A stretch of DNA of 64,000 bases from Methylobacterium sp. SyP6R (GTDB lineage: Bacteria; Pseudomonadota; Alphaproteobacteria; Rhizobiales; Beijerinckiaceae), in contig NZ_JAAQRC020000001.1 of assembly GCF_019216885.1 (NCBI RefSeq), positions 3,782,501-3,846,500 on the forward strand, read 5' to 3'. This document shows positions 1 to 64,000 of the stretch, piece by piece. The translations under genes were made by a program, and so were the position numbers. The notes under the pieces are model-generated. The model was not told the origin of the DNA. It saw only the letters and a list, made by a program, of their open reading frames with translations, and did not search any database. Every line of letters begins with the position of its first letter. Within the stretch, counting starts at the first letter, position 1.

Positions 1-1087
<1,087 letters not shown>

Positions 1088-1258
1088 AGAGCTGATCAAA
1101 GCTGATCACAATAGTAACGGAGGCTCACGACCGACCGGCGTTTCCACCAATCGTGTGAGCACCGAAACGTCAGACCAGCATCATCCTACTCGTGATCCCA
1201 CCCGAAGGCAGGATCCGCAGGGACGACGCCGTCCACGCTTCTCTTTCTCGTATGCACT

Positions 1259-1270
1259 TGTCAAAGAGCG
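1259..1270 (-). promoter_or_regulatory. boxA-like antitermination site in the rRNA leader
   Basis: On the minus strand this reads CGCTCTTTGACA, close to the bacterial rrn boxA consensus TGCTCTTTAACA. It sits about 170 nt upstream of the 16S 5' end. A 7-bp perfect inverted repeat with a 2-nt loop (CCTGACC-AA-GGTCAGG, 1315-1330) lies a further 45 nt upstream and would form a hairpin in the same leader. The rest of 1088-1478 holds the promoter and no gene. Confidence 0.7.
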
Positions 1271-1402
1271 ACCCGATCGAAACCGGGGTATCATCGGCAA
1301 CAACGGGACCAGCGCCTGACCAAGGTCAGGCTCGCCGGCCCGGACTGTCTCGAAGATGGCTCAGCGGCCGGTCCGCGGGAGCGGCCGGCGCCGATGGGTG
1401 GT

Positions 1403-1431
1403 CGTATAGGCCCCGGATTTTCCCCCGTCAA
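1403..1431 (-). promoter_or_regulatory. rrn promoter, sigma-70 type
   Basis: On the minus strand a -35 TTGACG (1426-1431) and a -10 TATACG (1403-1408) are separated by exactly 17 bp. Transcription would start near 1396 and give a leader of about 310 nt before the 16S gene. The promoter begins only about 50 bp after the stop codon of the preceding minus-strand gene at 1479. No AT-rich UP element is visible upstream of the -35. Confidence 0.75.
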
Positions 1432-1478
1432 CCCGTTTGTGAAGCTCTCGCGACAGAAATCCCCCTCCCCTGCTGAAT

Positions 1479-2801
1479 TCAGGCGGCCGCGCAATGGCTG
1501 CGGGCCAGGGCGACGGCCCGGCGGGCCTCGGTCACGGCGTCGGGCAGGCCGGTCCCGGCCGTGATGGCGGTTTCGAGCGCGCGGCAGGCGGCGGCCAGGT
1601 CGTCGAAGCCGAGGCTTCCGGCCATCGCCACGATGACGTGGGCCTCGTGCGCCAGGACGGCGAGGTCGGCCTGCGGCGCGAAGGCCGTGGCGAGCTGGCC
1701 CATCAGCCGGTCGCGCAGGCGGCGCAGTTCCGCCTCGCCGATCAGCCGCGTGAGTTCGGCGGTCTTGCGGGCGTCGAGCACCGGCGGGCGGGCGGGCTCG
1801 GACGGGCGGCGGGGTGTATCGCTGAGGGGGCCGGCGGTCGCCGCGCGGCTGCCGGCCTCGGTCAGGCGCACGCTTACCCCGCTGCCGGAGGCCAGGCAGG
1901 CAAGCGCCCCCGCCTCGGTGAGGGTCAGCACCGCAGCCATCAGGGCAGCAGGCGACAAACCGGTCTCGTAGGCCAGCCCTCCTTCCCCACCCGCCAGCGG
2001 CAGGTCGCGTGCGGAGGCGTGGAGCAGGGCCAGGAGATGGCCGGCGGGGTCGGCCGGCGCTTCTGCGGGGGTAAGCCCGGCGCGACGGGCGGAAAAGCCG
2101 GTGCAGGCCTCCGCCACCGCGGCCCAGGAGGCCGGCTCAGCCACCCGGAAGGTCACGTCGCAGGCCCCCGTCAGGCGCCCGGTGAGGTCGACGCTCGGCA
2201 CCGGACGGGTCGATGTCCCGGCCCGGGCGGCGCGCAAGCCCGGGAGCCCGGCCTCGCCGCTCAGGAGGATCAGGTCGGCATCGGTCGCGCGGGTCACCGG
2301 CACGAAGGCCTGGGCGAAGGCTGCGGCCTCGGCGGGGCCGGGCGCCGGGCAGATCAGGGCGCGGGGCCGGCCAGTCAAACCGAAGCGGCGCCACACCGCA
2401 TCGGCACCGGTCTCGGGGAGAGGCGCCTCCTCCGGGCGGGTCAGCCGGTCGAGGGCGGCGTAGAGCGCCTCCGGGTCGAGGGGCTTGACCAGGATGGCGT
2501 CGAACCGGGCATCGGCGCCGCGCCGGGAGGCCAGGCCGTGCCGGTCGGCGGTCACGCCGATCAGCCGCACCTTGTCCTCCGGGCGGGAAACCTCGCGCAT
2601 CAGCCGCGCCAGGGCGTAACCGTCCATTTCCGGCAGGTGGTAGTCGATCATCACCACGTCGTGGCGGCGCTCGCTCAGGAGCCGCAGGCCGAGGAAACCG
2701 TCCGAGGCCACGTCGACGCTGTCGCCCCGGCGCTCGCACAGGGCGCGGACCAGGTCCTGGAAGCCGGGATCGTCCTCGACCACGAGAAGGCGCAGGCTCA
2801 T
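1479..2801 (-). CDS. Response regulator with C-terminal Hpt-like domain
   Basis: A 440-residue protein. Residues 1-120 are a CheY-like receiver: acidic pair near D10/D11, phospho-acceptor D53 in MIDYHLPEMDG, and K106 in VKPLD. Residues about 250-320 look like a small winged-helix-like domain (LTEAGALACL). Residues about 345-435 resemble an Hpt phosphotransfer domain: H385 in LAHEAHVIVAMAGSLGF matches the family pattern around the phosphorylated His, followed by LAAACRALE. The gene starts 37 nt after bcsN on the same strand, so it is probably co-transcribed with the cellulose operon. It could accept and pass on phosphate, perhaps from the hybrid kinase at 13087-15879. There is no output domain of a common class, so a direct DNA-binding role is not supported. 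The start has a GGAG sequence upstream. Confidence 0.85.
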   Translation of the reverse strand: MSLRLLVVEDDPGFQDLVRALCERRGDSVDVASDGFLGLRLLSERRHDVVMIDYHLPEMDGYALARLMREVSRPEDKVRLIGVTADRHGLASRRGADARFDAILVKPLDPEALYAALDRLTRPEEAPLPETGADAVWRRFGLTGRPRALICPAPGPAEAAAFAQAFVPVTRATDADLILLSGEAGLPGLRAARAGTSTRPVPSVDLTGRLTGACDVTFRVAEPASWAAVAEACTGFSARRAGLTPAEAPADPAGHLLALLHASARDLPLAGGEGGLAYETGLSPAALMAAVLTLTEAGALACLASGSGVSVRLTEAGSRAATAGPLSDTPRRPSEPARPPVLDARKTAELTRLIGEAELRRLRDRLMGQLATAFAPQADLAVLAHEAHVIVAMAGSLGFDDLAAACRALETAITAGTGLPDAVTEARRAVALARSHCAAA

Positions 2802-2838
2802 CGGGTACTCCGCTCGGGCACAATCAGGGCAGGGTCGA

Positions 2839-3747
2839 TCACGGGCGCGGGGCCGGGCCGCGGGTGGCTTCGGGCGGCAGGATCGCGGCGCCGGGGGGCA
2901 GGCTCGCGAGGGCCGGGGACGGGGTCTCGACCGCCCCCGCGAGGACGCCGCGCATTGCGGCGGTCCCCAAGCCGATCGCGGCCGAGCCGCCCTCGGCCGC
3001 GTCGCCGAGATACCGCATCCCGGACGGTGCGGGCTCGGGGGCCGGCGCGTCGGCGACCGGTGCCGGGCGGGCTCGGTGGACGGCTTCCTTGTGCGGGCGT
3101 GCCGGGCGGCGCGCGGCGCGGGCCGGCACCGCCACGGGCTCCCCGGAAAAGCGCGGCACCAGGCGAAGCTCGGTGACGGCGGCAGCCATCGCCTCGAAGG
3201 TCACGCCGTCCCGGCACAGGCGCAGGCGCAAGGACAGGGGCGCCGGCGCGCCGCCGGCGAGAACCGGCGCCTCCGCGATCCACTGCCAGGCATAGAGGCA
3301 GCGGGCCGCGCCGTTGCGGCCGATGGCGAGGCCGTAGGGGCCGTAGGCGTTGGCCGAGGGGCGGGTGACGACCTGCATCGCCAGGCCGGGGAACGCGCTG
3401 GTCAGTTCGGCGCGGATGCCGGCCTCGGTCGGTTTGCCGCCGAGGACGGCGTCGAGCGCGCCCTCCTTGGGAGACGAGACCAGCACCAGGTCGTCGCGCC
3501 CGCCCCGATGCGAGGGGGCGCTGAAGGCGATCGCCTGCTCGAACCCGCCGGCGCCGTCGCGCTCGCGCAGCGCCACGGGCCGCCCGATCCAGGCCGGCAG
3601 GACGACGACCGGGGTGGCCCGGCGCTGGACCGAGGCGGCCGGAAAGGCGGTGTCGAGGCTGGAAAAACGCGGCGCGGCGGCGCGCTCCTGCGCGGTGCAG
3701 GCTCCCAGGGCGACAGTGACGGCGGCGAGGGCGAGCGGGCGGATCAC
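2839..3747 (-). CDS. bcsN: Cellulose biosynthesis protein BcsN
   Basis: A 302-residue predicted lipoprotein. I chose the GTG at 3747 because it is followed by a short hydrophobic signal ending in a lipobox-like LGAC and because GTGA overlaps the stop codon of the preceding gene. The central part (VVVLPAWIGRP; YGPYGLAIGRNG; RCLYAWQWI) resembles the BcsN family, found beside bcsAB in rhizobia and Methylobacterium. The C-terminal third is Ala/Pro/Arg-rich. Its biochemical role is not established; an envelope-associated accessory function in cellulose export is inferred from the signal and the operon. It is the last clear bcs gene in the run. Confidence 0.8.
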   Translation of the reverse strand: MIRPLALAAVTVALGACTAQERAAAPRFSSLDTAFPAASVQRRATPVVVLPAWIGRPVALRERDGAGGFEQAIAFSAPSHRGGRDDLVLVSSPKEGALDAVLGGKPTEAGIRAELTSAFPGLAMQVVTRPSANAYGPYGLAIGRNGAARCLYAWQWIAEAPVLAGGAPAPLSLRLRLCRDGVTFEAMAAAVTELRLVPRFSGEPVAVPARAARRPARPHKEAVHRARPAPVADAPAPEPAPSGMRYLGDAAEGGSAAIGLGTAAMRGVLAGAVETPSPALASLPPGAAILPPEATRGPAPRP

Positions 3748-5558
3748 GGCAGGGGCTTCCGGTTGCGGGGAAGGAGGGCTCCGGTGGTGGCGACGTCGCG
3801 CAGGACGGGCGGATCGGCCGGGACCGCCTGCATCGCCGACCACAGGCTGCCGAGGGGGGCGGGACGCTCGGCCGCGCTCGGGATGCTGGGGCCGGTCTCG
3901 CCGGTCCAGGCCGGCAGGAGCGAGAAGCCGTAGCGCTCGTAGGGCATCGGCCCGACGCCCGGGACGCGCCGCGCAGTGGTCGGCAGGCGGCCGGCGGGAC
4001 GGGACGGCGCGACGGCGACGGCGGAGAACGGGCTGCCGGTGGGGGCGGCGCGCAGCTCGTTCTCGGGCGCTACCGCGACCGGGAAATCGCTGCGGCGCAC
4101 GACCGGGGCGGACGGCGCCTCAAGGGTGTCGGGCTGGGGCACGCGGCCGCGCGGCTCGGGCCTCTCGACGCGGGGCGCGAGGTCGAGATAGGCGCTGCGC
4201 GGCGCCGTCTCCGCGGGGCGCGGCGCGGGGGCGTCGCAGGGCGAGGGCCGGTCGGAGCGGGGCGAGAAGAGGAGGCCGACGACCCGCGGAAACAGCCCGT
4301 CGTAGCGGTTGACGAGGTCGACGAAGGCGCGCTGCTGGCCCGCCCGCTGAAGCGCCAGGGCGTAGCCGTAGACGGTCGCTTCCTTCGGGTACCACGCCAC
4401 GGCGCGGCGGAACCAGGCCAGGGCCGCGTCGAACTGGCAGGTGTTATAGGCGTACCAGGCGAGCGCCTGCGCGCCCTCGCCCGAGGCGGTGGCGGCGGTG
4501 ACTTCGGCGTAGCGGCGCAGGCGCTCGGGCTCGATCGCCGGGGGGGTCGCCCGGGTCAGGTCGCGCTCCAGGATGTCGATGAACAGGAGCGCGTTGTTCA
4601 CCAGCGGCTCGCGCCAGGCATAGGCCACGTCCTCCGCCTCCCGGCGCAGGCCGAGGCGCAGCAGGGTATGGGCGAGGCCGTGCGCCACCATCGCGTCGCC
4701 GCCCCGGGCGATGGCGCGCTTGAACCAGGACAGGGCCTCGGCCAAGTCGCTGCGCTTGAAGGCGTACCAGGCCACCAAAGCCGGCTGGTCGGGATCGGGC
4801 GCCGCCTCGGCATAGGCCTGGAAGGCGGCGAGATCGGCAGGGTTCACGGCTTGGCCGGCCTCGTCGTGCAACACCGCCGAGAGACGGGCACGGATCAGGT
4901 CGATGCGGATCGGCGCGAGGTCGTCGGCGGGGATTTTGGCGCCGAGCCGGTCGATCTCGGCCATCGGCAGCAGCGGCAGCGCCCGCAGCAGGCCGGCCCG
5001 GCGCTCGTCGGCGCCCGCACCGGGAGCGGAGAGCGCCCGGGTAAACAATGCGATCGCCTCCGGCACCCGGTCGGCGCGGGCGAGCGCTTCGGCCGCGCTC
5101 CAGACCACCTCCGCCTCGCCCGATTCGATCTCCGGGCGCCGCCGGTCGGCGAGGCCCGCGAGGTCGCTCCAGCGCCCGGCCTTGACGAGCGCCCGCACCT
5201 CGTCGCGCAAAAGGCGGCGGGCGATGGCGCCGACGAGCGCTCCGGAGGGCGTCCAGCCCGGCTCGGTGCGGGCGCGCTCGGTGAGCGCCTTCTTCAGGGC
5301 ATCGAGGCGGCCGTCCTTGAGGAGGTCCCAGAAGGCCTCCTCGTCCTCGGCGCCCGGCTCGGCGGTCCAGAGGTCGGCAGGCGGCGTCCAGCCCGGGAAG
5401 CGGCGCGACAGGCGAGCCGTTTCGGCGGCGACCCGCTCGGGCTGGCGTTGGGACGCGTAATAGCGGAGTGCCGTCTCGTCGGGCCGGGACTCGGCGGCGG
5501 TGGCGGGCGTCGCCCCGGCGACACCGAGGGCGAGGGCGAGGATCAGCGCGGGGCGCAT
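3744..5558 (-). CDS. TPR protein of the cellulose operon (BcsC-like)
   Basis: A 604-residue protein. The ATG at 5558 is chosen because it is followed by a typical signal peptide (MRPALILALALGVAGATPA). The 16-nt overlap with the end of bcsZ points to translational coupling. Residues about 60-430 are alpha-helical and hold tetratricopeptide-like repeats (for example ALVAWYAFKRSDLAEALSWF and ALAWYAYNTCQFDAALAWF). The last 150 residues are Pro/Arg-rich and disordered-looking. BcsC in enterics combines periplasmic TPRs with a C-terminal outer-membrane barrel in about 1,150 residues; this protein matches only the TPR half and shows no barrel. It probably guides glucan through the periplasm. A general TPR scaffold is the alternative. 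Confidence 0.8.
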   Translation of the reverse strand: MRPALILALALGVAGATPATAAESRPDETALRYYASQRQPERVAAETARLSRRFPGWTPPADLWTAEPGAEDEEAFWDLLKDGRLDALKKALTERARTEPGWTPSGALVGAIARRLLRDEVRALVKAGRWSDLAGLADRRRPEIESGEAEVVWSAAEALARADRVPEAIALFTRALSAPGAGADERRAGLLRALPLLPMAEIDRLGAKIPADDLAPIRIDLIRARLSAVLHDEAGQAVNPADLAAFQAYAEAAPDPDQPALVAWYAFKRSDLAEALSWFKRAIARGGDAMVAHGLAHTLLRLGLRREAEDVAYAWREPLVNNALLFIDILERDLTRATPPAIEPERLRRYAEVTAATASGEGAQALAWYAYNTCQFDAALAWFRRAVAWYPKEATVYGYALALQRAGQQRAFVDLVNRYDGLFPRVVGLLFSPRSDRPSPCDAPAPRPAETAPRSAYLDLAPRVERPEPRGRVPQPDTLEAPSAPVVRRSDFPVAVAPENELRAAPTGSPFSAVAVAPSRPAGRLPTTARRVPGVGPMPYERYGFSLLPAWTGETGPSIPSAAERPAPLGSLWSAMQAVPADPPVLRDVATTGALLPRNRKPLP

Positions 5559-6601
5559 GCGGGATACCTCGTCTTGAGGGCGGCCAGCGCCAGGAGCTGC
5601 AGGGTCGCCGGGTAGTAATGCTCGGTCTCGGCCCGCACCCGGGTCAGCGAGGGCGGGAACGGCGTGCCGCGGGCGGCGCAGGCGGCGAGCGCCGGCACGG
5701 CGCCGTAGCCGGCCTCGGAGAGGCGGGCGGTGACCTTGCCGCTTCCCGTGTCGACGAGGGGGAGGTTGCCGGCATCCGGCCGCGGCCAGAGGGCGAGGAA
5801 GGGCGCGTAGAGCTCGGCATCCGTCGCGCCCGCCATGGCGAGGTAGAGCGGGATGCGCAGAGCGTTGTAGGCGAAGTCGGGCGCGAAGCCGTCGGCGGGC
5901 CTCGGCGCGGCTTCCGCCAGGGAGACCCACTCGCTCGGCAGGCGGGCGGGCCCGAACCGGGCGGCCCGGAGCAGCCGGCGGCCGCTGCGGTCGAGCCCGG
6001 CCCAGTCGAATTCAGGCGCCAGGAGCGGCATCCGGTCGAAGGCCGGGAAGATCCAGTAGGACAGGTTGACCACCGGGCCGTCGGGACGGTCCTCGGCGGA
6101 GAACCCGGCCACGCCGGGCAGGAGCAGCGGCCCGTGGGCGGCCCGCGGCAGGATCAGCTTGCGGCCGAGCTCGACCGCGATGCGCCGGCCGGCGACCCGG
6201 TGCGAGGGATCGTTCCAGAGCGTCACCGCCTCGGCGAGCGCCCAGGCGACCAGGAGTTCGCCGTCGGCGGCGTCGTTCATGTCGGCGACGGCCGGGCGCC
6301 GGTCGGGCTCCCAGCGCCAGGCGAGGAGCTGGTCGTCGCGCACCATCAGGTTGGCGCGGGTCCAGGTCCAGATCCGCTCGAAGGTGGCGCGGTCGCCCGC
6401 GAGAGCGGCGAGCAGCATGCCGTAGCCCTGGCCCTCGCTGTGGCTGATGCCGCCGTTGCCGGTATCGACCACCCGGCCGGCTTCGGTGACGAAGCGGGCC
6501 TTGTAGGCGCGCCAGCCGTCATGGTCGGCGAGCGGCGGGGCCTGGGCCGCGGCGCCGGTGCAGAGGGCCATGAGCGCGAGGAGGATCGCGACGGTCCTCA
6601 T
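5543..6601 (-). CDS. bcsZ: Endo-1,4-beta-glucanase BcsZ, glycoside hydrolase family 8
   Basis: A 352-residue secreted protein; residues 1-20 form a signal peptide. The start ATG at 6601 overlaps the bcsB stop as ATGA. GH8 motifs are clear: E56 in SHSEGQGYGMLLA matches the general acid, and NDAADGELLVAWAL follows. The region that normally carries the catalytic base as YDAxR reads YNALRIPLYLA, so that Asp appears as Asn. BcsZ-type enzymes cut beta-1,4-glucan in the periplasm and are needed for proper cellulose export in several bacteria. Asn here may place the enzyme in a GH8 subgroup with a different base or reduce activity. The neighbours bcsB and the TPR gene support the assignment. Confidence 0.9.
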   Translation of the reverse strand: MRTVAILLALMALCTGAAAQAPPLADHDGWRAYKARFVTEAGRVVDTGNGGISHSEGQGYGMLLAALAGDRATFERIWTWTRANLMVRDDQLLAWRWEPDRRPAVADMNDAADGELLVAWALAEAVTLWNDPSHRVAGRRIAVELGRKLILPRAAHGPLLLPGVAGFSAEDRPDGPVVNLSYWIFPAFDRMPLLAPEFDWAGLDRSGRRLLRAARFGPARLPSEWVSLAEAAPRPADGFAPDFAYNALRIPLYLAMAGATDAELYAPFLALWPRPDAGNLPLVDTGSGKVTARLSEAGYGAVPALAACAARGTPFPPSLTRVRAETEHYYPATLQLLALAALKTRYPACAPR

Positions 6602-8796
6602 GACGTCTTCCTGCCGAGGTTGCGCACCAGCTGGTGGGTCGAGGCGGCCAGCAGCCCGGCGCAGGCGAGCGCCATCAGGGCGTAGACCTCGCGGTTGAGG
6701 GAGAGCCAGCCGGCGGCGATGCGGCGCAGGTTGCCGAACGAGGCCGGGGCGGTGGCGACGTAGCGGGGGCTCCCGGGACCCTGCACCGCGACCGCGCCGT
6801 CCGGCGCCAGCAGGGCGACGCCGCCGCGGGGCCGGCTCCAGACCAGGGGCTGGACGAGGCAGGCGGTCGCCTCGCTCAAGGCGGCCGGGCTCGGGGCGGT
6901 GACGAGGGTCAGCACGTCGTCCGGCGCCGGCCCGGTCACCCCTTGGGCGAGGACGAGGGCGGCCTCGGGCAGGCCGAGCGCCGCGGTCGCCGTCGCGCGG
7001 CAGCCCGGGATGCCGCCGCGGCGCAGGAGCTGGCGGCGCACGATCGGGCTCGCCTCCGGCGCGGGATTCGGGGCTCCATCGTCCCGTCGCATCCATGCGT
7101 CGCGCAGAACCTGCGGGTCGAGGCCGGCGGCCGTCAGGAGCGGCGCGTCGAGGCTGCGCAGGGCCGCCACCATCACGGTCGGCCCGACCACGCCGCTGCG
7201 CCCGGCCGCGAAGGCGAAGGGGATCGGCCGGCCCGCCGCCACGCCGAGGCGCGTCGCCAGGGTGGCGGCCGCCGCCATGGTGTCGCGGTCGGGGGCGGGC
7301 ACGGACAAGGTCGGGGCGCGGCCCTCGCTTCCCGCCCGGTACGGGAAGCCGGCCGCTGCCGTGGCCGCAAGCTCCGGCTGGCGGGCGATCCGGGCGAGGT
7401 CGGGGATGGTGAGCCGGGTGCTGGCGCGCAAGGTCAGGCGGGGGCCGCCCGGGCCGGCGCAGGCGCGGTCGTCGGCCCGGGGCAGTTCGGCCAGCAGGGT
7501 GATCCGGTTGGACCCCGGGCGCAGCAGGCGCAGGGGCAGGAAGACCCGGCGCCGGTGCAACGTCTCGCCGCCGGCCTTGCCGAGGGGGACGCTGCCCGCC
7601 GCCTCGCCGTTGATCGCCACGCTGACCTGCGCGCCGGGCGCGAGGCCGGCCGGATAGGTGGCGTCGAGGTCGAGGGCGATCTTGGCGTAGTCGGCGGCCA
7701 GCAGATCGTGCGGCAGGGCGAGATCGAGGGTGAGCTGGGCGGTCCGCCCGCCGACCACCACGTCATCGAGGCCGAGATCGGCGAGCGCCAGGCTCTCGCC
7801 CCCGGTGATCGGCCGGCCGTTCGCGTCGCGTAAGGCGTCGAGGCCCTGTGGCGTGCCCCGTGGCGGTGCCGCGGCGAGTTCGCCGAGTTGGGCCAGGGCC
7901 GCCGTCACGTCGGCCTCGCCGGGTCCGGTGACGACGACGACCGGGCGACGATCGGGCCGGCCCGGCAGGAGCGCGAGGCGCGGACCGGTGACGGGGCCGA
8001 GGGAGGCGATGTCGAGGCTGCGGGCGAGCTCGGCCGCAGGCGCCACCGCCAGGGCGATTCCGTCGCCGGATTCGGGCGCCGGCGCGAAGGAGACGGCGGG
8101 CTGGGCGAACCGGCCGGCCAGCGCCAGGGCCTGGGCCCCGGCGAGGAGGCCTTCCACCCGGCGCTCCGACAGGCGCTCGCCGGTCTGGATCAGGCGGATC
8201 GGCACGGCGCCGTCCGGCCCCGGCCGGGTGGCGGCGAGATCGGCGAGGTCGCCGATGCCGTCCCCCGACGCCACGAGGCCGGTCGTGTCGGGGTCGATCT
8301 GGGTCCACAGCTCGTAGGTCGCCGGCACCGAGCAATCGACGCGGTGGCGCTGGTCGACCGCGATCGTCACGGCGTTGAAGCCGGCGCGCAGGGCGCCGGG
8401 CGGGATCGTCATGGTCTCGAGCCGCAGGCCCCGGACGCCGTCGATCGCGGTGTGGCCGATCTCGGCGCCGTTGAGGACGACGCGCAGGGTCGAGGCCTCC
8501 GGCAGGACGGAGATCGCCGAGAGGTAGCCGAGCTGGAACCGGCCGCCCGCCCGCGCCTCCGCGGTGGTGACGAAGAGCGGCCAGGTGACGGTGCCGGTCT
8601 CGCCCCAGAGCCGCAAAGGGCCTGCGACGGCGGGGAGGCGGCGCAGGGCCGGGCCCTTCGGTGCGGGGGCCGCCGGAACCGGCGGAACCGTGCCCGGCAG
8701 CACCATGGTGGGCGTCGGGCCGAAGCCCGAGAAGGTCTGGGCCGAAGCGGGCATGCCGCACAGGACGGCGACGGTGGCGACGAGGAGGCGGCGCAT
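6598..8796 (-). CDS. bcsB: Cellulose synthase periplasmic subunit BcsB
   Basis: A 732-residue protein with an N-terminal signal peptide (to about residue 20), two tandem jelly-roll/flavodoxin-like halves typical of BcsB (for example VVLNGAEIGHTAIDG and VAINGEAAGSVPLG), and a C-terminal transmembrane anchor (VYALMALACAGLLAAS) before a short cytoplasmic tail. BcsB stacks on the periplasmic side of BcsA and guides the nascent glucan; its C-terminal helix is needed for synthase activity in characterised systems. It begins 13 nt after bcsA and its stop overlaps the bcsZ start. Length is normal for the family. Confidence 0.93.
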   Translation of the reverse strand: MRRLLVATVAVLCGMPASAQTFSGFGPTPTMVLPGTVPPVPAAPAPKGPALRRLPAVAGPLRLWGETGTVTWPLFVTTAEARAGGRFQLGYLSAISVLPEASTLRVVLNGAEIGHTAIDGVRGLRLETMTIPPGALRAGFNAVTIAVDQRHRVDCSVPATYELWTQIDPDTTGLVASGDGIGDLADLAATRPGPDGAVPIRLIQTGERLSERRVEGLLAGAQALALAGRFAQPAVSFAPAPESGDGIALAVAPAAELARSLDIASLGPVTGPRLALLPGRPDRRPVVVVTGPGEADVTAALAQLGELAAAPPRGTPQGLDALRDANGRPITGGESLALADLGLDDVVVGGRTAQLTLDLALPHDLLAADYAKIALDLDATYPAGLAPGAQVSVAINGEAAGSVPLGKAGGETLHRRRVFLPLRLLRPGSNRITLLAELPRADDRACAGPGGPRLTLRASTRLTIPDLARIARQPELAATAAAGFPYRAGSEGRAPTLSVPAPDRDTMAAAATLATRLGVAAGRPIPFAFAAGRSGVVGPTVMVAALRSLDAPLLTAAGLDPQVLRDAWMRRDDGAPNPAPEASPIVRRQLLRRGGIPGCRATATAALGLPEAALVLAQGVTGPAPDDVLTLVTAPSPAALSEATACLVQPLVWSRPRGGVALLAPDGAVAVQGPGSPRYVATAPASFGNLRRIAAGWLSLNREVYALMALACAGLLAASTHQLVRNLGRKTS

Positions 8797-8809
8797 CCGA
8801 ACGATCTCC

Positions 8810-11671
8810 TCAGGCAGCGCTGCGGGAGGCCGCGTCGCGCGGGGCCGCGAGGGTGTCGCGGAGACCGGCAGTCGTGGCGAGGTCGAGGGGATTCATGCGG
8901 CGCGGCGGCGCGATCGGGACCGGGGCGGCTCCGGTGCCGGCGAGCGCCCGGATGCTCTCGGCCCATTCCGTCGGGTCGAGCGCGCCGGGAGCCGAGGCCT
9001 CGCCGGAGGCGGGCGCGGCGGCGAGGAGGTCGCAGATCGCCATCCGCCAGACCGCCTCGTCGACCGGAGCCGCGGATACGGGGGCGACCGGGGGATTGAC
9101 CGGCGCCTCGACCCGGACCGGCACCGGAGCGGGAGTCGGCGCGCGCAGGACGACCATGGGGGGCTCCGAGGACACGTCCGAGGTCGTTTCGACGGGAGCG
9201 TCCGGAAGTGCTTCCAGGGCGGCCTTCAGGAGGGCCTTCGAGGGGACCTCCACCGGAGGCGCGGCGGCGACCGGCACGGGCAAGGCGGCGGCGGGGCCAG
9301 GCATCGCGGGGGCAGGCATGGCGGGGGCAGGCATGGCGGGGGTCTGCGCGACGCTCGGCCGCTCGCGGGCGATCTCGTCGGCGAGGATCACCTGCGGGGC
9401 CGGCTCGGCGGCGGGCCGAAGCGGCAGCGCGGCGGCCTCCGGAATCCCGGCCAGGATCCCGGGCAAGATCCCAGGCAGGATCCCGGGCAGGCTGTCGATC
9501 GCGAGAGCCGTCGTCTCCGGCGCGGGCGCCGGCAGGACCGAGCGGCGCGACCTGCCGACATAGGACAGGGCCCGCGCCGGCTCGGCGATGCCCCAGGCGA
9601 GGAAGCGCAAGCTGCCGGTGACGAGGTCGCGGTGGCGCCGGCGGCCCGCGAGAAAGGCGCGCAGGGCGCCGGCATCGCCGTACATCAGCCCCGCCACGGT
9701 GTGGTACTGCGCAGGCGCGAGGGGCGCGAAGGCGACGACCCGCAGGTCCGGCGCCGGTGCAGCCCGGAGGGTGAAGCGCAAGGCCGGTCCCGCCGCGGCG
9801 TGCAGGAGGCCGCCCTCCGCCATCGCCGGCCAGGGCGCGCCGTCGGTCCGGCGCAGGGTCGCGGCCTCGGCGCTCATCCGCTCGATCGTCACGGGGATCC
9901 GAACGGATCCTTGCCCATCCCCGATCGCCGCCAGGGCCGGCCGGCCGACCGGCAGGCTCGGGACGCGCTCGTCCTGGCGCCGCTCGGCGACGACGCCGAG
10001 GCCGACGCCGGCGATCACCAGGTTGAACCCGCACCACAGCCCGACGACCAGCATCAGGCCGGTGACGCCGGGCTCGTAGAGGTAGCGCCACGCCGCCATG
10101 CCGCAGCCGGCCGCGAGGGCTGCGAAGATCGCGAAGAACGGCCAGGCCAGGGCGGAGAGGTGGTCGCGGTCGAGGCCGGCGCCCTTGGCGGTGACCGAGA
10201 AGCTCGGGCGCCGGGGCGACAGGATCACCGAGGCGATCGAGCGGACGAGGAACACGCCCTGGACGTACTCGTAGAGTTCCGAGACGAACGGCCAGCGCAC
10301 GTGGCCGTACAGGTAGTTCTGAATCATCAGGTTGGCGACGATGTAGGTCGCCGTATAGGCCAGGGCCTCGTCCACCGACGAGACGAAGATCTTGACGTCG
10401 AAGAAGATGTGCAGGAGCGGCGCGAGCATGAAGATCAGCCGCGGCAGCGGGAAGAACCAGAACGTCATGCTCGACAGGTAGGCGAGCTTCTGGATCGGAC
10501 GCAAACCCCGCTTGGTCAGCGGGTTCTTGAGCATCAGGATCTGGATCATGCCCTGGCACCAGCGGCCGCGCTGGACGATGAAATCGGCCAGGCTCTCGGG
10601 CTGGAGTCCGGCGATCAGCGGCTGGCCGACATAAGCGCTGGTCCAGCCCTTGCCGTGCAGGTCGAGGGCGGTCTCGCAATCCTCCGTGATGGTGATGCCG
10701 GAAAATCCCCCGACGGCGTCGAGGGCCCGCCTCCGCAGCAGCGCCGCCGAGCCGCAGAAGAACGAGCCGTTCCACTTGTCGAGCCCGGTCTGGGTCACGC
10801 CGTAGAACATCTCGTTCTCGGACGGCATGCGGGCGAAGGTGCGCAAGTTGCGCTCGATCGGGTCGGGATTGAGGAAGACGTGCGGGGTCTGGACCAGAAA
10901 GAGGTTCGGATCCTGCGCGAACAGCCCGATCGTCTCGGCGAGGAACGAGCGGAACGGTGCATGGTCGGCATCCAGCACCAGCACGATCTCGGCGCGCGAG
11001 GCGGAGAGCCCGTTGTTGAGGTTGCCGGCCTTGGCGTGCTCGTTGCGCGCGCGCGTCAGGTAGCGGGCGCCGAGTTCACGGCAGAGCGCCTGCAGCTCGG
11101 CCCGCCGGTCCTGGGCGGCCTTGGCCTTGGCGGGGTCCGGATCGGCGCATTTCTGGTCGGTGCCGCCGTCGTCGAGGAGCCAGATCGTGAGCTTGCCGGC
11201 CGGATAATCGAGGTTGAGCGCCGCCGCGAGGGTCACGGCCAGCAGTTCGGTCGGCTCGTTGTAGCTCGGGATCAGCACGTCGACGGCGGGCAGGTCCGCG
11301 GCGGGCGGCAGCGCGACGGGGGCGCGCACCAGGGGATCGGCATTGACCACCAGGCTGACCGCCAGGATCAGCACGCAGTAGAGCTCGGCGGCGAGCAGCA
11401 GCAGGCCGAAACCGAGGCCGACGGGATCGTCGAGGGACGGCAGCGTGCCGGTGAGGCGCCAGTAGACGTAGCGGATCACCACCAGGCTGCCGAGCGCCAG
11501 GAAGGCGAGGCGGGGCAGGCCGCGCCGCGGCGCCAGCAGCCACAGGGCGGCCATGCCGGCGCACGATGCGGCGCAAAGCCAGGTCTGCGCCTCCGGGCCG
11601 ACCGGCTGGACGAGGAACCCGATTGTGAGGAGGGCCGAGAGCCCCCAGGCGATCCAGCGCAAGGCGGCCAT
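8810..11671 (-). CDS. bcsA: Cellulose synthase catalytic subunit BcsA with degenerate PilZ motif
   Basis: A 953-residue UDP-glucose:beta-1,4-glucan synthase of the inner membrane. N-terminal helices are followed by the GT2 domain: DDG at 167-169, DxD at 234-236, TED at 329-331 and QRGRW at 367-371. More membrane helices follow, then the gating-loop motif FSVTAKG at 491-497. The C-terminal PilZ domain has RxxxR (R565-R569), but the usual DxSxxG appears as R598-M-S600-A-E-A603, so the Asp and the Gly are lost. From about residue 710 there is a 240-residue Ala/Pro-rich tail with short repeats (PGIL and PAMPA units) absent from enteric BcsA. The start is 1 nt after the bcsS stop. Catalysis looks intact; classical c-di-GMP activation is doubtful. 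Confidence 0.95.
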   Translation of the reverse strand: MAALRWIAWGLSALLTIGFLVQPVGPEAQTWLCAASCAGMAALWLLAPRRGLPRLAFLALGSLVVIRYVYWRLTGTLPSLDDPVGLGFGLLLLAAELYCVLILAVSLVVNADPLVRAPVALPPAADLPAVDVLIPSYNEPTELLAVTLAAALNLDYPAGKLTIWLLDDGGTDQKCADPDPAKAKAAQDRRAELQALCRELGARYLTRARNEHAKAGNLNNGLSASRAEIVLVLDADHAPFRSFLAETIGLFAQDPNLFLVQTPHVFLNPDPIERNLRTFARMPSENEMFYGVTQTGLDKWNGSFFCGSAALLRRRALDAVGGFSGITITEDCETALDLHGKGWTSAYVGQPLIAGLQPESLADFIVQRGRWCQGMIQILMLKNPLTKRGLRPIQKLAYLSSMTFWFFPLPRLIFMLAPLLHIFFDVKIFVSSVDEALAYTATYIVANLMIQNYLYGHVRWPFVSELYEYVQGVFLVRSIASVILSPRRPSFSVTAKGAGLDRDHLSALAWPFFAIFAALAAGCGMAAWRYLYEPGVTGLMLVVGLWCGFNLVIAGVGLGVVAERRQDERVPSLPVGRPALAAIGDGQGSVRIPVTIERMSAEAATLRRTDGAPWPAMAEGGLLHAAAGPALRFTLRAAPAPDLRVVAFAPLAPAQYHTVAGLMYGDAGALRAFLAGRRRHRDLVTGSLRFLAWGIAEPARALSYVGRSRRSVLPAPAPETTALAIDSLPGILPGILPGILAGIPEAAALPLRPAAEPAPQVILADEIARERPSVAQTPAMPAPAMPAPAMPGPAAALPVPVAAAPPVEVPSKALLKAALEALPDAPVETTSDVSSEPPMVVLRAPTPAPVPVRVEAPVNPPVAPVSAAPVDEAVWRMAICDLLAAAPASGEASAPGALDPTEWAESIRALAGTGAAPVPIAPPRRMNPLDLATTAGLRDTLAAPRDAASRSAA

Positions 11672-11672
11672 C

Positions 11673-12428
11673 TCAAAAACCCGCCCGCATGTCGACCGTG
11701 GTGTAGAGGCCGCCCTTGCGGGTCTGGTCGTGCAGGTAGCCGGCGGCGACGCCGAACTGGAGCGCGCCGAACTGGAACCCGCTCCAATGGGCGCCGATCC
11801 GCCATTGCCGGTAGTAATCGTCGCCCAGCAGCGCGACCTCGGGCCCGAGGAACCCGCCCATCACCGCGACGCCGCCGCGCAGGCGGCCGTAATAGGCGTT
11901 GAAGGTGCTGGAATAGGTGCCGGTGGCGTGCACCATCGTGCCGGGGGTCGGCCGGGCATAGAGGTCGAGGGCGGCCTTGAGGCCGCCGGCGTTGCGCACG
12001 CTCGCCTCGAGCCCCGGCACCTCGTTGCGGCGCACGTTGAGGCCGACGAAGGCCGACAACACCGCCTCCGGCCAGACCCAGCCGTAGCCGAGCATCGCCG
12101 CGACCTCCGCCTGCTGGCCGAGCCCGTTTCCGGCCCGGTACGAGCCGATCGTCGTGTCCGCCCGCAGGCGCAGGCCGCTGGCGAGGAGGGTGCCGGACGG
12201 CGCCGCGGTCGCGGTGGCGCCGGCGAATTGCGAGCCTTGAGAACTCACGGTCGCCGAGGTGTCGACAGAGACGATCCAGGCCTCCTGCGGGCTCGCCGGC
12301 TCGGTGCCGGTATACCAGTCGGCCGCGAACGCCGGCCGGCCGGACACCGCCAGGACGAGACAGCATCCGGAGAGGACGCGCGGAAACGGGCCGCGCCGGT
12401 GAACGACGCGGGCGAGATTGCGGTGCAT
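11673..12428 (-). CDS. bcsS: Cellulose biosynthesis protein BcsS
   Basis: A 251-residue protein, the first gene of the bcs run. A signal peptide ends near AFAADW at residue 36. The mature part alternates short amphipathic segments with Gly/aromatic residues (LGYGWVWPEAVLSAFVGL, FGALQFGVAAGYLHD) and ends in a terminal Phe (TTVDMRAGF), the usual signature of outer-membrane beta-barrels. It matches the BcsS family seen beside bcsA in Methylobacterium and rhizobia. An outer-membrane role in glucan export is inferred, since no full-length BcsC is encoded nearby. The family's biochemical function is not known. Confidence 0.8.
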   Translation of the reverse strand: MHRNLARVVHRRGPFPRVLSGCCLVLAVSGRPAFAADWYTGTEPASPQEAWIVSVDTSATVSSQGSQFAGATATAAPSGTLLASGLRLRADTTIGSYRAGNGLGQQAEVAAMLGYGWVWPEAVLSAFVGLNVRRNEVPGLEASVRNAGGLKAALDLYARPTPGTMVHATGTYSSTFNAYYGRLRGGVAVMGGFLGPEVALLGDDYYRQWRIGAHWSGFQFGALQFGVAAGYLHDQTRKGGLYTTVDMRAGF

Positions 12429-13086
12429 GTCGATACGCTACCTGACCCAGCAACACGGGCAGGATCGGGCCCGCATCCTTAAGCGGACCTTGCCGGAACG
12501 GGCGGCATCCCGTGCGATTAAGTCTTACGTCCTTCAGGACGATTTTCGCTGGAACAGACTTGCCGGAGGGCCCGTCAAGCCCGCCGGCGACCCGTGTCCA
12601 CAAGCGCGCCGGGATAGGCGGGGGCCGCGGTGGACGCGATTTCCGCTGGCCTTCGCAGCGTTCCGGACAATCGCGAGATCCCACCTCGCGTATGCTTGAT
12701 CGTATTCACACGTCCACGCCCTGGTGCTTTCCCCCTCAGTGAGTGGAGTCCCCTCGATGAGGCAGCGCGCCTCTCCTCCCCAGGCGATCCCGGGCTTGCC
12801 CGGTATCGCTGCAAGTTGTGGGGAGGAGTTGGAGGTGGGGGTGGTGCCGGATGAAGCTCGCGCTCTACGCGGCACCACCCCCACCCCTGCCCCTCCCCAC
12901 AAGGGGGAGGGGAAGGCGCTCGCCTTTACAAGGAGTTGGCCTTCAGAGGCGAAGTGTGCGTCCGCCCTCTGATTTAACCGCGGGGAGCGGCGCTTTATTT
13001 CCGAGTCGTGTCTCCGGAGACGACCTGATCTTCGCGGAGCCGGTTCAGGCCGCCGGGATCGACCGGGCCCCTCCCCGCCCCCTGCC
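12429..13086. other. Intergenic region upstream of the bcs operon
   Basis: 658 bp between the hybrid kinase gene and bcsS, both on the minus strand. It must contain the bcsS promoter, but no convincing -35/-10 pair was found. Its middle is occupied by a palindromic element (12815-12915). No ORF here has coding character. Confidence 0.6.
12815..12915. repeat. Palindromic repeat, family B copy 1
   Basis: An imperfect long inverted repeat: a left arm rich in GGTGGGGGTGGTGCCG pairs with CGGCACCACCCCCACC on the right, followed by the tag CTCCCCACAAGGGGGAGGGG. A second copy, almost identical in arms and tag, lies at 54523-54635. The transcript would fold into a stable hairpin on either strand. Confidence 0.8.
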
Positions 13087-15879
13087 CTAAGCCGTCCGGC
13101 CGAGGCTGGCCGGTGCAGGGGGAGCCTCCTCCAGCCCGGCGATCAGGCGACGGGTCTCGAAGGCCGCCGCGGTGCACCGGGCCCGAGCCCGAGCGAGCGT
13201 CATCGGGAAGGCGGAGGGATCGCGCGCGACCTCGTCCTCGGTGCAGGCCTCGAGTTCGGCGCAGGCCCGGGACAGGGCGGCGAAGCCGAGCATGCCCGCC
13301 GCCGAGACGAGGCCGTGGGCCTCGAAGCGCAGCCGCCCCCGGCCGGCGGCTTCCGTCCCCTCCCCGGCGAGCGCCCCGGTGACCTGCTCGGCGAGGTGGC
13401 CCAGCAGGCGGCGCACCGCTTCCGGCGGCAGGAAGGCGCACACGCCGTCATAGAGCGCCTGGTCGAGCAGGGCCGGCTCGTCCTCGGCGGGCGGCGCGCG
13501 ATCGAGCCAGCGGGCGAGGAGCGCGGTGAGCTCGGCCGGCGCGAAGGGCTTGCCGAGATGGTCGTCCATCCCGGCCGCGCGAAACGACTGGACCTGGTCC
13601 GGCAGGACGTTGGCGGTCATGGCGATCACCGGCACCCGCCCGGCCTGACCGGGCAGGCAGCGGATCAGCCGGGTCGCCATGGTGCCGTCGAGGCCCGGCA
13701 TCTGCACGTCCATCAGCACGAGGTCGTAGGCCCCGGCCTCGACCGCCCGCACCGCCTGGAACCCGTCGGTGGCGACGTCGACGCTGTGGCCGGCCTTGCG
13801 CAGCATCAGGCAGGCCAGTTCCCGGTTCACCTCGATATCCTCGACGAGGAGGATGCGGCCGGTGCGGCTCGGCTGGGCGGCGGCGCGGGCCTCCGGCGGC
13901 GCCTGGTCCTCGGCGCGGGGCAGGGTCAGGGTGAACCAGAAGGTGGCGCCGCGGCCGGCCTGCGAGATCACCCCGATCTCGCCGCCCATCGCCTCGACGA
14001 GGCGGCGGCTGATGGCGAGCCCGAGGCCGGTGCCGCCGTAATCGCGGCGGATCGAGCTGTCGACCTGCGAGAAGCGCTCGAACAGCCGGCTCTGCTTGTC
14101 GGCCGGGATGCCGATGCCGGTATCGGCGACGGAGAAGCGGATCCGCTCGCCGGCCCGGCCGCTGCCCTCGTGGCGCAAGGACAGGGCGACGCTGCCGCGG
14201 GGGGTGAACTTCACCGCGTTGTTGAGGAGGTTGAGGAGGATCTGGCGCAGGCGCGCCTCGTCGCCGACGAGGCGGCGCGGCAGGCTCGCATCGATGGCGC
14301 TCGTCACGTCGAGCGTCTTCTCGGCCGCCGCCGCCCCGACCACGCCGAGGCAGCCCTCCGCCAGGGCCTCGATCGCGAAGGGCTCGCCGCGCAAGGCGAC
14401 CGCCCCGGCCTCGACGGAGGAGAAATCGAGGATGTCGTTGACGAGCGTGAGCAGCCCCCCGGCCGAGGCGCGGGCAAGCCCCGCATAGCGCCGCAGCTCC
14501 GGCTCCAGACCGTCGGCCTGCGCCAGCAGGCCGGTGAAGCCGATGACCGCGTTCAACGGCGTGCGGATCTCGTGGCTCATCGCCGAGAGGAAATCGGTCT
14601 TGGCGGCGTTCGCCCGCTCGGCGGCGGCCTTCGCGGCCTCGGCGGCCGCCTTGGCGGCGACGAGCCCGGCCTCGGCATCCTTGCGGGCCGAGATGTCGAG
14701 GTTGAGGCCGGTCACCCGCAGGGCCCGGCCGTCCCGGTCGTGGCAGAGCCGGCCGATCGCCTGGATCCAGCGCTGGCCGCCATCGGGCAGCCGGACCCGG
14801 AACGCGACGTCGAAGGTGCCGCCGCCGACGATCGCCCCGCGGAGCGCCGCGAGCGCCGGCTTGCGGTCTCCCGGCGTGAGCCGCCGCAGCCAGGCGCCGA
14901 GCGCGATCACCGCCGGGCGGTCGCCGGGCAGGCCGTGCAGCCGCGCGCTCTCCGGCGCCAGCGTCACCTCGCGGGTGACGAGGTCGAGGTCGAACAAGCC
15001 CGCCCCCGCGGCCTCCTGGGCGAGGCGCAGGAGGTCGCCGGTCTCCTCCAGCGCCTTGCGGGCGGCCAGGATCTCGTCGATGTCGAGGGCCGAGCCGAGC
15101 CAGCCGAGGAGCGCATCGTCCTTGCGCAGGGGCTGGAACGAGAGCTGGTGCCAGCGATAGGCGCCGTCGCGGTCGCGCAGGCGCCCCTGTGCCTCGCCGC
15201 TGCCGCCCTCGGCCGGAACCCCCTGGAGGGCCGCCTCGATCCGCGGCCGGTCGTCCGGGTGGTAGCGCTCCTGCCGCGCAGCCCGCCCATGGCCGATCGC
15301 GCCGAAATAGCGCTCGAAGGCCGGGTTGGCATAGACCGTGTCGCCGGTATCGGTGCGCTCCATCCAGACGAGCTGGGGCAGCGTATCGGCGAGCGCCCGG
15401 TAATGCGCCCGGCTCGCGCGGAGCGAGGCTTCCGCGTCGTGGCGCGCGGCCGCGTCGCGGATCGACGCGATGTAGGGCGGTCCTTGCGCCGACAGCTGGG
15501 TCTCGACCCAGATCCAGCGCCCGTCGGCATGGGACAGGCGGTGCACCAGGGCGCCGCCGCCGGCGAGCAGGGCCGCCACACCGGCCCGGTCTTCGGGATG
15601 GACCAGTTCCGCCAGGGCGAGGCCCGCGAGCGTCTCGGGCGCGCGGCCCGTCAGCGCCCGGCTCGCCGGGGAGGCGGAGACGAGCCGGCCCGCGCCGTCG
15701 ATCTCGGCGACGAGGTCCGGGCACCCGGCGAGCCGCCGCCCCGCCGCCCCGCACCCGAACAACCGCGCCAGGGCGGAGCGCCAGCCGGACCGCGCCCCGC
15801 TCACGGTGCGATGCCCCGAACCGTGCTCGCCACGGCCGTCCTGCCCGCGAGTTTCCTGCCCCCGAGTGTCACGCCGCAA
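13087..15879 (-). CDS. Hybrid sensor histidine kinase (PAS-PAS-PAS-HisKA-HATPase-REC-Hpt)
   Basis: A 930-residue soluble-looking hybrid kinase. Three PAS-like segments lie at about 50-150, 155-270 and 285-400. A coiled coil of Ala-rich helix leads to HisKA with H436 in SHEIRTPLN, then the ATPase domain (NAVKFT, DTGIGI, GGTGLGLAI; 540-655). The receiver has D724 in LMDVQMPG and K777 in GKPF. The Hpt domain has H855 in FEAHGLVSAAGMLGF. It thus holds all parts of a phosphorelay. The start is uncertain: TTG at 15879 gives the longest form, and a GTG at 15804 (VSGARSG) would remove a hydrophilic stretch of 25 residues. It lies upstream of the bcs operon on the same strand, 658 bp away, and divergent from a PilZ gene, so control of cellulose or attachment is plausible but unproven. 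Confidence 0.9.
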   Translation of the reverse strand: MRRDTRGQETRGQDGRGEHGSGHRTVSGARSGWRSALARLFGCGAAGRRLAGCPDLVAEIDGAGRLVSASPASRALTGRAPETLAGLALAELVHPEDRAGVAALLAGGGALVHRLSHADGRWIWVETQLSAQGPPYIASIRDAAARHDAEASLRASRAHYRALADTLPQLVWMERTDTGDTVYANPAFERYFGAIGHGRAARQERYHPDDRPRIEAALQGVPAEGGSGEAQGRLRDRDGAYRWHQLSFQPLRKDDALLGWLGSALDIDEILAARKALEETGDLLRLAQEAAGAGLFDLDLVTREVTLAPESARLHGLPGDRPAVIALGAWLRRLTPGDRKPALAALRGAIVGGGTFDVAFRVRLPDGGQRWIQAIGRLCHDRDGRALRVTGLNLDISARKDAEAGLVAAKAAAEAAKAAAERANAAKTDFLSAMSHEIRTPLNAVIGFTGLLAQADGLEPELRRYAGLARASAGGLLTLVNDILDFSSVEAGAVALRGEPFAIEALAEGCLGVVGAAAAEKTLDVTSAIDASLPRRLVGDEARLRQILLNLLNNAVKFTPRGSVALSLRHEGSGRAGERIRFSVADTGIGIPADKQSRLFERFSQVDSSIRRDYGGTGLGLAISRRLVEAMGGEIGVISQAGRGATFWFTLTLPRAEDQAPPEARAAAQPSRTGRILLVEDIEVNRELACLMLRKAGHSVDVATDGFQAVRAVEAGAYDLVLMDVQMPGLDGTMATRLIRCLPGQAGRVPVIAMTANVLPDQVQSFRAAGMDDHLGKPFAPAELTALLARWLDRAPPAEDEPALLDQALYDGVCAFLPPEAVRRLLGHLAEQVTGALAGEGTEAAGRGRLRFEAHGLVSAAGMLGFAALSRACAELEACTEDEVARDPSAFPMTLARARARCTAAAFETRRLIAGLEEAPPAPASLGRTA

Positions 15880-16018
15880 CGCCCCGCATATCCAAGACGA
15901 TCGTCTGTCCCCGCGCCGTGCGCCGCCCTCCGCGCACAGACAACCACCGGGTGCATGCCTGCATCGGGAGCCTTCGTCATGGTGTGAGCGGTCTCGAGGA
16001 AAGAACGAAAAATTGTCA

Positions 16019-16035
16019 GATGATAGTTAATCATC
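16019..16035. promoter_or_regulatory. Inverted repeat in kinase/PilZ divergent region
   Basis: GATGAT-AGTTA-ATCATC, 6-bp perfect arms in a locally AT-rich 200-bp divergent region (15880-16080) between the hybrid kinase and the PilZ gene. It is about 45 bp upstream of the PilZ ATG. It could be an operator; the factor is unknown. Confidence 0.4.
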
Positions 16036-16080
16036 AATTCATTAAACGGGACTTAACCTATCTCTGCGATCAAAACGGGC

Positions 16081-16473
16081 ATGAACCTCACGTCCCTCAC
16101 GCCACAGATCGGTTCGGCTTCCTCGGCGACGGCCATCGCCGCCGAGACGCAGCTCGGCAGCGAGCGGCGGCGCGACCGGCGCTTTCCCGTGACCCTGTCG
16201 GCGCGGCTGCGCCATGGCGGCCGGAGCCACCGCACCGAGATCCTGAACCTCAGCCGCGGCGGCCTGCTGCTGGCGCCGGTGGAGGCGGCGGCGCTCGTCC
16301 CGGGCGCCGTGATCCGGGTCGAGGCGGCGACGATCGGCGAGGTCGAGGCCCGCGTCGTCAGCCTGAGCGCACTCGGGATCCATGCGCGGGTCGGGGAGAC
16401 GCCCGAGCGCTTCCAGACCGCCCTGGTGCGCCTGGCGCGGCTGACCCGGATCTGGACGGCGCCGGGGATGTGA
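16081..16473 (+). CDS. Stand-alone PilZ domain protein
   Basis: A 130-residue protein made of a flexible N-terminus and one PilZ domain. Both halves of the c-di-GMP binding signature are present: RxxxR at R30-R34 (RRDRR) and N56-L-S58-R-G-G61. It is therefore expected to bind cyclic di-GMP. No output domain is attached, so it would act by protein contact. It is divergent from the hybrid kinase, and the bcs operon with its degenerate BcsA PilZ lies 3.7 kb away; acting on the cellulose machinery is a reasonable but untested idea. Confidence 0.88.
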   Translation: MNLTSLTPQIGSASSATAIAAETQLGSERRRDRRFPVTLSARLRHGGRSHRTEILNLSRGGLLLAPVEAAALVPGAVIRVEAATIGEVEARVVSLSALGIHARVGETPERFQTALVRLARLTRIWTAPGM

Positions 16474-17144
16474 GGGCGGCGTTCGGGAGGCTCTCGACGA
16501 TCCATCCCATCCGTGACCTGACCCTGAGAGCCGGGTTGCGCAGGATTTTCCCGCAAACCCTTGCGATGAATGGGATCCTCCCACCCGCTCATCTCGATCT
16601 GAGGTGCGACAGACGGGAGCCTCGAAGGAGGGCTCCAGGGATCATGGAGGCTTCTGGAGCCCTCCTGCGAGGTCAGTCGATCTTCGATCGTGTGCGATCT
16701 CCGATCGCCGACACCTCAGGACGGGGTGAAAGGCAGGATATCTCGTATTCGCTCTCGTTTCTCGGGAGATCAATCCGCTCAAACAGACCCTTAAATGCGC
16801 GGACTGGAATAAAAACATCCTCAGTCAACACAAGGGCTTTTGCCGAGCGCCGCTGAACAGTTCGGCATTAGCCAGCTGGAGCAGAACGGAAGCGGCCGAA
16901 ATCGGGGCTCATCGGTCACCGGAAGGCGCACTCGCGGAGGAGTGGCTTCACCGCCCCATGGGGCCGCCTCCATCCCGTCATTCGTCGAGATGCCGCTACG
17001 CCTCGACCCGAACGGGTGCCGGGGCGATCGTCGCGGCCCGTGTCATGGGTGGCGTCATGCCTCCCTCCATCGGTCTCAGCCCTCCCGGCGAAAGCGGGAG
17101 AGCTGCGAGTGAGGGTGATCCCGTCCGTGCCCGCCGTCAAGCGG
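16474..17144. other. Intergenic region with family A repeat
   Basis: 671 bp between the PilZ gene and the convergent glycosyltransferase gene. It holds a family A palindromic element (about 16570-16740) and its usual downstream tag CCGCTCAAACAG near 16777. No coding-like ORF or clear terminator was found in the remainder. Confidence 0.6.
16570..16740. repeat. Palindromic repeat, family A copy 1 (diverged)
   Basis: This copy has the family order: outer arm (ATCTGAGGTGCGAC), the inner arm CTCGAAGGAGGGCTCCAG, a loop containing GGATC, the inner arm complement CTGGAGCCCTCCT, GAGGTCAGTCGATC and the outer arm complement GACACCTCAGGA. It is more diverged than the copies at 21345, 21525, 46764, 46954 and 58529. 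Confidence 0.8.
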
Positions 17145-18311
17145 TCATGGAACCGCCGCCGGGGCGTCGGCGCCGAGGCGTGCGGGCTTGGTGCGGATGT
17201 CCATGGCGTTGCCGCGCCAGACGATGTCGCGGGCGACCCAGGCGGCGAGCCAGATCGGGATGAACAGGAGGTCGCGGGCGAGGCAGGCGAGCGGCCAGCG
17301 CCAGGAGCGCGGCCAGCCGTTGCGCGCGGCGAGCCGCCACTCGGCGCCGTACCACACGATGGCGGTTCCGATCATCGCCGCCAGGCCCGCGAGGTCGCCG
17401 CCCGCCGCCGGATAGGCGGCCAGCATCGGGATCACCGCGCCGGTGCCGATCTCGGGGGCGAAGAACAACGGGAAGGTGACCCGGCGCAGGCGCGCCCAGC
17501 GCAGCTGGCGCGACCACACCTCGGCGGCGCGGCGGGGCCCGAGCGGCTGGGCGAAGGGCGAGGCGACGAGATGGACCTGCCGGCCCATCGCCCGCACCAG
17601 CTTGGTGGCGGCGGCGTCCTCGGCGATCTCGGCACCGAGCGCCCGGATGCCGCCCTGCGCGTCGAGCAGCGGGCGGTACCAGAGCATGCTCTTGCCTTGC
17701 GCGAAGCCGAGGCCGAGCGCCTCGCCGACATATTGCCAGCGCGCCTGCAGGGTGTTGAGGAAGGTGCACTCGACTTCGGCCCAGAAGCTGCCGGGCCGGG
17801 TGCCGACCGGGGTCGAGCAGACGAGTCCGGTCTTCGGCCGCCAGGCGGCGCGCAGGCGCTGGATGTAATCCGGCGGCATCAAGACGTTCGAATCGGCCAG
17901 GATGACCCAGTCGTGGCGCGCCGCCTCCCAGCCGCGGATGCAGTTGTTGAGCTTCGGGTTGTCGCTCACCCGCTCGTCGCCGACGATCAGCCGTGCCGGC
18001 ACGCCCGGATGCATCGCGATCAGGCGCTCGACGAGCGGCACGATCGGGTCGGTGGCGCGGGCGACGCAGAAGATCAGCTCGTAGCGCGGATAGGCGAGGC
18101 GAAAGCCCGAGCCCAGGGTCTCCTCGCTGTAGGTCTCGAGGCCGCAGACCGGCCGCACCACCGTGACCGGAGCCTCCTCCAGCCCGGCGGAGGCCGGATC
18201 CGGCCGGCCCAAGTCCCTGTGGCCGAGGCGGCGCAGCGCGATCGCGAGGCTCGCGAGGTTGATCAGCGTGAGGGCGAGGCAGATGATGGCGGCGATGCCG
18301 GTACCGGTCAT
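17145..18311 (-). CDS. GT21-like glycosyltransferase (ceramide glucosyltransferase / HpnI type)
   Basis: A 388-residue membrane glycosyltransferase. An N-terminal helix (IAAIICLALTLINLASLAI) is followed by a GT2-fold domain: PVTVVRPVCGLE, a D-x-N-like ADSNVLMPP in place of DxD, EDAAATKLV, and RQLRWARLRR as the (Q/R)xxRW motif. C-terminal helices anchor it again. This pattern is that of ceramide glucosyltransferase and the hopanoid enzyme HpnI. No hpn or sphingolipid genes lie in the window, so the acceptor lipid cannot be decided. The ATG at 18311 was chosen because it begins the first hydrophobic segment. Confidence 0.82.
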   Translation of the reverse strand: MTGTGIAAIICLALTLINLASLAIALRRLGHRDLGRPDPASAGLEEAPVTVVRPVCGLETYSEETLGSGFRLAYPRYELIFCVARATDPIVPLVERLIAMHPGVPARLIVGDERVSDNPKLNNCIRGWEAARHDWVILADSNVLMPPDYIQRLRAAWRPKTGLVCSTPVGTRPGSFWAEVECTFLNTLQARWQYVGEALGLGFAQGKSMLWYRPLLDAQGGIRALGAEIAEDAAATKLVRAMGRQVHLVASPFAQPLGPRRAAEVWSRQLRWARLRRVTFPLFFAPEIGTGAVIPMLAAYPAAGGDLAGLAAMIGTAIVWYGAEWRLAARNGWPRSWRWPLACLARDLLFIPIWLAAWVARDIVWRGNAMDIRTKPARLGADAPAAVP

Positions 18312-18488
18312 GCGGATCCTCCCGGGCCGGTGCCGACCCGCGCCCTGTCCTCCCCTCAAACAGGCGGGCTGTTGCAACCGTATGACGGTGAAGCGCTCCC
18401 GGGCGCGGTGTTCCCTCACGGCATCACCCTGGACCCGGGCCCCGGCCAGGCTACATCCTCGCGCAACCGAAGAACCGACGAGCCCGGC

Positions 18489-20591
18489 ATGTCCCTGCCC
18501 CCCAACGCGCCGACCCCCGATCCCCGCCCGACCCTCGGGGCGCCCGACGACGATCCGCATCTGTGGCTCGAGGAGATCGACGGGGAGCGGGCGCTCGCCT
18601 GGGTCGAGGCGCAGAACGCCGACACGCTGGCGGCCTATGCCGATGGCCGCTACGCCGCCGACCGCGACGGGCTGAAGGCCGCCCTCGACCGGCCGGACAA
18701 GATCCCGGGCGTCACCCGGCGCGGCGGCCTCCTCTACAACCTGTGGCAGGATGCCGGGCATCCCCGCGGCCTGTGGCGGCGCACCACGCAAGACGAGTAC
18801 CGCACGCCTGAGCCGGCCTGGGACGTGCTCCTCGACCTCGACGCGCTCGCCCGCGACGAGGGCGAGGACTGGGTGTGGAGCGGCGCCGCGAGCCTGCCGC
18901 CCGGCCACGCGCGGGCGCTGATCCAGCTCTCCCGCGGCGGCGGCGACGCGACACTGGTGCGCGAGTTCGATCTGACGACCCGCCGCTTCGTCGAGGGCGG
19001 CTTCACGCTGCCGGAGGCGAAAAGCATCCCGGTCTGGCTCGATCCCGACACGCTGCTGCTGGCCTCTCCGCTGGGCGGCCCCGAGCACGCGACGCCGTCG
19101 GGCTATGCCCGCACCGTGCGGCTGTGGCGGCGCGGCACCGATCCGCTCGACGCCCCGGTGATCTTCTCCGCCGGTCCGACCAGCATGGTCGCCTACGGCT
19201 ATCCGGACCGGGAGGCCAGCCCCGAGCGCCTGGTCTTTGCCGAGCGCACCGGCTTCTTCGACGGCACGGTCAGCCTCGGCGACCGCTCCGGCCCGAAGAC
19301 CCGCCTCGACATCCCGACCGATGCCGATGCCCACTGGCACCGGGGGTTTCTGGCGATCCGGACCCGCACCCCGTGGGAGGTGGGCGGCACGACCCATCCC
19401 GCCGACAGCGTGCTCGGCATCGGCCTCGATGCCTTCCTGGCCGGGGACCGTGGCTTCCAGGTTCTGTTCACCCCCGGGCCGCGCCGGGCGCTGCAGGGCT
19501 TCTTCTGGACCGGCGGGCATCTGGTGCTCTCGATCCTCGACGACCTGAAGGCGGTATTTCCGGTCTTCACCCCCTCGGCGGGCGGATGGGCCGAGAGCCG
19601 GGTCGCCGGCCTGCCGGAACTCGGCGTCGTCAGCGTCTGGTCGATGGACGGCGAGGAGGAGGAATCGAACGGCGACCTGATGGTGGCCGCCAACGACCCC
19701 GTCACGCCCTCGACCCTGCTGACCACCCGGCCCGACCTCGCCGCGCCCACTCTCCTCAAGCAGGCCCCCGCCCTGTTCGAGGCCGACGGAATGGTGGTGA
19801 CCCGGCACGAGGCGGTGTCGAGCGACGGCGAGCGCATCCCCTACGTCCAGGCCGGCCCTCCGGGGGAGACCGGCGAGGCGCCGGTGCATCTCTCCGGCTA
19901 TGGCGGCTTCCAGGTCACGAACCTCGCCGGCTACTCGGCGGTGCTCGGCCGGCTCTGGCTCGCCAAGGGCGGCACCCGGGTGGTGGCCAATATCCGCGGC
20001 GGCGGCGAGTTCGGCACCCGCTGGCACGAGGCCGGCCGGCGCGAGGGCAAGGCGCTCACCCACGACGATTTCGCGGCGGTCGCCGCCGACCTCGTGCGCC
20101 GTGGCGTGACCCGGCCTCACCGCATCGCCGCCGAGGGCGGCTCGAATGGCGGGCTCCTCATCGCCAACATGCTGACGCGCTATCCGGAGCGCTTCGGCGC
20201 GCTGTTCTGCACCGTGCCGCTGATCGACATGCGGCGCTACACCAAGCTGCTGGCCGGGGCGAGCTGGATCGCCGAATACGGCGACCCGGACGATCCGGCG
20301 GACTGGGGGTTCCTTCAGAAGATCTCGGCCTACCACGTCGCCGAGGCCGGCAAGCCCTACCCGCCGATCCTGATCGCCACGACCCGGCGCGACGACCGGG
20401 TGCATCCGGGCCATGCCCGCAAGATGGCGGCGAAGCTCCAGGCGCTCGGCTATCCCGCCCGCTTCTACGAGCCCGAGGCCGGCGGCCATTCCCACGGCAA
20501 GACCAGCGCCGAGACCGCCGCCTTCGCGGCTTTGGGCGCCGCCTTCCTGCGCCGGGCGATCGGCTGGGAGCCGGAGGTGGCGGGCACATAA
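18489..20591 (+). CDS. Prolyl oligopeptidase family serine peptidase (S9)
   Basis: A 700-residue protein with the architecture of S9 oligopeptidases: a beta-propeller (about 70-430) then an alpha/beta-hydrolase domain. The triad is visible as S552 in GGSNGG, D636 in RRDDRVHPGH and H667 in GGHSHGK. There is no signal peptide, so a cytoplasmic role in cleaving short peptides is likely. It lies divergent from the glycosyltransferase with 177 bp between them. Family members cut after Pro or basic residues; specificity cannot be read here. Confidence 0.92.
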   Translation: MSLPPNAPTPDPRPTLGAPDDDPHLWLEEIDGERALAWVEAQNADTLAAYADGRYAADRDGLKAALDRPDKIPGVTRRGGLLYNLWQDAGHPRGLWRRTTQDEYRTPEPAWDVLLDLDALARDEGEDWVWSGAASLPPGHARALIQLSRGGGDATLVREFDLTTRRFVEGGFTLPEAKSIPVWLDPDTLLLASPLGGPEHATPSGYARTVRLWRRGTDPLDAPVIFSAGPTSMVAYGYPDREASPERLVFAERTGFFDGTVSLGDRSGPKTRLDIPTDADAHWHRGFLAIRTRTPWEVGGTTHPADSVLGIGLDAFLAGDRGFQVLFTPGPRRALQGFFWTGGHLVLSILDDLKAVFPVFTPSAGGWAESRVAGLPELGVVSVWSMDGEEEESNGDLMVAANDPVTPSTLLTTRPDLAAPTLLKQAPALFEADGMVVTRHEAVSSDGERIPYVQAGPPGETGEAPVHLSGYGGFQVTNLAGYSAVLGRLWLAKGGTRVVANIRGGGEFGTRWHEAGRREGKALTHDDFAAVAADLVRRGVTRPHRIAAEGGSNGGLLIANMLTRYPERFGALFCTVPLIDMRRYTKLLAGASWIAEYGDPDDPADWGFLQKISAYHVAEAGKPYPPILIATTRRDDRVHPGHARKMAAKLQALGYPARFYEPEAGGHSHGKTSAETAAFAALGAAFLRRAIGWEPEVAGT

Positions 20592-20700
20592 AGGTTTCTG
20601 CGCAGTAAAACCCGGGAACCCGCGCGCGGCGCGCACGTCATTCCGGTGCCCAAGCGTGGCATAACGCCGTCACGCCCTGCCGGATGAAAGGCTCCCCACG

Positions 20701-21330
20701 ATGCGCGCCGCAGCAATCCTCCTCGTCACCCTCTGCGTGGCCGGGACCGGTGAGGCGCGGGCCGGGATCCTGATCCGGGTCGACAAGACCACCCAGCGGA
20801 TGACCGTGACCCGGGACGGGCAGACGCTGTACGACTGGCCGGTCTCCACCGGCATGACCGGCTACAGCACGCCGCGGGGTGCCTTCTCGCCCTCGCGCAT
20901 GGTGGCCGATTACCGCTCGCGCGAGTGGGACGACGCGCCGATGCCGCATGCGATCTTCTTCACCGGCCGCGGCCACGCCATCCACGGCAGCGGCCATACC
21001 AGCCGCCTCGGCACCCCGGCCTCCCACGGCTGCGTGCGCCTGGCGCCGGCCAAGGCCGCGACGCTCTACGCCCTCGTCAAGGCGGAGGGCATGGGCAACA
21101 CCCGGGTGGTGATCGGCGGCGACGAGACCGCCATCGCCGGACGGGCCTTACCCCGCCGGGAGGCGAGGGCGCGCCGGGACCGCCTCGACGAGGACGGCTT
21201 TACGCGGACCTCCCGCGTCTCGCGCGGACGCGCCTACGATCCGTGGGGCGACGATGGGTGGCAGCCGGTCGGGGCGACCTACCCGTCGCCGTATGGGGCG
21301 ACGTATTATTCCTACGGTCCGTCGTACTGA
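20701..21330 (+). CDS. L,D-transpeptidase (YkuD/ErfK family)
   Basis: A 209-residue exported protein; signal peptide to about residue 21 (AGTGEARAG). The YkuD domain covers 22-130 with H95 in HAIHGSG and the catalytic motif S108-H-G-C111-VRL. The C-terminal 75 residues are Arg-rich, then Tyr/Gly/Pro-rich (YPSPYGATYYSYGPSY). These enzymes make 3-3 peptidoglycan crosslinks or attach proteins to the wall; which one applies is not evident. It follows the S9 gene by 109 bp. Confidence 0.92.
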   Translation: MRAAAILLVTLCVAGTGEARAGILIRVDKTTQRMTVTRDGQTLYDWPVSTGMTGYSTPRGAFSPSRMVADYRSREWDDAPMPHAIFFTGRGHAIHGSGHTSRLGTPASHGCVRLAPAKAATLYALVKAEGMGNTRVVIGGDETAIAGRALPRREARARRDRLDEDGFTRTSRVSRGRAYDPWGDDGWQPVGATYPSPYGATYYSYGPSY

Positions 21331-21344
21331 GCGATCGTTCGATC

Positions 21345-21480
21345 TCTCCCACCCACGACCTCATCCTGAGGCGTCAGTCGATTGAAAATCGACTGACCTC
21401 GAAGGAGGGCTCCAGAAGTCTCCGAGATCACTGGAGCCCTCCTTCGAGGCTCGCTTCGCTCACACCTCAGAGCCTGCTTG
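21345..21480. repeat. Palindromic repeat, family A copy 2
   Basis: A nested inverted repeat: CCTCATCCTGAGG with GTCAGTCGATTG, then GAAGGAGGGCTCCAG and its complement CTGGAGCCCTCCTTC, ending with CACCTCAGAGCCTGCTTGAG. It begins 15 bp after the L,D-transpeptidase stop and may end that transcript. Copy 3 follows 45 bp later. Confidence 0.85.
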
Positions 21481-21524
21481 AGTGGTTTTTCTATCGCTAA
21501 AAGCCGGATAATCAAGGATATCCT

Positions 21525-21675
21525 ACCCTCCCACCTCATCCTGAGGTGTTAGTCGATCGGAGATCGACTGACCTCGAAGGAGCCCTCCAGAAATCTCAGC
21601 GATCACTGGAGCCCTCCTTCGAGGTCAGTCCATCTCCGATGAACTGACACCTCAGGATGAGGTCGTGGGCAGGAT
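21525..21675. repeat. Palindromic repeat, family A copy 3
   Basis: A near-complete copy: CCCACCTCATCCTGAGGTG, two arms with GATCGACTGACCTCGAAGGA and its complement, then ACACCTCAGGATGAGGT. A downstream tag CCGCTCAAACAGGCTCT-like lies at about 21713-21730. The two copies occupy most of the 541-bp gap 21331-21871, in which no gene was seen. Confidence 0.88.
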
Positions 21676-21871
21676 ATGCCCTGCCCTTTCCGGCTTTATA
21701 GAAGACGATCCCGCTCAAACAGGCTCTCAGGATGAGGTTCGGTGTGGGATGGCTCAGCGCCCCGCTTCGGACGCCCGATTCCCCCGGCAGGCGGCCCAAC
21801 CCGCCTTGCCGAAAGCGGGCCCCCGCGACACCTAGGGGGTCTCGCGCCGCTACCAGGGAGCAGGCTTTCGG

Positions 21872-22249
21872 ATGCGCAGCCTGTTCGTCCTGATGTCGAT
21901 CGCGGTCGCCCTCGGCTTCGTGGTCAGCGGGCTCATCAACGGCCTCGACGACCGGGCGCTGGCCCGGAGCGAGCGCGAGGCGCAGAGGCGGGTCGGGGTC
22001 GCGGTGGCGGACTACGCCCGCCGGCTCGGCCTGTCGCAGGACTGGGCCGCCTATTGCCGGGCCGAGACGAGGCGCAAGCTCGCGACCTACCCGAAGGACG
22101 GCTCGGTCCCGTTCGGCCTGCGCTATTCCAGCGCCGGCACCGAGGAGGTCGAGCGGGCGATCCGCGAGCGCGAGACCTACGAGCGCCAGGACCAGATCCT
22201 GTGCCTGACGCAGCTGCCCGCGAGCCTGCGCGACCAGGCGGCGCCGTAA
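21872..22249 (+). CDS. Hypothetical single-pass exported protein
   Basis: A 125-residue protein not recognised as any named family. Residues 1-24 are hydrophobic (MRSLFVLMSIAVALGFVVSG) and could be a signal anchor. The rest is hydrophilic and Arg/Glu-rich with two cysteines (C56 in AAYCRAET and C110 in QILCLTQ) that could pair outside the cytoplasm. It is convergent with the S49 peptidase gene with only 4 bp between the stops. High-GC codon use and the clear N-terminus support a real gene. Confidence 0.65.
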   Translation: MRSLFVLMSIAVALGFVVSGLINGLDDRALARSEREAQRRVGVAVADYARRLGLSQDWAAYCRAETRRKLATYPKDGSVPFGLRYSSAGTEEVERAIRERETYERQDQILCLTQLPASLRDQAAP

Positions 22250-22253
22250 GGGC

Positions 22254-23117
22254 CTATAATCCGTACCGCGAAAAGGCCGCGCGCTCGTCGAGGGCGGCGA
22301 GCGCCCCCTCGATCGCCGCGAGGCCGACCGCCCCCGGCTCGCGCCGGCGCAGCAGCCGGGCGAGGAGGCCGCCGCGGACCTGCTCGATCACCGGCAGCTT
22401 CACATTGTCGCCGAAGCGCTCCCGCAGGACCGAGCGGACGTCGCCATGGCCGTCGACGAGGCCGAGCGCGAGGCCCTGGCGGCCGGTCCAGACCGCGCCG
22501 GAAAACAAGTCGTCGGGATCGCCCTTGAGGCCGGGCCGGCGGCTCGTCACGAGCTCGGCGAACATCGCCTGCACGTCGGCCTGGATGGTCTTGAGGCGGG
22601 CGACGTCGTCCGGGTTCTCGGGCCGGAACGGGTCGAGCATCGCCTTGGCCTTGCCGGCGGTGTGAACCCGGCGCTCGATGCCCAGGCGCTCGATCAGCCC
22701 GGTGAAGCCGAACCCGGCCGAGACCACCCCGATCGAGCCGACGAGGGAGGACGGATCGCAGAAGATCTCGTCGGCCGCGCAGGCGATCATGTAGCCGCCC
22801 GACGCCGCAACATCCTCCACGAAGGCGAGGACCGGCACCCCGGCCTCGACCGACAGCGCCCGGATGCGGCGGAAGATCAGGTGCGACTGCGCCGCCGAGC
22901 CGCCCGGCGAGTTGACGACCAGCGCCACCGCCCGGATGCCCTTCATGCCGAAGGCCCGCTCCAGGGCCGGGGCGCAGGCGCCGAGCGACAGGCCGGCCCG
23001 CAGGGGCGAGACCGCCCCGATGGCGCCGCTCAGGCGTACGACCGGCACCACCGGGTGACGGCGAGCCCAGCGCTCGGGCAAGAAGGCGCGCAGGGCGGTG
23101 AGGGGCCGGAACGGCAT
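22254..23117 (-). CDS. S49 family peptidase (SppA/SohB-like)
   Basis: A 287-residue single-domain member of the signal-peptide peptidase A family. The Ser nucleophile is S106 in DVAASGGYMIA, and the general-base Lys is likely K158 in AGKAKAMLDPF; SIGVVSAGFGFTGLIERLGI matches the family core. No transmembrane helix precedes the domain in this start, which is unusual for SppA but common in this short subgroup. The ATG at 23117 is preferred to a longer upstream form whose N-terminus is Arg/Pro-rich and low in coding character. Confidence 0.88.
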   Translation of the reverse strand: MPFRPLTALRAFLPERWARRHPVVPVVRLSGAIGAVSPLRAGLSLGACAPALERAFGMKGIRAVALVVNSPGGSAAQSHLIFRRIRALSVEAGVPVLAFVEDVAASGGYMIACAADEIFCDPSSLVGSIGVVSAGFGFTGLIERLGIERRVHTAGKAKAMLDPFRPENPDDVARLKTIQADVQAMFAELVTSRRPGLKGDPDDLFSGAVWTGRQGLALGLVDGHGDVRSVLRERFGDNVKLPVIEQVRGGLLARLLRRREPGAVGLAAIEGALAALDERAAFSRYGL

Positions 23118-23450
23118 GGCGGGATGGGGTCTCCGATGGCGGCCTCGACGGTTACGCGGAGCGCGGGGCTTGGGGCAAGCGAGCCCGGGGCCGCAGGCGC
23201 GGGCCGCGCGCAATGCCGAGACCTGCGGGGGCGCCTCGAGCCGGGAACAGTTTCAAGTCGAGCGCAAGTTTTTCGCGCAAGTTTTTCGCCCGCATCGATT
23301 GAAGCGAGGCCTTGCGCGTCTAGGTGATCCGACAGCGCCCCTCGGTCGTCCGGCGGGCGTCCCGCCGGTCCGTCACCGGCGGGGACGAGCCTCGTTGCCA
23401 CCTGACAGCCGGGGCGCCGCGCGCCGCGCCGCCCGAGGGAGACAGACATC
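23118..23450. other. Divergent intergenic region with tandem 13-bp repeat
   Basis: 333 bp between the S49 peptidase and the Tyr/Arg-rich protein gene. It contains GCGCAAGTTTTTC twice in tandem (23262-23274 and 23275-23287). No other structure or gene was recognised. Confidence 0.55.
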
Positions 23451-23768
23451 ATGCGTGCTCTTCGATGGATCGGCCTGGTCCTGACCCTGCTCGTCGCAGG
23501 AATCGGGCTCGGCACCAGCCGCAGTTCCGCCGCCGCCCTGCCGAGCGCCGGCGCCCTCGCGGCCGAAGCCAGCGCCGCCGCCCCCCTGGTCGACAAGGCC
23601 TATTATTATCGCCGCGTCTACCGATACCGGCCGTATCGCCGGTATTACGGCTACCGGCCCTATCGCCGCTACTACTACCGCCCGTATTATCGTCCGTATT
23701 ACCGCCGGTACTATCGTCCCTATTACCGGCCCTATCGCCGGGTCTACGGCCCGCGCTTCTTCTTCTAG
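23451..23768 (+). CDS. Small secreted Tyr/Arg-rich repeat protein
   Basis: A 105-residue protein. Residues 1-28 form a good signal peptide (LTLLVAGIGLG, then SRSSAAA). After a short Ala-rich spacer, residues 49-105 are almost only Tyr, Arg and Pro in loose repeats of the type YRPYRRYY and YRPYY, ending in PRFFF. The mature protein would be strongly basic and aromatic. I do not recognise an exact family, although short secreted Tyr-rich proteins are common in this order. It has GAGACAGACATC before the ATG and is followed at once by a family D palindrome. Binding to anionic polymers or the outer surface is a guess. Confidence 0.75.
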   Translation: MRALRWIGLVLTLLVAGIGLGTSRSSAAALPSAGALAAEASAAAPLVDKAYYYRRVYRYRPYRRYYGYRPYRRYYYRPYYRPYYRRYYRPYYRPYRRVYGPRFFF

Positions 23769-23865
23769 GGCGCTTTCCGACGAAGCGGATGCCGCTTCGT
23801 CGTCGAAAATGCGGCACAATCAAAGACTTGGAGCAGCGCCCGATGGTACCGCGATCGGGCGCAGC
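23768..23865 (+). repeat. Palindromic repeat, family D copy 1
   Basis: Starts at the stop codon of the Tyr/Arg-rich gene. A perfect 11-bp inverted repeat (CGACGAAGCGG-ATG-CCGCTTCGTCG, 23778-23802) is followed by AAAATGCGGCACAATCAAAG and GGAGCAGCGC. A close relative lies in reverse orientation at 40062-40168. The hairpin may double as a terminator for the gene before it, although no T-run follows. Confidence 0.75.
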
Positions 23866-24414
23866 TCCAACGCGCATGTCGAGTCCATGCCGCCGACCGG
23901 TCGAGTGACCGAGCTCGGGCGGACGGACGGGGCTTGCCCGACGGCTGCCTGTTTCGCGGCACGCGGCCCTTGCAACCGGACCAGGTCGGCTCCAACCGCA
24001 TCCCGTGCACCGGGATGCGAACTCCGCCACGTTTCAGGCGGGACGACGCTCGTCGCCACCGTCAAGCATAACGACAATCCTGTTCATTGATCCTGGTATA
24101 TTCCCGACGTCAGGACTGACGGCGGCGACCGCCTCGTCACAAGATTGCAGTCTGACGCGACGGAACTGCGCCGATCTGCCCGGCTCCCCAAGCCTCGAAA
24201 CCCGGCCGGCAGGCCCAGGCCGCGGCCGCGGCACGGATCCGACTCCGTATCCGAGATTCCAGCCCGCCCGTTTACTCACGCTTAAGTTCAAAAAGCCCAT
24301 TCTCACCCTCGGAAAGAGACCGAATCCTGGTTTTCGAAGCCGGGGAGCCCACCGGCTCCCCATGCCGCGGGACCCGGCCCTGGCCGAACGTCGTACGCCG
24401 CGGGAGATGGGCAG
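23866..24414. other. Intergenic region upstream of the HD-GYP gene
   Basis: 549 bp with no coding-like ORF. It should hold the promoter for the HD-GYP gene, but no confident promoter, riboswitch or operator was recognised. Confidence 0.5.
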
Positions 24415-25554
24415 ATGGACGTACTCGTCATCGACGACAGCCAGGCGGTGCTGGCCCAGATGCAGCGGCTGCTGGAGCAGGACCAGCAGGCTGTCACGTC
24501 CATCTTCCGGAATCCGCTCCTGGCGCTCGACGAGGCGCGGATGTGCGCCTTCGATCTCGTGCTGGTCGATTACAACATGCCCGAGATGGACGGCCTGACC
24601 GTCATTCGCGAATTGCGGGGCATCGAGCATTACGCCCAGGTGCCGATCGTGATGATCACCAGCGAGGTGAGCGACGCGGTGCGCCTCGCCGCGCTGGATG
24701 CGGGCGCCACCGACTTCCTGGACAAGCGCATCGGCCGTGTCGAACTCCGGGTCCGGCTGCGCAACCTGGTGCGGCTGGCCACCGCGGTGCGCCGCCTCGA
24801 CGAGCAGGCCTCGTGGCTTGCCGGCGAGGTCGAGAAGGCGGTGCGCACCTTGCGCGAGCGCGAGGCCGAGATCATCTTCCGCCTCTCGCTGGCGGTGGAA
24901 TACCGGGACAACGACACCGGCGACCACACCTGGCGCGTCGCCCGCTACAGCCAGATCATGGCCGAGGCCCTGGGGCTCGACGACGACCTGTGCCGCCGCG
25001 TCTACTTGGCGGCCCCGCTCCACGACGTCGGCAAGGTGGCGATCCCCGACGGCGTGCTGCTCAAGCCCGGCCGCCTCGACGCGGAGGAATTCGCCCTGAT
25101 CCGCACCCATCCGGCGATCGGCAAGCGCATCCTGGGCGGCAGCAACTGCGCGCTGATCGGGCTCGCGGCGGAGATCGCCGAATCCCACCACGAGCGCTGG
25201 GACGGCGGCGGCTATCCCCGGGGCCTCTCCGGCGAGGCGATCCCGCTCGCGGCCCGGATCGTCGCCGTCGCCGACGTGTTCGACGCGCTGACCACGGAGC
25301 GCCCCTACAAGGCGGCGATGCCCCTCGACGAGGCGCGGGCCTGTATCGAGGCGGAGAGCGGCCGCCACTTCGATCCGGCCTGCGTGGCCGCCTTCCTGTC
25401 GGGCTGGGACGAGATCGCGACGGTCCGCAGCGACGCCTCGGCGCGCCTGCGCGACATCCCGGTTCGGATCGAGCCCTGGGCCCGGGTGCCGTCCCTCCCC
25501 CGGGAGGTGCCGGTGGAGGCGCAGGCCGCACCGCGCGAGGACGCGGCGGCCTGA
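24415..25554 (+). CDS. HD-GYP domain response regulator, probable c-di-GMP phosphodiesterase
   Basis: A 379-residue RpfG-like protein. The receiver spans 1-120 with D52 in VDYNMPEMDG and K104. A helical linker (125-155) leads to the HD-GYP domain at about 155-335: H171 in DHTWRVARYS, H203-D204 in HDVGKVAIPDGVLLKPG, HP at about 222, H258-H259-E in SHHERWDGGGYPRG with G266-Y-P268, and VADVFDALT. All metal-binding positions and the GYP signature are kept, so hydrolysis of cyclic di-GMP under phospho-control is expected. No kinase gene is adjacent. It may lower the messenger read by the PilZ protein at 16081. Confidence 0.93.
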   Translation: MDVLVIDDSQAVLAQMQRLLEQDQQAVTSIFRNPLLALDEARMCAFDLVLVDYNMPEMDGLTVIRELRGIEHYAQVPIVMITSEVSDAVRLAALDAGATDFLDKRIGRVELRVRLRNLVRLATAVRRLDEQASWLAGEVEKAVRTLREREAEIIFRLSLAVEYRDNDTGDHTWRVARYSQIMAEALGLDDDLCRRVYLAAPLHDVGKVAIPDGVLLKPGRLDAEEFALIRTHPAIGKRILGGSNCALIGLAAEIAESHHERWDGGGYPRGLSGEAIPLAARIVAVADVFDALTTERPYKAAMPLDEARACIEAESGRHFDPACVAAFLSGWDEIATVRSDASARLRDIPVRIEPWARVPSLPREVPVEAQAAPREDAAA

Positions 25555-25562
25555 ACCCCTCG

Positions 25563-26504
25563 TCAGCCCGCCGGGTGCGGCAGGTCCGGCAGCCAGGCCG
25601 CCCCCTCCCCCACCAGGAAATCCCAGAACGCCTGGCCGGCGGGGCTCAGCACCTTGTCGGCCCGGCGCACCGAGAACCAGTCGCGGCGAATCGGCAGGCC
25701 CTCGACGTCGAGGAGCACAAGGCGGCCATCCGCGACCTCGGACGCCACGGTGTGGCCCGAGATCAGCGCGATGCCGAGGCCCGCCATCACGGTCTGCTTG
25801 ATGGTCTCGTTCGAGCCGCTGTCGATGCCGATGCGGGCGCGCCGGATCAAGAGGCCGGTCATGAACTCCTCGAACACCGTGCGCGTGCCCGAACCGTATT
25901 CCCGCACCAGGAACGGCTCCTCGGCGAGTTCCTCCCGGGTCAGTCCGCGCCGCCCGGCGAAGCGGTGGTCGGGGGCGGCGATCACCACCAGCGGATGGGG
26001 GCCGAAGCTCTCTGCCGCGATGGCGAAGTCCCGCGGCGGGCGGCCCATCAGGGCGAGGTCGACCCGGTAGTCGCGCAAGGCCTCGACGGTGGCGCCCCGG
26101 TTGCCGACCACGAGGTCGATCTCGACGCCCGGATGGGCCCGCGCGAAACCGCCGACGATCCGGGGCGCGAAGTACTTCGCGGTCGAGACCACGCCGAGGG
26201 AGACCCGGCCGCCATGGCCGCCGCGCAGGGTCCTGAGCCGCTCGGTACAGGTCTCCAGCACGGTGCCGATGCTGTCGATGGCCCAGAGCAGCTCGCGGCC
26301 GGCATCGGTGGGCTTCAGGCCGGCATGGGTGCGGTCGAACAGGAGCAGGCCGATCTCGTCCTCGAGCCCCTTGATCCGCGCCGTGAGGGCCGCCGGGGTC
26401 ACGTTCAGCTCCTGGGCCGCCCGGGTCATGGTGCCGAGCCGCGCGATCGCCGCGACGGCGTGGAGCTGCTTGAGGGAGAGGTTGCGAATCCGGTCCTGCG
26501 CCAT
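25563..26504 (-). CDS. LysR-type regulator, CbbR/QscR-like
   Basis: A 313-residue LysR regulator. The N-terminal winged helix covers about 8-67 (LKQLHAVAAIARLGTMTRAA, then QELNVTPAALTARIKGLE), and the C-terminal domain is a periplasmic-binding-protein fold with CbbR-like features (FLVREYGSGTR, GSNETIKQTVMAGLGIALIS). The ATG at 26504 is used because upstream residues have no family match. It is divergent from the FBPase-like/PRK pair with 183 bp between. CbbR proteins and QscR of Methylorubrum extorquens respond to Calvin or serine cycle metabolites; ribulose-1,5-bisphosphate is the reported effector of QscR. That this protein senses the product of the adjacent PRK is inference. Confidence 0.88.
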   Translation of the reverse strand: MAQDRIRNLSLKQLHAVAAIARLGTMTRAAQELNVTPAALTARIKGLEDEIGLLLFDRTHAGLKPTDAGRELLWAIDSIGTVLETCTERLRTLRGGHGGRVSLGVVSTAKYFAPRIVGGFARAHPGVEIDLVVGNRGATVEALRDYRVDLALMGRPPRDFAIAAESFGPHPLVVIAAPDHRFAGRRGLTREELAEEPFLVREYGSGTRTVFEEFMTGLLIRRARIGIDSGSNETIKQTVMAGLGIALISGHTVASEVADGRLVLLDVEGLPIRRDWFSVRRADKVLSPAGQAFWDFLVGEGAAWLPDLPHPAG

Positions 26505-26586
26505 CCGGTCCTCGGCCGCCGGCCGTGATCGTGAGGCCGTAAGAGGGGAAAGTTCCCGATCCGACATCGCCGGAGGCGCGGGCGCA

Positions 26587-26601
26587 TCCCGTACTTCGGG
26601 A
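26587..26601. promoter_or_regulatory. Candidate LysR operator
   Basis: TCCCG-TACTT-CGGGA, a perfect 5-bp inverted repeat starting with T and ending with A, in the 183-bp divergent region between the LysR gene and the FBPase-like gene. LysR regulators bind dyads with a T/A framework in such positions. Only one site of this kind was seen. Confidence 0.4.
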
Positions 26602-26687
26602 CAGGATGACGGGACGGCCCCCCGCCGCCTAAGCTGTCCGGTAGAGACCATGGGCCGGTCCGGGTGGGGCATTCTCGGGGATCGCAC

Positions 26688-27575
26688 ATGCTTCTGAGCG
26701 CCCGCATCGACGCGACCCCGCCGCGGCGCCAGCCGGCGGCCGGGTCGATCCTGGCCGCCCTCGCCGGAGCCGCCGCCGCGACCGCCGGCGAGATCGCCGC
26801 CATCCCGGGGGACCCGACGGGGGCCGCCCGGCGGATCTTCACCGAGTCCTTGCGCGGGGCCGAGGTCGCGGCGATCGCCTGGCCCGACGGCGACCGGCCG
26901 GAATTCCGCGTGAGGGGTGCCGAGTTCGTCCTCGCCCTCTGTCCGATGGAAGGGGCCGACGGCCTCGACGGCGGCCTGCCGGCCGGCACGATCTTCTCAC
27001 TACGCCCCGCCGGGGCCGACCCGGAGGCGGCCTTCCTGGCGCCGGGCCGGATGCAAGCCGCGGCGGGCTTCGTGACCTACGGCCCCCGCACCCTCCTGAC
27101 CCTGACCGACGGCACGACGACCACGACGCGGATCTTCGATCCGCAGAGCGGCAGCTTCCGGCCGCCCTCGGTGCTGCGCCTGTCGCGGGAGCCCGCAATC
27201 CTCGGCGAAAAACCGCGGGGCGCCGCGTGTGCCCGGAAAGCCGCACCGGCCTGCCGCTCCCTCGCGGCGGGCGCCCAGCGGGTGCTGACCCGCGGCGGCC
27301 TGCACGTCGTCACCGGGGATCCCCGCGCAGGCACCGGGATCCGGCTCGTCCACGAGGCGGCACCGGTCGCCCTCGCGATCGAGGCGGCCGGTGGCGCCGC
27401 CACGGACAAGCGCGGGCGGGCGATCCTCGACCTTCCCGCCGACGACCTCGACCGGCGCACCTCGCTGGCCATCGGGCCGGCCAGGGAGGTGGCGGATCTC
27501 GTCCGCGGCCTCGAGGCGGACCGCGACGCCGGCGGCTCGCCGCTCTTCGCCCCCCGCGGCCTGCTGCGGGGCTGA
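26688..27575 (+). CDS. Divergent class 1 fructose-1,6-bisphosphatase-like protein
   Basis: A 295-residue protein aligned by eye with class 1 FBPase: GTIFSLRP, AAGFVTYGPRTLLTLTDG, LTRGGLHVV, IRLVHEAAPVALAIEAAGGAA and the final ILDLPADDLDRRTSLAIG. Family length is about 330-345. The metal and phosphate motif DPLDGSSN is replaced by CPMEGADG, so the two key Asp are Cys and Glu, and the upstream Glu pair is not evident. The Glu in HEAAP is kept. The active site is therefore unlikely to work as usual; a regulatory, altered or decaying enzyme are the options. It is followed by PRK after 6 nt. A GTG 24 nt upstream is an alternative start. Confidence 0.75.
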   Translation: MLLSARIDATPPRRQPAAGSILAALAGAAAATAGEIAAIPGDPTGAARRIFTESLRGAEVAAIAWPDGDRPEFRVRGAEFVLALCPMEGADGLDGGLPAGTIFSLRPAGADPEAAFLAPGRMQAAAGFVTYGPRTLLTLTDGTTTTTRIFDPQSGSFRPPSVLRLSREPAILGEKPRGAACARKAAPACRSLAAGAQRVLTRGGLHVVTGDPRAGTGIRLVHEAAPVALAIEAAGGAATDKRGRAILDLPADDLDRRTSLAIGPAREVADLVRGLEADRDAGGSPLFAPRGLLRG

Positions 27576-27581
27576 CCGGGC

Positions 27582-28442
27582 GTGTCGGCGCTCCATCCCA
27601 TCGTGTCGGTCACCGGGTCGTCGGGCTCCGGCACCACCTCGGTGCGCAACACCTTCGAGCAGATCTTCCGCCGCGAGGGCGTCGAGGCGGTGTTCATCGA
27701 GGGCGACGCCTTCCACGCCTTCGATCGGGCCGAGATGCGCGCGGCGGAAGCCCGCGAGCCGACCCTGAGCCATTTCGGCGAGCGGGCGAACCTGCTCGCC
27801 GAACTCGAGGCGGTGTTTCGCGAATACGCCGCCTCGGGGCGCGGCCGCACCCGGCACTACGTGCACGATGCCGAGGATGCGGCCCGCTTCCGGGCCGAGC
27901 CCGGCACCTTCACCCCCTGGGAGGACTTTGCCGAGGGCTCCGACCTGCTGTTCTACGAGGGCCTGCACGGGGCGCTCGTCAACGAGCGGGTCGACATCGC
28001 CGGGCAGGCCGACCTCCGGATCGGCGTGGTGCCGGTGATCAACCTGGAATGGATCCAGAAGCTCCACCGCGACAAGGCGGCCCGCGGCTACTCGATCGAG
28101 GCGGTGACCGACGTGATCCTGCGCCGGATGCCCGACTACGTCACCACCATCTGCCCGCAATTCACCAACACGGACATCAACTTCCAGCGCATCCCGACGG
28201 TCGACACCTCGAACCCGTTCGTCGCCCGCTGGATCCCGACCGCCGACGAATCGATGGTGGTGATCCGCTTCCGCGACCCGAAGGGCATCGACTTCCCCTA
28301 CCTGATCTCGATGATCGCCGGCAGCTTCATGTCGCGGGCGAACTCGGTGGTGATCCCCGGCGGCAAGCTCGACCTCGCGATGCAGCTGATCCTGACCCCG
28401 ATGATCCTGCGCCTCGTCGAGCGACGCCGCCGCCTGCTCTGA
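27582..28442 (+). CDS. prkB: Phosphoribulokinase
   Basis: A 286-residue proteobacterial-type PRK converting ribulose 5-phosphate and ATP to ribulose 1,5-bisphosphate. The P-loop is GSSGSGTTS at about 11-19. Conserved segments follow: FIEGDAFHAFDRAEM, RTRHYVHDAEDA, LLFYEGLHGA, NLEWIQKLHRDKAARGYS, PQFTNTDINFQRIPTVDTSNPF and GKLDLAMQLIL. Length matches the family, and all expected blocks are present, so it should be active. GTG start, 6 nt after the FBPase-like stop. No RuBisCO, cbbX or other cbb gene follows within the window. Confidence 0.93.
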   Translation: MSALHPIVSVTGSSGSGTTSVRNTFEQIFRREGVEAVFIEGDAFHAFDRAEMRAAEAREPTLSHFGERANLLAELEAVFREYAASGRGRTRHYVHDAEDAARFRAEPGTFTPWEDFAEGSDLLFYEGLHGALVNERVDIAGQADLRIGVVPVINLEWIQKLHRDKAARGYSIEAVTDVILRRMPDYVTTICPQFTNTDINFQRIPTVDTSNPFVARWIPTADESMVVIRFRDPKGIDFPYLISMIAGSFMSRANSVVIPGGKLDLAMQLILTPMILRLVERRRRLL

Positions 28443-28618
28443 CGACGGAGGGGAGGATCCGCCTTTGGGCACGGGCCTCCTTCTTCTGGGCAAGCCTCCG
28501 GCGCCCGCCGGCTCGGCTTGTGCTCGGGACAGGATGGCGTAAGAGTCCGGCGATCCGACGTGCCTCGGGGGAAAAGGCACCCTGGGGGACGAGACCCCGT
28601 GTTGCGAGAGTCCGGTGG

Positions 28619-29818
28619 ATGGCGAGTGACGGGTCGAGCCGTGAGGCGCACGAGGCCGGGGGCCGGGCGGAGCTGCCCTACCGGCTGAGGCAGCAGGCGC
28701 TGATGGGCGCCTTCGCCCGCATGGCCCTGCAGACCCGCGACCTCGATGCGCTGCTGGCGCGGGCGAGCGAGCTCTGCGTCGAGGCCCTGGGCGCCGCCTG
28801 CTGCCAGGTGCTGGAATACCGTGCCGGCGACCACGCCTTCGTGATCCGGGCCTGCACCGGCCTCGGCGACGATCGCGTCGGGACCGGCTTCACCGCCGCC
28901 GACGAGGCCACGCCCGCGTCCTACGCCTTCCGCACCGGCGCCGGCCTGCTCGCCAACGGGATCCAGCCCGGGGCCGAGCACCACGGCACGCGCTTCCATC
29001 TGCCTGAGGCGCTCGCACCCGCGGGCTTGTGCCACGCGGTCAACGTGCCGATCGCGCTCGGCGACGAGAGCCGGCGCGCCTACGGCGTGCTCGAGGCCTG
29101 GGGGACCGAGGGCCACGGCTTCGACCGGGCCGACCAGGAATTCCTCGCGGGCTTCGCCGGGCTGATCGGCATCGCGGTCGAGCGCCACCAGGGCGACGCG
29201 CGCCTGCGCGACGCCCTCGACCACCAGGTCCAGCTCACCCGGGAGATGAGCCACCGGGTCAAGAACAGCCTCGGCGTGGTGGCGGGCCTGCTGCGTCTCC
29301 AGGCCCGCGACGCGCAATCCGACGAGGTGCGCCACGCGCTGGAGGATGCGGGCGCGCGCATCGCCACGGTGGCGGAGGTCCACGACCACCTCTGGCGCGG
29401 CATCCACCAGCTCGGCATGGTCGAACTGGCGGATTTCGTGCGCGAATTGGTGGCGAAACTCCAGGAGGAGGCGCACGGCCACGCGCTGACCTGCGAGGCC
29501 GACCCGAAGGTGATCAGCGCCGACCAGGCGATCCCGATCGGCCTCGTGGTCAACGAACTGGTGACCAACGCGGTCAAGCATGCCTACCCGCAGGGGACCG
29601 GGCCGGTGCGGGTGATCCTCGCGGTCAGGGCCGACGGCCTGCGGCTCACGGTCCGCGACGACGGCATCGGCCTTCCGCCGGGCTTCGACGTGTCGATGCG
29701 CCAGCGCTCGCTCGGCCTCAAGATCATCGCCAGCCTGATCCGCCAGCTCGACGGCCGCCTCAGCATTGCATCGGACGGGCCCGGGGCGCATTTCGTGCTG
29801 GATATCCCGCTGGCCTGA
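28619..29818 (+). CDS. Sensor histidine kinase, GAF plus HisKA_2/HWE type
   Basis: A 399-residue soluble kinase. A GAF domain at about 40-190 (ELCVEALGAACCQVLEYR, VNVPIALGDE, AYGVLEAWG) is followed by HisKA_2 with H212 in SHRVKNSLGVV and an ATPase domain with N312 in NELVTNAVKHAYP and DDGIGLPPGFD. Kinases of this class often act in light, redox or general stress signalling in alphaproteobacteria. No regulator lies next to it. The ATG at 28619 sits 176 bp after PRK and opens the GAF region cleanly. Confidence 0.88.
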   Translation: MASDGSSREAHEAGGRAELPYRLRQQALMGAFARMALQTRDLDALLARASELCVEALGAACCQVLEYRAGDHAFVIRACTGLGDDRVGTGFTAADEATPASYAFRTGAGLLANGIQPGAEHHGTRFHLPEALAPAGLCHAVNVPIALGDESRRAYGVLEAWGTEGHGFDRADQEFLAGFAGLIGIAVERHQGDARLRDALDHQVQLTREMSHRVKNSLGVVAGLLRLQARDAQSDEVRHALEDAGARIATVAEVHDHLWRGIHQLGMVELADFVRELVAKLQEEAHGHALTCEADPKVISADQAIPIGLVVNELVTNAVKHAYPQGTGPVRVILAVRADGLRLTVRDDGIGLPPGFDVSMRQRSLGLKIIASLIRQLDGRLSIASDGPGAHFVLDIPLA

Positions 29819-29863
29819 CGGCCCACGCGCCGCGGGGGACCGTCGTTCGGCCTTGCCGAGCCC

Positions 29864-31393
29864 TTACGCCGCCCGGACCGGCCGGACCGGCACCTGCTCG
29901 GCCAGGGCCGGCAGCGCATCCATCACCCGGGTCGCCGGGAAGGTGACGATCACCTCGGTGCCCTCGCGCGGGCGCGACTTCAGCTGGAAGCCGCCGCCAT
30001 GCAGGTCGACGAGGCCCTTGACGATCGGGAGCCCCAGCCCTGAGCCCTGCTCGGCGGTCTTGATCGCGAGCGAGCCGCGACCGAAGGAGGACATCACCGT
30101 CGGAATCTCCTCCTCGGGGATGCCCGGGCCGGTATCCTTCACGCTGACATACTGGCCCCCCGACGAGGTCCAGCCGACCTTGATGGTGATCTCGCCGCCC
30201 GGCGGCGTGAACTTGACCGCGTTCGACAGCACGTTGAGCACGATCTGGCGCAACGCCCGCTCGTCGGCCCAGAGCCGCGGCAGGGTCGGGTCGATCAGCT
30301 CGCGGAAGGTCTGGTTCTTGGCACGCGCGCGCAACGCCATCATGTGGCGGCTCTCCTCGACCACGTAGGCGAGTTGCAACGCCTCCTCGTTCAGCTCGTA
30401 GCGCCCGGCCTCGATGCGCGAGAGGTCGAGGATCTCGTTGATCAGGTTGAGCAGGTGCAGGCCGCTATCGTGGATGTCGGTCGAGTATTCCCGGTAGGAG
30501 GCCGCGGAATGGGGGCCGAACACCTCGTTCTTCATCACCTCCGAGAAGCCCAGGATGGCATTGAGCGGCGTGCGCAGCTCGTGGCTCATGGTGGCGAGGA
30601 AGCGGGACTTGGCCAGGTTGGCCTCCTCGGCGCGCCGGCGCGCCTCGTCGGAATTGGCCTTGGCCTGTTCCAGCTCGCCGAAGATCGCGTCCTTCTCGGC
30701 CCGCGACTGCAAGGCCGAGACCGTCGAGGCGTGGAGGTGGTTCGACAGGAACAGGAAGAATAGCTGCGCGCAGACCGCCATGCCGACGAGCAGGACCGAT
30801 TCCGCCCCGCGCGACAGGACCAGGAGCGCCGCGGTGGCGGCGCTGAGCGGCAGGAGGCCCGCATAGGCGGCGAGCGGGACCGTCGCGGCGAGCATCGTGG
30901 TCACGGCGGCCACGATGACGAGGACGAACATCACGAAGGTGCGGGCGTTCGACGCCTCGACCTGGAACAGCATCAGGACGAGGAGCGCCCAGGCGACGCT
31001 CTGGAGCGCCTCGCCGACGATCACCCGCCGGCGCGAGGCCGGCAGCGACAGGGAGGCCGGGTCCTGCCTCAGGAAGGAGCGTGACAGGGCGGTGTTGCCG
31101 GCGATCGCCAACAGCACGCCGGCGCACCAGACGCCGCTCAGGAGCGCGGGGGCCCAGAACACCGAGGCCGCGGCGATACAGCACACCAGCACCACCAGCG
31201 GCAGGAAGGCGCCGATCCGGTACTGGGCGTACACGCGCAGCAATTCGTAATCGAAGGCGCGCTCGAGCCCGATCGAGGAGGTCAGCCGCTCACGCGCGGA
31301 GCGGACGTCCCGGGCGACCTTGCGCCGCCGGGCCGCCTCCTCCGCCGTCGGGCCGCGCCCGCGCTGAACCATTTCCGCCGTGACTTCGGACAT
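29864..31393 (-). CDS. Membrane sensor histidine kinase, PleC/DivJ-like
   Basis: A 509-residue kinase. Five or six hydrophobic segments lie between about 60 and 220 (for example AFLPLVVLVCCIAAASVFW and GMAVCAQLFFLFL). A coiled coil (225-262) precedes HisKA with H271 in MSHELRTPLNAILGFSEVM and an ATPase domain ending in GSGLGLPIVKGLVDLHGG. The H-box sequence is that of PleC/DivJ-group kinases of the alphaproteobacterial cell cycle. It lacks a periplasmic sensor of note. The gene converges with the GAF kinase. Confidence 0.88.
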   Translation of the reverse strand: MSEVTAEMVQRGRGPTAEEAARRRKVARDVRSARERLTSSIGLERAFDYELLRVYAQYRIGAFLPLVVLVCCIAAASVFWAPALLSGVWCAGVLLAIAGNTALSRSFLRQDPASLSLPASRRRVIVGEALQSVAWALLVLMLFQVEASNARTFVMFVLVIVAAVTTMLAATVPLAAYAGLLPLSAATAALLVLSRGAESVLLVGMAVCAQLFFLFLSNHLHASTVSALQSRAEKDAIFGELEQAKANSDEARRRAEEANLAKSRFLATMSHELRTPLNAILGFSEVMKNEVFGPHSAASYREYSTDIHDSGLHLLNLINEILDLSRIEAGRYELNEEALQLAYVVEESRHMMALRARAKNQTFRELIDPTLPRLWADERALRQIVLNVLSNAVKFTPPGGEITIKVGWTSSGGQYVSVKDTGPGIPEEEIPTVMSSFGRGSLAIKTAEQGSGLGLPIVKGLVDLHGGGFQLKSRPREGTEVIVTFPATRVMDALPALAEQVPVRPVRAA

Positions 31394-31640
31394 CGCGATC
31401 GGGTCGTGCCGCTCCCTCGCCGCAAGTGACCGGCGGCCAGTCCCGGAGAGGTTCGTGGAAATTCGTTAAGGTCCTCCTGCCGGAACCCCACGAATGCGAC
31501 GCATCGGGCCGTCCCGCCCTGCCGCGACGGCATGGGCGGACGGGTGCGCTGGCGCACATCGGCTCCGCTTGCCGAGGGTGCAGGAGCGGCCGCACACACG
31601 CAGGGCTGGAACCATTCCAGCCTCTCGTCGGAAGCGCACG

Positions 31641-32096
31641 ATGACGAAGCTCACCCTCAACGGCCGGACCTACGAGGTCGAGGCCGATCCCGAGATGCCG
31701 CTGCTCTGGGCGATCCGCGACCACCTCAACCTCACCGGCACCAAGTACGGCTGCGGCATCGCGCAATGCGGCGCCTGCACGGTGCATCTCGACGGCCAGC
31801 CGGTGCGCTCGTGCCAGACGCGGCTGGGCGATGTCGGCGAGGCCAAGATCACCACGATCGAGGGGATTTCCGGCCCGGTCGCCGAGGCGGTCCGGACCGC
31901 CTGGCGCAGCCTCGACGTGGTGCAGTGCGGCTATTGCCAGTCGGGCCAGATGATGTCGGCGATCGGCCTGCTCACCGAGAACAGGAAGCCGAGCGACGCC
32001 GACATCGACGCCGCCATGGACGGCAACGTCTGCCGCTGCGGCACCTACCAGCGCATCCGCGCGGCGATCCACGACGCCGCCCGCTCCCTCGCCTGA
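31641..32096 (+). CDS. 2Fe-2S subunit of molybdenum hydroxylase (IorA-like)
   Basis: A 151-residue protein with both clusters of the xanthine oxidase family: plant-type ferredoxin Cys at C38, C43, C46 and C58 (GCGIAQCGACTVHL), and the helical-bundle cluster at C96, C99, C131 and C133 (QCGYCQSGQ, NVCRCGTY). It passes electrons from the molybdenum subunit encoded 13 nt downstream. Two-subunit enzymes of this type include isoquinoline 1-oxidoreductase and periplasmic aldehyde oxidoreductases. No FAD subunit is present, in line with an external acceptor such as cytochrome c. Confidence 0.92.
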   Translation: MTKLTLNGRTYEVEADPEMPLLWAIRDHLNLTGTKYGCGIAQCGACTVHLDGQPVRSCQTRLGDVGEAKITTIEGISGPVAEAVRTAWRSLDVVQCGYCQSGQMMSAIGLLTENRKPSDADIDAAMDGNVCRCGTYQRIRAAIHDAARSLA

Positions 32097-32109
32097 CCGG
32101 GACGCCGCC

Positions 32110-34317
32110 ATGCTGAATTCTCGCCTCACGCCGCGCGCGAGCGCCGTCCCCTCCCGCCGCGCCGTCCTGGGCGGCACCGCCGCCGCCCTGGTGATCGGGC
32201 TCACCCTCGACCCCGACGTTTCGACCAAGGGCGCCCGGGCCGCGGGCGGTCCCGACCTGTCGAAGGCCCCGGCGAAGCCGAACGCCTTCGTGCGCATCGC
32301 CGCCGACGACACCGTGACGGTGGTGATCAAGCACCTCGACATGGGCCAGGGCAACACGACGGGGCTCGCCACCATCGTGGCCGAGGAGCTCGACGCCGAC
32401 TGGGCTCAGATGCGCGCCACCTTCGCGCCGGCCGATGCCAGCCTCTACAACAACCTCGCCTTCGGGCCGATCCAGGGTACCGGCGGCTCGACCGCGGTGG
32501 CCAATTCCTGGATCCAGCTGCGCAAGGCGGGGGCGGCCGCCCGCGCCATGCTGGTCGCTGCGGCCGCCGAGGAGTGGAAGGTGCCGGCCGGCGAGATCAC
32601 GGTCGAGAAGGGCGTGCTGCGCCATGCGAGCGGCAGGGAGAGCCGGTTCGGGGCGCTGGCTGCCAAGGCCGCCGTCCAGCCGATTCCCGAGAACCCGACG
32701 CTCAAGGACCCCTCCGCCTTCCGGCTGATCGGCACGAAGCTGCCGCGGCTCGATTCGAACGCCAAGACCGACGGCAGCGCGCGCTACGCCCTCGACATCC
32801 GCCGGCCGGGCCAGCTCACGGCGCTCGTCGCCCGTGCCCCCCGCTTCGGCGCGACGCTCAGAAACGTCGACGACACGGCCGCCAAGGCGGTGCCGGGCGT
32901 GGTGCAGATCGTCACGATCCCGAGCGGCGTCGCGGTGGTGGCGCGCGACACCTGGTCGGCGATGCAGGGCCGCAAGGCCCTGAAACTGACCTGGGACGAT
33001 GCCGGCGCCGAACGCCAATCGACGCAATCGCAAGCTGCCGCGTACAAGGCGCTGGCCGACAAGCCCGGCCTCGTCGCCTCGAAGCGCGGGGACGCCGCGG
33101 GCGCGATCAAGGGCGCGGCCAAGGTGCTGGAGGCGGAGTTCAGCTTTCCCTACCTGGCCCACGCCCCGATGGAGCCGCTCAACGCCACGATCGAGCGGGC
33201 GGCGGACGGCTCCTACGACATCCATGCCGGCTCGCAGTTCCAGACCATCGAGCAGGCGGTGGCCGCCGGCATCCTCGGCACCACCGCCGACAAGATCCGC
33301 ATCACCACGCTCTGGGCCGGCGGCTCGTTCGGCCGGCGCGCCACGGCCTCGGCCGACTACATCGCCGAAGCCGCCGCGATCCTGAAGGCCACCGGCGAGA
33401 AAGCCCCGATCCACCTCGTCTGGACCCGCGAGGACGACATCACCGGCGGCTATTACCGCCCGGCCGCCTACCACCGCATCCGCGCCGGCCTCGATGCCAA
33501 GGGGGCGGTCACGGGGTGGGAGCACCGCATCGTCGGCAAGTCGATCATCATCGGAACGCCGCTCGAGGCGATGATGGTGAAGGACGGGGTCGACGCCACC
33601 ACGGTCGAGGGCGCGGCGGACACCCCCTATGCGCTGCCGGCCTACCGGTTCGAGGTCCACAATGCCCGCGAGGGCGTGCCGGTCCTGTGGTGGCGCTCGG
33701 TCGGGCACTCCCACACCGCGCAGGCGATGGAGGTGTTCATCGACGAACTCGCCCACGCCGCCGGCCAGGACCCGGTCGCCTACCGCCTCGGCCTGCTCAA
33801 ACAGGCGCCGCGGCTCTCCGCCGCCCTGACGCTGGCGGCCGAGAAGGCGGGCTGGAGCGCCCGCGAGACGAAGCCGGGACGCGGCTACGGCGTCGCCGCC
33901 CACGAGTCGTTCGGCTCCTACGTGGCGATGGTGGCCGACGTGACGGCGGAGGCCGGCAAGGTGAAGGTGAACCGCATCGTTGCGGCGGTCGATGTCGGCG
34001 TGGCGGTGAACCCGGACATCATCCGGGCCCAGGTCGAGGGCGCGGTCGGCTTCGCGCTCTCGGCGGTCCTGCGCAACAGGATCACCTTCAAGGACGGCGA
34101 GGTGCAGGAGACCAACTTCGACGCCTACGAGCCGACCCGGATGAGCGAGATGCCGAAGGTCGAGGTCCACATCGTGCCATCGGCCGCCGCGCCCACCGGC
34201 ATCGGCGAGCCCGGCGTGCCGGTGCTGGCGCCCGCGATCTCGAACGCGGTCTTCGCCGCCACCGGCCAGCGCCTGCGCTCGCTGCCCCTCGACCTCACGG
34301 CGCTTCGTGGTGTGTGA
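32110..34317 (+). CDS. Molybdopterin-binding subunit of molybdenum hydroxylase (IorB-like)
   Basis: A 735-residue large subunit. A twin-arginine signal (SRRAVLGGTAAALVIG, residues 15-30) shows export of the folded enzyme. Family segments include HLDMGQGNTTGLATIVAEEL, GTGGSTAVANSW, YLAHAPMEPLNATI, GGSFGRRA, WWRSVGHSHTAQAMEVFIDELA and GIGEPGVPVLAPAISNA, the last carrying the Glu next to the molybdenum site. Substrate (N-heterocycle or aldehyde) cannot be decided. No XdhC-like maturation gene is adjacent, which is unusual for this family. Confidence 0.92.
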   Translation: MLNSRLTPRASAVPSRRAVLGGTAAALVIGLTLDPDVSTKGARAAGGPDLSKAPAKPNAFVRIAADDTVTVVIKHLDMGQGNTTGLATIVAEELDADWAQMRATFAPADASLYNNLAFGPIQGTGGSTAVANSWIQLRKAGAAARAMLVAAAAEEWKVPAGEITVEKGVLRHASGRESRFGALAAKAAVQPIPENPTLKDPSAFRLIGTKLPRLDSNAKTDGSARYALDIRRPGQLTALVARAPRFGATLRNVDDTAAKAVPGVVQIVTIPSGVAVVARDTWSAMQGRKALKLTWDDAGAERQSTQSQAAAYKALADKPGLVASKRGDAAGAIKGAAKVLEAEFSFPYLAHAPMEPLNATIERAADGSYDIHAGSQFQTIEQAVAAGILGTTADKIRITTLWAGGSFGRRATASADYIAEAAAILKATGEKAPIHLVWTREDDITGGYYRPAAYHRIRAGLDAKGAVTGWEHRIVGKSIIIGTPLEAMMVKDGVDATTVEGAADTPYALPAYRFEVHNAREGVPVLWWRSVGHSHTAQAMEVFIDELAHAAGQDPVAYRLGLLKQAPRLSAALTLAAEKAGWSARETKPGRGYGVAAHESFGSYVAMVADVTAEAGKVKVNRIVAAVDVGVAVNPDIIRAQVEGAVGFALSAVLRNRITFKDGEVQETNFDAYEPTRMSEMPKVEVHIVPSAAAPTGIGEPGVPVLAPAISNAVFAATGQRLRSLPLDLTALRGV

Positions 34318-34378
34318 TCGCGCCTTGCGGCTTTGCGCGGCGTGTGATCGCGCACCACACCCTTAACCTCCGCCCTAT

Positions 34379-35077
34379 ATGAAAGGCATGACTTCCAGTT
34401 TTGGACCCGAGACGACTTCAGGGTGCGGCGCAAGCTGCACCCTTTTTTCATCCGCGAAGCCGGATTTCGCCGAGACCGCCGAGCAGGTGCGGAACTGCCG
34501 GCTGTGCCGCGACGCGCCGTTCCACGGCCCACCGCTCCCGGTCGAGCCGAGGCCGATCGTGCAGGGCACGTCGCGGGCCCGGATCTGCATCGCCAGCCAG
34601 GCCCCGGGCAACCGGGCCTTCCAGAGCGGGCGGCCGTTCCAGGACCCGTCGGGCACGCGCCTGCGCGCCTGGCTCGGCCTCGACGAGCCGGCCTTCTACG
34701 ACCCCGACCTGGTGGCGATCGTGCCAATGGGCGCCTGCTTTCCCGGCCACGATGCCAAGGGCGGCGACCTGCCGCCGCGGCGCGAATGCGCCGAGACCTG
34801 GCGCGCACCGCTGCTCGCTGGGCTGCCGGACCTCGAGCTGATCCTCTTGATCGGGCAATACGCGCAGGCCTGGCATCTCGGCCGCCGGCCCGGCGGCCTC
34901 ACCGGCACGGTGGCGCGCTGGCGCGAGATCTTTTCGGAAGATCGGCGCCCCCGGCTGCTGCCGCTGCCGCACCCGTCCTGGCGCAACACGCCGTGGCTGA
35001 AGAAGCATCCGTGGTTCGAGGCGGAGCTGCTGCCGGTGTTGCGGACGGAGGTGGCGCGGCTGGCGGAGCGGGCTTGA
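34379..35077 (+). CDS. Uracil-DNA glycosylase family protein
   Basis: A 232-residue protein of the UDG superfamily. An N-terminal CRLC at about 40-43 is followed by [32 protein letters not shown], the active-site loop, then [15 protein letters not shown] and the C-terminal [26 protein letters not shown] with the catalytic-type HPS. It belongs to the small UDG-like proteins whose substrate is not well defined. Another ATG 9 nt further (MTSS) is a possible start. Confidence 0.85.
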
Positions 35078-35135
35078 TTCCCGGGCGCGCTCCCGTGATG
35101 GGGTGCGTACGACATTCTTTCGTGACGGAGGTCCC

Positions 35136-35846
35136 GTGCCCGAGCCCATCAGCCCCCGCGACCGCCTGATCGTCGCCCTCGACATGGCGAGCCCCGACGA
35201 GGCCGAGCGCCTGATCGAGCGGATCGGCGACGCCGCGAGCTTCTACAAGATCGGCTACCGCCTCGGCTATGCCGGCGGCCTCGCCCTCGCCGAGCGGCTG
35301 GTCCGGGGCGGGCACAAGGTCTTCCTCGACCTCAAGCTGCACGACATCGGCAACACCGTCGAGGAGGGCGTGCAGTCCCTGGCCGGGATCGGTGCCACCT
35401 TCCTCACCGTACATGCCTATCCGCAGACCATGCGGGCGGCGGCGGCCGGGCGCGACAAGGCCGGGACCGGCCTGAAGATCTTGGGCGTCACGGTGCTCAC
35501 CTCCTACGACGACGCCGATGCGCGCGAGGCCGGCTATGCGCTCCCCGTCGCCGACCTCGTCGCCGCCCGGGCCGCCGCCGCCAAGGCGATCGGCATCGAC
35601 GGCCTCGTCTGCTCGGCGGCGGAGGCCGCGCAGGTGCGGGCGGTGATCGGGCCCGACCGGCTGATCGTCACGCCCGGCATCCGCCCGGCCGGCGCCGAGA
35701 TCGGCGACCAGAAGCGGGTCGTGACCCCGGCCGAGGCGATGCGCTCGGGCGTCGACCATGTCGTCGTCGGCCGCCCGATCACCGGGGCCGCCGACCCGCG
35801 CGACGTGGCCCGCCGCATCGTCGACGAGATGGCGGCGGCGCTCTAG
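35136..35846 (+). CDS. pyrF: Orotidine 5'-phosphate decarboxylase
   Basis: A 236-residue enzyme of the last UMP synthesis step. The active-site motif [13 protein letters not shown] carries the Asp-Lys-Asp set, and VTPGIRP and VVVGRPIT bind phosphate. The GTG start at 35136 is chosen because a GGAGGT lies just upstream and the family begins at this point; an upstream TTG/ATG-like extension is not conserved in type. It is followed by the DUF1330 gene after 30 nt. Confidence 0.96.
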
Positions 35847-35876
35847 AACTGACGCGACAACAACGGGAGGAGCCGG

Positions 35877-36188
35877 ATGGCGAAGGGATACTGGGTCGGC
35901 CGCGTCGATGTCTCGAAGCCGGAGGCCTACAAGAACTATGTGGCTGCCAACGGCGCCGCTTTCGCCCAATTCGGCGGGCGCTTCCTGGTGCGCGGCGGCG
36001 CCTTCGAGGCGGTGCTCGGATCGAGCCGCGCCCGCAACGTGGTGATCGAGTTCCCGAGCTACGACCAGGCGCTCGCCTGCTGGAACTCGCCCGAATACCA
36101 GGACGCCCGCGCCAAGCAGGAGGGCGGCGCCGAGATCGACCTGATCGTGATCGAGGGCTACGACGGGCCGCAGCCGGGCGAGGTCTGA
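35877..36188 (+). CDS. DUF1330 domain protein
   Basis: A 103-residue protein with the whole DUF1330 fold (GYWVGRVDVSKPEAYKNYV, FGGRFLVRGG, VVIEFPSYDQALACWNSPEYQ). It is related to dimeric alpha-beta barrels. GGAGGAGCC lies before the ATG. Its function is not known; linkage to pyrF is common in this group. Confidence 0.92.
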   Translation: MAKGYWVGRVDVSKPEAYKNYVAANGAAFAQFGGRFLVRGGAFEAVLGSSRARNVVIEFPSYDQALACWNSPEYQDARAKQEGGAEIDLIVIEGYDGPQPGEV

Positions 36189-36327
36189 CCGGCGAGGCCG
36201 ATCATCGGAGCCTGTGCCAGACGCCGCGCTCGGGCGGCTTGCCTCACCTGCGCCCGGCGCGGCTTGACCGCTGGGGGGTCGCGCACCACCTCCGCGCCAG
36301 CCTTCACGGCGAGCCCCGGAGCGGCGG

Positions 36328-37029
36328 ATGATCGACCTCTATTACTGGACGACCCCGAACGGTCACAAGGTGACGATGTTCCTGGAGGAGGCCGGCCTCC
36401 CCTACACCATCAAGCCGGTCAACATCAGTAAGGGCGAGCAGTTTCAGCCCGAATTCCTCAAGATCGCGCCGAACAACCGCATCCCGGCGATGGTCGACCA
36501 CGAGCCCAAGGGCGGCGGCGCTCCGGTCTCGCTGTTCGAATCGGGCGCGATCCTGCTCTACCTCGCCGAGAAGACCGGCCGCTTCATCCCCGCCGACGTG
36601 CACGGCCGGGCCGAGGTGCTGCAATGGCTGTTCTGGCAGATGGGCGGCCTCGGGCCGATGGCCGGGCAGAACCACCACTTCACGCAATACGCGCCCGAAG
36701 AGGTGCCCTACGCCATCAACCGCTACGTCAACGAGACCAACCGGCTCTACGGCGTGCTCGACCGGCGCCTGGCCGACCGCCCCTTCGTGGCGGGCGAGGA
36801 TTACAGCATCGCCGACATGGCGATCTATCCGTGGATCGTGCCCCACGAGCGCCAGCGCCAGAACCTCGACGACACCCCGAGCCTGAAGCGCTGGTTCCAG
36901 GCGATCGCCGAGCGCCCGGGCACGAAGGCGGCCTACGACAAGGCGGCGGCCATCAACCAGCAGCCGACGATGTCGGAAGAGGCCAAGAAGATCATGTTCG
37001 GCCAGACGGCCGCCAACACCAAGCGCTGA
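36328..37029 (+). CDS. Glutathione S-transferase, YfcG/Nu-class-like disulfide oxidoreductase
   Basis: A 233-residue GST. The thioredoxin-like domain (2-85) has the YfcG/Ure2p start (IDLYYWTTPNGHKVTMFLEE), the cis-Pro region NNRIPAMVD and the glutathione-binding FESGAILLYLAEK. The helical domain follows (QWLFWQMGGLGPMAGQNHHF, typical of the YfcG group). These enzymes reduce disulfides with glutathione. It is followed after 7 nt by a small membrane protein gene. Confidence 0.92.
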   Translation: MIDLYYWTTPNGHKVTMFLEEAGLPYTIKPVNISKGEQFQPEFLKIAPNNRIPAMVDHEPKGGGAPVSLFESGAILLYLAEKTGRFIPADVHGRAEVLQWLFWQMGGLGPMAGQNHHFTQYAPEEVPYAINRYVNETNRLYGVLDRRLADRPFVAGEDYSIADMAIYPWIVPHERQRQNLDDTPSLKRWFQAIAERPGTKAAYDKAAAINQQPTMSEEAKKIMFGQTAANTKR

Positions 37030-37036
37030 GGCGACC

Positions 37037-37240
37037 ATGGCGACGGGCGGCACCGCGGGCCGGGGCTGGCGCGGGCCCTTGCGCCTCGTCCTCACGGTGG
37101 TGCCGCCCCTCGTCGGGGTGGTGCTGATCGGCCAGGCGGTGGTGGATTCGATCGGCGGCGACATCCGCCGCTGGCAGTTCGCCCTGGGCGCGGTCTGCCT
37201 GTGCCTGACCGTCGCCGGGCGGCTGGTGCCGGAGGAGTGA
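37037..37240 (+). CDS. Small two-helix membrane protein
   Basis: A 67-residue protein with two hydrophobic stretches (LRLVLTVVPPLVGVVLIGQAVV and FALGAVCLCLTVAGRLV) and a short polar link. No family was recognised. It starts 7 nt after the GST stop and is probably co-transcribed. A strong hairpin follows 48 bp after its stop. Confidence 0.6.
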   Translation: MATGGTAGRGWRGPLRLVLTVVPPLVGVVLIGQAVVDSIGGDIRRWQFALGAVCLCLTVAGRLVPEE

Positions 37241-37288
37241 GCGGGTTTCCGACTTCGCGCGGGCCGCAGGGCTGTCCGGGACAATGAG

Positions 37289-37335
37289 TGGCGCGGGGTT
37301 CCCCCCTTCTGCGGGGAAGGGGGAACCCCGCGCCA
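37289..37335. repeat. Palindromic repeat, family C; possible terminator
   Basis: TGGCGCGGGGTTCCCCC pairs with GGGGGAACCCCGCGCCA with a 12-13 nt loop. The hairpin is very stable and is followed by TTCTCGTTCTC, not a T-run. Similar TGGCGCGGG/CCTCTCCC elements occur at 54410 and 61495. Confidence 0.75.
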
Positions 37336-37485
37336 TTCTCGTTCTCGACCCTCATAAAAAAACTCTCCCACCTTTCACCCTGGGCAGATCCCCGCCCCAC
37401 CCAATCTAGGGAGGCTCGATACCCGGCATCAGGATCACCCGCCCGGCATGACATGCACCCGCCCCCTCGCCCGCAGCGCCCGCGC

Positions 37486-39252
37486 ATGACCCTCGACCAG
37501 TGCCTCGCCTTCGGCCTCATCGGGGTCACCGTCCTGCTCTTCGTCTGGGGGCGGCTGCCCTACGACCTCGTGGCGCTCCTCTCCCTGGTCGCCGGGGTGG
37601 CTCTGGGGCTGGTGCCGGCCTCGAAGGCGTTCGACGGATTCGCCGACGACGTGGTGATCATCGTGGTGAGCGCGCTGGTGATCTCCGCCGCAATCTCCCG
37701 CTCGGGCGTGGTCGAGAGCGCGATGCGCCCGCTGCTGCCTTACTTGCGAAAACCCCGCCAGCAGGTGCCGGCGCTCGCCGGCGCGGTGATGGGGCTGTCG
37801 ATCGTCACCAAGAATATCGGGGCGCTCGCCATCTTCATGCCGGTGGCGCTCCAGCTCGGGCGCAAGACCGGCACGTCGGCCTCGCTGCTCCTGATGCCGA
37901 TGTCCTTCGCCTCGCTGATCGGCGGCCTCGTCACGCTGGTGGGCTCGTCGAACAACATCATCGTTGCCAAGGTGCGGGCCGACATCGTCGGCCAGCCCTT
38001 CGGAATGTTCGACTTCACCCCCGTCGGCCTCGGGCTGGCGGTGGCGGGCCTCGCCTTCCTGTCGGTGGGCTACCGGCTGCTCCCCAGGGACCGGCGCCCG
38101 GCCGGGTCGCTCGCCGCGGCGTTCCGGATCGAGGCCTATACCACCGAGGCCGGCCTGCCGGCGGAATCGCCCCTCGTCGGGGCCACGGTGGGCGAGCTGG
38201 AGGCGCTCGGCGACGGCGACGTGACGGTGGCGACCGTCATCCGCGAGCGGTTCCGCCGCTACGTGCCGGGGCCGGACTGGCGGCTGCAGGCCAACGACAT
38301 CCTGCTCCTCGACGGCGAGCCGGAGGACCTGGAGCGCCTGGTGGCGCGGGCCAAGCTCACCCTGGTCGGGACCCAGCCGGCCGGCGGCGAGATGACGGTG
38401 ATCGAGGCGGTGATCCCCGACGGCTCGGCGCTGGCCGGCACCACGGCGACGGATGCGGACCTCGCGGCGCGCTACGCCACCGCGCTGCTGGCCGTCAGCC
38501 GCAGCGGTGCCGCGATCACCCGGCGCATCGGCAGCGTGCGGTTGCGGGCCGGCGACGTGGTGGTTTTGCGCGCCGAAGCCGAGCGGCTGGCCGAGGTGCT
38601 CACCGAATTCGGCCTGCTGCCGCTCGCCGAGCGCAAACTGGCGCTCGGCCACAGCCGCCGCAGCTACATCCCGATCGCGGTGCTGGCCGGCGCGATGGCG
38701 CTGGTCGCGCTCCACCTCGTGCCGGTGGCGATGGCGTTCTTCGGCGCCGCGGTGCTGCTCCTGGTCCTGCGCGTCATGACCATGCACGAGGCCTACGAGA
38801 CGATCGAGTGGCCGGTGATCGTGCTGCTGGGCGCCCTGATCCCGGTGAGCGACGCGGTGCGGACGACCGGCGGCACCGACCTCATCGCCGGAGCGCTCTC
38901 GCACGCGATGCAGACGGTGCCGCCGATGCTGTCGATCGGGCTCCTGCTGATCGCCGCCATGGCGGTGACGCCGTTCCTCAACAACGCCGCGACGGTGCTG
39001 GTGATGGGGCCGATCGGCGCGAGCCTCGCCCAGAAGCTCGGGCTCAACCCGGACCCGTTCCTGATGGCGGTGTCGGTCGGCGCGGCCTGCGACTTCCTCA
39101 CCCCGATCGGCCACCAGTGCAACACCCTGGTGATGGGCCCGGGCGGCTACCGCTTCGGCGATTACGCCCGCCTCGGCCTCCCGCTGTCGATCATGGTGAT
39201 CGTCGTCGGCACGCTGCTGATCAGCCTGTTCTGGCCGGTAGCGATCCCATGA
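37486..39252 (+). CDS. SLC13/DASS-type permease with two TrkA-C domains
   Basis: A 588-residue membrane transporter. About five helices (1-205) are followed by two cytosolic TrkA C-terminal domains (about 215-300 and 305-385) and more helices to the end. Family motifs are TKNIGALAIFMPVALQLG and VGSSNNIIVAKV in the first half and FLNNAATVLVMGPIG and TPIGHQCNTLVMGPG in the second, the inverted repeats with the Ser-Asn-Asn/Thr sites. Such proteins move anions such as di-carboxylates or sulfate with Na+. ATG 37486 is preferred; ATG 37453 adds 11 residues. Confidence 0.88.
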   Translation: MTLDQCLAFGLIGVTVLLFVWGRLPYDLVALLSLVAGVALGLVPASKAFDGFADDVVIIVVSALVISAAISRSGVVESAMRPLLPYLRKPRQQVPALAGAVMGLSIVTKNIGALAIFMPVALQLGRKTGTSASLLLMPMSFASLIGGLVTLVGSSNNIIVAKVRADIVGQPFGMFDFTPVGLGLAVAGLAFLSVGYRLLPRDRRPAGSLAAAFRIEAYTTEAGLPAESPLVGATVGELEALGDGDVTVATVIRERFRRYVPGPDWRLQANDILLLDGEPEDLERLVARAKLTLVGTQPAGGEMTVIEAVIPDGSALAGTTATDADLAARYATALLAVSRSGAAITRRIGSVRLRAGDVVVLRAEAERLAEVLTEFGLLPLAERKLALGHSRRSYIPIAVLAGAMALVALHLVPVAMAFFGAAVLLLVLRVMTMHEAYETIEWPVIVLLGALIPVSDAVRTTGGTDLIAGALSHAMQTVPPMLSIGLLLIAAMAVTPFLNNAATVLVMGPIGASLAQKLGLNPDPFLMAVSVGAACDFLTPIGHQCNTLVMGPGGYRFGDYARLGLPLSIMVIVVGTLLISLFWPVAIP

Positions 39253-39350
39253 TATATTTATGGAAACAACACTTTGTGCGGTCGATATTTATATTTTTTA
39301 ATCTATCGCAATATAAAATTTCGTTAATTATATGATTAATAAATTAAATA

Positions 39351-40001
39351 CTATCTATATATTAATAGTGCCACTAAGGCATTGTTCCAAGCGTGGACAA
39401 GAAGCAATGTAAAAAATGCCTGATTGGCGTACCTGAGATATGTCAAGGTCAGACCTAAGGGAATGATCGCGATCGGGAGTGAATTCGCTCCGGTATAATG
39501 CGACATAACCCAAACGACACAAGTAGATATGGCGACAATTTCTACATTATATTTGCAAGAGATTAATTCCCATAGCCCGACTCGAAAAAGCGCTTCTTCT
39601 GCGAGGGGCATCAAAAATATAATACTAAATAAAAATAAGATGAAATCTGCATCTAATTGCATTTTATATTTTTGAATCATTTGATAATAATCAGCAACGC
39701 AAAGATAAGAGCTTATTAATATGATGGATAAAATAATAGGCATCAATTTTAAATTCTTATAATATCCATCTCTTATGTAACTACATTTTTTCCCCCGCAA
39801 AGCGATTATAGTCGCTACGCAGCAGCCGACCAAATTTACTATTGACCCTAGATAAATTAAGCGAAAGTTTACGCACATATTTACTGAACAATATGGCAAA
39901 AAATTTGATCTAATTATCAGAATAGCAAACACAAATGAAACCATGTATGAAACTAGAATTACTATTGAAACAACAAATATCCTCACTAAAATCATATTCA
40001 T
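39351..40001 (-). CDS. CPBP family intramembrane metalloprotease-like protein
   Basis: A 216-residue protein with six or seven hydrophobic segments. The CPBP/Abi motifs are complete: E135-E136-A-L-F-R140 (motif EExxxR), H168 in VMSHYTG, and H203-A-W-N206-N in LLVHAWNNAL. Members include Rce1-type CAAX proteases and bacteriocin-immunity proteins. Codon use is AT-rich and unlike its neighbours, in line with transfer. No bacteriocin gene was recognised, but the next ORF upstream on the same strand may be a partner. The function is inferred only from motifs. Confidence 0.78.
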   Translation of the reverse strand: MNMILVRIFVVSIVILVSYMVSFVFAILIIRSNFLPYCSVNMCVNFRLIYLGSIVNLVGCCVATIIALRGKKCSYIRDGYYKNLKLMPIILSIILISSYLCVADYYQMIQKYKMQLDADFILFLFSIIFLMPLAEEALFRVGLWELISCKYNVEIVAISTCVVWVMSHYTGANSLPIAIIPLGLTLTYLRYANQAFFTLLLVHAWNNALVALLIYR

Positions 40002-40061
40002 ATCGCGCCGCTGAATCGAATTACCGATACTAGGGATAGATCTGTAACGAGTGCGACCTAC

Positions 40062-40168
40062 CTAGAGCACTTCACGATCGCGCTGCAATCGCGAAGCTCT
40101 CTAGGTCTTTGATTTTGCCGCATTTTCTGCGACGAACCGGTATCCACTTCGTCGGAAAATGCTCTAGG
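40062..40168 (-). repeat. Palindromic repeat, family D copy 2
   Basis: Read on the minus strand: TAGAGCATTTTCCGACGAAG, TGGATACCGGTTCGTCGCAG, AAAATGCGGCAAAATCAAAG and ACCTAGAGAGCTTCGCGATT, ending in GTGCTCTAGG. It matches copy 1 at 23768 over the same order of blocks. It lies between the two genes of the AT-rich island and is itself GC-richer, so it may have moved in after the island. Confidence 0.8.
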
Positions 40169-40202
40169 CAAGCCACACTCATCAATTTTTAGTTTTTTTC
40201 AA

Positions 40203-40646
40203 TCATCCCGGCCCGCCACTCCAGTTATTGTCATAAGGATAGTACATCTGAGGGTAAGCACCATGTTCTGATATACCATATCCATTGTCTATCGGCATGA
40301 AAGAGCTAGTCCACGGCGCTGTTCCAGGCGCGAACGATCCATAACCAAAATTCGGATCAGCAGGTCTATACTGAGAAGGATCGTACGACGTGATAGCCGC
40401 GCCCATCCAACTGAACATCATTGTTCCGATTTTTCCCCATATTCCTCCAAAGAATCCTGAAAAACCCGAAACCGTATTTCCAGCTACGTTCTTGTATATG
40501 TCGCTACTGAAAGGCAGACTGCCTCCATCTCCGCGACCGGGCACAAAGCCATAGCCATCGCTATAAACGGGCGTACCACTGAACAAGCTTGCGACATCGT
40601 TACGACCGACATCGATTGCCGGCAGTGATATTGCCCCTTCGTACAT
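40203..40646 (-). CDS. Hypothetical Gly/Tyr/Pro-rich protein, maybe a 3' remnant
   Basis: A 147-residue ORF from ATG 40646 (a TTG lies one codon before). No family is recognised. The sequence is rich in Gly, Tyr, Pro and Ser, with a short hydrophobic Gly-rich stretch (SGFSGFFGGIWGKIGTMMF) and a C-terminus YPYDNNWSGGPG. The frame stays open upstream for about 22 more codons (to near 40713), which read RRGIDYYFDRQGRLMYEG with no usual start, so this could be the end of a longer protein. Base composition is lower in GC than core genes. It lies upstream of the CPBP gene on the same strand. Confidence 0.5.
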   Translation of the reverse strand: MYEGAISLPAIDVGRNDVASLFSGTPVYSDGYGFVPGRGDGGSLPFSSDIYKNVAGNTVSGFSGFFGGIWGKIGTMMFSWMGAAITSYDPSQYRPADPNFGYGSFAPGTAPWTSSFMPIDNGYGISEHGAYPQMYYPYDNNWSGGPG

Positions 40647-41027
40647 CAATCTGCCTTGGCGGTCAAAGTAATAATCGATGCCGCGGCGATCAGCTTCGAT
40701 AGAGTCAATATCTAATCACCTATTTGTTTCAAGTTACCCAAGGAAAATACCCGTATCAATTTCTACAGCAACATTTTTATAGGATTATGCATTTCCGCAT
40801 AGGCCTTACCATATAGTAGATATATAATAATATTTTGTTATGTAATTGAATTTTTGCTTATTTGATAAATTTGTTTTTCGTGTTCGCTATTAAATAGATT
40901 TTGTAAGTATTTTTTCTTGCGAATTCGCGGTTCACAAAACGTGATCCGAGCACCGGTAGAAATGTGTGACACCTTGTCGCCACGGGCCAGAATCGTGTCT
41001 CCCGGGCCCGGGGGATACAGAGGGGGC
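40647..41027. other. AT-rich intergenic region before ccmI
   Basis: 381 bp, very AT-rich up to about 40930, then GC-rich. It probably holds the promoter of the ORF on the minus strand and of ccmI on the plus strand. No gene or repeat was seen. Confidence 0.5.
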
Positions 41028-42182
41028 ATGACGGCGATCTGGTTCATCTTCGCGCTCATGACCGGCCTGGCGGTGCTCGCCCTGCTCTGGCCCATGTCGC
41101 GCCGCCCGGCCCTCGCGGGCCTCCCCGAAGGCGAGGCGCGCATCGCCACCGAGACCGGATTCTACCGCGACCAGTTGCGCGAGATCGACCGCGACGCCGC
41201 CCGCGGGCTCCTCGCCGCTCCGGAAGCCGAGGCGGCCCGGGCCGAGGCCGCGCGCCGCCTGCTGCGGGCGAGCCGCGAGCCCGGCCGGAACCCGGGCGCG
41301 GTGGGCGAGCCGGCCCTGCGCCGGCGCCGGGCGGCCTCCGCCTTCGCCCTCTCGACGGTGCCGCTCGTCGCCCTCCTCGTCTACGGCATCTACGGCTCGC
41401 CGGACCTGCCGGCCCAGCCCCAGGCCGAGCGCCTGGCCCATGCCCAATCGGCCGGCAACGACCTCGCGGCGGCCCTGGCGCAGATCGAGGCCCACCTCGC
41501 CAAGGCGCCGGAGGACGGCCGCGGCTGGACGGTGATCGCCCCGGTCTACCTGCGCCTCGGCCGCACCGAGGACGCCATCAAGGCCTACGAGAATGCCCTG
41601 CGCATCCTCGGCGACGACGCCGGGCGCCTGGCCGATTACGGCGAGGCCCTGGTGGCGGCGGGCGACGGGGTCGTCTCGGCCAAGGCCCGCGACGCCTTCG
41701 AGCGGGCGCTCAAGCAGGATCCCAAGGCGGTCAAGCCGCAATTCTACCTCGCCCGGGCCGCCGAGCAGGACGGCGACCGCGAGACGGCCCGTGCCCGCTA
41801 CGCCGCGCTCGCCGCCGCCGCGCCCCCCGAGGCGCCCTGGCTGCCGATGGTGCGCGACAGCCTCGCCCGCCTCGACGGCAAAGCCGTGCCGCCCGCCGCC
41901 GCGGCCGGGAATCCCGGCGGGAATCCCGGCATGAGCGAGGAGCAGCGCGGGATGATCCGCGGCATGGTCGAGGGGCTGGCCCAGCGGCTGGCCGAGAAGG
42001 GTGGATCGCCGGAGGAATGGGGCCGGCTAGTGCGCTCCTACGTGGTGCTCGGTGATCGCCCGAAGGCGGAGGCGACCCTCTCCCAGGCGCGGACCGCGCT
42101 CGGGGGCGACCCCGGCAAGCTGGCCGCTCTGGACGACGTGGCGCGGGAGCTGGGTTTGGGTGCAGCGAAGGCGGTGCCGTGA
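41028..42182 (+). CDS. ccmI: Cytochrome c biogenesis protein CcmI
   Basis: A 384-residue protein. Two membrane helices (3-22 and about 102-122, FALSTVPLVALLVYGIYG) frame a cytoplasmic loop with the family start (RIATETGFYRDQLREIDRDAARGLL). The periplasmic part holds TPRs (RGWTVIAPVYLRLGRTEDAI, VKPQFYLARAAEQDGDRETA). CcmI binds the C-terminus of apocytochrome c and delivers it to CcmF/CcmH. ATG 41028 has an AGAGGGGG sequence upstream. It leads the ccmIEFH run. Confidence 0.93.
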   Translation: MTAIWFIFALMTGLAVLALLWPMSRRPALAGLPEGEARIATETGFYRDQLREIDRDAARGLLAAPEAEAARAEAARRLLRASREPGRNPGAVGEPALRRRRAASAFALSTVPLVALLVYGIYGSPDLPAQPQAERLAHAQSAGNDLAAALAQIEAHLAKAPEDGRGWTVIAPVYLRLGRTEDAIKAYENALRILGDDAGRLADYGEALVAAGDGVVSAKARDAFERALKQDPKAVKPQFYLARAAEQDGDRETARARYAALAAAAPPEAPWLPMVRDSLARLDGKAVPPAAAAGNPGGNPGMSEEQRGMIRGMVEGLAQRLAEKGGSPEEWGRLVRSYVVLGDRPKAEATLSQARTALGGDPGKLAALDDVARELGLGAAKAVP

Positions 42183-42199
42183 GAATCGCGACGCTCCTG

Positions 42200-42376
42200 A
42201 CCCCTCCCCCCTCTGCGGGGGAGGGTGGCCTGCGGAGCAGGCCGGGAGAGGGGCGGCGCGACGCTGATCCAGGGGGCGCCCTTCATCAAGCGCACGACCT
42301 GTCCGGAAACGTGGTTCCCCTCTCCCGACCCCTGCTGACGCAGGGGCCACCCTCCCCCGCAAAGGGGGGAGGGTTC
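42200..42376. repeat. Inverted repeat between ccmI and ccmE
   Basis: Two arms of about 50 bp flank a 70-bp centre: CCTCCCCCCTCTGCGGGGGA, GGGTGGCC and GGGAGAGGGG on the left pair with CCCCTCTCCC, GGCCACCCTCCCCCGC and GGGGGGAGGG on the right. It belongs to the G/C-rich family C group. It lies inside the ccm transcription unit, so it could tune the ratio of ccmI to ccmEFH. Confidence 0.7.
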
Positions 42377-42474
42377 CAGCGCGCGCCCGTCTCGGCCTCG
42401 CCGGGCAAGCTCTGCTATGACATGACCATCGACAGAGCCGGCGTCTCCAGGCCGGCCCCCGGGAGACGCCCCTC

Positions 42475-42993
42475 ATGACGCGCCGGCGCCGCCGTTCCGT
42501 CCTCATCCTCGTCTGCGGCGCCGTGCTGGCGGTGGCGGCCGGGCTCGTCCTCTCGGCGATGCGCGACACGATCGTGTTCTTCCGCTCGCCGACCGAGGTG
42601 GCGAGCCAGAAGGTCGCGCCGGGCACCCGCTTCCGCCTCGGCGGGCTGGTCGAGGCCGGCTCGCTCAAGCGCGAGGCCGACGGGCACGTGGAATTTTCCG
42701 TCACCGATACCGGCTCGACCGTGCCGGTGCGCTACCGCGGCCTGCTGCCCGACCTGTTCCGCGAGGGCCAGGGCGTGGTGACCGAGGGCGTGCTCCAGGC
42801 CGACGGGACGTTCCGCGCCGACACGGTGCTGGCCAAGCACGACGAGACCTACATGCCCCGCGAGGTCGCCGACGCCCTCAAGGCGCAAGGGCGCTGGCAG
42901 GAAGGCGCCGGCAAGCCGGGGGCAAGTTCTTCCGCCCAGGGCGCGTCTGCGCAACCGCAAGCCGAGCCCGTCTCGCGCACCGCCGTCAAATAG
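42475..42993 (+). CDS. ccmE: Haem chaperone CcmE
   Basis: A 172-residue protein. A membrane anchor (9-28) precedes the OB-fold. The haem-attachment motif is intact: H122 in [10 protein letters not shown] with Y126. It binds haem covalently in the periplasm and passes it to CcmF/CcmH. The C-terminal 35 residues are a low-complexity Ala/Gln/Ser tail. Confidence 0.96.
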
Positions 42994-43147
42994 CGCGGTC
43001 CCCGTGCGGCGGAAGGTCTTGGCGGCGCGGGAGACGAAGCGGACTACGATGACGCCCGCGATCCGCCGCGGCAGGATGCCGGGACGGGAGAGCCGTCGAC
43101 CGATCTCCCGTTCCGATGACTGAAACGCTTACCGAAAGGTCGCCCCG

Positions 43148-45145
43148 TTGCTGATCGAGGTTGGTCACTACGCCCTCGCCCTGGCGCTCGCCCTGTCGCT
43201 GACGCAGATGGTGATGCCGGTCTGGGCGAGCCGCACCGGCGACCCGGTCCTGCGCAGCGTCACGGTGCCGGCGGCGCTCGCCACCTTCGCGTGCATCGCC
43301 TTCGCGTTCGGGGCGCTGACCTACGCCCACGTCACCTCGGACTTCTCGGTCCAGAACGTCGTCGAGAATTCCCACTCGATGAAGCCGCTGATCTACAAGA
43401 TCTCCGGCGTCTGGGGGAATCACGAGGGCTCGATGCTGCTCTGGGTGCTGATCCTGGCGCTGTTCGGCGCCGTGGTGGCGCTCGCCCGGAATTCCGTCCC
43501 GCCGACCTTGCGCGCCAACACGCTGGGCGTGCAGGCCGCGATCACCGCGGTGTTCCTGCTCTTCATCCTGGTCACCTCGAACCCCTTCGCCCGGCTCAAC
43601 CCGGCCCCGATGGAGGGCCGCGACCTCAATCCCCTCCTCCAGGATCCCGGCCTCGCGATCCATCCGCCGCTGCTCTATCTCGGCTATGTCGGCTTCTCGA
43701 TCACCTTCGCCTTCGCCATCGCGGCCTTGATCGAGGGCCGGATCGACGCCGCCTGGGCGCGCGCCGTGCGGCCCTGGACGCTCGCGGCCTGGTGCTTCCT
43801 CACCGTCGGCATCGCCATGGGGTCGTACTGGGCCTATTACGAGCTCGGCTGGGGCGGCTGGTGGTTCTGGGATCCGGTCGAGAACGCCTCGCTGATGCCC
43901 TGGCTCGCCGGCACGGCGCTCGTCCATTCCACCGTCGTGATGGAGAAGCGCGACGCGCTCAAGGTCTGGACGGTCTTGCTCGCCATCCTGACCTTCTCCC
44001 TGTCGCTGCTCGGCACCTTCCTGGTGCGCTCCGGCGTGCTCACCTCGGTCCACACCTTCGCCACCGACCCGACCCGCGGCACCTTCATCCTCGGCATCCT
44101 GGTGCTGTTCATCGGCGGCTCGCTGGTGCTCTACGCCTGGCGGGCGCCGACCCTGCGCCAGGGCGGCCTGTTCGCGCCGATCTCCCGCGAGGGCGCGCTG
44201 GTGATGAACAACCTGTTCCTGTCGGCGGCCTGCGCCACGGTGCTGGTCGGCACGCTCTACCCCCTGGCGCTCGAATCGCTGACGGGCGAAAAGATCTCGG
44301 TCGGGGCGCCGTTCTTCAACCTGACCTTCGTGCCGCTCGCGGTGCCGCTGCTCCTCGTCGTGCCGTTCGGCCAGACGCTGGCCTGGAAGCGCGGCGACCT
44401 CGCGGCGGCGAGCCAGCGGCTGTTCGCCGGCTTCGCGCTGGCCCTCGTCATCGCGCTGGGCGCCGTCGCGGTGACCTGGGGCGGGCCGGTCGGGGCGCCG
44501 CTGGGCATCGGGCTCGGCGCCTATCTGGTGATCGGCGCCGCCCTCGAGATCGTCACCCGGGCCAGGGGCAAGACCTTTGGCCTGTCCCTGCGCCGCGCCG
44601 CCGGCCTGCCGCGTTCGGCCTGGGGCACGGCGCTGGCCCATGCCGGCGTCGGCGTCACGGTGATCGGCATCGCCGCGCAGGCCTGGAGCGTCGAATCGCT
44701 CGCCACCGTGCCGCGCGGCGGCGAGCTGCGCGCCGGCCCCTACGTCGCGGCGCTGGAGGGCGTCCTGCCCCGCACCGGGCCGAACTACACCGAGACCGTC
44801 GCCCACCTGACCATCCGGGAGGACGGCGTGCCGGTCGGCGTGCTGGAGCCGGGCAAGCGGTTCTACGCCTCGCGCAACATGTCGGTGAGCGAGGCGGGCC
44901 TGCTGACCCGCGGGGTGAGCCAGGTCTATGCGAGCGTCGGCGAGACCGGCACCGACGGCAGCGTCGGCATCCGCCTGTACTACAAGCCGCTGGTGCTGCT
45001 GATCTGGCTCGGCGCCGTGGTGATGGCGCTCGGCGGCGGTCTCTCCCTCACAGACCGGCGCTTCCGCGTCGGCGCCCCGGCCCTGAAGCCGGCGATCCGC
45101 GACGCCGCCGGCCCGGTGCCGCCCCACTCGGTCCCGGCGGAGTAG
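43148..45145 (+). CDS. ccmF: Cytochrome c haem lyase subunit CcmF
   Basis: A 665-residue polytopic protein of the haem handling family. The Trp-rich motif WGGWWFWDPVENASLMPWL is present, with conserved His residues nearby (NHEGSMLLWVLI, HPPLLYLGYVG, HSTVVMEKR, LTSVHTFA). The start is TTG at 43148, which gives the family N-terminus (LIEVGHYALALALALS). It receives haem from CcmE and ligates it to apocytochrome. It is followed by ccmH after 6 nt. Confidence 0.96.
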   Translation: MLIEVGHYALALALALSLTQMVMPVWASRTGDPVLRSVTVPAALATFACIAFAFGALTYAHVTSDFSVQNVVENSHSMKPLIYKISGVWGNHEGSMLLWVLILALFGAVVALARNSVPPTLRANTLGVQAAITAVFLLFILVTSNPFARLNPAPMEGRDLNPLLQDPGLAIHPPLLYLGYVGFSITFAFAIAALIEGRIDAAWARAVRPWTLAAWCFLTVGIAMGSYWAYYELGWGGWWFWDPVENASLMPWLAGTALVHSTVVMEKRDALKVWTVLLAILTFSLSLLGTFLVRSGVLTSVHTFATDPTRGTFILGILVLFIGGSLVLYAWRAPTLRQGGLFAPISREGALVMNNLFLSAACATVLVGTLYPLALESLTGEKISVGAPFFNLTFVPLAVPLLLVVPFGQTLAWKRGDLAAASQRLFAGFALALVIALGAVAVTWGGPVGAPLGIGLGAYLVIGAALEIVTRARGKTFGLSLRRAAGLPRSAWGTALAHAGVGVTVIGIAAQAWSVESLATVPRGGELRAGPYVAALEGVLPRTGPNYTETVAHLTIREDGVPVGVLEPGKRFYASRNMSVSEAGLLTRGVSQVYASVGETGTDGSVGIRLYYKPLVLLIWLGAVVMALGGGLSLTDRRFRVGAPALKPAIRDAAGPVPPHSVPAE

Positions 45146-45151
45146 GCCCCG

Positions 45152-45619
45152 ATGCGCGCTGTCCGCTCCGTCCTTCTCGCCCTGGCGCTGCTCGCTCCCG
45201 TCGCCGCCGGCGCGGTGCAGCCCGACGAGGTGATGAAGGATCCAGGCCTGGAGTCGCGGGCCCGGTCGATCTCGGCCGGCCTGCGCTGCCTGGTCTGCCA
45301 GAACCAGTCGATCGACGATTCCGACGCGCCGCTCGCCCGCGACCTGCGGCTGATCGTGCGCGAGCGCCTGCGCCAGGGCGACAGCAACGACGCGGTGGTC
45401 GATTACATGGTCCACCGCTACGGCGAGTTCGTGCTGCTGCGCCCGGTCCTGGCCTGGCACACCGCCTTTCTCTGGCTGACGCCGGTGCTGGTGATCGGCC
45501 TCGGCGGGCTCGCCCTCTGGGCCGCCGGCCGGCGCCGCAAGGCCACGGCGCCCAAGGCCCTCTCGGCCGCGGAGGAAGCGGCGGTCGCCGACCTGATGCG
45601 CCGGGCCGAGCCGCGGTGA
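45152..45619 (+). CDS. ccmH: Cytochrome c maturation thiol oxidoreductase CcmH
   Basis: A 155-residue protein with a signal peptide (1-20), the redox motif [11 protein letters not shown] (C46, C49), and a membrane helix near 105-125. It keeps the CXXCH cysteines of apocytochrome c reduced. Enteric CcmH has a C-terminal TPR part; here that is the separate CcmI. The stop overlaps the next gene's GTG. Confidence 0.95.
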
Positions 45620-46611
45620 GCGGCAGCCTCACCGACATCGCCGGCCTCCGCGTCGGTCACGCCGAGGATGCGCGAGCGCTGTCCGGCGTCACCGCGATCG
45701 TCTTCGACACACCCACGGTGGCGGCGGTCGACATCCGCGGCGGCGGGCCCGGCACGCGGGAGACCGACCTCCTCGATCCCGAGCGCACGGTGCCGGGGGT
45801 CGATGCGCTCGTCCTGTCCGGCGGTTCGGTCTTCGGGTTGGACGCGGCCGCCGGCGTCACCGCTTGGCTCGCCGAGACCGGCCGCGGCTTCGCGGTCGGC
45901 CCGGCGCGGGTGCCGATCGTGCCGGCGGCGATCCTGTTCGACCTCCTCAACGGCGGCGACAAGGCGTGGGGCCGCTACCCGCCCTATCGCGACCTCGGCT
46001 TCGCGGCGGCGGCCGCGGCCAGCGCCGGTCCGGTGGCGATGGGCTCGGTCGGGGCCGGGCTCGGGGCGCGCACCGCCAACCTCAAGGGGGGCTTGGGCAG
46101 CGCCTCGGCCATGGTCGAGGGTACGGGCGCCCGCGTCGCGGCGCTCGTGGCGGTGAACGCGCTCGGGCGGGTCACGGTCGGGGACGGGCCGCATTTCTGG
46201 GCCGGCCCGTTCGAGGAGGGCGACGAGTTCGGGGGATTGGGCCCCGCGCCGACCATCCCGGCCGACGCCTTCGCCTGGCCGATGAAGCCGATGCCCGGCG
46301 CCAACACGACGATCGCGGTGGTGGCGACCGATGCCCGCCTGACCAAGGCCGAGGCGCGCCGCCTCGCCGTGACGGCGCAGGACGGGCTCGCCCGGGCGAT
46401 CGTGCCCGCTCACACGCCGCTGGACGGCGACCTGGTCTTTGCCGCCGCCACGGGCGCCGTGCCGCTCGCCGATCCGGTCGGGGATCTGGCGCGGCTGGGC
46501 GATGCCGCGGCGCGGGTGCTGGCGCGGGCGGTGGCGTTGGGGGTGTACCACGCGAGCGCCTTGCCGGTGGCGGGGGCGCAAGCCGCGTGGCGGGATCGGT
46601 TCGGAGGATAG
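45616..46611 (+). CDS. P1 family peptidase (DmpA/NylC-type, S58)
   Basis: A 331-residue Ntn-type hydrolase. The GTG start at 45616 overlaps the ccmH stop as GTGA. Family blocks are [45 protein letters not shown] and GSVGAGLGA. The self-cleavage site is predicted at N230-T231 in [13 protein letters not shown], as in nylon-oligomer hydrolase NylC, where Thr is the nucleophile. It would be an aminopeptidase or amidase. Its link with ccm genes is by position only. Confidence 0.9.
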
Positions 46612-47061
46612 GCGCGGCTTTGCGATACAGTCAGTGTGCATCGCCGCTTCTTCGCGCGTGATTCCAACGGTCGTTGAAGACGACCTTTGATATTAGCATG
46701 AATATTATCGAGAGAGTGGGAGCCTGTTTGACTGATCGACATACTCCAATCCCATCCACAACCTCATCCTGAGGTGCGACCGCAGGGAGCCCTCCTTCGA
46801 GGCTCCCTGCGGTCGCACCTCAGGATGAGGTCGCGGATAGGATGGAAAATTACCTTGCGATGCTGTTCTTGCAACTCAAGTATTCTTTCAGAGTCTGTTT
46901 GAGCAGTAATTTCTGAAAAATACATGAGATTATTGGGGGGATATCCTACCCAGCACCTCATCCTGAGGTGCGACTGAAAGGAGCCTCGAAGGAGGGCTCC
47001 AGAAGCCTCCGCGATCCCTGGAGCCCTCCTTCGAGGTCAGTCGATCTTCGATCGACTGATA
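46612..47061. other. Intergenic region of nested repeats
   Basis: This 450-bp gap before the IS630 element contains a perfect family A hairpin (46764-46832), the tag CTGTTTGAGCAG-like at 46895 and the left part of a second family A element (46954-47060). No gene was seen. Confidence 0.65.
46764..46832. repeat. Palindromic repeat, family A copy 4, perfect 30-bp arms
   Basis: The left arm (46764-46793) starts CCTCATCCTGAGGTGCGACC and the right arm (46803-46832) is its exact reverse complement; the loop is only 9 nt. A perfect arm of this length suggests recent origin or ongoing correction. It lacks the inner GGCTCCAG arms of the long copies. Confidence 0.9.
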
Positions 47062-47141
47062 CCAACGGCCGGTGAGGCTGACTCGGCGTGTTGCGCGCGG
47101 GTTCCAGTTCTGATTCGGTTCACGGATCAGGAGAGCGTGCC

Positions 47142-48223
47142 ATGACCGGGATCGCCATCACCCGCACGGATCTGAGCGCTGAGGCGTTGCGCGCAGCATC
47201 GTCCAAGGCGCCGAGCATTCCGGCGGCGCGTCGCATGCTGGCGCTCGCGCTGGTGCTGGAGGGTGCCGATCGCACCACGGCGGCCCGCTCCTGCGGCATG
47301 GACCGCCAGACCCTGCGCGATTGGGTCCACCGCTACAACGCCGAGGGGCTTGAAGGTCTGAGCGACCGCAAGGCGCCAGGCCGGGCCGCCAAGCTGACGA
47401 CCGACCAGAAGCAGCAGTTGGCCGCGCTGGTCGAGGCGGGGCCGGACGTCGACACCGATGGCGTGGTGCGCTGGCGCCGGGTCGACCTTCAGGCGCGGAT
47501 CAAGGATCTGTTCGGGGTCGAGATGCACGAGCGCACCGTTGGCAAGCACCTGGCGGAGCTTGGCTTCGTGCGGCTTTCGGTGCGCCCGCAGCATCCCAAG
47601 GCCGACGAGGAGATCCAGGAAGCATTTAAAAAAACTTCGCCGCGCGCGTGGCAGAGGTCCTGCCCGAACCCGTCCGCGCCAAGCCGCTCGAGATCTGGTT
47701 TCAGGACGAGGCGCGCGTCGGCCAGCAGGGCACGCTGACGCGGGTCTGGGCGCGCAAGGGCACGCGCCCGCGGGCGCCCCGCGACCAACGCTACAAGTGG
47801 GCGTACGTGTTCGGCGCGGCCTGCCCGGCGCGCGCGACCAGCGCGGCCTTGGTGCTGCCGACGGTCAACACCGCGATGATGTCGCTGCACTTGGCCGAGA
47901 TCAGCAAGCAGGTGGCCGAGGGCGCACACGCGATCCTGGTGCTGGACGGGGCCGGCTATCACGGCACCGCCAAGACACGCCGACCGCGTGGCCTGGCGGT
48001 GCCGGACAACATCACGCTGTTGCATCTGCCGGCGTCCTCGCCGGAGCTGAACCCGATGGAACTGGTCTGGCAATACGTGCGCCAGAACAAGCTCGCCAAT
48101 CGGGTGTTCCGTGACTACAGGCAGATCGTCGAGGCTTGCTGCGACGCCTGGAACTTCTTCGCCAACAACCCGGACCTCGTGACCTCAATCACAGCGCGCG
48201 ACTGGGCGAAGGTCAAAGTTTAG
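47142..48223 (+). CDS. IS630 family transposase, two frames joined by -1 frameshift
   Basis: Frame 1 starts at 47142 with an HTH region (AARRMLALALVLEGADRTTAARSCGMDRQTLRDWVHRY, then the second winged helix). Frame 2, in the -1 frame from about 47633, gives the catalytic DDE domain: D in WFQDEARVGQQG, D in ILVLDGAGYH, and E in LPASSPELNPMELVW. Without a shift, frame 1 ends at 47738 in unrelated sequence. A run of seven A at 47628-47634 is placed exactly at the junction. The joined product is about 360 residues. The stop is next to the right inverted repeat. Confidence 0.9.
47628..47635 (+). other. Slippery A7 site for -1 frameshift
   Basis: AAAAAAAC preceded by TTT; frame 1 reads GCA TTT AAA AAA ACT. 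Slipping back by one base yields AAC TTC GCC and continues into the DDE frame. Ribosomal slippage or transcriptional slippage are both possible; IS630 elements commonly use such sites. Confidence 0.75.
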
Positions 48224-48332
48224 GGCCGTTGGTATGACACCTCAGGATGAGGTGGATGGGTAGGACATCTCATGCTCACCGTCAGATTTTGGCTGTCAAA
48301 TCCGCTCAAACAGGCTCTGAGGTCCCCACCCC

Positions 48333-50825
48333 TCAGAACTGATACCGCAGCCCCGCCGTCACCCCATGCGCCACCCCGGCCCGGGTGCCGATCGCCGCCT
48401 GGTAATCCACCCGCCAGCCGAGGTTCTCGGTCAGGCTGCCCTGGAGGCCGACCCCGGCGGTGACGTAGTCGGATGTCAGGAACGGGATCGCCGCGGTCGC
48501 GACGGCCATCGGGTTCTGGACGCTGGCGAGGCGGAACAGGCCGGCTTTCTGCTGCGGCCCGAGGCCGAGATTGTAGGCCACCCGCACCGAGGGGACGATG
48601 CCGCCGAAGCCCGTATAGGCGAGTTCCGCGCCGAAGCGGGCGGTGGTCTGGAGCACCGTGAGGCCGCCATAGGCGACGTTGTTGCCCGCCGCCCCCGTCT
48701 CGGTGAAGCCGCCGACCCGGGCCGAGAGGTGGCTCAGGCCCGCGAAGGGCATCAGCCGGAAAGCGTCGCGGTCGAGGATCAGGCCGGCCTCGCCGTCGAG
48801 CGACAGCGCGGTGGCGGAGGTCTTGGAGTCGGCCGTCAGCCCGTACGCGGCCGGGCGGCGGATGCCCGAGAGGTCGATGATCGGGGCGCCGCCGACGATG
48901 CCCTGCGCATAGAAGGTCGGGCCGTAATAGCCGCCATAGGCCGCGACCGTGAAGGCGCTCTGGTCCTGGCGGAACCCTTGCGGCCGCGACAGCGAGCCGC
49001 CGCCGACCGCGAGGCCGGCCCGCCACGGGCCGGTGAGCGGCAGGTCGAAGCCCGCCGAGCCTTGCGCGATGGTGCGGTCGAGGGACAGGCCGCCGTTGCG
49101 CGGCTGGTCGGCGAAGACGAAGTCGCCCCCGACCCAGAGCGCCGGGCCGGAGGTGCCCCAGGCGCCCTGGCCGGGAAGTCCGGCGCTGCGGCGGAGCGCC
49201 GAGAGGTGGTCCTGCACGCCCCGCGTCGCCGAGGCCGCGACGCCGATCGCGCCGGCCCCGAGGCCCTGGAGCACCGTCGGCGCCGTCGCCTTCATCACGG
49301 CGAGCGAGAGCGGATCGACGTAGGTCGGCAGGGTCAGCCGGTAGGCGAGCAGGATGTTGTCGTTGTTGATGCCGGCATCGTAGGGCTGGCCGTTGATGAC
49401 GCCCTGGCGGGTCAGGAAGTCGTTGTCGTTGCCGACGAGCAGGAAATAGTCGTTGGGCGCCCGCTCGCTCAAGACCGGCACGAGGCCCATCGCCTCGATC
49501 TTCTCCGGCAGGGTGGTCTGGCTCGCCGGGTTGGTATTCAGGTTCATCCCGAAGCGGTTGAGCTGCACCGGGTTGAGCAGGTCGACGACCTCCCGGCTCT
49601 GCACCGGGGTCAGCCCGGCCCGCAAGGTGCCGTTCGGGGCGATCGGCGTCGTGCCGTCATAGGCGGTGCCGGCGATGTTGGTCGCGCCCGCGGTGTCGAC
49701 GAAGAGCACGCTCTTGTAGACGATCGGCGTGGTGTTGCCGGTGCCGAGCCCGTTCGAATCGCGCGACAGCACCAGGAACTGGGTGTCGTTGAGCGCCAGC
49801 ATCTCGCTCTGGGCCGCGGTGCGGTTCGGGGCGCCGCCATTGCCGTTCTGCTGGTAGGCCGGCAGCTGCAGCACGTATTCGCGGCTCGGCGCCCCGGGGG
49901 TCGGGGTGCCGGAGACGTCGTAGTAGAGGATGCGGGTATTGGTCCGCTGCTGCTGGTTAGGCCCCGAATCCTGCAGCGTCGCGCTCTGCAGGATGGCGAC
50001 GAGGCCGCGCCCGTCCGGCGTCAGCGCCAGCGCCTCGAGGCCCTGGTTGTTGCGCCGGCCGGTATCGGGCGGATTGAGCGAATTGAAGTTGAGCTGGCCG
50101 TTCGTCACCGGCTGGAGCGCCGCCGGGATGCCGATCAGGCCCTGGAGGCGGCCCTCGCGGCTGAAATAGTAGATGTTCGGGCCGTACTCGTCGCTGACGT
50201 AGAACGAGCCGTCGAGGCGGCGCGCCAGGCCCTCGGCGTCGAGGCTGATGCGCCCGGCGCTCGGGCCGGTGGCGGCGGAGGGCAGCACGGCGCCGAGTTG
50301 CGTGGTCGTGCCGGAAGCGGGATCGAGACCGCTGAAACGCTGGCCCCTGGCATCGGTGAGCACGATGCCGCCATCCGGCGTCAGGGTGATCTGGCGCTGC
50401 GACGTGGTGGCCTGCGGCAGTGCCGCGGTGCCGGCATAGGGCGTGAAGCTCAAGTTGAAGCGGTTGAGCCGGCCGGCATAGTCGCTGAACAGCCCGCCGT
50501 CGGGGTTGTTGTAGCCGCGGTCGGGCAGCGTGTAGAGCGTGCCCGTATAGGTGTCGCCGTTGCGCCGCCAGGTCGAGAGGTCGACGGCGAGCGAGGAGAA
50601 CGAGCCGAGGGAATCGCCGAGGAAGTCCCGGGTGGTGGCCGGCAGCCGGGCCACGCCCTGGAGGCCCTGGTTGACGATTGTGGTGCCGCCGACATCGGTC
50701 GAGACCGGCCCGTCGACGGGCTGGAGGTTCGGCACCCGCACCTGGACCGACTGGGCCTGCGCGAGCCCCGCGCCGGCGATCAGGCCGCCCGCCGTGAGCG
50801 CGGCGCGGATGGAAAGAATGGTCAC
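48333..50825 (-). CDS. Phytase-like esterase-domain autotransporter
   Basis: An 830-residue protein. The GTG at 50825 starts a good signal peptide (ILSIRAALTAGGLIAGAGLA, then QAQS). The passenger (about 30-530) is a beta-propeller of the esterase-like activity of phytase type (YTLPDRGYNN, GLDPASGTTTQLG, SLDAEGLARRLDGSFYVSDEYGPNIYYFS, NNQGLEALALTPDGRGL, NDNDFLTRQG). The C-terminal 280 residues are an autotransporter beta-barrel ending in GLRYQF. The passenger would be displayed or released at the surface. It may act on phosphate esters, but this family is poorly characterised. It lies 2-3 genes from crcB and within 8 kb of a phosphate transporter. Confidence 0.85.
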   Translation of the reverse strand: MTILSIRAALTAGGLIAGAGLAQAQSVQVRVPNLQPVDGPVSTDVGGTTIVNQGLQGVARLPATTRDFLGDSLGSFSSLAVDLSTWRRNGDTYTGTLYTLPDRGYNNPDGGLFSDYAGRLNRFNLSFTPYAGTAALPQATTSQRQITLTPDGGIVLTDARGQRFSGLDPASGTTTQLGAVLPSAATGPSAGRISLDAEGLARRLDGSFYVSDEYGPNIYYFSREGRLQGLIGIPAALQPVTNGQLNFNSLNPPDTGRRNNQGLEALALTPDGRGLVAILQSATLQDSGPNQQQRTNTRILYYDVSGTPTPGAPSREYVLQLPAYQQNGNGGAPNRTAAQSEMLALNDTQFLVLSRDSNGLGTGNTTPIVYKSVLFVDTAGATNIAGTAYDGTTPIAPNGTLRAGLTPVQSREVVDLLNPVQLNRFGMNLNTNPASQTTLPEKIEAMGLVPVLSERAPNDYFLLVGNDNDFLTRQGVINGQPYDAGINNDNILLAYRLTLPTYVDPLSLAVMKATAPTVLQGLGAGAIGVAASATRGVQDHLSALRRSAGLPGQGAWGTSGPALWVGGDFVFADQPRNGGLSLDRTIAQGSAGFDLPLTGPWRAGLAVGGGSLSRPQGFRQDQSAFTVAAYGGYYGPTFYAQGIVGGAPIIDLSGIRRPAAYGLTADSKTSATALSLDGEAGLILDRDAFRLMPFAGLSHLSARVGGFTETGAAGNNVAYGGLTVLQTTARFGAELAYTGFGGIVPSVRVAYNLGLGPQQKAGLFRLASVQNPMAVATAAIPFLTSDYVTAGVGLQGSLTENLGWRVDYQAAIGTRAGVAHGVTAGLRYQF

Positions 50826-51026
50826 GATTCGCCCCCAGGCTGACTTTGCGGCAGGGATGGGGCGGTTCGGTGACAGGCACGTGACGGAGTGTTGCCCGTT
50901 CGCACCGAATGGAACCCGGTGCGGCGCGCAGGCCACGGTTGCGCCGGCGGCCTCGCCCCGATCGGCGGACCGTGGCAGAAGCCTCGCGGGATCGACGGAG
51001 ACGTCGCAGAAGACTTGGCAGGAGAC

Positions 51027-51407
51027 TTGACGGCGGTGAGCTACCTGGTGGTCTTTCTCGGCGCCGGCCTCGGCGGGGCCCTGCGCCACGGCGTCAATCT
51101 CTGGGCCGCGCGGGCGGGCAGCAGCTTCCCGTTCGGCACGATGGTGATCAACATCCTCGGCTCGATCATGATGGGCGTGCTCACCGGCTGGTTCGCCGCC
51201 CGGGGCGGAGGACCGCAGGCCCTGCGGCTCTTCCTCACCACCGGGATCCTCGGCGGCTTCACCACCTTCTCGACCTTCTCGCTCGAGGCCTTCCTGCTCT
51301 GGGAGCGCGGCGCGCACGCGGCGGCGCTCGCCTATGTGGGAGGGTCGGTGGCGGCCGGCATCGTCGGCGTCGGCGTGAGCCTCCTGGTGCTGCGCCAGCT
51401 CGCGTGA
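51027..51407 (+). CDS. crcB: Fluoride efflux channel CrcB
   Basis: A 126-residue four-helix membrane protein. Family motifs are visible: GAGLGGALRHGVN, FPFGTMVINILGS, GILGGFTTFSTFSLE and the final VGVGVSLLVLRQLA. It forms a dimeric F- channel. The start is TTG 51027 (MTAVSYLVV type); GTG 51036 is an alternative with better spacing from AGGAG at 51019. It is divergent from the autotransporter gene. I could not fit the fluoride riboswitch consensus upstream. Confidence 0.92.
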   Translation: MTAVSYLVVFLGAGLGGALRHGVNLWAARAGSSFPFGTMVINILGSIMMGVLTGWFAARGGGPQALRLFLTTGILGGFTTFSTFSLEAFLLWERGAHAAALAYVGGSVAAGIVGVGVSLLVLRQLA

Positions 51408-51477
51408 GGCGGGAGCCGCGGCGACCAATCCGCGCGGGTTGACAAGCGGGGGGATCGGAGGCGGAGTCTCCCTCACG

Positions 51478-51783
51478 ATGAGCGACACCGCCCCCCGTCC
51501 AGAGGCCGAGAAGCCCCGCATCGCCATCACCTACTGCACCCAATGCAACTGGCTGCTGCGGGCCGGCTGGATGGCGCAGGAGCTGCTCTCGACCTTCCGC
51601 GACGCGATCGGCGAGGTGGCGCTGATCCCCGGGACCGGCGGCGCCTTCGCGATCACCTGCGGCGACGCCCTGATCTGGGAGCGCAAGCGCGACGGGGGAT
51701 TTCCCGACATCAAGACCCTCAAGCAGCGGGTGCGCGACCGGATCGAGCCGGGCCGCGACCTCGGCCACATCGACAGGGCCTGA
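51478..51783 (+). CDS. SelT/SelW/SelH (Rdx) family protein with CXXC
   Basis: A 101-residue protein. The family motif is ITYCTQCNWLLRAGWMAQELL with C20-x-x-C23, where eukaryotic forms have selenocysteine at the second position. EVALIPGTGGAFAITCGDALIWERKRDGGFPD completes the thioredoxin-like fold. A redox function is expected but partners are unknown. It follows crcB by 70 bp. Confidence 0.92.
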   Translation: MSDTAPRPEAEKPRIAITYCTQCNWLLRAGWMAQELLSTFRDAIGEVALIPGTGGAFAITCGDALIWERKRDGGFPDIKTLKQRVRDRIEPGRDLGHIDRA

Positions 51784-51873
51784 CGCCTTGACCGAGCCGC
51801 GCCGCCGGCGCGCCGCCAGGACAGGGCACAAGGCAAGACAGGGTCCAGGGACGGTCGTCATGAGGACCACGCC

Positions 51874-54399
51874 ATGATCCGCCGCCGGCTGAACGCCCTG
51901 CGGCGGGACGGGCTGTCGACGCAGGTCTACCTCGTCGCCCTGGCGATCGCGATGATCGGGCCCGGCCTGCTGTTCACCGCCGTGCTGCTCGGTCGCTACG
52001 CCTCCCTGGAGCGGGTGCGCTTCCAGCAGGATGCCCGCGAGAGCGTGCGCGGCATCGCGCTCAGCGTCGACCGGGACATGGCCGGGCTCGTCTCCGTGCT
52101 CCAGACCCTCGCGGCCTCGCCGCGGCTGCGGCAGGAGGGATTCGGCCATCACGGACTCGCCGGCTTCGAGACCCAGGCCCAGGCGGTGACGGAGGCGACG
52201 GGCTTCCGCCTCTCGCTGCGCCGGCCGGACGGCACCCAGCTCGTCAACACCGCCCTGCCCCACGGCGCGCCGCTGCCGCAGGACCCGCATCCCGAGGATG
52301 CCGCCGTGCTGGCGACGAAGCGCCCGGTGGTCGGCGACGTCCGGGCGGGCGCGCCCGGGCGGGCGCCGACCTACGACGTGGCGGTGCCGGTAATGGTCGG
52401 GGGCGCACCGGCCTACGTGCTCAGCCTCACGGTGCCGGTGGCGCGGCTGCACCAGATCCTGGTCCAGGATCTCGCGCCGGGCTGGACCACCGCGATCATC
52501 GACCGCAAGGGCCTGCTGCTCGCCCGCTCGGAGGATCAGGACAGCCTCGCCGGCCAGCCGATGCAGACCTCCTTGCGCGGCTCCCCGACCGGCGCCCCCG
52601 ACATCTGGGAGGGGGTCGACCGCCGCAAGCGGCCGGTCCTCTACGTCGAGACCACCGCGAAGGCGGCGGGCTGGACCGTCGGCGCCAGCATCCCCAAGCA
52701 GCAGGTCGAGGCGCCGCTGCGCCACTGGGTCCTGGCCTTCGGGGGGTTCGGGCTCCTGGCGCTGGCGGTGTCCTCCGTCCTGGCGGTGAAGCTGTGGGCG
52801 CGGGTCGCCGAGCCGCTGCGCCAGCTCGCACAAGCCGGCGGCGCGCTCGCCGTCGGCCAGCCGGTGCCGCGGGTCTCGACGCCGATCCGCGAGATCCGCC
52901 AGCTCGCCGACGTGCTGGCCGACGCCTCGCAGAGCCTGCGCCGGCGCATCGCCGAGCGCGACCAGGCGCTCGAGCAGCAGAGCCGCAGCCTCGCCGCCCT
53001 GCGCGAGAGCGAGGCGCGCTTCCGCCACATGGCCGATTCCGCCCCGGCCCTGATCTGGATGACCGACGAGGCCGGCGAGATCGTGTTCGCCAACCTCCAT
53101 TACGATTACCTGTTCGGCCGCTCGACCGAGACGCTGGCCGGGGGGCGCTGGCGCGAGGTCGTCCACCCGGACGACCTGCCCGGCTTCGCGGCGGCGTTCG
53201 AGACCGCATTCGCGGCGCGCACGCCCTTCCGCCACGCGATGCGGGTGATCGACCGGCACGGGGCGACGCGCTGGATCCTGTGCGAGGGGGTCGCCCGCCT
53301 CGACGATCACGGCCGCTTCCTCGGCTATACCGGCTGCAACGTCGACATCACCGAGGCCAAGGACGCCGAGACGGCGCTCCGCGAGGGCGAGGAGCGCCTG
53401 CGTCTGGCGCTCGCCGCCGGCCGGCTCGGCACCTGGGAGATCGACCTCGCCTCCGGGCAGCACCGCCTCTCGGCCCGCTCGGCCGAGATCTTCGGGGCCG
53501 CCCCGCTCTCGCACGAGGCCTGGACCCGCACCGTGCATCCGGAAGACCGGGCCCGGATCGAGGCGGCGCTCGCCGCCCTGCTGGCCGGGGATTCCGACTA
53601 CCGCACCGAGTTCCGGATCCGCCCGGACCATGCTCAGCTACGCTGGGTCAGCGCCCAGGCGATCGTGCAGCGCGATGCCGGCGGCCGGGCGCGCCGGGTG
53701 ATCGGCATCCACCAGGAGGTGACCGAGCGCAAGCGGGCCGAGGATCACCTGCGCCTCCTGGTGCACGAGCTGAACCACCGGGTGAAGAACACGCTGGCCA
53801 CCGTGCAGTCGATCGCGATGCAGAGCCTGCGCGGCCTCGACGGGCCGGCCGCCGCCGGGGCCAGGACGGCCTTCGAGGCGCGGCTGATCGCGCTCGCCCG
53901 CGTCCACGACGTGCTCACCCGCGAGAGCTGGGAGGGGGCGGAGCTGGCCGAGGTGGTGAAGGATGCGCTCGCGCCCCTCAACGGGCCGGGGGAGCGCTTC
54001 GTCGTCGGCGGCCCCGCCTTGCGCCTGCCGCCCCGCATCGCCCTGTCGATCGCCATGGCGCTGCACGAGCTCGCCACCAACGCGGTCAAGTACGGCGCCC
54101 TCTCGGTGCCGGCGGGCCAGGTCGCCCTGTCGTGGAGCGTCGCGGAGGGGCGTCTCGCCTTGCGCTGGCAGGAAAGCGGCGGGCCGCCGGTCGTCCCCCC
54201 GACCCGCACCGGCTTCGGCTCCCGCCTGATCGAGCGCAGCCTCGCCCGCGAGCTCGACGGCACCGTGAGCCTGAGCTTCCCGCGGGAGGGCGTGGTCTGC
54301 ACCATCGTGGCGCCGTTGGGGGAGCCTGAGGTGACGCAGCCGGACGCGCGGGAGGAGGAAACCGCGCCGGCCCGGCGCAGGGCGGCGGGGCAATCGTGA
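51874..54399 (+). CDS. HWE-family sensor histidine kinase with Cache-like sensor and PAS domains
   Basis: An 841-residue membrane kinase. Helix one (about 20-40) and helix two (about 288-307) enclose a periplasmic dCache-like domain (50-280, with TTAIIDRKGLLLARS). A HAMP-like segment (308-365) and two PAS domains (370-495 and 505-620) follow. The HWE core has H635 in HELNHRVKNTLATVQSIAM, N in HELATNAVKYGAL and GFGSRLIERSL. No receiver is present. Such kinases often feed the PhyR stress response or unknown orphans. The cyclase gene downstream is on the same strand after 485 bp of repeats. Confidence 0.9.
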   Translation: MIRRRLNALRRDGLSTQVYLVALAIAMIGPGLLFTAVLLGRYASLERVRFQQDARESVRGIALSVDRDMAGLVSVLQTLAASPRLRQEGFGHHGLAGFETQAQAVTEATGFRLSLRRPDGTQLVNTALPHGAPLPQDPHPEDAAVLATKRPVVGDVRAGAPGRAPTYDVAVPVMVGGAPAYVLSLTVPVARLHQILVQDLAPGWTTAIIDRKGLLLARSEDQDSLAGQPMQTSLRGSPTGAPDIWEGVDRRKRPVLYVETTAKAAGWTVGASIPKQQVEAPLRHWVLAFGGFGLLALAVSSVLAVKLWARVAEPLRQLAQAGGALAVGQPVPRVSTPIREIRQLADVLADASQSLRRRIAERDQALEQQSRSLAALRESEARFRHMADSAPALIWMTDEAGEIVFANLHYDYLFGRSTETLAGGRWREVVHPDDLPGFAAAFETAFAARTPFRHAMRVIDRHGATRWILCEGVARLDDHGRFLGYTGCNVDITEAKDAETALREGEERLRLALAAGRLGTWEIDLASGQHRLSARSAEIFGAAPLSHEAWTRTVHPEDRARIEAALAALLAGDSDYRTEFRIRPDHAQLRWVSAQAIVQRDAGGRARRVIGIHQEVTERKRAEDHLRLLVHELNHRVKNTLATVQSIAMQSLRGLDGPAAAGARTAFEARLIALARVHDVLTRESWEGAELAEVVKDALAPLNGPGERFVVGGPALRLPPRIALSIAMALHELATNAVKYGALSVPAGQVALSWSVAEGRLALRWQESGGPPVVPPTRTGFGSRLIERSLARELDGTVSLSFPREGVVCTIVAPLGEPEVTQPDAREEETAPARRRAAGQS

Positions 54400-54409
54400 G
54401 GTGCGGGGC

Positions 54410-54475
54410 TGTCCGGAGCAATTTTCGGAGACGACAATAGCGCGGGTATTCCCCTCTCCCCGCGGGCGGCTATCG
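54410..54475 (+). repeat. Family C-type repeat fragment
   Basis: GGCTGTCCGGAGCAATTTTC is followed by GACAATAGCGCGGGTATTCC and CCTCTCCCCGCGGGCGGC. The order resembles 37270-37300 and 61490-61550 (TCCGGGA, AATGGCGCGGG, CTCTCCCCGCGGGCGG). A reverse CCGCCCGCGGGGAGAGGG occurs at about 54692-54713, making a larger inverted frame around the family B palindrome. Confidence 0.65.
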
Positions 54476-54522
54476 CATTCACACATCTCGGTTCGAGCGT
54501 TCTCCCTCTCGAAGGTAGCGCG

Positions 54523-54635
54523 CCTCCCCTCCCCCTTGTGGGGAGGGGTATGGGGGTGGGGGTGGTACCGGATAGACCGCGCGCTTTACGCGGCACCACC
54601 CCCACCCCTAACCCCTCCCCACAAGGGGGAGGGGA
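54523..54635. repeat. Palindromic repeat, family B copy 2
   Basis: CCTCCCCTCCCCCTTGTGGG, then GGGTGGGGGTGGTACCG, a loop of about 25 nt and CGGCACCACCCCCACCCC, ending in the complement CTCCCCACAAGGGGGAGGGG. It matches copy 1 at 12815 block by block. It and its flanks fill the gap 54400-54884, where no gene was seen. Confidence 0.88.
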
Positions 54636-54884
54636 AAGCGCCCATATTTCCAGAGGGTTAGCTCTCGGAGGAGAAGTGTGAATCCGCTCGCCGCCCGCGG
54701 GGAGAGGGGGCGGCCCGCACCGGTCTGATCATCGGACCTTCCCTAAGAGAAATCCATAAACCCCGAAGACTCCTGCGTCGGAGCGGAAGTAAGCCGCCCG
54801 GTCGATGGCCGGCGGCGAAAACTCTCCCATATCGCCTGGGAAAGCCGAGGGCCCGTCCCGCGCCCGGCGCCGGACGGATCACCG

Positions 54885-56216
54885 ATGACCCCAGACCCGA
54901 CGCAAAGCCCCGCGCCCCGCCGGCCGCTCCGCGCGCGGCTCGGCCCCGTGCGCAGCCGGGCCGGGCTGACCACCGCGGGGGCCGCCCTGCTGCTGCTGGT
55001 GGGCTCCGCCAACGGGCTGCTGCTGGCCTGGCAGAGCACCGTCCAGCACCGCATCACCCACACGCTGTCGGTCGACCGGACCCTGATGCAGGTGCTGGCC
55101 GACCTCCTCGACAGCGAGACCGGGCAGCGCGGCTACCTCCTGACCGGTGATTCCTCCTTCCTGGTGCCCTACACCGCCGGCCAGGCCCGGATCGCCGCGG
55201 AGCTGCCGGTGCTGGACGCCGAGCTGCGCGGCTCGGCCCCCCAGGAGGCCCGCCTGAAGGCGCTGCGCCCCGCCATCGCCCGCAAGTTCGTCGAACTCGA
55301 CCGGACGCTCGCCCTCGACCGGGCCGGCGACCGCGACGGGGCGCTGGCCCTGGTGCGGGCGGGCGAGGGCAAGACCGAGATGGACGAGATCCGCCGGATC
55401 ATCGAGGCGATGCGCGCCCAGGAGGACGAGGTGCTGCTGGGCTACCAGCGGCACGCCCACGGAATCGAGGCGATGGTGGGCATCGGCAGCGTGGTGTCGG
55501 TCGGCATCATGGCGCTGCTCGCGGTGCTGGCCCTGCGCGAGACGGCGCGGCGGGCGGCCCTGTCGCGCTTCCTGCCCGCCGAGTTGGCGCCGCTCCTGGA
55601 GCGCGGCGGCAGCATGGCGCAGGGCGGCGGCCTGCGGCTCGGCGAGCGTCGCCACGCGGCCATCGCCTTCGTCGACATGCGCGGCTCCACCACGATCGCC
55701 GAGCGGGCCGATCCCGAGACGGTGGCGATCCTGGTCACGGGGTTCCGCCGCTGCGTCGCCCAGGCCGCCCGGGAGACCGGGGGCGTGATCGACAAGTTCA
55801 TGGGCGACGGTGCGCTCGTGGTGTTCGGCGTGCCAGAGGCGCGGGCGGAGGCCGCCGCTCAAGGACTCGCCTTCGCGGAGCGGCTAGAGGAAGGGGTGGC
55901 GGCGTGGAACGCCGAATCGGGCGAAGCACCGGTGCGAATCGGCATCGGGGTGCATTGCGGCGAGGTGTTCGTCGGCGTGGTCGGCGACGACGACCGGCTC
56001 GAATTCACCGTGCTCGGCGACGCGGTCAACGTCGCGGCCCGGCTCGAACAGGCGACCAAGACCTTCGGGACCACCACCCTGGTGTCGCAGGCGGCGCTCG
56101 ATGCGGCTCAGGTCTCCGGCGGGGCTTGGGCCTCCGGCGAGGCCTGGCGCGAGGTCAGCCGCCAGCCCCTGCGCGGCCGGCGGGAGGCCTTCCCGATCTA
56201 CGGCCGGGCGGCCTGA
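54885..56216 (+). CDS. Class III adenylate/guanylate cyclase with CHASE3 sensor
   Basis: A 443-residue protein. Helix one (about 28-48) and helix two (about 198-218) bound a CHASE3-type periplasmic helix bundle (LADLLDSETGQRGYLLTGD). The cyclase domain (252-440) has metal Asp D264 in AFVDMRGSTT and D308 in IDKFMGDG with K304, and transition-state residues N382 and R386 in VLGDAVNVAARLE. All catalytic residues are kept. D379 at the base-specifying position favours ATP, hence cAMP. Confidence 0.92.
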   Translation: MTPDPTQSPAPRRPLRARLGPVRSRAGLTTAGAALLLLVGSANGLLLAWQSTVQHRITHTLSVDRTLMQVLADLLDSETGQRGYLLTGDSSFLVPYTAGQARIAAELPVLDAELRGSAPQEARLKALRPAIARKFVELDRTLALDRAGDRDGALALVRAGEGKTEMDEIRRIIEAMRAQEDEVLLGYQRHAHGIEAMVGIGSVVSVGIMALLAVLALRETARRAALSRFLPAELAPLLERGGSMAQGGGLRLGERRHAAIAFVDMRGSTTIAERADPETVAILVTGFRRCVAQAARETGGVIDKFMGDGALVVFGVPEARAEAAAQGLAFAERLEEGVAAWNAESGEAPVRIGIGVHCGEVFVGVVGDDDRLEFTVLGDAVNVAARLEQATKTFGTTTLVSQAALDAAQVSGGAWASGEAWREVSRQPLRGRREAFPIYGRAA

Positions 56217-56271
56217 GAGCGATGTGGGGAAAAATGGCGCGGGACGGGGTAGCGGTCCCGGCCGGCCTCTG

Positions 56272-56655
56272 CTATCGCAGCCGCCCTGGCCGGGTCGGCT
56301 CGAAGACGATCCGGCGGTGGAAGGCGCACCAGCTCTTGCCGTCCTGCACCGGCGCCCCGCAGCAGACCGCACGGTCGTTCGGTTCGCCGATGATGAACTT
56401 GCACACGAAGGCGCCCGATTGGGCGAACGGAACCCGGAGGCTCGGAGAGGGCTCCTCGACGGCGTCTGCGGTCACGATATGCGACATGCGCACGAGCTGG
56501 TTCATCGGGTACTGACTCGCTGGCCTTCCGCCACCCTCGACCAGAAGGGCACCGGGCCGGTTCGTTGCGGGCAGGTCCGTCACCGGATGCTCCACCCATG
56601 AGATCCGCGCCCCTGTCGACCCGCGCACACGCGTCGCAGGGGCAGCGGTGTTCAT
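56272..56655 (-). CDS. Small protein with GcrA-like C-terminal Cys/His motif
   Basis: A 127-residue protein. The first 80 residues show no recognised domain. The C-terminus CKFIIGEPNDRAVCCGAPVQ with WCAFHRRIVF (C85, C98, C99, C110, H113) resembles the end of GcrA (C-x-W-P-I-G-D-P ... C-G ... Y-C-x-x-H), the CcrM-linked cell-cycle regulator. The GcrA N-terminal helix-turn-helix is missing. ATG 56655 is preferred; ATG 56700 adds 15 residues. It is divergent from the PiT transporter. Confidence 0.6.
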   Translation of the reverse strand: MNTAAPATRVRGSTGARISWVEHPVTDLPATNRPGALLVEGGGRPASQYPMNQLVRMSHIVTADAVEEPSPSLRVPFAQSGAFVCKFIIGEPNDRAVCCGAPVQDGKSWCAFHRRIVFEPTRPGRLR

Positions 56656-56829
56656 ACGAATTTGGGGTTGCGTCTCGCAGAACGCAAGCCCCTTAAGCAT
56701 TTACGCGTGGTTTTCGACAGCCGGGGCGGGTTCGCGAAGGCCCTGTCAGCCCTTGCCGCGTCATCGACTTGCCATCCGGGCGCCCTATCCTTGGCGGATC
56801 GCCGCCACGAGTCTGCCCACGGGTCCGCC

Positions 56830-58476
56830 ATGTCCGACGCCGCCCTCGCCCCCGACCGCGCCGGCGCGGCGCATGGTCACGCCCGGCCCGGCCGCCGGTT
56901 CGACCATCGCGTCCACCCGGCGGCGACGATCGGCTTCCTGGCCGTGCTGGCCGCCGGCCTCGCCTATGGCGGCACCAACCTCCTCGCCGACATGCAGCGG
57001 GCCGGCCAGCCGCCGCTCGCGCTGGGGGCCTTCGCGCTCCTCGGCCTCGCCCTCCTGATCGCGCTCGCCTTCGAGTTCGTGAACGGGTTTCACGATACCG
57101 CCAACGCGGTGGCGACGGTGATCTACACCCACTCGATGCCGCCGCTCGTCGCGGTGATCTGGTCCGGCGCCTTCAACTTCCTGGGCGTCATGGCCTCGAC
57201 GGGTGCGGTCGCCTACAGCGTCGTGACCCTGCTGCCGGTCGAGCTGATCCTCCAGGTCGGCTCGGGGGCCGGCTACGCGATGATCTTCGCCCTCCTGCTC
57301 GCCGCGATCGTGTGGAACCTCGGCACCTGGGCCCTCGGCCTGCCGAATTCCTCGTCGCACGCGCTGATCGGCTCGGTGATCGGCGTCGGCCTCGCCAACC
57401 AGCTGATGGCGCCGGGCCATGCGGCCTCCGGCGTCGCCTGGGGACAGGCGGCGAGCGTGCTCGAATCGTTGCTGTTCAGCCCTCTCGTCGGCTTCGTCTG
57501 CGCCGCCGGGCTGCTCCTCGTGCTCAAGCGCCTGGTGCGCCGGCCCGACCTCTACCGCGCACCGGAGGGCGAGGCGCCGCCGCCCCTTTGGATCCGCGGC
57601 CTGCTGATCCTCACCTGCACCGGCGTGTCCTTCGCGCATGGCGGCAATGACGGCCAGAAGGGCATGGGGCTGATCATGCTGATCCTGATCGGCGCCGCCC
57701 CCACGGCCTACGCGCTCAACCGCACCATGCCGGATTCGAGCACACAAGCCTTCGTGCAGGGCTCGGAGAGCGCGAGCCGGGTGTTTCGCGACCATGCCGG
57801 CGGGGCCCCGATCCCGGACGCGGCGCGGGCCCGGGCCCAGGTCGGCGAGGCCTTGAAGGCGGAATCACCGGCCAAGGCGCTCGCCGCGCCGGACGCCTTC
57901 GCGGCGCTCGCCGGCCTCGCGGACGACATCGCCGGGCAAGTGAAGAATTACGGCGCCATCCGCCACGTGCCGGCGGAGGCGACGCCGAACCTGCGCGCCG
58001 ACATGTATCTCGCGAGCGACGCGGTGCGGCTCCTCACCGGCGAGCACTCGCCGCTCCGTGACACCGAGAAGGCGACCCTGACGGCCTATCGGCACACCCT
58101 CGACGACGGCACCCGGTACATCCCGACCTGGGTCAAGGTCGTGGTCGCCCTGGCGCTCGGCCTCGGCACGATGGTGGGCTGGAAGCGGATCGTCGTCACG
58201 GTCGGCGAGCGCATCGGCAAGCAGCATCTGACCTACGCGCAGGGCGCCTCGGCCGAGGCGGTCGCCGCCGGCACGATCGGGCTCGCCGAAGCCTACGGCC
58301 TGCCGGTCTCGACCACCCACATCCTGTCGAGCGGCGTCGCCGGCACGATGTGGGCCAACGGCACCGGCCTGCAGATGACGACGGTGCGCAACCTGGCGCT
58401 CGCCTGGATCCTGACCCTGCCGGCGGCGATCACCCTGGCGGGTGGCTTGTATTGGGGACTGCGGCAGGTGTTCTGA
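56830..58476 (+). CDS. PiT family inorganic phosphate transporter
   Basis: A 548-residue transporter with about ten to twelve helices. The repeated family motifs are EFVNGFHDTANAVATVIYTH and SFAHGGNDGQKGMGLIML; further sites are LPNSSSHALIGSVIG and LPVSTTHILSSGVAGTM. A loop of about 150 residues (300-440) without helices lies between halves. It moves phosphate as a metal-phosphate complex or with cations. ATG 56830 follows a non-coding-like upstream stretch. Confidence 0.93.
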   Translation: MSDAALAPDRAGAAHGHARPGRRFDHRVHPAATIGFLAVLAAGLAYGGTNLLADMQRAGQPPLALGAFALLGLALLIALAFEFVNGFHDTANAVATVIYTHSMPPLVAVIWSGAFNFLGVMASTGAVAYSVVTLLPVELILQVGSGAGYAMIFALLLAAIVWNLGTWALGLPNSSSHALIGSVIGVGLANQLMAPGHAASGVAWGQAASVLESLLFSPLVGFVCAAGLLLVLKRLVRRPDLYRAPEGEAPPPLWIRGLLILTCTGVSFAHGGNDGQKGMGLIMLILIGAAPTAYALNRTMPDSSTQAFVQGSESASRVFRDHAGGAPIPDAARARAQVGEALKAESPAKALAAPDAFAALAGLADDIAGQVKNYGAIRHVPAEATPNLRADMYLASDAVRLLTGEHSPLRDTEKATLTAYRHTLDDGTRYIPTWVKVVVALALGLGTMVGWKRIVVTVGERIGKQHLTYAQGASAEAVAAGTIGLAEAYGLPVSTTHILSSGVAGTMWANGTGLQMTTVRNLALAWILTLPAAITLAGGLYWGLRQVF

Positions 58477-58528
58477 CGCAGGACAAGCATTCCGGGACAG
58501 GTGACGGCATCGGCATTCCCACCCGCGA

Positions 58529-58581
58529 CCTCATCCTGAGGTGTCAGTCGATCTTCGATCGACTGACACCTCAGGATGAGG
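58529..58581. repeat. Palindromic repeat, family A copy 6, perfect 25-bp arms
   Basis: The left arm (58529-58553, starting CCTCATCCTGAGGTGTCAGT) and the right arm (58557-58581) are exact complements around a TTC loop. It lies in the convergent space between the PiT and GntR genes and may end both transcripts. Confidence 0.9.
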
Positions 58582-58646
58582 CTGGGGAATGGGATTGTCC
58601 GTCGTGTTTATTTTACGTCGTGCAATATTTTTGCTGAAGCAAGCAT

Positions 58647-59351
58647 TCAATCCGCAACCGCCGACTTCCGATAAATCTCGACCAGCGAGCGGCCCGCATG
58701 CTCGACATGGATCCGCAGCAGGTTCGCCGCCGCGACGATCTCCCCCGCCTCGCACAGGTCGAGGATCGTGGTGTGCTCCATGTCGGCGCGGGCGACGTCG
58801 CCGGTGACGGAGAGTTGCAGGCGGGTCGGGCGGTCGCAATCCTGGAGCAGGCCGGCGACGATCGAGAGCGAGCGCGGCCGGCCGGCATGGCGCAGGAGGC
58901 CGAGATGGAAGCGCCGGTTCAGCTCGCCCCAATGCGCGACCTCACCGGCCGCAAGCGCCGCGCTGTACTCGTCGCGCAAGGCGCGCAGCTCCAAAAAATC
59001 CTCCTGGGTCAGATGACGGGCCGAGAGGATCAGCAATTGCGGCTCCAGGGAGACGCGGAGCTGAAACACGTCCTCGATCTCCTCGACCGAGAGCCCCGAG
59101 ACCACCGCGCCGCGATGCGGCACGATCTTGACGAGGCCGCCGGCTTCGAGTTGCAGCAGCGCCTCGCGGATCGGGATCCGGCTGATGCCGAACTCCTCCG
59201 CCAGGGCGTCCTGGCGCAGCTGGAAGCCCGGCGCCAGGGTGCCCGAGAGGATGCGCTGGCGCAGGGCCTCGGCCACCGCCGCCGAGACGGTGCGGTGCCG
59301 CAGGCCCTCGGGGGAGGACAGGCCGGTCGTCCGGCGCGCCGTCACGGCCAT
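58647..59351 (-). CDS. GntR family regulator, FadR/FCD subfamily
   Basis: A 234-residue regulator. The winged helix (about 20-88) has LRQRILSGTLAPGFQL, then EEFGISRIPIREALLQLE and PHRGAVV. The FCD domain (100-225) shows the metal-site His/Asp pattern (RRFHLGLLRHAG, DMEHTTILDL, LRIHVEHAGRSL). Members sense small organic acids. An operator-like palindrome overlaps its promoter. Nearby sugar-acid genes (61789-64000) are possible targets. Confidence 0.92.
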   Translation of the reverse strand: MAVTARRTTGLSSPEGLRHRTVSAAVAEALRQRILSGTLAPGFQLRQDALAEEFGISRIPIREALLQLEAGGLVKIVPHRGAVVSGLSVEEIEDVFQLRVSLEPQLLILSARHLTQEDFLELRALRDEYSAALAAGEVAHWGELNRRFHLGLLRHAGRPRSLSIVAGLLQDCDRPTRLQLSVTGDVARADMEHTTILDLCEAGEIVAAANLLRIHVEHAGRSLVEIYRKSAVAD

Positions 59352-59378
59352 GCTCGCATCCTCGCTGGTTCAGTCGAA

Positions 59379-59408
59379 CGTATATTGTATACGATCCGGG
59401 ATTTTCAA
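59379..59408 (-). promoter_or_regulatory. gntR promoter with overlapping operator
   Basis: On the minus strand, -35 TTGAAA (59403-59408) and -10 TATACG (59379-59384) are 18 bp apart. The -10 is part of a perfect inverted repeat CGTATA-CAA-TATACG (59379-59393), of the type bound by FCD-family GntR proteins (NTTGTATACAAN-like). The gntR ATG is at 59351. Self-repression is the simple reading. Confidence 0.7.
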
Positions 59409-59413
59409 GCCGG

Positions 59414-59965
59414 TCAGAAGGTCGGCGGCGTGCAGGCGCTCACCACCTCGCAGGGATTCGGGCCGATGCAGCGGAAGCGGTGCGGCCGGCGGCTGGAGAA
59501 GTAATAGGCATCGCCCGGCCCGAGCACCCGGCGCTCGTCGTCCACCGTCACCTCCAGCCGCCCCGAGAGCACGATGCCGCCCTCCTCGCCGTCATGGACC
59601 AGCGGCACGCGGCCGGTATCCGCGCCGGGCTCGTAGCGCTCCTTGAGAAGTTGCAGGGCGCGGCCGAACAGGGTGTCGCCGACCTGGCGGTAGGAGATCC
59701 GCCCCTTGCCGATCTCGACCAGCTCCTCGCTGGCATAGAACGCCTTCTCGGTCCGCTCCGGCGTCAGGGAGAAGAACTCGGCGAGCCCGATCGGCACCGC
59801 GTCGAGGATGCGCTTGAGGGCGCCGACCGACGGGTTGGTCTGGCCCGATTCGATCAGCGAGATCGTCGAGTTCACCACCCCGGCGCGCTTCGCCAGCGCC
59901 CGCTGCGACAGGCCGTGCAGGAGGCGCACATGGCGCAGGCGCGCGCCCACCTCGTCGTTGGTCAC
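59414..59965 (-). CDS. XRE-cupin transcriptional regulator (PuuR-like)
   Basis: A 183-residue protein. The helix-turn-helix (5-60) reads LRHVRLLHGLSQRALAKRAG and NSTISLIESGQTNPSV. The cupin_2 domain (105-180) has VHDGEEGGIVLSGRLEV and GPGDAYYFSSRRPHRF. The GTG at 59965 is used because the family starts here. It is divergent from an omega-aminotransferase gene, as PuuR-type regulators often are with polyamine or amine genes. It probably senses an amine or amino acid. Confidence 0.9.
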   Translation of the reverse strand: MTNDEVGARLRHVRLLHGLSQRALAKRAGVVNSTISLIESGQTNPSVGALKRILDAVPIGLAEFFSLTPERTEKAFYASEELVEIGKGRISYRQVGDTLFGRALQLLKERYEPGADTGRVPLVHDGEEGGIVLSGRLEVTVDDERRVLGPGDAYYFSSRRPHRFRCIGPNPCEVVSACTPPTF

Positions 59966-59985
59966 CCCGGCTCCCCTGTTGAGGC

Positions 59986-60004
59986 TGTTGCGGATCGGGC
60001 AACA
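59986..60004. promoter_or_regulatory. Candidate operator between XRE and aminotransferase genes
   Basis: TGTTGC-N7-GCAACA, perfect 6-bp arms, 21 bp upstream of the XRE start. On the minus strand a TTGACG at 60026-60031 may be the -35 of the XRE promoter, placing the dyad over the initiation region. A second, imperfect dyad (GTCTGGGG...CCCCAGAC) lies at 60083-60107 ahead of the aminotransferase. Confidence 0.5.
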
Positions 60005-60129
60005 CCTTAACCACGCAGCATGGTCCGTCAAAGGGTTGCGCCGACCCAGAAAAGGACTTGTTGCCCGTGCCGGAACGGTCTTGTCTGGGGGCGAAACCGC
60101 CCCAGACGACCCCGCCGGAGCCCCCCGCC

Positions 60130-61461
60130 ATGAACGCCCATCCGCCGCGCCTCAACCGCCCGAGCCTCGACGCCTACTGGATGCCGTTCACGGCCAACCG
60201 CCAGTTCAAGGCGGCGCCGCGCCTGCTCGTGGCGGCCGAGGGCATGCACTACACGGCGGATGACGGGCGCACCGTCCTCGACGGCACCGCCGGCCTGTGG
60301 TGCGTCAATGCCGGGCACGGCCGCCGGCGCATCGCCGAGGCCGTCGAGCGCCAGCTCTCGACCCTCGACTACGCGCCCTCGTTCCAGATGGGCCACCCGA
60401 TCGCCTTCGAGTTCGCCGAGCGTCTCGCCGCCATCGCGCCGGCCGGCACGCTCGACCGGGTGTTCTTCACCGGCTCGGGCTCGGAATCGGTCGATACCGC
60501 GCTCAAGATCGCGCTCGCCTACCAGCGCGCCATCGGCCAGGGCACGCGGACCCGGGTGATCGGGCGCGAGCGCGGCTATCACGGCGTCGGCTTCGGCGGC
60601 ATCTCGGTCGGGGGGCTGGTCAACAACCGCCGGATGTTCCCGCTCCTGCCGGGCGTCGACCACCTGCGCCACACCCACGACCTGTCGCGCAACGCCTTCG
60701 TGCAGGGCCAGCCCGAGCACGGCGCCGATCTCGCCGACGACCTCGAGCGGCTGGTGGCGCTCCACGGCGCCGAGACCATCGCGGCGGTGATCGTCGAGCC
60801 GGTGGCGGGCTCCACCGGCGTGCTGGTGCCGCCGAAGGGCTACCTGGAGCGCCTGCGCGAGATCGCGACGAAGCACGGCATCCTGCTGATCTTCGACGAG
60901 GTCATCACCGGATTCGGCCGCCTCGGCGCGCCCTTCGCCACCGATTATTTCGGGGTCACCCCGGACCTCGTCACCACCGCCAAGGGGCTGACCAACGGCA
61001 CGATCCCGATGGGCGCGGTCTTCGCCACCCGGGCCGTCCACGACGCGCTGATGCACGGGCCGGAGGGCGCGATCGAGCTCTTCCACGGCTACACCTATTC
61101 GGGCCATCCGGTCGCCTGCGCGGCCGGCCTCGCCACCCTGGAGATCTACGAGGAGGAAGGCCTCCTCACCCGCACGAAGCAGGTCCAGGCGCAGTGGCAC
61201 GCGGCCATGCACGCGCTTCGCGACTGCCCGAACGTGATCGACATCCGCACCATCGGCCTCATCGCCGGCATCGAGCTGAAGTCCCGGGACGGGGCGCCGG
61301 GGGCCCGGGCCTACGACGTCTTCACCGATTGCTTCGAGAAGGGCCTGCTCATTCGCGTCACCGGCGACATCATCGCCCTGTCGCCGCCGCTGATCGCGGA
61401 AGCCGAGCACATCGACACCATGGCGTCGATGCTGGGCGACGCGCTGCGGCGGGCGGTGTGA
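60130..61461 (+). CDS. Omega-amino acid:pyruvate aminotransferase, class III PLP
   Basis: A 443-residue enzyme. The N-terminus (YWMPFTANRQFKAAPRLLVAAEG) is typical of beta-alanine:pyruvate transaminase. PLP sites: GSGSESVDTALKIA, D256 in IFDEVITGFGR and K285 in TTAKGLTNG (Schiff base). It moves the amino group of beta-alanine or related omega-amino compounds to pyruvate. The divergent XRE-cupin regulator fits catabolism of amines. Full length. Confidence 0.93.
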   Translation: MNAHPPRLNRPSLDAYWMPFTANRQFKAAPRLLVAAEGMHYTADDGRTVLDGTAGLWCVNAGHGRRRIAEAVERQLSTLDYAPSFQMGHPIAFEFAERLAAIAPAGTLDRVFFTGSGSESVDTALKIALAYQRAIGQGTRTRVIGRERGYHGVGFGGISVGGLVNNRRMFPLLPGVDHLRHTHDLSRNAFVQGQPEHGADLADDLERLVALHGAETIAAVIVEPVAGSTGVLVPPKGYLERLREIATKHGILLIFDEVITGFGRLGAPFATDYFGVTPDLVTTAKGLTNGTIPMGAVFATRAVHDALMHGPEGAIELFHGYTYSGHPVACAAGLATLEIYEEEGLLTRTKQVQAQWHAAMHALRDCPNVIDIRTIGLIAGIELKSRDGAPGARAYDVFTDCFEKGLLIRVTGDIIALSPPLIAEAEHIDTMASMLGDALRRAV

Positions 61462-61494
61462 GCGGCGGCTTTCCGCCCTATCCGCAGGGCAGTT

Positions 61495-61740
61495 CGGGAA
61501 AGAAAATGGCGCGGGATTCCGCCTCTCCCCGCGGGCGGGGAGAGGGCTGTGTCTCCGTTCAGGAGACGCAGCAAGCGGAGGCGAAGCCGGAGCGAGGGTG
61601 AGGGGGTGTTTCCGGAGGAGCCAAATCCGGCGCCTCCCCCTCACCCTCGCGGCGAACCTGCGGTTCGCTGCTCCCTGAGCCCCTTCGGAGCTCAGGCCTC
61701 TCCCCGCCCGCGGGGAGAGGGGAAACCAGCGCCTCGCCTT
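61495..61740. repeat. Compound inverted repeat, family C-type
   Basis: It starts GAAAATGGCGCGGGATTCC and the hairpin CCTCTCCCCGCGGGCGGGGA. A larger pair follows: GCGAGGGTGAGGGGGTGTTT at 61591 with the complement CCCCCTCACCCTCGC at 61637-61651. Then GCGAACCTGCGGTTCGC (61654-61670) and a last CTCTCCCCGCCCGCGGGGAG. The region fills the gap 61462-61788; no gene was seen. Confidence 0.75.
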
Positions 61741-61788
61741 TTATCGTTCATGGCGCGCTGGATGACTGTGCCACTGCGCTCTACCCCC

Positions 61789-63489
61789 TCACCCCTCCCG
61801 CCGCATGAAGTCGAAGTCGCAGCCTTCATCGGCCTGGGTGACGGTGTCGTGGAACAGGCGGGCATAGCCCCGCGCCGCCCAGTCGGGCCGCGTCGGCGCG
61901 TCGAGGGCGGCGGCCCGGGCCGCGAGTTTGGCCTCGTCCACCAGGAGGTCGATGCGCCGTCCCTCGACGTCGAGCCGGATGCGGTCGCCGGTGCGCACCA
62001 AGGCGAGGGGCCCGCCCACCGCCGATTCGGGCGTGACGTGCAGCACGATGGTGCCGAACGCCGTGCCGCTCATCCGGGCATCCGAGATCCGCACCATGTC
62101 CTTGACGCCGGCCCGCGCCAGCTTCTTCGGAATCGGCAGGTAGCCCGCCTCCGGCATGCCCGGCGCGCCCTTCGGCCCGGCATTGCGCAGGACCAGCACG
62201 TCGTCGGCCGACACGTCGAGATCGGGATCGTCGATCCGCGCCGCCATGTCGGGAATCGACTCGAACACCACGGCCCGCCCCTCGTGCTGGAGCAGGCGCG
62301 GCGTCGCCGCCGAATGCTTGATCAGCGCGCCGCGCGGGGCGAGGTTGCCGGTGAGCACCGCCATCGCGCCGACCGGCTTGATCGGCTGCTGAGGCGAGCG
62401 GATCACGGTCTGGCCCGGCACCTCCTCGGCCGCCGCCACCACGTCGCGCAAGGTGGCGCCGGTGATGGTCGGGGCGTCGAGGTCGATCAGGTCGCCGAGT
62501 TCGCGCAAGAGCTTCGGCACGCCGCCGGCATGGTGGAAATGCTCCATGTAATGGTCGCCGGACGGCTTGAGGTCGACCAGCACCGGCACCTCGCGGCCGA
62601 TCGCGTCGAGGCTCGCGAGGTCGAGGTCGATGCCGGCGCGGTTCGCCATGGCGGTGAGGTGGATCACCCCGTTGGTCGAGCCGCCGATCGCCTGCATGAC
62701 CACCTGCGCGTTGCGGATCGCGGCCCTGGTCATGATCTGGCTCGGGCGCGGGCCGCCGGTCTTCGCCATCGCGGCGGCGACGGCCCCACTCGCCTCGGCG
62801 AGGCGGATCCGCTCGGCGTGAGGGGCCGGAATCGTGCCTGACATCGGGAGCGCCAGCCCCATCGCCTCGATCATGCAGGCCATGGTCGAGGCGGTGCCCA
62901 TCACCATGCAGGTGCCGACCGACGGCGCGAGGCGCCCGTTGACGATCTCGATCTCCGGCTCGTCGATCTCGCCGGCCCGGTGCGCGCCCCAGAGGCGGCG
63001 GCAATCGGTGCAGGCGCCCAGAACCTCGCCGCGGTGATGGCCGACCACCATCGGGCCGACCGGAATCACCACGGTCGGCAGGTCGACGGAGGCCGCCGCC
63101 ATCACCTGCGCCGGCAGGGTCTTGTCGCAGCCGCCGATGACGATCACCGCATCCATCGGCTGGGCCCGGATCATCTCCTCGGTGTCCATCGCCATCAGGT
63201 TGCGCAGGTACATCGAGGTCGGGTGGGCGAAGCTCTCGTGGATCGAGATCGTCGGGAACACCATCGGCATCGCGCCGGCCAGCATCACCCCGCGCTTGGC
63301 CGCCTCAATCAGCTGCGCGGCGTTGCCGTGGCAGGGATTGTAGTCGGAGGCGGTGTTGGTGATGCCGACGATCGGCCGGTCGAGGGCGTCGTCGGAATAG
63401 CCCGCCGCCTTGATGAAGGCCTTGCGCAGGAACAGCGAGAAGCCCGCATCCCCGTAGCTGGTCAGTCCCTTGCGCAGCCCCTTGGCCAT
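61789..63489 (-). CDS. IlvD/Edd family dehydratase, sugar-acid type
   Basis: A 566-residue Fe-S dehydratase. Cluster Cys are C53 in YNPCHGN, C121 in GGCDKTLPA (K123 binds metal) and C194 in SVGTCMVMGTAST. QAIGGSTNGVIHLTA and ISDARMSGTAFGT are family signatures. The sequence is nearer to L-arabinonate/aldonate dehydratases than to biosynthetic IlvD, as judged by length and the neighbouring hydroxyacid dehydrogenase. A GGAGG lies 8 nt before the ATG. It removes water from a 2,3-dihydroxy acid to give a 2-keto-3-deoxy acid. Confidence 0.92.
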   Translation of the reverse strand: MAKGLRKGLTSYGDAGFSLFLRKAFIKAAGYSDDALDRPIVGITNTASDYNPCHGNAAQLIEAAKRGVMLAGAMPMVFPTISIHESFAHPTSMYLRNLMAMDTEEMIRAQPMDAVIVIGGCDKTLPAQVMAAASVDLPTVVIPVGPMVVGHHRGEVLGACTDCRRLWGAHRAGEIDEPEIEIVNGRLAPSVGTCMVMGTASTMACMIEAMGLALPMSGTIPAPHAERIRLAEASGAVAAAMAKTGGPRPSQIMTRAAIRNAQVVMQAIGGSTNGVIHLTAMANRAGIDLDLASLDAIGREVPVLVDLKPSGDHYMEHFHHAGGVPKLLRELGDLIDLDAPTITGATLRDVVAAAEEVPGQTVIRSPQQPIKPVGAMAVLTGNLAPRGALIKHSAATPRLLQHEGRAVVFESIPDMAARIDDPDLDVSADDVLVLRNAGPKGAPGMPEAGYLPIPKKLARAGVKDMVRISDARMSGTAFGTIVLHVTPESAVGGPLALVRTGDRIRLDVEGRRIDLLVDEAKLAARAAALDAPTRPDWAARGYARLFHDTVTQADEGCDFDFMRREG

Positions 63490-63613
63490 AGTGGTCGTCC
63501 TCCCGGTTTGGTCGTTGCGGTCGGTTCTACGGCCGGGGGGAGGCGTGTCAACGAAGCCTCCGCGACGGCAGGCGGCGGATCTTTCGAGAGGTGTCGATCC
63601 GGAATCGCGGCGC

Positions 63614-64000
63614 TCAACGCCCGCGCCGCGACCAGCTCTCCGCGTTCACGGCGCCCCGCGGCACCTCGCCGGCCAGGATGGCCCGGACCTGCGCCACCGT
63701 GTCGAAGGCCTGCGCCTCGATCGCCGGCGGCGTGAGCCCGCCGATATGCGGGGTGGCGACGACGTTCGGCAGCCGGGCGAGGTCGGGCGAGGGCATCTGG
63801 TCGGGCGCGCGCCCGACATCCATCGCCGCGCCGGCGATCCGGCCCTCGGTGAGCGCCACGGCGAGCGCCGCCTCGTCGACGAGATTGCCGCGGGACAGGT
63901 TGATGAACACCGCGTCCCGGCGCATCCGCCCGAGAGCCGCCGCATCGATCAGGTTCTCGGTCTCCGCATTGGCGACCGCCAGGCATACGACGAAATCCGC
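63614..64000 (-). CDS. D-isomer 2-hydroxyacid dehydrogenase, N-terminal part outside the window
   Basis: The last 128 residues of the enzyme. Family segments: VCLAVANAETENLIDA, MRRDAVFINLSRGNLVDEAAL, and VVATPHIGGLTPPAIEAQAF, with the catalytic His in HIGG. The segment that usually reads DVFxxEP is DVGRAPDQMP, so the catalytic Glu position is altered. It is upstream of the dehydratase on the same strand (124 bp), which suggests one sugar-acid or hydroxyacid pathway. The reading frame is open to the window edge. Confidence 0.9.
   Translation of the reverse strand, partial: ADFVVCLAVANAETENLIDAAALGRMRRDAVFINLSRGNLVDEAALAVALTEGRIAGAAMDVGRAPDQMPSPDLARLPNVVATPHIGGLTPPAIEAQAFDTVAQVRAILAGEVPRGAVNAESWSRRGR

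Follow-up and report, generated by a model that had tools for sequence, protein, structure and literature searches.

The cluster of lysR, an FBPase-like gene and prk in Methylobacterium sp. SyP6R combines an intact phosphoribulokinase (PRK) with a CbbR-clade regulator in a genome without a true RuBisCO large subunit. Comparison of the sequences indicates that PRK was most likely kept beside the sensor gene because ribulose-1,5-bisphosphate (RuBP) serves as a signal. The cluster is probably a remnant of a Calvin-cycle operon that was turned into a RuBP-signalling module, with its regulatory loop opened in the species group of this strain and the FBPase-like gene retained as a leader or partner of PRK.

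Gene Organization of the Cluster

The analyzed window is a 64,000-nt stretch of the Methylobacterium sp. SyP6R genome, and all gene coordinates are given as window positions. The lysR gene (25563..26504, minus strand) is separated by a divergent control region of 183 bp (26505..26687) from the FBPase-like gene (26688..27575, plus strand, 295 aa). The latter is followed by prk (27582..28442, plus strand, 286 aa), whose GTG start lies 6 nt past the upstream stop codon. Profile searches confirmed the gene identities given in the preliminary description, which was also right that the cluster contains no cbbLS and that the neighbouring kinases, two histidine kinases downstream, are unrelated. A gene for a REC-HD response regulator is located on the other side of the cluster.

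The PRK sequence was assigned to class I by the NF011997 model (472 bits, cut-off 362) and matched the PRK of R. sphaeroides (1a7j) with 437.8 bits over residues 1–281 of 286. It is the only PRK match in the genome. Within the genus, PRK was found in 109 of 111 genomes, the two misses being genomes that are 93% and 70% complete. As read by eye, 106 of the 108 genomes with both lysR and prk have the two genes within a few kb of each other on a single contig; in the exceptions, G001 and G010, they are on different contigs.

LysR Regulator and Its Operator

The open reading frame reported earlier for the regulator (25563–26687) extends too far. Translation probably begins at the ATG at 26504 and gives a protein of 313 aa, equal in length to the best database match (P0001). 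This protein matched the Pfam LysR_substrate (184.7 bits) and HTH_1 (66.6 bits) domains, and its best NCBIfam model was CbbR NF045990 with 342.6 bits, under the cut-off of 450. In the phylogenetic tree it falls inside the CbbR clade, as had been expected, and together with the profile matches this agrees with the description of QscR as a LysR protein homologous to CbbR. It is the only CbbR-clade LysR of its genome, the next one reaching 91 bits and 30% identity; matches at E ≤ 1e-30 were found in 109 of the 111 genomes. In PMC2680597, QscR is described as homologous to CbbR, as an activator of the serine-cycle genes and as a repressor of its own expression. Two other papers state that QscR responds to R1,5P (PMC8388818) and that RuBP or its derivatives have been proposed as CbbR co-inducers (PMC8307300). 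RuBP need not be the sole input of QscR, since formyl-H4F, NADP+, acetyl-CoA and glyoxylate are listed as modulators of its binding in PMC3486813.

Outside the species group of the window, the divergent promoter of lysR contains a T-rich operator that is also present upstream of the serine-cycle operon, an operon found in the SyP6R genome too. The strict two-block pattern TTTTG-N11/12-AGTTTTTT, drawn up after some of its sites had been seen, gave 39 matches at 33 distinct places. Every one of them was close to sga or lysR, and there were none in the other 1.01 Mb searched; a swapped-block control also gave none. At lysR, the strict pattern was detected in 11/21 main-genus regions and in 0/12 regions of the window's group, and the T-rich operator also occurs there in two sister-lineage loci (L143 and L144). 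In the species group of the window, which comprises 15 genomes, the T-rich block is kept at sga in 14/14 regions and is absent from the lysR–prk control region.

A matrix built from 21 lysR–cbbF regions scored 13.0 at the sga gene of SyP6R, while 556 background segments had a median of −14.0, a 95% point of −1.4 and a maximum of 14.0. In 116 kb of sequence from the same genome, the sga site ranked second, and a match of 15.8 was located about 2.8 kb upstream of sga. Of the seven main-genus sga regions, three gave weak matrix scores (L175, 4.6; L215, 7.2; L216, 5.9). The sequence AGTTTTTTCANTTTTCCTT, with 2 mismatches, was found at sga in all five whole genomes searched, which were hand-picked, and its control gave 0; one weak match aside, the operator pattern occurred in these genomes only at sga. 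In the SyP6R genome, a second match to the pattern (C1:2954468, 2 mismatches) lies inside a hypothetical ORF. In an ungapped same-genome comparison, the lysR and sga control regions were clearly more similar than random segments in only 3 of 8 pairs. The operator shared by lysR and sga, a feature to be expected of QscR, points to LysR as a likely QscR orthologue and supports the interpretation of RuBP as a signal.

As for the control region of the window itself, it contains a GC-rich dyad, TCCCGTACTTCGGGA (26587..26601), in the centre of a block that is nearly invariant in the species group. Of the 13 group genomes with this region available, 12 have an exact copy of the dyad and one (L138) has a copy with a single change. 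In the Methylobacterium stretches searched, several of which overlap, 29 exact copies were detected, all at the lysR–FBPase control region. The motifs TGACG and CTAA.CTG are present in 12/12 aligned loci of the group. A scan of positions 26400–26800 for the sigma-70 consensus and terminators gave 0 matches; a possible promoter directed towards the FBPase-like gene and prk, TGACGG-N17-TAAGCT (26607..26635, plus strand), was read by eye, and the dyad adjoins the possible −35.

It is conceivable, though rather doubtful, that the dyad is a new QscR site of this group, through which LysR would still control lysR and prk by means of a changed sequence. The near invariance of the dyad beside the possible −35 would agree with this, as would the recognition helix of LysR, which is TSAALYARIRQL in the group versus TPAALTARIKGL in the main genus. 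However, the helix of L143 and L144 is nearly identical (TPAALTARIKAL) and yet these loci retain the T-rich operator at lysR, the group itself keeps the T-rich block at sga, and no further place in the sequence stretches searched contained the dyad.

The LysR protein could also be an ordinary CbbR that acts on its neighbours only, with another LysR running the serine cycle. Its best NCBIfam match is indeed CbbR, and the genus has other LysR proteins with 30–33% identity. This is nevertheless unlikely, given that the operator was found solely at sga and lysR in the sequence searched, that the whole-genome matches concentrate at sga, and that SyP6R has no second CbbR-clade LysR. Clade, single copy and operator thus make the identification of LysR as the QscR orthologue likely.

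Absence of a RuBisCO Large Subunit

The genome-wide search for the RuBisCO large subunit detected no true member in SyP6R, and no complete RuBisCO operon co-regulated with the cluster came to light; a true large subunit was likewise found in none of the genomes of the genus (0/111). No form I–III large subunit with the KPK motif is present in SyP6R. The only RuBisCO-family member is a RuBisCO-like protein (RLP) with KPS, encoded at C1:4490743-4491579, about 0.68 Mb from the lysR–prk cluster, so that a RuBisCO large subunit elsewhere in this genome can be rejected. Its nearest model is OiaX (465.8 bits, cut-off 700). In total, 22 RuBisCO-family genes were found in 20/111 genomes: the RLP of SyP6R and 21 others that are 55–95% identical to it and 27–31% identical to form I cbbL, one of the 21 being a 76-residue end without a cbbL match. 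Outside Methylobacterium, 54 of 68 PRK loci have a RuBisCO-family match in the examined flank (48 of the 54 with at least 77% identity over at least 471 residues), which indicates that the linkage of PRK and RuBisCO is probably ancestral.

The presence of RLP genes raises the question of a metabolic role, in which PRK would supply RuBP to another enzyme instead of RuBisCO, e.g., the RLP or a HAD phosphatase; in the main genus, rpe and a HAD gene are located downstream of prk in 16 of 17 clusters. Such a role is quite improbable, as 90 of the 91 genomes without any RuBisCO-family gene have PRK. The nearness of the SyP6R RLP to OiaX and an adjoining kinase ORF with SBD_N and NBD_C domains point to sugar-acid catabolism, and the HAD protein of L012 reached only 24.9 bits with the RuBP 5-phosphatase model NF053830 (cut-off 330). 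Neither rpe nor the HAD gene was found beside prk in the species group of the window.

FBPase-like Gene and Selection on the Cluster

The FBPase-like protein matched PF00316 (42.0 bits) and FBPase_C (50.1 bits) and obtained 136.5 bits with the FBPase equivalog model (cut-off 358), compared with 448.1 bits for the intact cbbF of L012. It has IAWPDGD and ALCPMEGADG where class I FBPase has the metal-ligand motifs SEE and DPLDG, and its substrate-loop region is shortened. Intact SEE and DPLDG are also missing in 18 further loci of the group or its sisters (in two of which the sequence is cut or gapped at this place), and both are kept in 16/16 comparison loci. As judged from the motifs, the gene can be rejected as an active FBPase. 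The preliminary description did not mention this loss of catalytic residues. Class I FBPase is redundant here because GlpX is present in 109/111 genomes of the genus.

In the window's species group, the frame of the FBPase-like gene ends 2–6 nt before prk. Among 11 aligned species, it is unbroken from a shared MLLS start to a shared end before prk, although the sequences were cut at the first stop, so that zero stops are found by construction, and GC-rich DNA commonly has long open frames. The dN/dS of the gene in the group is 0.46 with raised dS, i.e., constraint is relaxed; in windows along the 11 aligned sequences, it is 0.22–0.35 in the core segments and 0.41–0.60 in other parts, and the decayed loop reaches 0.92. 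AlphaFold gave a poor model of the protein (mean pLDDT 51.2, 15 sequences), which carries no weight here. The kept frame and the core-segment values speak against a plain pseudogene as the only account. Purifying selection is partial on the FBPase-like gene and strong on lysR and prk.

It is very unlikely that the cluster is a decaying Calvin-cycle relic, in which RuBisCO was lost and the three genes persist by inertia without present function: the missing rpe and HAD genes, the lost FBPase motifs and the redundancy with GlpX would fit such decay, but prk is nearly universal in the genus, and prk and lysR evolve in the group at dN/dS of 0.15 and 0.14, with identities to the window of 93–97% and 91–98%, against 58–83% for the FBPase-like gene.

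Proposed Explanation

In the favoured explanation, the cluster would be what remained of a Calvin-cycle operon (cbbR<>cbbF-cbbP...) in a Methylobacterium devoid of RuBisCO. PRK would convert Ru5P to RuBP, which no RuBisCO would consume, and the putative QscR orthologue would sense RuBP and activate the serine-cycle operon by way of the T-rich operator that precedes sga. For the main genus and the two sister loci, the operator before lysR and cbbF-prk could allow the sensor to control its own signal source. Such control is unsupported in the window's group because the operator is absent at prk; here the loop appears to have been opened, with the operator lost at lysR and prk and the conserved dyad standing in its place. 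The class I FBPase, which has lost its catalytic motifs, would have survived as an in-frame leader, possibly translationally coupled to prk, or as a partner of PRK. The earlier proposal of a RuBP module is supported as regards the missing RuBisCO large subunit, PRK, the LysR clade and the operator shared with the serine-cycle operon. It is not supported in taking the control region with the dyad at 26587 for a shared QscR/RuBP control point, since the operator is missing there and kept at sga, and the dyad differs from it.

A more specific version, in which prk of the opened circuit is under the new element and the dead FBPase is a selected, coupled PRK partner that sets the RuBP signal level, is tentative. 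In Methylococcus, which has RuBisCO, the PRK fitness score is positive (1.15) in a CRISPRi table of PMC13108547, and this counts against the explanation. Titles and abstracts, with partial coverage of the literature, contained no report of a lost QscR operator or of a pseudo-FBPase beside prk.

The results suggest that an intermediate of the Calvin cycle acts as a regulatory signal throughout the genus following the loss of carbon fixation, and the operator sequence links the LysR encoded beside prk to the serine cycle. Sister lineages that differ in whether the operator of the sensor is present at the source of its signal represent a natural experiment, and one locus offers a series from enzyme to pseudoenzyme.

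Comparison with Known Systems

RuBP signalling through PRK and QscR in Methylorubrum extorquens was reportedly described by Ochsner et al. 2017. It is also known from PMC8388818 and PMC11252147; the latter gives strain PA1 for the RuBP result that the preliminary description had ascribed to strain AM1. The M. extorquens system shares with the window cluster a CbbR-type LysR and probably also the control of C1 assimilation by PRK and RuBP, with the serine-cycle operon as the likely target. The window cluster differs in that it has no operator at lysR and prk and no rpe or HAD gene, and in that its FBPase motifs are lost.

With the CbbR-cbb operons of autotrophic Alphaproteobacteria, such as Bradyrhizobium (L043), the cluster shares the divergent cbbR and the cbbF-cbbP order, whereas no transketolase, aldolase or cbbL follows downstream, the FBPase is degenerate, PRK has 286 aa instead of 291 aa, and the target of LysR has apparently shifted to the serine cycle. 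OiaX resembles the system only as the nearest model of the single RuBisCO homologue of SyP6R, which scores under the OiaX cut-off and is encoded outside the cluster. The FBPase-like protein shares PF00316, FBPase_C, conserved core segments and common ancestry with class I FBPase, as represented by the intact cbbF of L012, but it has lost SEE, DPLDG and part of the substrate loop.

Gene Cluster of the Window

ORF and profile searches of the window placed the three cluster genes where the preliminary description had put them, namely, a LysR regulator gene (25563–26504, minus strand), an FBPase-like gene (fbp/cbbF; 26688–27575, plus strand), and a phosphoribulokinase (PRK) gene (27582–28442, plus strand). 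The regulator ORF described earlier is present; its proposed start, GTG 26687, is less likely than ATG 26504, so the control region comprises positions 26505–26687. The PRK is intact according to the profile search (472 bits against NF011997), and its alignment to the R. sphaeroides enzyme 1a7j spans residues 1–281 of 286. The own genome (7.52 Mb, 6 contigs) contains a single PRK match, one class I FBPase homologue, which is the cluster gene, and one GlpX. PRK length is 286 aa in all 31 Methylobacterium loci and 291 aa in L025, L029, L043, and L062; the five-residue shortening in Methylobacterium appears as a gap near residue 55 in the 1a7j alignment.

Cluster anatomy in the main genus was sampled in 17 loci (L011–L021, L147, L148, and L153–L156). 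The rpe gene lies downstream of prk in all of them, and a HAD gene also does so in 16, the exception being L015 (short contig). Of the L012 downstream proteins, that of rpe exceeds the TIGR01163 cut-off, and the HAD protein exceeds no equivalog cut-off among the matches listed. No rpe was found in the fetched flanks of the window's species group (15 genomes: the window and L129–L142) and of four sister loci (L143–L146), two of which (L143 and L144) have the HAD gene.

Elsewhere in the window, positions 31494–34317 encode a pair of the xanthine dehydrogenase/aldehyde oxidoreductase type, one member being a 2Fe-2S protein and the other a large subunit that binds molybdopterin cofactor. Positions 39000–41000 form a patch of 41–45% GC amid surroundings of 67–77% GC, with a membrane protein ORF of the Rce1-like/CAAX-protease family (39351–40001, minus strand) and a small ORF with no Pfam match (40203–40649, minus strand); this patch may be a recent insertion.

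PRK and RuBisCO-Family Genes

The own genome has one RuBisCO-family gene, 0.68 Mb from the cluster, which encodes a RuBisCO-like protein (RLP). Its best solved relative is 3nwr, "a rubisco-like protein" (437 bits), the top NCBIfam model is OiaX (465.8 bits, under the cut-off of 700), KPK is replaced by KPS, and the adjoining ORF encodes a kinase in which SBD_N and NBD_C were recognized. The family is present in 20 of the 111 genus genomes (own included); the search gave 23 rows, which correspond to 22 genes, 21 of them in addition to the own RLP. Compared with a form I cbbL and with the own RLP as two sets of 10 and 11, one of the latter being a 76-residue end only, all 21 proved to be RLPs. 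An internal TAG was reported in the RLP gene of one group genome (L184, G004:C499:5719-6552).

PRK was found in 109/111 genus genomes (own included), including 90 of the 91 without any RuBisCO-family gene. Since the RuBisCO-family genes of the genus are all RLPs, its 111 genomes as a rule carry PRK but no true RuBisCO large subunit. A LysR match at E ≤ 1e-30 and GlpX each occur in 109/111 genomes, and Mpt_N (MtdA/MtdB) and Sga matches in 111/111. Among 68 PRK loci outside the genus, the fetched flank contains a RuBisCO-family match in 54 (48 at ≥77% identity over ≥471 residues, four at 31–33%, and two partial), an oppositely oriented CbbR-like LysR in 57, and FBPase in 66.

The LysR Regulator and Its Proposed Operator

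In the topology of a FastTree phylogeny of 98 LysR sequences rooted with five own-genome paralogues, the window LysR is apart from these and groups with its genus inside the CbbR clade. The second-best LysR of the own genome gave 91 bits (30% identity). Close matches number one per genome, except in G011 and G077 (three pieces; genome 85% complete, 5% contaminated), and additional LysRs of 30–33% identity occur in eleven genus genomes. The G011 gene (L132) lies in two overlapping frames, residues 1–103 and 98–312, either a true frameshift or an assembly error.

Main-genus lysR–cbbF regions have a common T-rich element near lysR of the type TTTTTTTG-N12-AAGTTTTTTCAG..TTC(C)TT, with variants. 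A 22 bp matrix built from 21 such regions scored 13.0 upstream of the own sga (about −214), against a background of 556 segments with a median of −14.0, a 95% point of −1.4, and a maximum of 14.0. This site ranks second in 116 kb of own sequence, the best (15.8) lying ~2.8 kb upstream of sga. Scores of at least 10.0 were obtained for 21/24 sga regions; L175 (4.6), L215 (7.2), and L216 (5.9) were weaker, and in L203 the top match is not the operator, which is present by the two-block pattern. Ungapped same-genome comparison of lysR and sga control regions placed only 3/8 pairs clearly above random.

Across 156 stretches totalling 1.196 Mb, the two-block pattern, drawn partly from sites then counted, gave 39 matches, of which 22 lie no more than 900 bp from an sga start and 17 near a lysR start; there was none in the other 1.01 Mb searched. 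Once overlap between stretches is allowed for, 33 separate places remain, 18 at sga and 15 at lysR; a swapped-block control gave 0 matches in the 156 stretches. The strict form occurs at lysR in 11/21 main-genus regions. An sga-type pattern (≤2 mismatches) was found once per genome, at sga, in 5/5 whole genomes picked among those with sga sites already seen, its reversed control giving 0; the own genome has one extra, weaker match.

The genes 3' of sga are serine-cycle genes. In L162, FchA and the malate-CoA ligase beta subunit, both above NCBIfam cut-offs, are encoded there together with a 2-hydroxyacid dehydrogenase and an Mpt_N protein (MtdA). In the own operon, Pfam recognized the aminotransferase, dehydrogenase, and Mpt_N protein, and tblastn located fchA and mtkA; sga, whose product has BhcA as top NCBIfam model (553.8 bits, under the cut-off of 650), and hprA were named by gene order and family.

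In the window's group, neither the matrix (scores −25.6 to 0.8) nor the two-block pattern found an operator in any of the 12 lysR–fbp regions. Upstream of sga, AGTTTTTTCA(A/G)TTTTCCTT is present in 14/14 group regions fetched, in two-block form in 10. At lysR, the operator is retained in L143 and L144 among the sister loci and is missing from L146; L145 is cut. Since the sister loci and the group have nearly identical LysR recognition helices, a helix change alone does not account for operator loss. In the operator's place, the group has a near-invariant block with the dyad TCCCGTACTTCGGGA (26587–26601 in the window); within the locus stretches searched, the dyad was found at this place only. 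TGACG and CTAA.CTG follow it with promoter-like spacing in the window by eye; a consensus promoter scan found none there.

The FBPase-Like Gene

In an alignment of 35 sequences, both FBPase motifs, SEE and DPLDG, are kept in 16 comparison loci. The window and 18 further loci, from the group or its sisters, do not keep both; two of these, L145 and L146, are truncated or gapped at one motif or at both, and L135 and L137 keep the first Asp. Group median dN/dS was 0.144 for lysR (66 pairs), 0.459 for fbp, and 0.152 for prk (91 pairs each), with median dS of 0.27, 0.45, and 0.23; main-genus dN/dS (11 loci, 55 pairs each) was 0.209, 0.278, and 0.150, respectively. In 11 group species, the fbp frame is open from MLLS to the C-terminal end, an absence of stops that is partly by construction, as translation ran to the first stop; GC-rich DNA also favours open frames. 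Windowed fbp dN/dS in these species is lowest (0.22) around GTIFSLRPAG...AAGFVTYG, ~0.35 around RGGLH and IRLVHEAAP, and 0.41–0.56 elsewhere, reaching 0.60–0.92 at the decayed substrate loop.

The gap between the FBPase stop codon and the PRK start is 2–6 nt in 14/15 group loci, the fbp frame continuing into prk in L129, and 19–39 nt in 11/12 main-genus loci. From these comparisons, we read the FBPase-like gene as a probable pseudoenzyme whose reading frame is maintained through translational coupling, protein function, or both. In the twelfth main-genus locus, L155 (G103), the motifs are intact and the frame breaks after approximately residue 215, through independent loss or sequencing error.

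Comparison with Methylotrophic Regulation

These data are best explained by the central proposal of the preliminary description, in which PRK is retained to supply an RuBP signal to the neighbouring CbbR/QscR-type LysR; RuBP synthesis, binding, and coupling are what we infer. The present analysis adds the genus-wide PRK pattern, an operator common to lysR and the serine cycle, its absence at the group's lysR–prk locus, and a putative pseudo-FBPase under selection. This account matches published work on M. extorquens. QscR is described as a CbbR homologue of the LysR type; it switches on serine-cycle genes, represses its own expression, and is encoded away from known serine-cycle genes (PMC2680597). 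Two other papers describe its binding as modulated by formyl-H4F, NADP+, acetyl-CoA, and glyoxylate (PMC3486813) and QscR as R1,5P-responsive, with a 41% identical Methylococcus homologue (PMC8388818).
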